Origin: Oscillospiraceae bacterium
Lineage (GTDB): Bacteria; Bacillota; Clostridia; Oscillospirales; Oscillospiraceae
DNA: 6,294 bases
Reading direction: 5' to 3'
Assembly (NCBI GenBank): GCA_031280855.1
Contig: JAITGH010000071.1
Location: 1-6,294, forward strand
Shown here: one piece after another, positions 1 to 6,294 of the stretch
Layout: each line of letters starts with the position of its first letter
How positions within the stretch are numbered: position 1 is the stretch's first letter
Program-made: the position numbers and the translations under genes
The notes under the pieces: model-generated
Databases searched by the model: none
Seen by the model: only the letters and a program-made list of their open reading frames with translations
Told to the model about the DNA's origin: nothing

Positions 1-598
1 AGTTCCGGAGGAAACGCTATCATAATCTTCCCCGCAAGGTCATTGCGAACGCCAATCGTAATCAGGCGTCGCGCTTCTGCGCCACACCGTAATCCCAAGC
101 GTTCAGAACCTTTTTTTGAATCGTGTAACCGGCATCAGCGAAAATGTCAAGAATTGTATTGTATGTACGCCCGCAGTCGTGTGTCAGCAACCCGCGAACA
201 TTCTCAAAGAGGAATGTCTTAGGGCGCAGCTTCTCCAAAAAGACGGCGAAGTGGTAAAAGAGCGTTCCACGAGCATCGTCAAGCCCAAGCCCCTTCCCCG
301 CATACGAAAACGGCTGACAGGGTGCGCCGCCGGACAGCATATCCAACTCGCCGACGGGTATGCTCCACAACTCACACAAATCAAGCGGCGACACATTCGC
401 CACGTCATCGTGAATAACGTTCCATGCGGGGCGGTTCACTTTAAGCGTTGCCGCCGCGTCTTTGTCAAACTCAATAAGGGCAAGGGTATGAAAGCCTGCA
501 CGCTCTACGCCAAGCGCAAGACCGCCCGCACCCGCAAACAATTCAATGGCGGTAAGGGGGTGCGTCTTACGGGTTCTGTTCGTTATCTGTCCGCCCAT
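1..598 (-). pseudogene. DNA (cytosine-5-)-methyltransferase, frameshifted and cut by the window edge
   Basis: This encodes the N-terminal half of a C5 cytosine DNA methyltransferase, which transfers a methyl group from S-adenosylmethionine to cytosine. From the ATG at 598 the protein shows motif I (FAGAGG, residues 21-26, SAM binding), motif IV (PCQPFS, 93-98, with catalytic Cys94), motif VI (ENV, 132-134) and the start of motif VIII (YGVAQKR, 170-176). The reading frame then stops at 62-64 (QKRDA, stop). In the next frame, from about position 68 to the window edge, the expected continuation RLITIGVRNDLAGK appears, so one base is missing between 69 and 68. The target-recognition domain and motifs IX-X would lie outside the window. 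The start at 598 is chosen because an AAAGGTGG-type ribosome binding site lies about 7 nt upstream; the in-frame ATGs further up fall in the promoter. No restriction endonuclease is visible. The frameshift could be a real inactivation or a sequence error. Confidence 0.85.
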
Positions 599-630
599 CG
601 GCGTACCACCTTTCTTGTAGGATATAAAAC

Positions 631-642
631 TGTTAACTAACA
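631..642. promoter_or_regulatory. Small palindrome at the methyltransferase transcription start
   Basis: On the minus strand, TGTTA-GT-TAACA lies directly downstream of and touching the -10 hexamer, spanning the predicted start of transcription. Both 5-bp arms are perfect. Its position is that of a repressor operator, but no regulator is visible in the window, and short AT-rich palindromes also arise by chance. Confidence 0.25.
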
Positions 643-670
643 TTATAGTACAACCGAGAGGCAAGCGCAA
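642..670 (-). promoter_or_regulatory. Sigma-A-type promoter for the methyltransferase
   Basis: On the minus strand a perfect TATAAT (642-647) is preceded, after a 17-nt spacer, by TTGCGC (665-670). The predicted transcription start near 635 leaves a leader of about 37 nt before the ATG at 598. This is why the two upstream in-frame ATGs (670 and 643) are rejected as starts. The -35 element matches consensus only in TTG, so the -10 carries most of the case. Confidence 0.65.
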
Positions 671-690
671 GTGCAGATTTCAACTTTTTC

Positions 691-873
691 TCATTTGTGA
701 CCGTCGAATTGTAAATTTTTCGCAAACAACCGCTCTATGTCCTTGACAACACCGTCGCCAACGGTACGGTGAAGGTGACAGGGATACGGGCGCACCGGCG
801 TAACGTTGGTGTGCCTACTTTTTTCATAAAGTTTGCGGTCTAACCCCTCGTAAACAGGCTCATAAGCGTACAT
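691..873 (-). CDS. Unrecognised short ORF, 60 residues, possibly a gene remnant
   Basis: An open frame runs from the ATG at 873 (a TTG directly before it is also possible) to a TGA at 691-693. It begins MYAYEPVYEGLDRKLYEKSR and later contains RPYPCHLHRTVGDG and DIERLF. I do not recognise a family. No purine-rich ribosome binding site precedes it; the sequence just upstream is T-rich. Further upstream it would overlap the parA promoter on the other strand. It ends just before the methyltransferase promoter, on the same strand. It could be the leftover end of a gene deleted when the methyltransferase arrived, or a chance ORF. No catalytic motif of a restriction enzyme can be claimed. Confidence 0.25.
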   Translation of the reverse strand: MYAYEPVYEGLDRKLYEKSRHTNVTPVRPYPCHLHRTVGDGVVKDIERLFAKNLQFDGHK

Positions 874-884
874 CAAAAAAACGG

Positions 885-913
885 TTGCAAAGCTGGAAGC
901 GATGTGTTATAAT
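885..913 (+). promoter_or_regulatory. Sigma-A promoter of the parAB operon
   Basis: TTGCAA (885-890), a 17-nt spacer and a perfect TATAAT (908-913) preceded by TGT, which makes an extended -10. Transcription should start near 920, giving a very short leader of about 13 nt in which the ribosome binding site lies almost at the 5' end. This is the strongest promoter seen in the window. Confidence 0.85.
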
Positions 914-932
914 GAGGAAGAAGGGGAGAGAT

Positions 933-1691
933 ATGGCGAAGACGATAGCGTTATTTAACCAGAAGGGCGGGGTAGGTAAGACGACGACGGCGGTGAACCT
1001 GACGGCGGCGTTGAAGCGCGGTGGGCAGCGAGTCCTATTGGTCGACGTAGATCCGCAGGGGCACAGCGGCGCGGGACTGGGCGTTGACAAGGACGCGATT
1101 TCTCCCAACGCCTACCACCTCATTTTGGACGGGGTACCCGTGAAGCAAGTGATAGTCCCGACGAAGTTCGGCGACGTGATTACTTCCAATAAGGATCTCT
1201 TCGGCGCGGGCATACAGATGACGGAGCTTCCGCAGCGTGAGTTCATCCTTAAAGCAGCGCTCGAGCCTGTTCAATCCGACTATGACTACATACTGATCGA
1301 CTGCCCCGCGCTGTTGGAGCTTCTCACGCTCAACGCGCTTTGCGCGGCGGACTCGCTGATTATCCCCGTACAGTGCGAGTACCTCGCGCTTGTCGGGCTA
1401 AGCGATCTGATGACGACGTTCAAAATGATCAAACGCGGGTTGAACCCGGAGCTGGAGATCGAGGGCGTCGTACTTACGATGTACGACGGGCGTACGAACC
1501 TTTCATCGCAGGTCGCGGCGGAGGTCAAGAAGTACTTCAAGGGCAAAGTCTTCAAAACGCCGATCCCGCGTAACATTCGTATCAGCGAGTCCCCGAGCCA
1601 CTCGAAGCCCGCTGTGGAGTACGACACGTATTCCAAGGGTGCGCAAGCGTACTTTGAGCTTGCGAAAGAACTGCTGGAAAGGAACAAGTGA
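933..1691 (+). CDS. parA: ParA/Soj chromosome-partitioning ATPase
   Basis: A 252-residue MinD/ParA-family P-loop ATPase that binds DNA non-specifically as an ATP dimer and, with ParB, segregates the replication origin. Its relative Soj in Bacillus also acts on DnaA. The sequence shows the deviant Walker A box KGGVGKTTT (11-19, with signature Lys11), the A' box DVDPQG (38-43), Walker B ILIDCP (120-125), and the conserved tail IPRNIRISESPSHSKP, where the basic DNA-binding residues of the family lie. One small oddity is Ala126 after DCP, where the family usually has a second proline. The ATG at 933 is preferred over the in-frame start at 885 because AAGGGGAG lies about 6 nt upstream, the protein then begins at the usual MAKTIALFNQKGG, and 885 lies in the -35 box. 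The parB start follows 3 nt after its stop, so the two are one transcript. Confidence 0.97.
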   Translation: MAKTIALFNQKGGVGKTTTAVNLTAALKRGGQRVLLVDVDPQGHSGAGLGVDKDAISPNAYHLILDGVPVKQVIVPTKFGDVITSNKDLFGAGIQMTELPQREFILKAALEPVQSDYDYILIDCPALLELLTLNALCAADSLIIPVQCEYLALVGLSDLMTTFKMIKRGLNPELEIEGVVLTMYDGRTNLSSQVAAEVKKYFKGKVFKTPIPRNIRISESPSHSKPAVEYDTYSKGAQAYFELAKELLERNK

Positions 1692-1694
1692 CAG

Positions 1695-2576
1695 ATGGCA
1701 AGTGAAAAGGGACTTGGAAGAGGGCTCGGCGCATTACTTGGCGAGGCTTCGCAATCCGCCGCCGTCGACTGCGTTTACCTGCCTATCGGCAAGGTCGAGT
1801 CCTGCGACGGTCAGCCGCGCAAGTACTTCGACGAGGACGCGCTTACCGAGCTTGCAGGCTCGATCTCCCAACACGGAATCATCCAGCCGCTGACCGTGCG
1901 GAAGCTCCATTCCGGTAACTATCAGATTATCGCCGGAGAGCGCAGGTGGAGGGCGGCGCGTATCGCAGGGCTGGACACCGTGCCCGCCAGAATCATGGAG
2001 GTCGACGACCGCACGGCGGCTCAGCTCGCCCTCGTTGAGAACCTCCAGCGCGAGGATCTCAACCCCATCGAAGAAGCCCGCGGGCTCCAATCACTCATCG
2101 ACGACTTCCAACTGACTCAAGAGCAAGCGGCGGAAAGCGTCGGGAAGTCGCGCCCCGCCGTTACCAACGCGTTGCGGCTCCTATCGCTGCCCGACGAGGT
2201 TCAGCTCGAACTCGAGCAAGGGCGTATCTCCACCGGGCACGCCAAGGTGATTCTGTCGCTGCGGGAGCCGCGTCAGCAACTCGCACTGTTGAAGTCGATC
2301 ATTGCGGATCGCCTTAGCGTACGTGAAACCGAGCAGGAGGCGAAGACGATCGCCAACCAAGTAAGCGATGACGACGTTTCCGTCGCGCTGCCCGACCCCG
2401 TCGCTAAAGGATTCCGCATGTACCTCAACGCGATCGAAAAGAACCTCGAGGGCGAGATCGGGCGCAAGGTGCGAATCTCCGGCGACGGTTCCGTTGGGAA
2501 ACTCACGCTCGAGTACTACTCCCGCGACGACCTCGACGCTCTCGTACGCTCGCTGGGGAGTAGTGGAACGGAGTAA
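1695..2576 (+). CDS. parB: ParB/Spo0J chromosome-partitioning protein
   Basis: A 293-residue CTP-dependent DNA clamp that loads at parS sites near the origin, spreads, recruits SMC and stimulates ParA ATPase. It has all expected parts in order. An N-terminal ParA-interacting segment (KGLGRGLGALLGE, 5-17) is followed by the ParB/Srx CTP-binding domain with GERRWR (81-86) and ENLQRE (115-120). A helix-turn-helix follows (about 139-163, LTQEQAAESVGKSRPAVTNA), then a linker, and a C-terminal dimerisation domain (about 236-288, with KLTLEYYSRDDL). Length is normal for the family. The ATG lies 3 nt after the parA stop; the ribosome binding site (AAAGG at 1678-1682) is inside the end of parA. Codons 209-212 encode VRET with a half-conserved parS sequence, at the place where B. 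subtilis spo0J contains its parS. Confidence 0.97.
   Translation: MASEKGLGRGLGALLGEASQSAAVDCVYLPIGKVESCDGQPRKYFDEDALTELAGSISQHGIIQPLTVRKLHSGNYQIIAGERRWRAARIAGLDTVPARIMEVDDRTAAQLALVENLQREDLNPIEEARGLQSLIDDFQLTQEQAAESVGKSRPAVTNALRLLSLPDEVQLELEQGRISTGHAKVILSLREPRQQLALLKSIIADRLSVRETEQEAKTIANQVSDDDVSVALPDPVAKGFRMYLNAIEKNLEGEIGRKVRISGDGSVGKLTLEYYSRDDLDALVRSLGSSGTE
2315..2330 (+). promoter_or_regulatory. Degenerate parS-like sequence inside parB
   Basis: The stretch contains ACGTGAAAC, the intact core and right arm of the parS consensus TGTTTCACGTGAAACA, but the left arm is lost (10 of 16 positions match). A 10/16 match alone is at chance level for a window this size. The reason to list it is position: it encodes VRET in the parB linker, and B. 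subtilis spo0J carries parS in the codons for VPRET. It may be a relic, a weak site, or simply conserved codons. Confidence 0.3.
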
Positions 2577-2579
2577 TTA

Positions 2580-2595
2580 GTGGTTCGCAAACCAC
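2580..2595 (+). repeat. Short hairpin after parB
   Basis: GTGGTT-CGCA-AACCAC forms a 6-bp stem with a 4-nt loop, starting 3 nt after the parB stop. It is flanked by a possible outer stem (AATTAGT 2575-2581 with ACTAATT 2628-2634). No run of T follows, so it is not a convincing intrinsic terminator. It could limit read-through into serS or stabilise the parAB message end. Confidence 0.4.
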
Positions 2596-2625
2596 GCGAG
2601 TGCTCCTCGTCCCCCGTAGCCCCCG

Positions 2626-2655
2626 TAACTAATTCCTATTTACTAAATTCCTAAT
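2626..2655 (+). repeat. Imperfect tandem 15-bp repeat in the serS leader
   Basis: TAACTAATTCCTATT (2626-2640) is followed at once by TACTAAATTCCTAAT (2641-2655). Just before it, CCCCCGTA occurs twice with a 9-nt period (2611-2618 and 2620-2627). The AT-rich tract could hold a serS promoter, but I see no hexamer pair with proper spacing. T-box features are absent, and the 100-nt gap is too short for one. Confidence 0.4.
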
Positions 2656-2676
2656 AACTATACGAAGGAGTATTCC

Positions 2677-3960
2677 ATGCTTGACATCAGATACTTGCGA
2701 GAGAACACCGCGGACGCGAAGCGGCGGCTGCTGGCGAAAGGTTGCGACGCGAGCGCGGAGATCGATCGTATCCTCGAGCTCTACGATTTGCGTCGAGCCG
2801 CCGCGACCTCCACCGACTCCAAGCGGAGCGAGCAGAACAAGGTCTCCAAGGAGATGCCGCAACTCAAGAAGCAAGGCACCGACGTCTCCGGCCTGCTTGA
2901 GAAAATGAAGGCGCTGTCCGACGAGATAAAGGCGGACGAGGCTCGGATTCGCGAGCTTGAATCGGAGTACTATTCTCTTATGCTTGGGCTGTACAACCTG
3001 CCCGACGAGGATCTCAAGCCCGGCGGCAAGGAGAATAACGAGCCGATTCGTACCTTCGGTTACCAAAAAGTGCTTGAATTCGAGCCGAAGCACCACGTCG
3101 ATTTATGCACGAAGCTCGGGCTGATCGACTACGAACGAGGCACGAAGCTTGCAGGGAACGGGTTCTGGGTTTACAGAGGACTGGGCGCGAGGCTCGAGTG
3201 GGCGTTGCTCAACTACTTCATCGATACGCACATCGCCAACGGGTACGAGTTCACGCTGCTGCCGCTAATGCTGGAGTACGAGTGCGGAGTCACCGCAGGG
3301 CAGTTCCCGAAGTTCGCTGACGAGGTCTTCCAAATCGCGAACCCGACCGATGAGCGCGTCCACTATATGCTGCCCACTGCGGAAGCCGCGCTGGTCAACC
3401 TGCACCGCGGAGAGCTCCTAAGCGAGCGCGAGCTTCCGCGCAAGTATATCTCATACTCGCCGTGTTTCCGGCGTGAGGCGGGCTCGTACCGCGCATCGGA
3501 GCGCGGTATGGTGCGCGGTCACCAGTTCAACAAGGTAGAGATGTTCCAATTCACCACGCCGGAGAGCTCTGACGCCGCGTTTGACGAGCTTGTAACTCAC
3601 GCGGAGAATCTGGTGCAAGGGCTGGGACTGCACTTCCGCACGGTTAAACTCGCCGCCGGTGATTGCTCCGCCGCCATGGCGCGAACCTACGACATCGAGG
3701 TTCGACTGCCGTCGCTCGACGGGTTCATCGAGGTCTCCAGCGTCTCCAACAGCCGCGACTATCCGGCGCGGCGCGGTGCCATCCGATTCCGGCGCGATCC
3801 CGACAATAAGATCGATCTTGTCCACACGCTCAACGGTTCCGGGCTTGCGACCTCCCGCATCTTCCCCGCGATTGTCGAGCAATACCAGCAAGCGGACGGC
3901 TCGGTCGTGGTGCCGGAGGTCTTGCGCCGTTACCTCGGCGGCTTGGAAGTCATCTCGTGA
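2677..3960 (+). CDS. serS: Serine--tRNA ligase (SerRS), class II
   Basis: Charges tRNA-Ser with serine in the cytoplasm. The protein has 427 residues, the normal length. Residues 1 to about 105 form the helical coiled-coil arm that grips the long variable arm of tRNA-Ser. The catalytic domain shows the serine-pocket TAE (234-236), motif 2 around SPCFRREAGS (261-270) and motif 3 with LNGSGLATSR (385-394), followed by the conserved end QYQQADGSVVVPEVLRRYLGG-like segment. Several usually conserved stretches differ from common bacterial SerRS: the motif 2 loop reads RASERGMVRGHQF where most have a RDTRGL-RVHQF type, and ISSCSN is VSSVSN. This suggests a divergent SerRS clade rather than a defect, because all catalytic landmarks are present. 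The ribosome binding site GAAGGAG (2664-2670) is 6 nt before the ATG. The stop overlaps the next start (GTGA). Confidence 0.96.
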   Translation: MLDIRYLRENTADAKRRLLAKGCDASAEIDRILELYDLRRAAATSTDSKRSEQNKVSKEMPQLKKQGTDVSGLLEKMKALSDEIKADEARIRELESEYYSLMLGLYNLPDEDLKPGGKENNEPIRTFGYQKVLEFEPKHHVDLCTKLGLIDYERGTKLAGNGFWVYRGLGARLEWALLNYFIDTHIANGYEFTLLPLMLEYECGVTAGQFPKFADEVFQIANPTDERVHYMLPTAEAALVNLHRGELLSERELPRKYISYSPCFRREAGSYRASERGMVRGHQFNKVEMFQFTTPESSDAAFDELVTHAENLVQGLGLHFRTVKLAAGDCSAAMARTYDIEVRLPSLDGFIEVSSVSNSRDYPARRGAIRFRRDPDNKIDLVHTLNGSGLATSRIFPAIVEQYQQADGSVVVPEVLRRYLGGLEVIS

Positions 3961-4460
3961 AGACGACGGTTACGGCGGTCGTCGCGACGGTTGTCGCGCT
4001 CCTGCTCGGGATCGGGTTCCGCTACACGTTCAAAGTCGCCAACGGCGGCGACTTCGAGACGAACGTCGTCGAGGATCTCCAGCTGAACATGTCGCACGCA
4101 CGCGATCTCTTCTTAGAGCATAATGAGACGTTCCAAACCATCGCGATGTACCTGTATGACAAGCCCGGCACGCGGTTCATGCGCGATTTCAGTTCCGAGG
4201 ACTTCGCCGACTATGACCCCGGAGACATCACAGACGAGCCGGAGTTCCAAATCGCACTTAATAAGGCGTTCGCCGCCGGCGACGACTCCGCAAGGCTTTT
4301 CAACATCGCGGCGACCACGAGGGGCGTGTACTTCTACACGAACTACTCCCGCACTTGCGTCGTCGGCTTCGTCCATGAGAACGTCATCGGCAACACCGAA
4401 GACTATGAAACGCTGGAGATTAACGAGAATTGGAAGCTCTTCTTCCGAACGTTCGAATAG
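3957..4460 (+). CDS. Membrane-anchored protein of unknown function between serS and rsmG
   Basis: A 167-residue protein I do not recognise. It begins with a short basic end and one hydrophobic helix (about residues 4-21, TVTAVVATVVALLLGIGF), with no following lipobox cysteine, so it is probably an N-terminal membrane anchor. The rest, about 140 residues, is acidic and soluble-looking and, by inference, outside the cytoplasm. It ends with an aromatic-rich stretch (GVYFYTNYSRTCVVGFVHEN, then NENWKLFFRTFE) holding the only cysteine. The GTG start overlaps the serS stop as GTGA, with GGAAG 7 nt upstream, so translation is likely coupled to serS. The end overlaps rsmG by 31 nt. In many Clostridia a membrane protein of the DUF4446 family sits near parB and serS, but I see no clear resemblance to it here. 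Confidence 0.85.
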   Translation: MKTTVTAVVATVVALLLGIGFRYTFKVANGGDFETNVVEDLQLNMSHARDLFLEHNETFQTIAMYLYDKPGTRFMRDFSSEDFADYDPGDITDEPEFQIALNKAFAAGDDSARLFNIAATTRGVYFYTNYSRTCVVGFVHENVIGNTEDYETLEINENWKLFFRTFE

Positions 4461-5239
4461 CCTTCGACGCGTACGCGGAGTTCCTTCGAAAGTCGAACGA
4501 GCGGCTCAACCTGACCGCCGTCCCGGACGCGGAGACGTACTCGCGCCACTTTGAGGACAGCCTCGCGCTGTTGCGATTCGCCGACTTCAAGGGTAAGCGC
4601 GTGATCGACATCGGCAGTGGAGCAGGATTCCCGGGAGTCCCGCTGAAACTCGCGGAGCCGTCCATCGCGCTCACGCTGGTTGATGCGTCGCGTAAGCGCG
4701 TCGAGTTTCTCCGTGAGCTTGCCGCGCTGTTGCGTATCGACGCGACTATCTTACACGCCCGCGCCGAGGAACTCGCACTGCCGGTAGGCAGGGTGCAGCG
4801 TGACGCTGCACCCACGTTAGACTTTGCAACTGACGGGCTAAGCGGTCAGCGTGACGCTGCACCCACGTTTGGTGCGGTGTCCTACGGAGAGAATCTCTCG
4901 TCCAACGCCCCCGACTCCTCACTCCCGAAACCTGACTCCTGCCGCGAGCACTACGACATCGCAGTCTCAAGGGCGGTCGCGAGAATGAGCGTGCTCGCGG
5001 AGCTGTGCCTCCCGTTCGTTCAAGTCGGCGGACTATTGCTCGCGCTCAAAGGCTCGAACGCGGACGCAGAGCTTGCCGACGCTGACGCGTTGATTGAGTC
5101 GCTCGGCGGCTCCGTCCAATCGTGCGAACGCTATGAGCGCGGAGCCGTTGTCGTCGTGCGCAAGCTTCGACCCACGGACTCGCGCTACCCTCGTACCTGG
5201 AAGCAAATCTCGAGAGGGTCACGAGAAGGTACGATTTGA
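4430..5239 (+). CDS. rsmG: 16S rRNA (guanine-527-N7)-methyltransferase RsmG, with an in-frame insertion
   Basis: Methylates N7 of G527 in 16S rRNA using SAM; loss in other bacteria gives low-level streptomycin resistance. The 269-residue product has NERLNLTA (23-30), the SAM site VIDIGSGAGFPGVPLKL (58-74), DASRKRVEFL (85-94), AVSRAVARMSVLAELCLP (178-195) and GGLLLALKG (200-208). Bacterial RsmG usually has about 11 residues between the RAE motif (111-113) and YDI (175-177). Here there are 61, so about 50 are extra, and they hold the peptide QRDAAPT twice (123-129, 140-146) encoded by an exact DNA repeat. The frame is closed by TAA at 4421-4423, so the TTG at 4430 is the only plausible start; the N-terminus is about 20 residues shorter than usual. 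The start lies within the preceding gene, with GGAG at 4415-4418. Confidence 0.93.
   Translation: MEALLPNVRIAFDAYAEFLRKSNERLNLTAVPDAETYSRHFEDSLALLRFADFKGKRVIDIGSGAGFPGVPLKLAEPSIALTLVDASRKRVEFLRELAALLRIDATILHARAEELALPVGRVQRDAAPTLDFATDGLSGQRDAAPTFGAVSYGENLSSNAPDSSLPKPDSCREHYDIAVSRAVARMSVLAELCLPFVQVGGLLLALKGSNADAELADADALIESLGGSVQSCERYERGAVVVVRKLRPTDSRYPRTWKQISRGSREGTI
4791..4869 (+). repeat. Palindromic direct repeat inserted in rsmG
   Basis: A 23-nt sequence beginning CAGCGTGACGCTGC occurs exactly at 4796-4818 and 4847-4869, spaced 51 nt (17 codons) apart. The first copy lies in a perfect hairpin: GGGTGCAGCG (4791-4800), loop TGA, CGCTGCACCC (4804-4813). The second keeps the CAGCG-TGA-CGCTG core, and a bulge allows GGT/ACC to pair as well. 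A third small hairpin, GAGAG-AAT-CTCTC, follows at 4887-4899. The repeat is read in the same frame both times and introduces no stop. Confidence 0.9.
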
Positions 5240-5266
5240 CGCGTTATTGAGTTACGCAAACTTTTT

Positions 5267-5296
5267 GTAACCTTTTCACGCGCTCGCGAATAGTAT
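5267..5296 (+). promoter_or_regulatory. Weak sigma-E-like promoter candidate for the spoVM unit
   Basis: GTAACCTT (5267-5274) and AATAGTAT (5289-5296), 14 nt apart, each match 5 of 8 positions of the Bacillus sigma-E elements as I recall them (-35 GTCATATT, -10 CATACAAT). The spacing and the distance to the 5329 start are right, and spoVM of B. subtilis is sigma-E dependent. The match is weak, and no sigma-A promoter is evident in this gap either. Confidence 0.25.
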
Positions 5297-5328
5297 GCGT
5301 TACGATTAAGAGTAAGGAGGGCGAGCGA

Positions 5329-5499
5329 GTGAAGCGCAAGAGCTGTACGAGGCACAGTCCCGCAAAACCGCTTGGGATCGCGCTGTTAGGAACGGGGACG
5401 TTTATTCTCGCGGTAGTGTTTCTGCCGCCGGGAGTATGGGTTATCGTGACGGCAGCGGCATTAATCGGCGGCGGCGTCGCCGTGCTCAAAAAGAAGTAA
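5329..5499 (+). CDS. Small two-helix membrane protein upstream of spoVM
   Basis: A 56-residue protein starting at GTG with a perfect ribosome binding site, TAAGGAGG (5313-5320), 8 nt upstream. A basic N-terminus (MKRKSCTRHSPAKP) leads into two hydrophobic segments, about 15-31 (LGIALLGTGTFILAVVF) and 35-52 (GVWVIVTAAALIGGGVAV), joined by a short LPP turn, and a KKK tail. By the positive-inside rule both ends would face the cytoplasm. I do not recognise a named family. It lies 26 nt upstream of spoVM, with a terminator after the pair, so the two are probably co-transcribed and this protein may be a sporulation membrane protein. That role is inference from position. Confidence 0.75.
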   Translation: MKRKSCTRHSPAKPLGIALLGTGTFILAVVFLPPGVWVIVTAAALIGGGVAVLKKK

Positions 5500-5525
5500 T
5501 GTCATAAATTGGGAGGTACATAGCC

Positions 5526-5624
5526 GTGAAAGTGATCGTAATCAAGCCACCGAAGTTGCTGGCGGCGATTCTGCGCAGACTCTACAGACAACAGCTTGTC
5601 GCGGGGACAAGTGACAGGGATTAG
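5526..5624 (+). CDS. spoVM: Stage V sporulation protein M (SpoVM)-like peptide
   Basis: A 32-residue ORF starting MKVIVIKPPKLLAAILRRL. Against B. subtilis SpoVM (26 residues, MKFYTIKLPKFLGGIVRAM as I recall it) it aligns without gaps and keeps M1, K2, I6, K7, P9, K10, L12, I15 and R17. Pro9 is the residue known to matter for SpoVM localisation. SpoVM is an amphipathic helix that recognises the convex forespore membrane, anchors the coat ATPase SpoIVA and is a substrate of FtsH. The GTG start has GGGAGG (5511-5516) 9 nt upstream. The C-terminus (RQQLVAGTSDRD) is about 6 residues longer than in B. subtilis and unlike it. A strong intrinsic terminator lies 57 nt after the stop. The peptide is so short that chance similarity cannot be excluded, but the ribosome binding site, length and pattern agree. 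Confidence 0.82.
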   Translation: MKVIVIKPPKLLAAILRRLYRQQLVAGTSDRD

Positions 5625-5680
5625 CGGGCAGACGACAGGGCGAGGAGACTCTCACTGCCGCAGGGACTAATATGGATCCG

Positions 5681-5704
5681 GCGTCACGCCGGGTGACGCT
5701 TTTT
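5681..5704 (+). terminator. Intrinsic terminator of the spoVM unit
   Basis: GCGTCAC (5681-5687), loop GCCGG, GTGACGC (5693-5699), then five T (5700-5704): a 7-bp GC-rich stem followed directly by a U tract. An alternative stem CCGGCG-TCA-CGCCGG overlaps its left side. Orientation and position fit the end of the plus-strand spoVM transcript. Confidence 0.88.
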
Positions 5705-5711
5705 CAGAATA

Positions 5712-5734
5712 TTGGGAGCCTTAAGGGCTCCCAA
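5712..5734. repeat. Perfect 9-bp hairpin without a T tract
   Basis: TTGGGAGCC (5712-5720), loop TTAAG, GGCTCCCAA (5726-5734). It starts 8 nt after the spoVM terminator. Neither strand has a T run next to the stem, so it is not a standard terminator. It may be an RNA-end stabiliser, a dispersed palindromic repeat or a protein site. Confidence 0.55.
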
Positions 5735-5767
5735 GATTCCCTCTGTGAAAGGTAGGGACGAAAATGT

Positions 5768-5801
5768 AAAAGTTTTTGTCAAACTTTTTTCAAAAAGTTT
5801 G
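5768..5801. terminator. A/T-rich double hairpin between convergent genes, probable bidirectional terminator
   Basis: Three related segments share one middle strand. AAAAGTTT (5768-5775) can pair with AAACTTTT (5781-5788) around a 5-nt loop. Alternatively CAAACTTTTT (5780-5789) can pair with AAAAAGTTTG (5792-5801) around a 2-nt centre. The two are mutually exclusive. The element lies about 40 nt after the ABC exporter stop (minus strand) and downstream of the spoVM terminator (plus strand), the right place for a shared transcription end. T runs are part of the stems, not a separate tail. Confidence 0.55.
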
Positions 5802-5814
5802 TCCCACGTAAACA
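5800..5814 (+). promoter_or_regulatory. parS-like site lacking one base
   Basis: TGTCCCACGTAAACA matches the parS variant TGTTCCACGTGAAACA in every position except one substitution (C for T at position 4) and one missing G after ACGT. Against the commoner TGTTTCACGTGAAACA there are two substitutions plus the missing base. It lies in the gap between the spoVM terminator and the ABC exporter, about 3 kb from parB. The deletion would change the half-site spacing that ParB reads, so activity is doubtful unless the missing base is a sequence error. Confidence 0.35.
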
Positions 5815-5842
5815 TATATACATTGTCAGAACCCTCGTAACC

Positions 5843-6294
5843 CTACTCGTACAGTCCGGTAGAGTACTGCACGTTATACAGCCGAGCGTACGCGCCGCCG
5901 GGGATCGCCATTAGCCGGTCATGAGTTCCGCTTTCCACGACCTCACCGTTATCCACGACCATGATCTTATCCGCGTTACGAATTGTCGAGAGTCTGTGAG
6001 CGATGACGAAGCTGGTGCGATCCTTCATGAGGTTCAGCATTGCCTCTTGGATTCGAAGCTCGGTTCGAGTATCCACGCTGCTTGTCGCCTCGTCAAGTAT
6101 AAGCACTTGCGGATCTGCGAGTATCGCTCTCGCGATTGCCAACAGCTGACGCTGACCTTGGCTGATATTGCCGCCGTCATCGCTCAGCACGGTATCGTAG
6201 CCTTTCGGGAGGTGCGAGATGAAGCCGTGAGCGTTCGCCATACGGGCGGCGCGTTCCACGTCTGCGTCGGAGGCGTTCAGCGCGCCGTACCGTA
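5843..6294 (-). CDS. ABC exporter, C-terminal part of the ATPase domain (cut by the window edge)
   Basis: The last 150 or so residues of an ABC transporter of the fused membrane-plus-ATPase type (multidrug or lipid exporter). The frame is open to the right edge, reading RYGALNASDADVERAAR before the GTG at 6259, so that GTG is internal and not a start. The visible part has the segment HGFISHLPKGYDTVLSDDG, the signature loop NISQGQRQ, Walker B VLILDEATSSVD with the catalytic glutamate, and the switch histidine in AHRLS. Walker A and the transmembrane domain lie outside. The SQGQRQ form of the signature is common among Firmicute exporters that work as heterodimers. The glutamate is present, so this half would have a complete catalytic site. 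Substrate cannot be told. It converges on the spoVM unit, and the stop TAG is at 5843-5845. Confidence 0.93.
   Translation of the reverse strand, partial: RYGALNASDADVERAARMANAHGFISHLPKGYDTVLSDDGGNISQGQRQLLAIARAILADPQVLILDEATSSVDTRTELRIQEAMLNLMKDRTSFVIAHRLSTIRNADKIMVVDNGEVVESGTHDRLMAIPGGAYARLYNVQYSTGLYE

Follow-up and report, generated by a model that had tools for sequence, protein, structure and literature searches.

How does an rRNA methyltransferase gene come to hold some 50 extra in-frame codons built on a repeated hairpin, what exactly entered it, and is the addition read into protein? The best-known cases of palindromic repeats read as part of genes come from Rickettsia and Wolbachia. 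The window analyzed here, a stretch of 6,294 nucleotides, is contig C146 of an Oscillospiraceae draft genome comprising 1,284,567 bases in 212 contigs and estimated to be 64% complete. Besides rsmG, it carries parA, parB, serS and a gene of 167 residues that has no Pfam family. In a comparison by SerS, the closest named drafts bear the labels Oscillospiraceae, Ruminococcaceae, Eubacteriales or Clostridia, the best identity being 71%. At 1-670 of the window, on the minus strand, there is a putative DNA cytosine methyltransferase-like frame, recognized by motif reading, which ends early near 62 and beyond that point seems to continue in another frame, an apparent frameshift.

The rsmG gene (4430..5239, plus strand) has 269 codons from a putative TTG start. 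Its product matches GidB (PF02527) with an E-value of 1.4e-43, with conserved residues of the domain on both sides of the insert; the best solved match, by sequence and by fold, is B. subtilis GidB (1xdz), and T. thermophilus RsmG comes second by fold. From the RAE motif to the conserved R that precedes YDIAVSRAVA there are 58 residues (residues 114-171; 4769..4942, plus strand), a loop that takes 8 residues in 48 of 66 aligned relatives, 6 in 14 and 4 in four, so that the net gain over the commonest length is 50 residues (150 nt). The earlier note on this DNA had put the figures at 61 against about 11; the extra length stands, but the count is 58 against 4-8, as both of its numbers include the next three residues. 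Among the 119 other homologues in a list of the best 120 of 4335, a motif expression finds a loop of 4 to 8 residues in 117 and of 15 in one, the remaining homologue (P0056) having failed to fit the expression. A match to rsmG is present in 50 of the 60 genomes searched, its own included, and residues 121-167 are covered by no match in the 49 others. Similarly, the stretches matched by four solved RsmG sequences end by residue 121, and the match to 1xdz resumes at 170. The extra residues, whose presence without repeat character in all close relatives had been proposed as a refutation of an insertion, are missing from the relatives examined, both the 66 aligned and the 49 genomes.

Outside the loop the protein looks ordinary. 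It retains every one of the 50 alignment columns with a conservation of 95% or more among the 66 relatives, and the frame is open and in phase across all 58 loop codons. Judged on sequence, the enzyme appears otherwise conserved and the loop tolerated. We therefore find it highly unlikely that an assembly error or a decaying gene has been mistaken for a tolerated insertion: both flanks are RsmG, joined in one open frame with the 50 strongly conserved positions intact, although repeats do break assemblies, the draft is fragmented and incomplete, and one of its contigs (C78) ends just past a copy of the repeat unit described below. The predicted structure, based on a 67-row alignment, has a mean pLDDT of 80.8, with 163 of 269 residues at 90 or more, and drops below 50 at residues 123-160, between a helix at 112-116 and a strand at 175-180. 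The extra residues are thus predicted to lie in a loop, as had been suggested, with a disordered portion at 123-160. The model predicts a disordered loop of about 50 residues, though the low pLDDT may partly arise because no aligned relative covers the loop. One tryptic peptide of the predicted loop is DAAPTLDFATDGLSGQR.

The insert could also be removed before it reaches the protein, by splicing or by ribosomes bypassing the hairpins. RNA from 4775-4945 is predicted to fold better than each of 200 shuffled sequences (z -3.1), which would suit such removal and, if the insert is translated, might hamper translation. However, removal would not require the 58 codons to be open and in phase, and the window contains no Rfam family at gathering score, the two matches found in 4700-5020 being sub-threshold (E 0.26 and 0.61). 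A known RNA element or intron in the insert was rejected on the same search, and we regard removal as hardly credible.

What, then, is the insert made of? The exact 23-nt direct repeat reported earlier lies at 4796-4818 and 4847-4869, with a spacing of 51, and the perfect hairpin at 4791..4813 (plus strand), which heads the first unit, is indeed an inverted repeat with a 10-bp stem; the small hairpin at 4887-4899 (GAGA-GAATC-TCTC) and an ACTCCT-rich stretch are present as well. The 23-nt repeat is real, but the repeating unit is 51 bp, and the tail, too, resembles spacer repeats. Unit 1 (4796..4846, plus strand) is read as QRDAAPTLDFATDGLSG; it is followed by the head of unit 2 (4847..4870, plus strand), consisting of the hairpin and ACCCACGTTT and read as QRDAAPT. 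RsmG uses the same frame, +1, for both copies, as had been proposed. After the second hairpin come GGTGCGGTGTCCTACGGAGAGAATCTCTCG and then the ACTCCT-rich tail. The second spacer module, TGGTGCGGTGTCCTACGGAGAGAATCTCTCG (4869..4900, plus strand), resembles C161:1878-1906 (86% over 29 nt) and C114:2001-2022, and the third, the ACTCCT-like tail (4901..4942, plus strand), resembles C172:982-1013 (84% over 32 nt) and a spacer on C205. In contigs chosen for holding unit copies, the two tail modules have 2 and 3 matches of at least 28 bits, compared with 0 both in five shuffled sets and for two stretches of host genes used as controls; their whole-genome E-values are 0.001 and 1.7e-4.

The C205 spacer shows its modules in the order of the insert: two units, GGAGGGAGACTCTCGCGCCC, then TCACTCCTAATTCC. 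When five copy loci were aligned to the insert, C205 scored highest (35.9, the others 18.0 to 28.7), and its tail aligns with a score of 17.8, where 1000 shuffles gave 14.9 at most, for a locus chosen after the flanks of all copies had been read. No donor identical to the insert was found, and C205 differs from it at many bases; we offer C205 as the kind of donor, not as the donor itself. As read from its parts, the rsmG insert is a composite of two units and two other spacer modules and not one palindromic element. The earlier idea of a palindromic element entering rsmG holds as regards a dispersed repeat, but the single palindrome gives way to a spacer composite.

The repeat is far from confined to rsmG, although its absence elsewhere in the genome had been named as a second possible refutation. 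Its 18-nt head, CAGCGTGACGCTGCACCC, occurs with at most two mismatches at 20 places in the whole draft, and a reversed control pattern occurs at 0. A search with a sequence model (R1), built from 19 copies including RsmG unit 1, gave 53 rows at E<=1, 47 of them at E<0.01; since it scored 150 of 1353 candidates, the count may leave out weak copies. Units spaced by 51 bp stand in tandem on several contigs, three in a row on C172, C132 and C154 and two on C183, C205 and C63; C104 has two units with a spacing of 52. The hairpin of the unit has a 6-bp stem at one end (10 bp in RsmG unit 1), and its six pairs hold in 39 to 46 of the 47 copies. The foot pair is CG in 29 copies and GC in 8, and is paired in 39 altogether; the next pair but one above it is GC in 23 and AT in 19, the other 5 copies having an AC mismatch. 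Such changes moderately support the idea that the hairpin is kept; the support is no stronger because the copies are related.

Most of the 47 copies lie outside any supported gene. Frames of at least 90 residues cover 87% of the 177,355 bases of the window and 26 fetched stretches, yet 27 copies lie clear of any such frame, against 20 that overlap one. Six of the latter fall within five genes supported by a Pfam family or a homologue: by Pfam, rsmG (two copies), an ISL3 transposase (C193), an AMP-binding ligase (C19:4436) and a creatinase-N peptidase cut by a contig end (C78), and by one homologue, a gene without a name on C159. The others that overlap frames are three on C172, in a 107-residue frame that was tried as a gene extended by the array and has no Pfam family; three on C154, where the frame on one strand has no family and an overlapping frame on the opposite strand lay outside the search; C19:4858 and C104:3718, which lie ahead of a Pfam domain or a likely start; and copies on C43, C63 (three) and C79 (two) in frames outside the family search. 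In addition, a weaker copy on C183 (E 0.04) ends an acetate kinase frame and supplies its stop.

The reading frames of the unit suggest why such inserts can be borne. Across the 51 nt, frame +1, the one that yields QRDAAPT in RsmG, stays open in 42 of 46 copies and the antisense frame -2 in 40; for the remaining four frames the counts are 7, 4, 8 and 19. If only the conserved 33 nt are considered, +1 is open in 44 copies, -2 in 45 and the others in 9, 5, 8 and 30, the last figure being that of -3, a third frame with many open copies. In supported genes, +1 is used three times (RsmG twice, C159) and -2 twice (C193, C19), which accounts for five of the six copies there. The copy on C78 is read in +2, where its usual TAG is TCG, and the C183 copy, likewise in +2, stops at its TAG. 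Because the unit is 17 codons long and has one mostly safe frame on each strand, both insertion and tandem growth would be survivable. Copies, stem pairs and frames together agree with the earlier description of a dispersed, hairpin-bearing repeat read in frame in a housekeeping gene.

Among the other hosts, the C193 transposase is, by alignment, a second clean insertion of 18 residues from a single unit: it shares 43% identity with the ISL3 transposase of Butyrivibrio fibrisolvens plasmid pNP243, and the alignment has an 18-residue gap that contains the unit. A second ISL3 copy (C166:2885-3371) is degenerate, with one in-frame TAG; it was considered as an empty site and set aside, since its pieces match only residues 16-105 and 177-253 and the site is missing. 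The C159 and C19 cases are weaker, with a small net gain over the nearest homologue in loops that vary. In the C19 ligase (L188:3381-4940) the loop ahead of the P-loop varies in length, and 3 of 38 relatives (P0150, P0154, P0159) have longer loops of other sequence, as if this were a common insertion site. A second record of the C159 protein (P0241, from a 1501-base contig) has an identical insert and one other residue changed.

It might be argued that the RsmG loop is a selected adaptation, for example an RNA-binding arm, and not a tolerated passenger. Nothing direct speaks for this, beyond a position between conserved motifs and a content of basic and acidic residues, and we consider it very improbable: the same peptide motif is read in the unrelated C159 gene, the loop sequence is that of spacer repeats, and the loop is predicted to be disordered.

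The distribution of the family among other genomes bears on when and how the copies spread. Five congeners have 7, 1, 1, 0 and 0 weak matches at E<=0.1, and under stricter filters 100 other genomes of the family yield one match, at 1e-4, in one genome. We do not take these weak congener matches for old copies, since the hairpin head but not the ACATTAG tail is present at the loci that were read, namely 7 of the 9 congener matches and the single match from the 100 family genomes. The repeat family has thus expanded in this species or very near to it, given such weak or absent matches in its relatives. The number of copies, their lack in relatives and the presence of some of them within genes all point to a dispersal of the unit. 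The description of the repeat as a mobile element rests on the first two of these; neither a transposase nor a target duplication nor an empty-site strain came to light, the last among the genomes compared. Phage carriage was rejected, as the exact unit-head pattern occurs in 0 viral contigs.

The main rival to copying from spacers is transposition by another enzyme, in which a single 51-bp unit moved into rsmG as a non-autonomous element with a transposase acting in trans, doubled in place, and acquired its tail by later insertions. Arrays spaced by 51 bp are common in the genome, and the ISL3 transposase gene holds just such a single unit. The evidence from rsmG itself points the other way. 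The longest direct repeat flanking the insert is CTGCCG, whose 6-nt copies lie 161 nt apart, not a multiple of three, and this out-of-phase repeat speaks against a target duplication; furthermore, the tail after unit 2 follows the module order of C205. A search for the Y1 transposase (RAYT, PF01797), which covers that one family, found it in 0 of 6 congeneric genomes, including the 64% complete genome itself, and in 5 of 14 named genomes searched as a control, a result that speaks against a mover of the RAYT type. We hold transposition of a single unit to be possible but rather unlikely. Just 5' of the insert there is a host palindrome, CTGCC-GGTA-GGCAG, at 4778-4791. Host palindromes as landing sites were considered and rejected: they occur in 3 of 7 windows (30 nt upstream of in-gene or gene-edge copies) against 11% at random, a small and post hoc sample.

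We consider it likely, instead, that the insert consists largely of spacer modules in the order seen in C205, copied in after the split from the sampled relatives and predicted to be translated as a disordered loop. The copying step may most plausibly have been hairpin-assisted template switching or ectopic recombination between repeat-rich spacers, which we favor, tentatively, in view of the mosaic make-up of the insert and the failure to see either a target duplication or a transposase that would fit. As the 51-bp unit is a multiple of three with one mostly stop-free frame per strand, an in-phase copy or tandem pair would be read through. Copies out of phase, or within a core element of the protein, would be purged, leaving most in spacers and few in tolerant loops, a distribution that is itself observed.

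How does this family compare with known systems? Rickettsia palindromic elements (RPEs) are described as short hairpin repeats with an open frame that lie in spacers and also, read in phase with the host gene, within conserved protein genes (PMC2229807, PMC10969869), and as elements of 105-146 bp with terminal inverted repeats (PMC2229807). The present family, with 47 places and 6 copies in 5 supported genes, is similarly distributed between spacers and in-frame positions. It differs, by a comparison of descriptions, in its 51-bp unit with the hairpin at the head and without terminal inverted repeats, in its tandem arrays, in its clostridial host, and in having entered together with other spacer modules. 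The earlier Rickettsia-like reading is therefore largely borne out (dispersed, with a hairpin, in frame) but for what entered, a spacer composite. As described in PMC3733652, GTAG/CGTC REPs are short palindromes that populate many spacers and also occur in some genes; inside genes, over half of the inserts are dimers or groups that encode 20-30 residues, and clusters encode 43-82. The stem found here lies within the 5-13 bp of GTAG-type REPs, with the six pairs holding in most copies, but by inspection the aligned copies have no GTAG/CGTC tag at the hairpin foot, and no RAYT was found in the six genomes, one of them 64% complete. According to PMC10969869, MITEs (ERIC, RUP, Correia/NEMIS and others) are short, non-autonomous repeats with open frames that are able to fuse with genes. 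Unlike them, our unit lacks terminal inverted repeats; at the rsmG insert the only flanking direct repeat is 6 nt long and out of phase. RPEs and intragenic REPs are thus the nearest kinds: the unit appears to work like them, and does not match RPE length and terminal repeats or REP tags. The words Firmicutes and Clostridi- are absent from the main text of PMC3733652, and the literature reached by our search held no report of such repeats in Oscillospiraceae or Clostridia.

A separate, species-restricted clostridial family would mean that this trait arises again elsewhere. We lean somewhat against the broadest form of the proposal, that a palindromic repeat able to code for protein, phased in threes and with one nearly stop-free frame per strand, has evolved separately in a lineage of clostridia, its spacer composites being copied into essential genes and translated as a live route to new loops, but it is worth stating. 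That a 51-bp unit leaves one frame on each strand mostly open is a concrete and countable reason for inserts to be survivable. How far enzymes tolerate loops born of repeats can be tested directly on the five copy-bearing genes, one of which encodes a conserved rRNA methyltransferase that has gained 50 residues in a loop. The window also contains a further copy of the unit head 3' of rsmG (5660..5693, minus strand; E 1.2e-8), outside frames of at least 90 residues. There, in the spacer at 5640-5850, the minus-strand copy is accompanied by a GGGAGCCTTAAGGGCTCCC hairpin and a CAAACTTTTTTCAAAAAGTTTG palindrome, and pieces like these two are found again beside many unit copies on other contigs.
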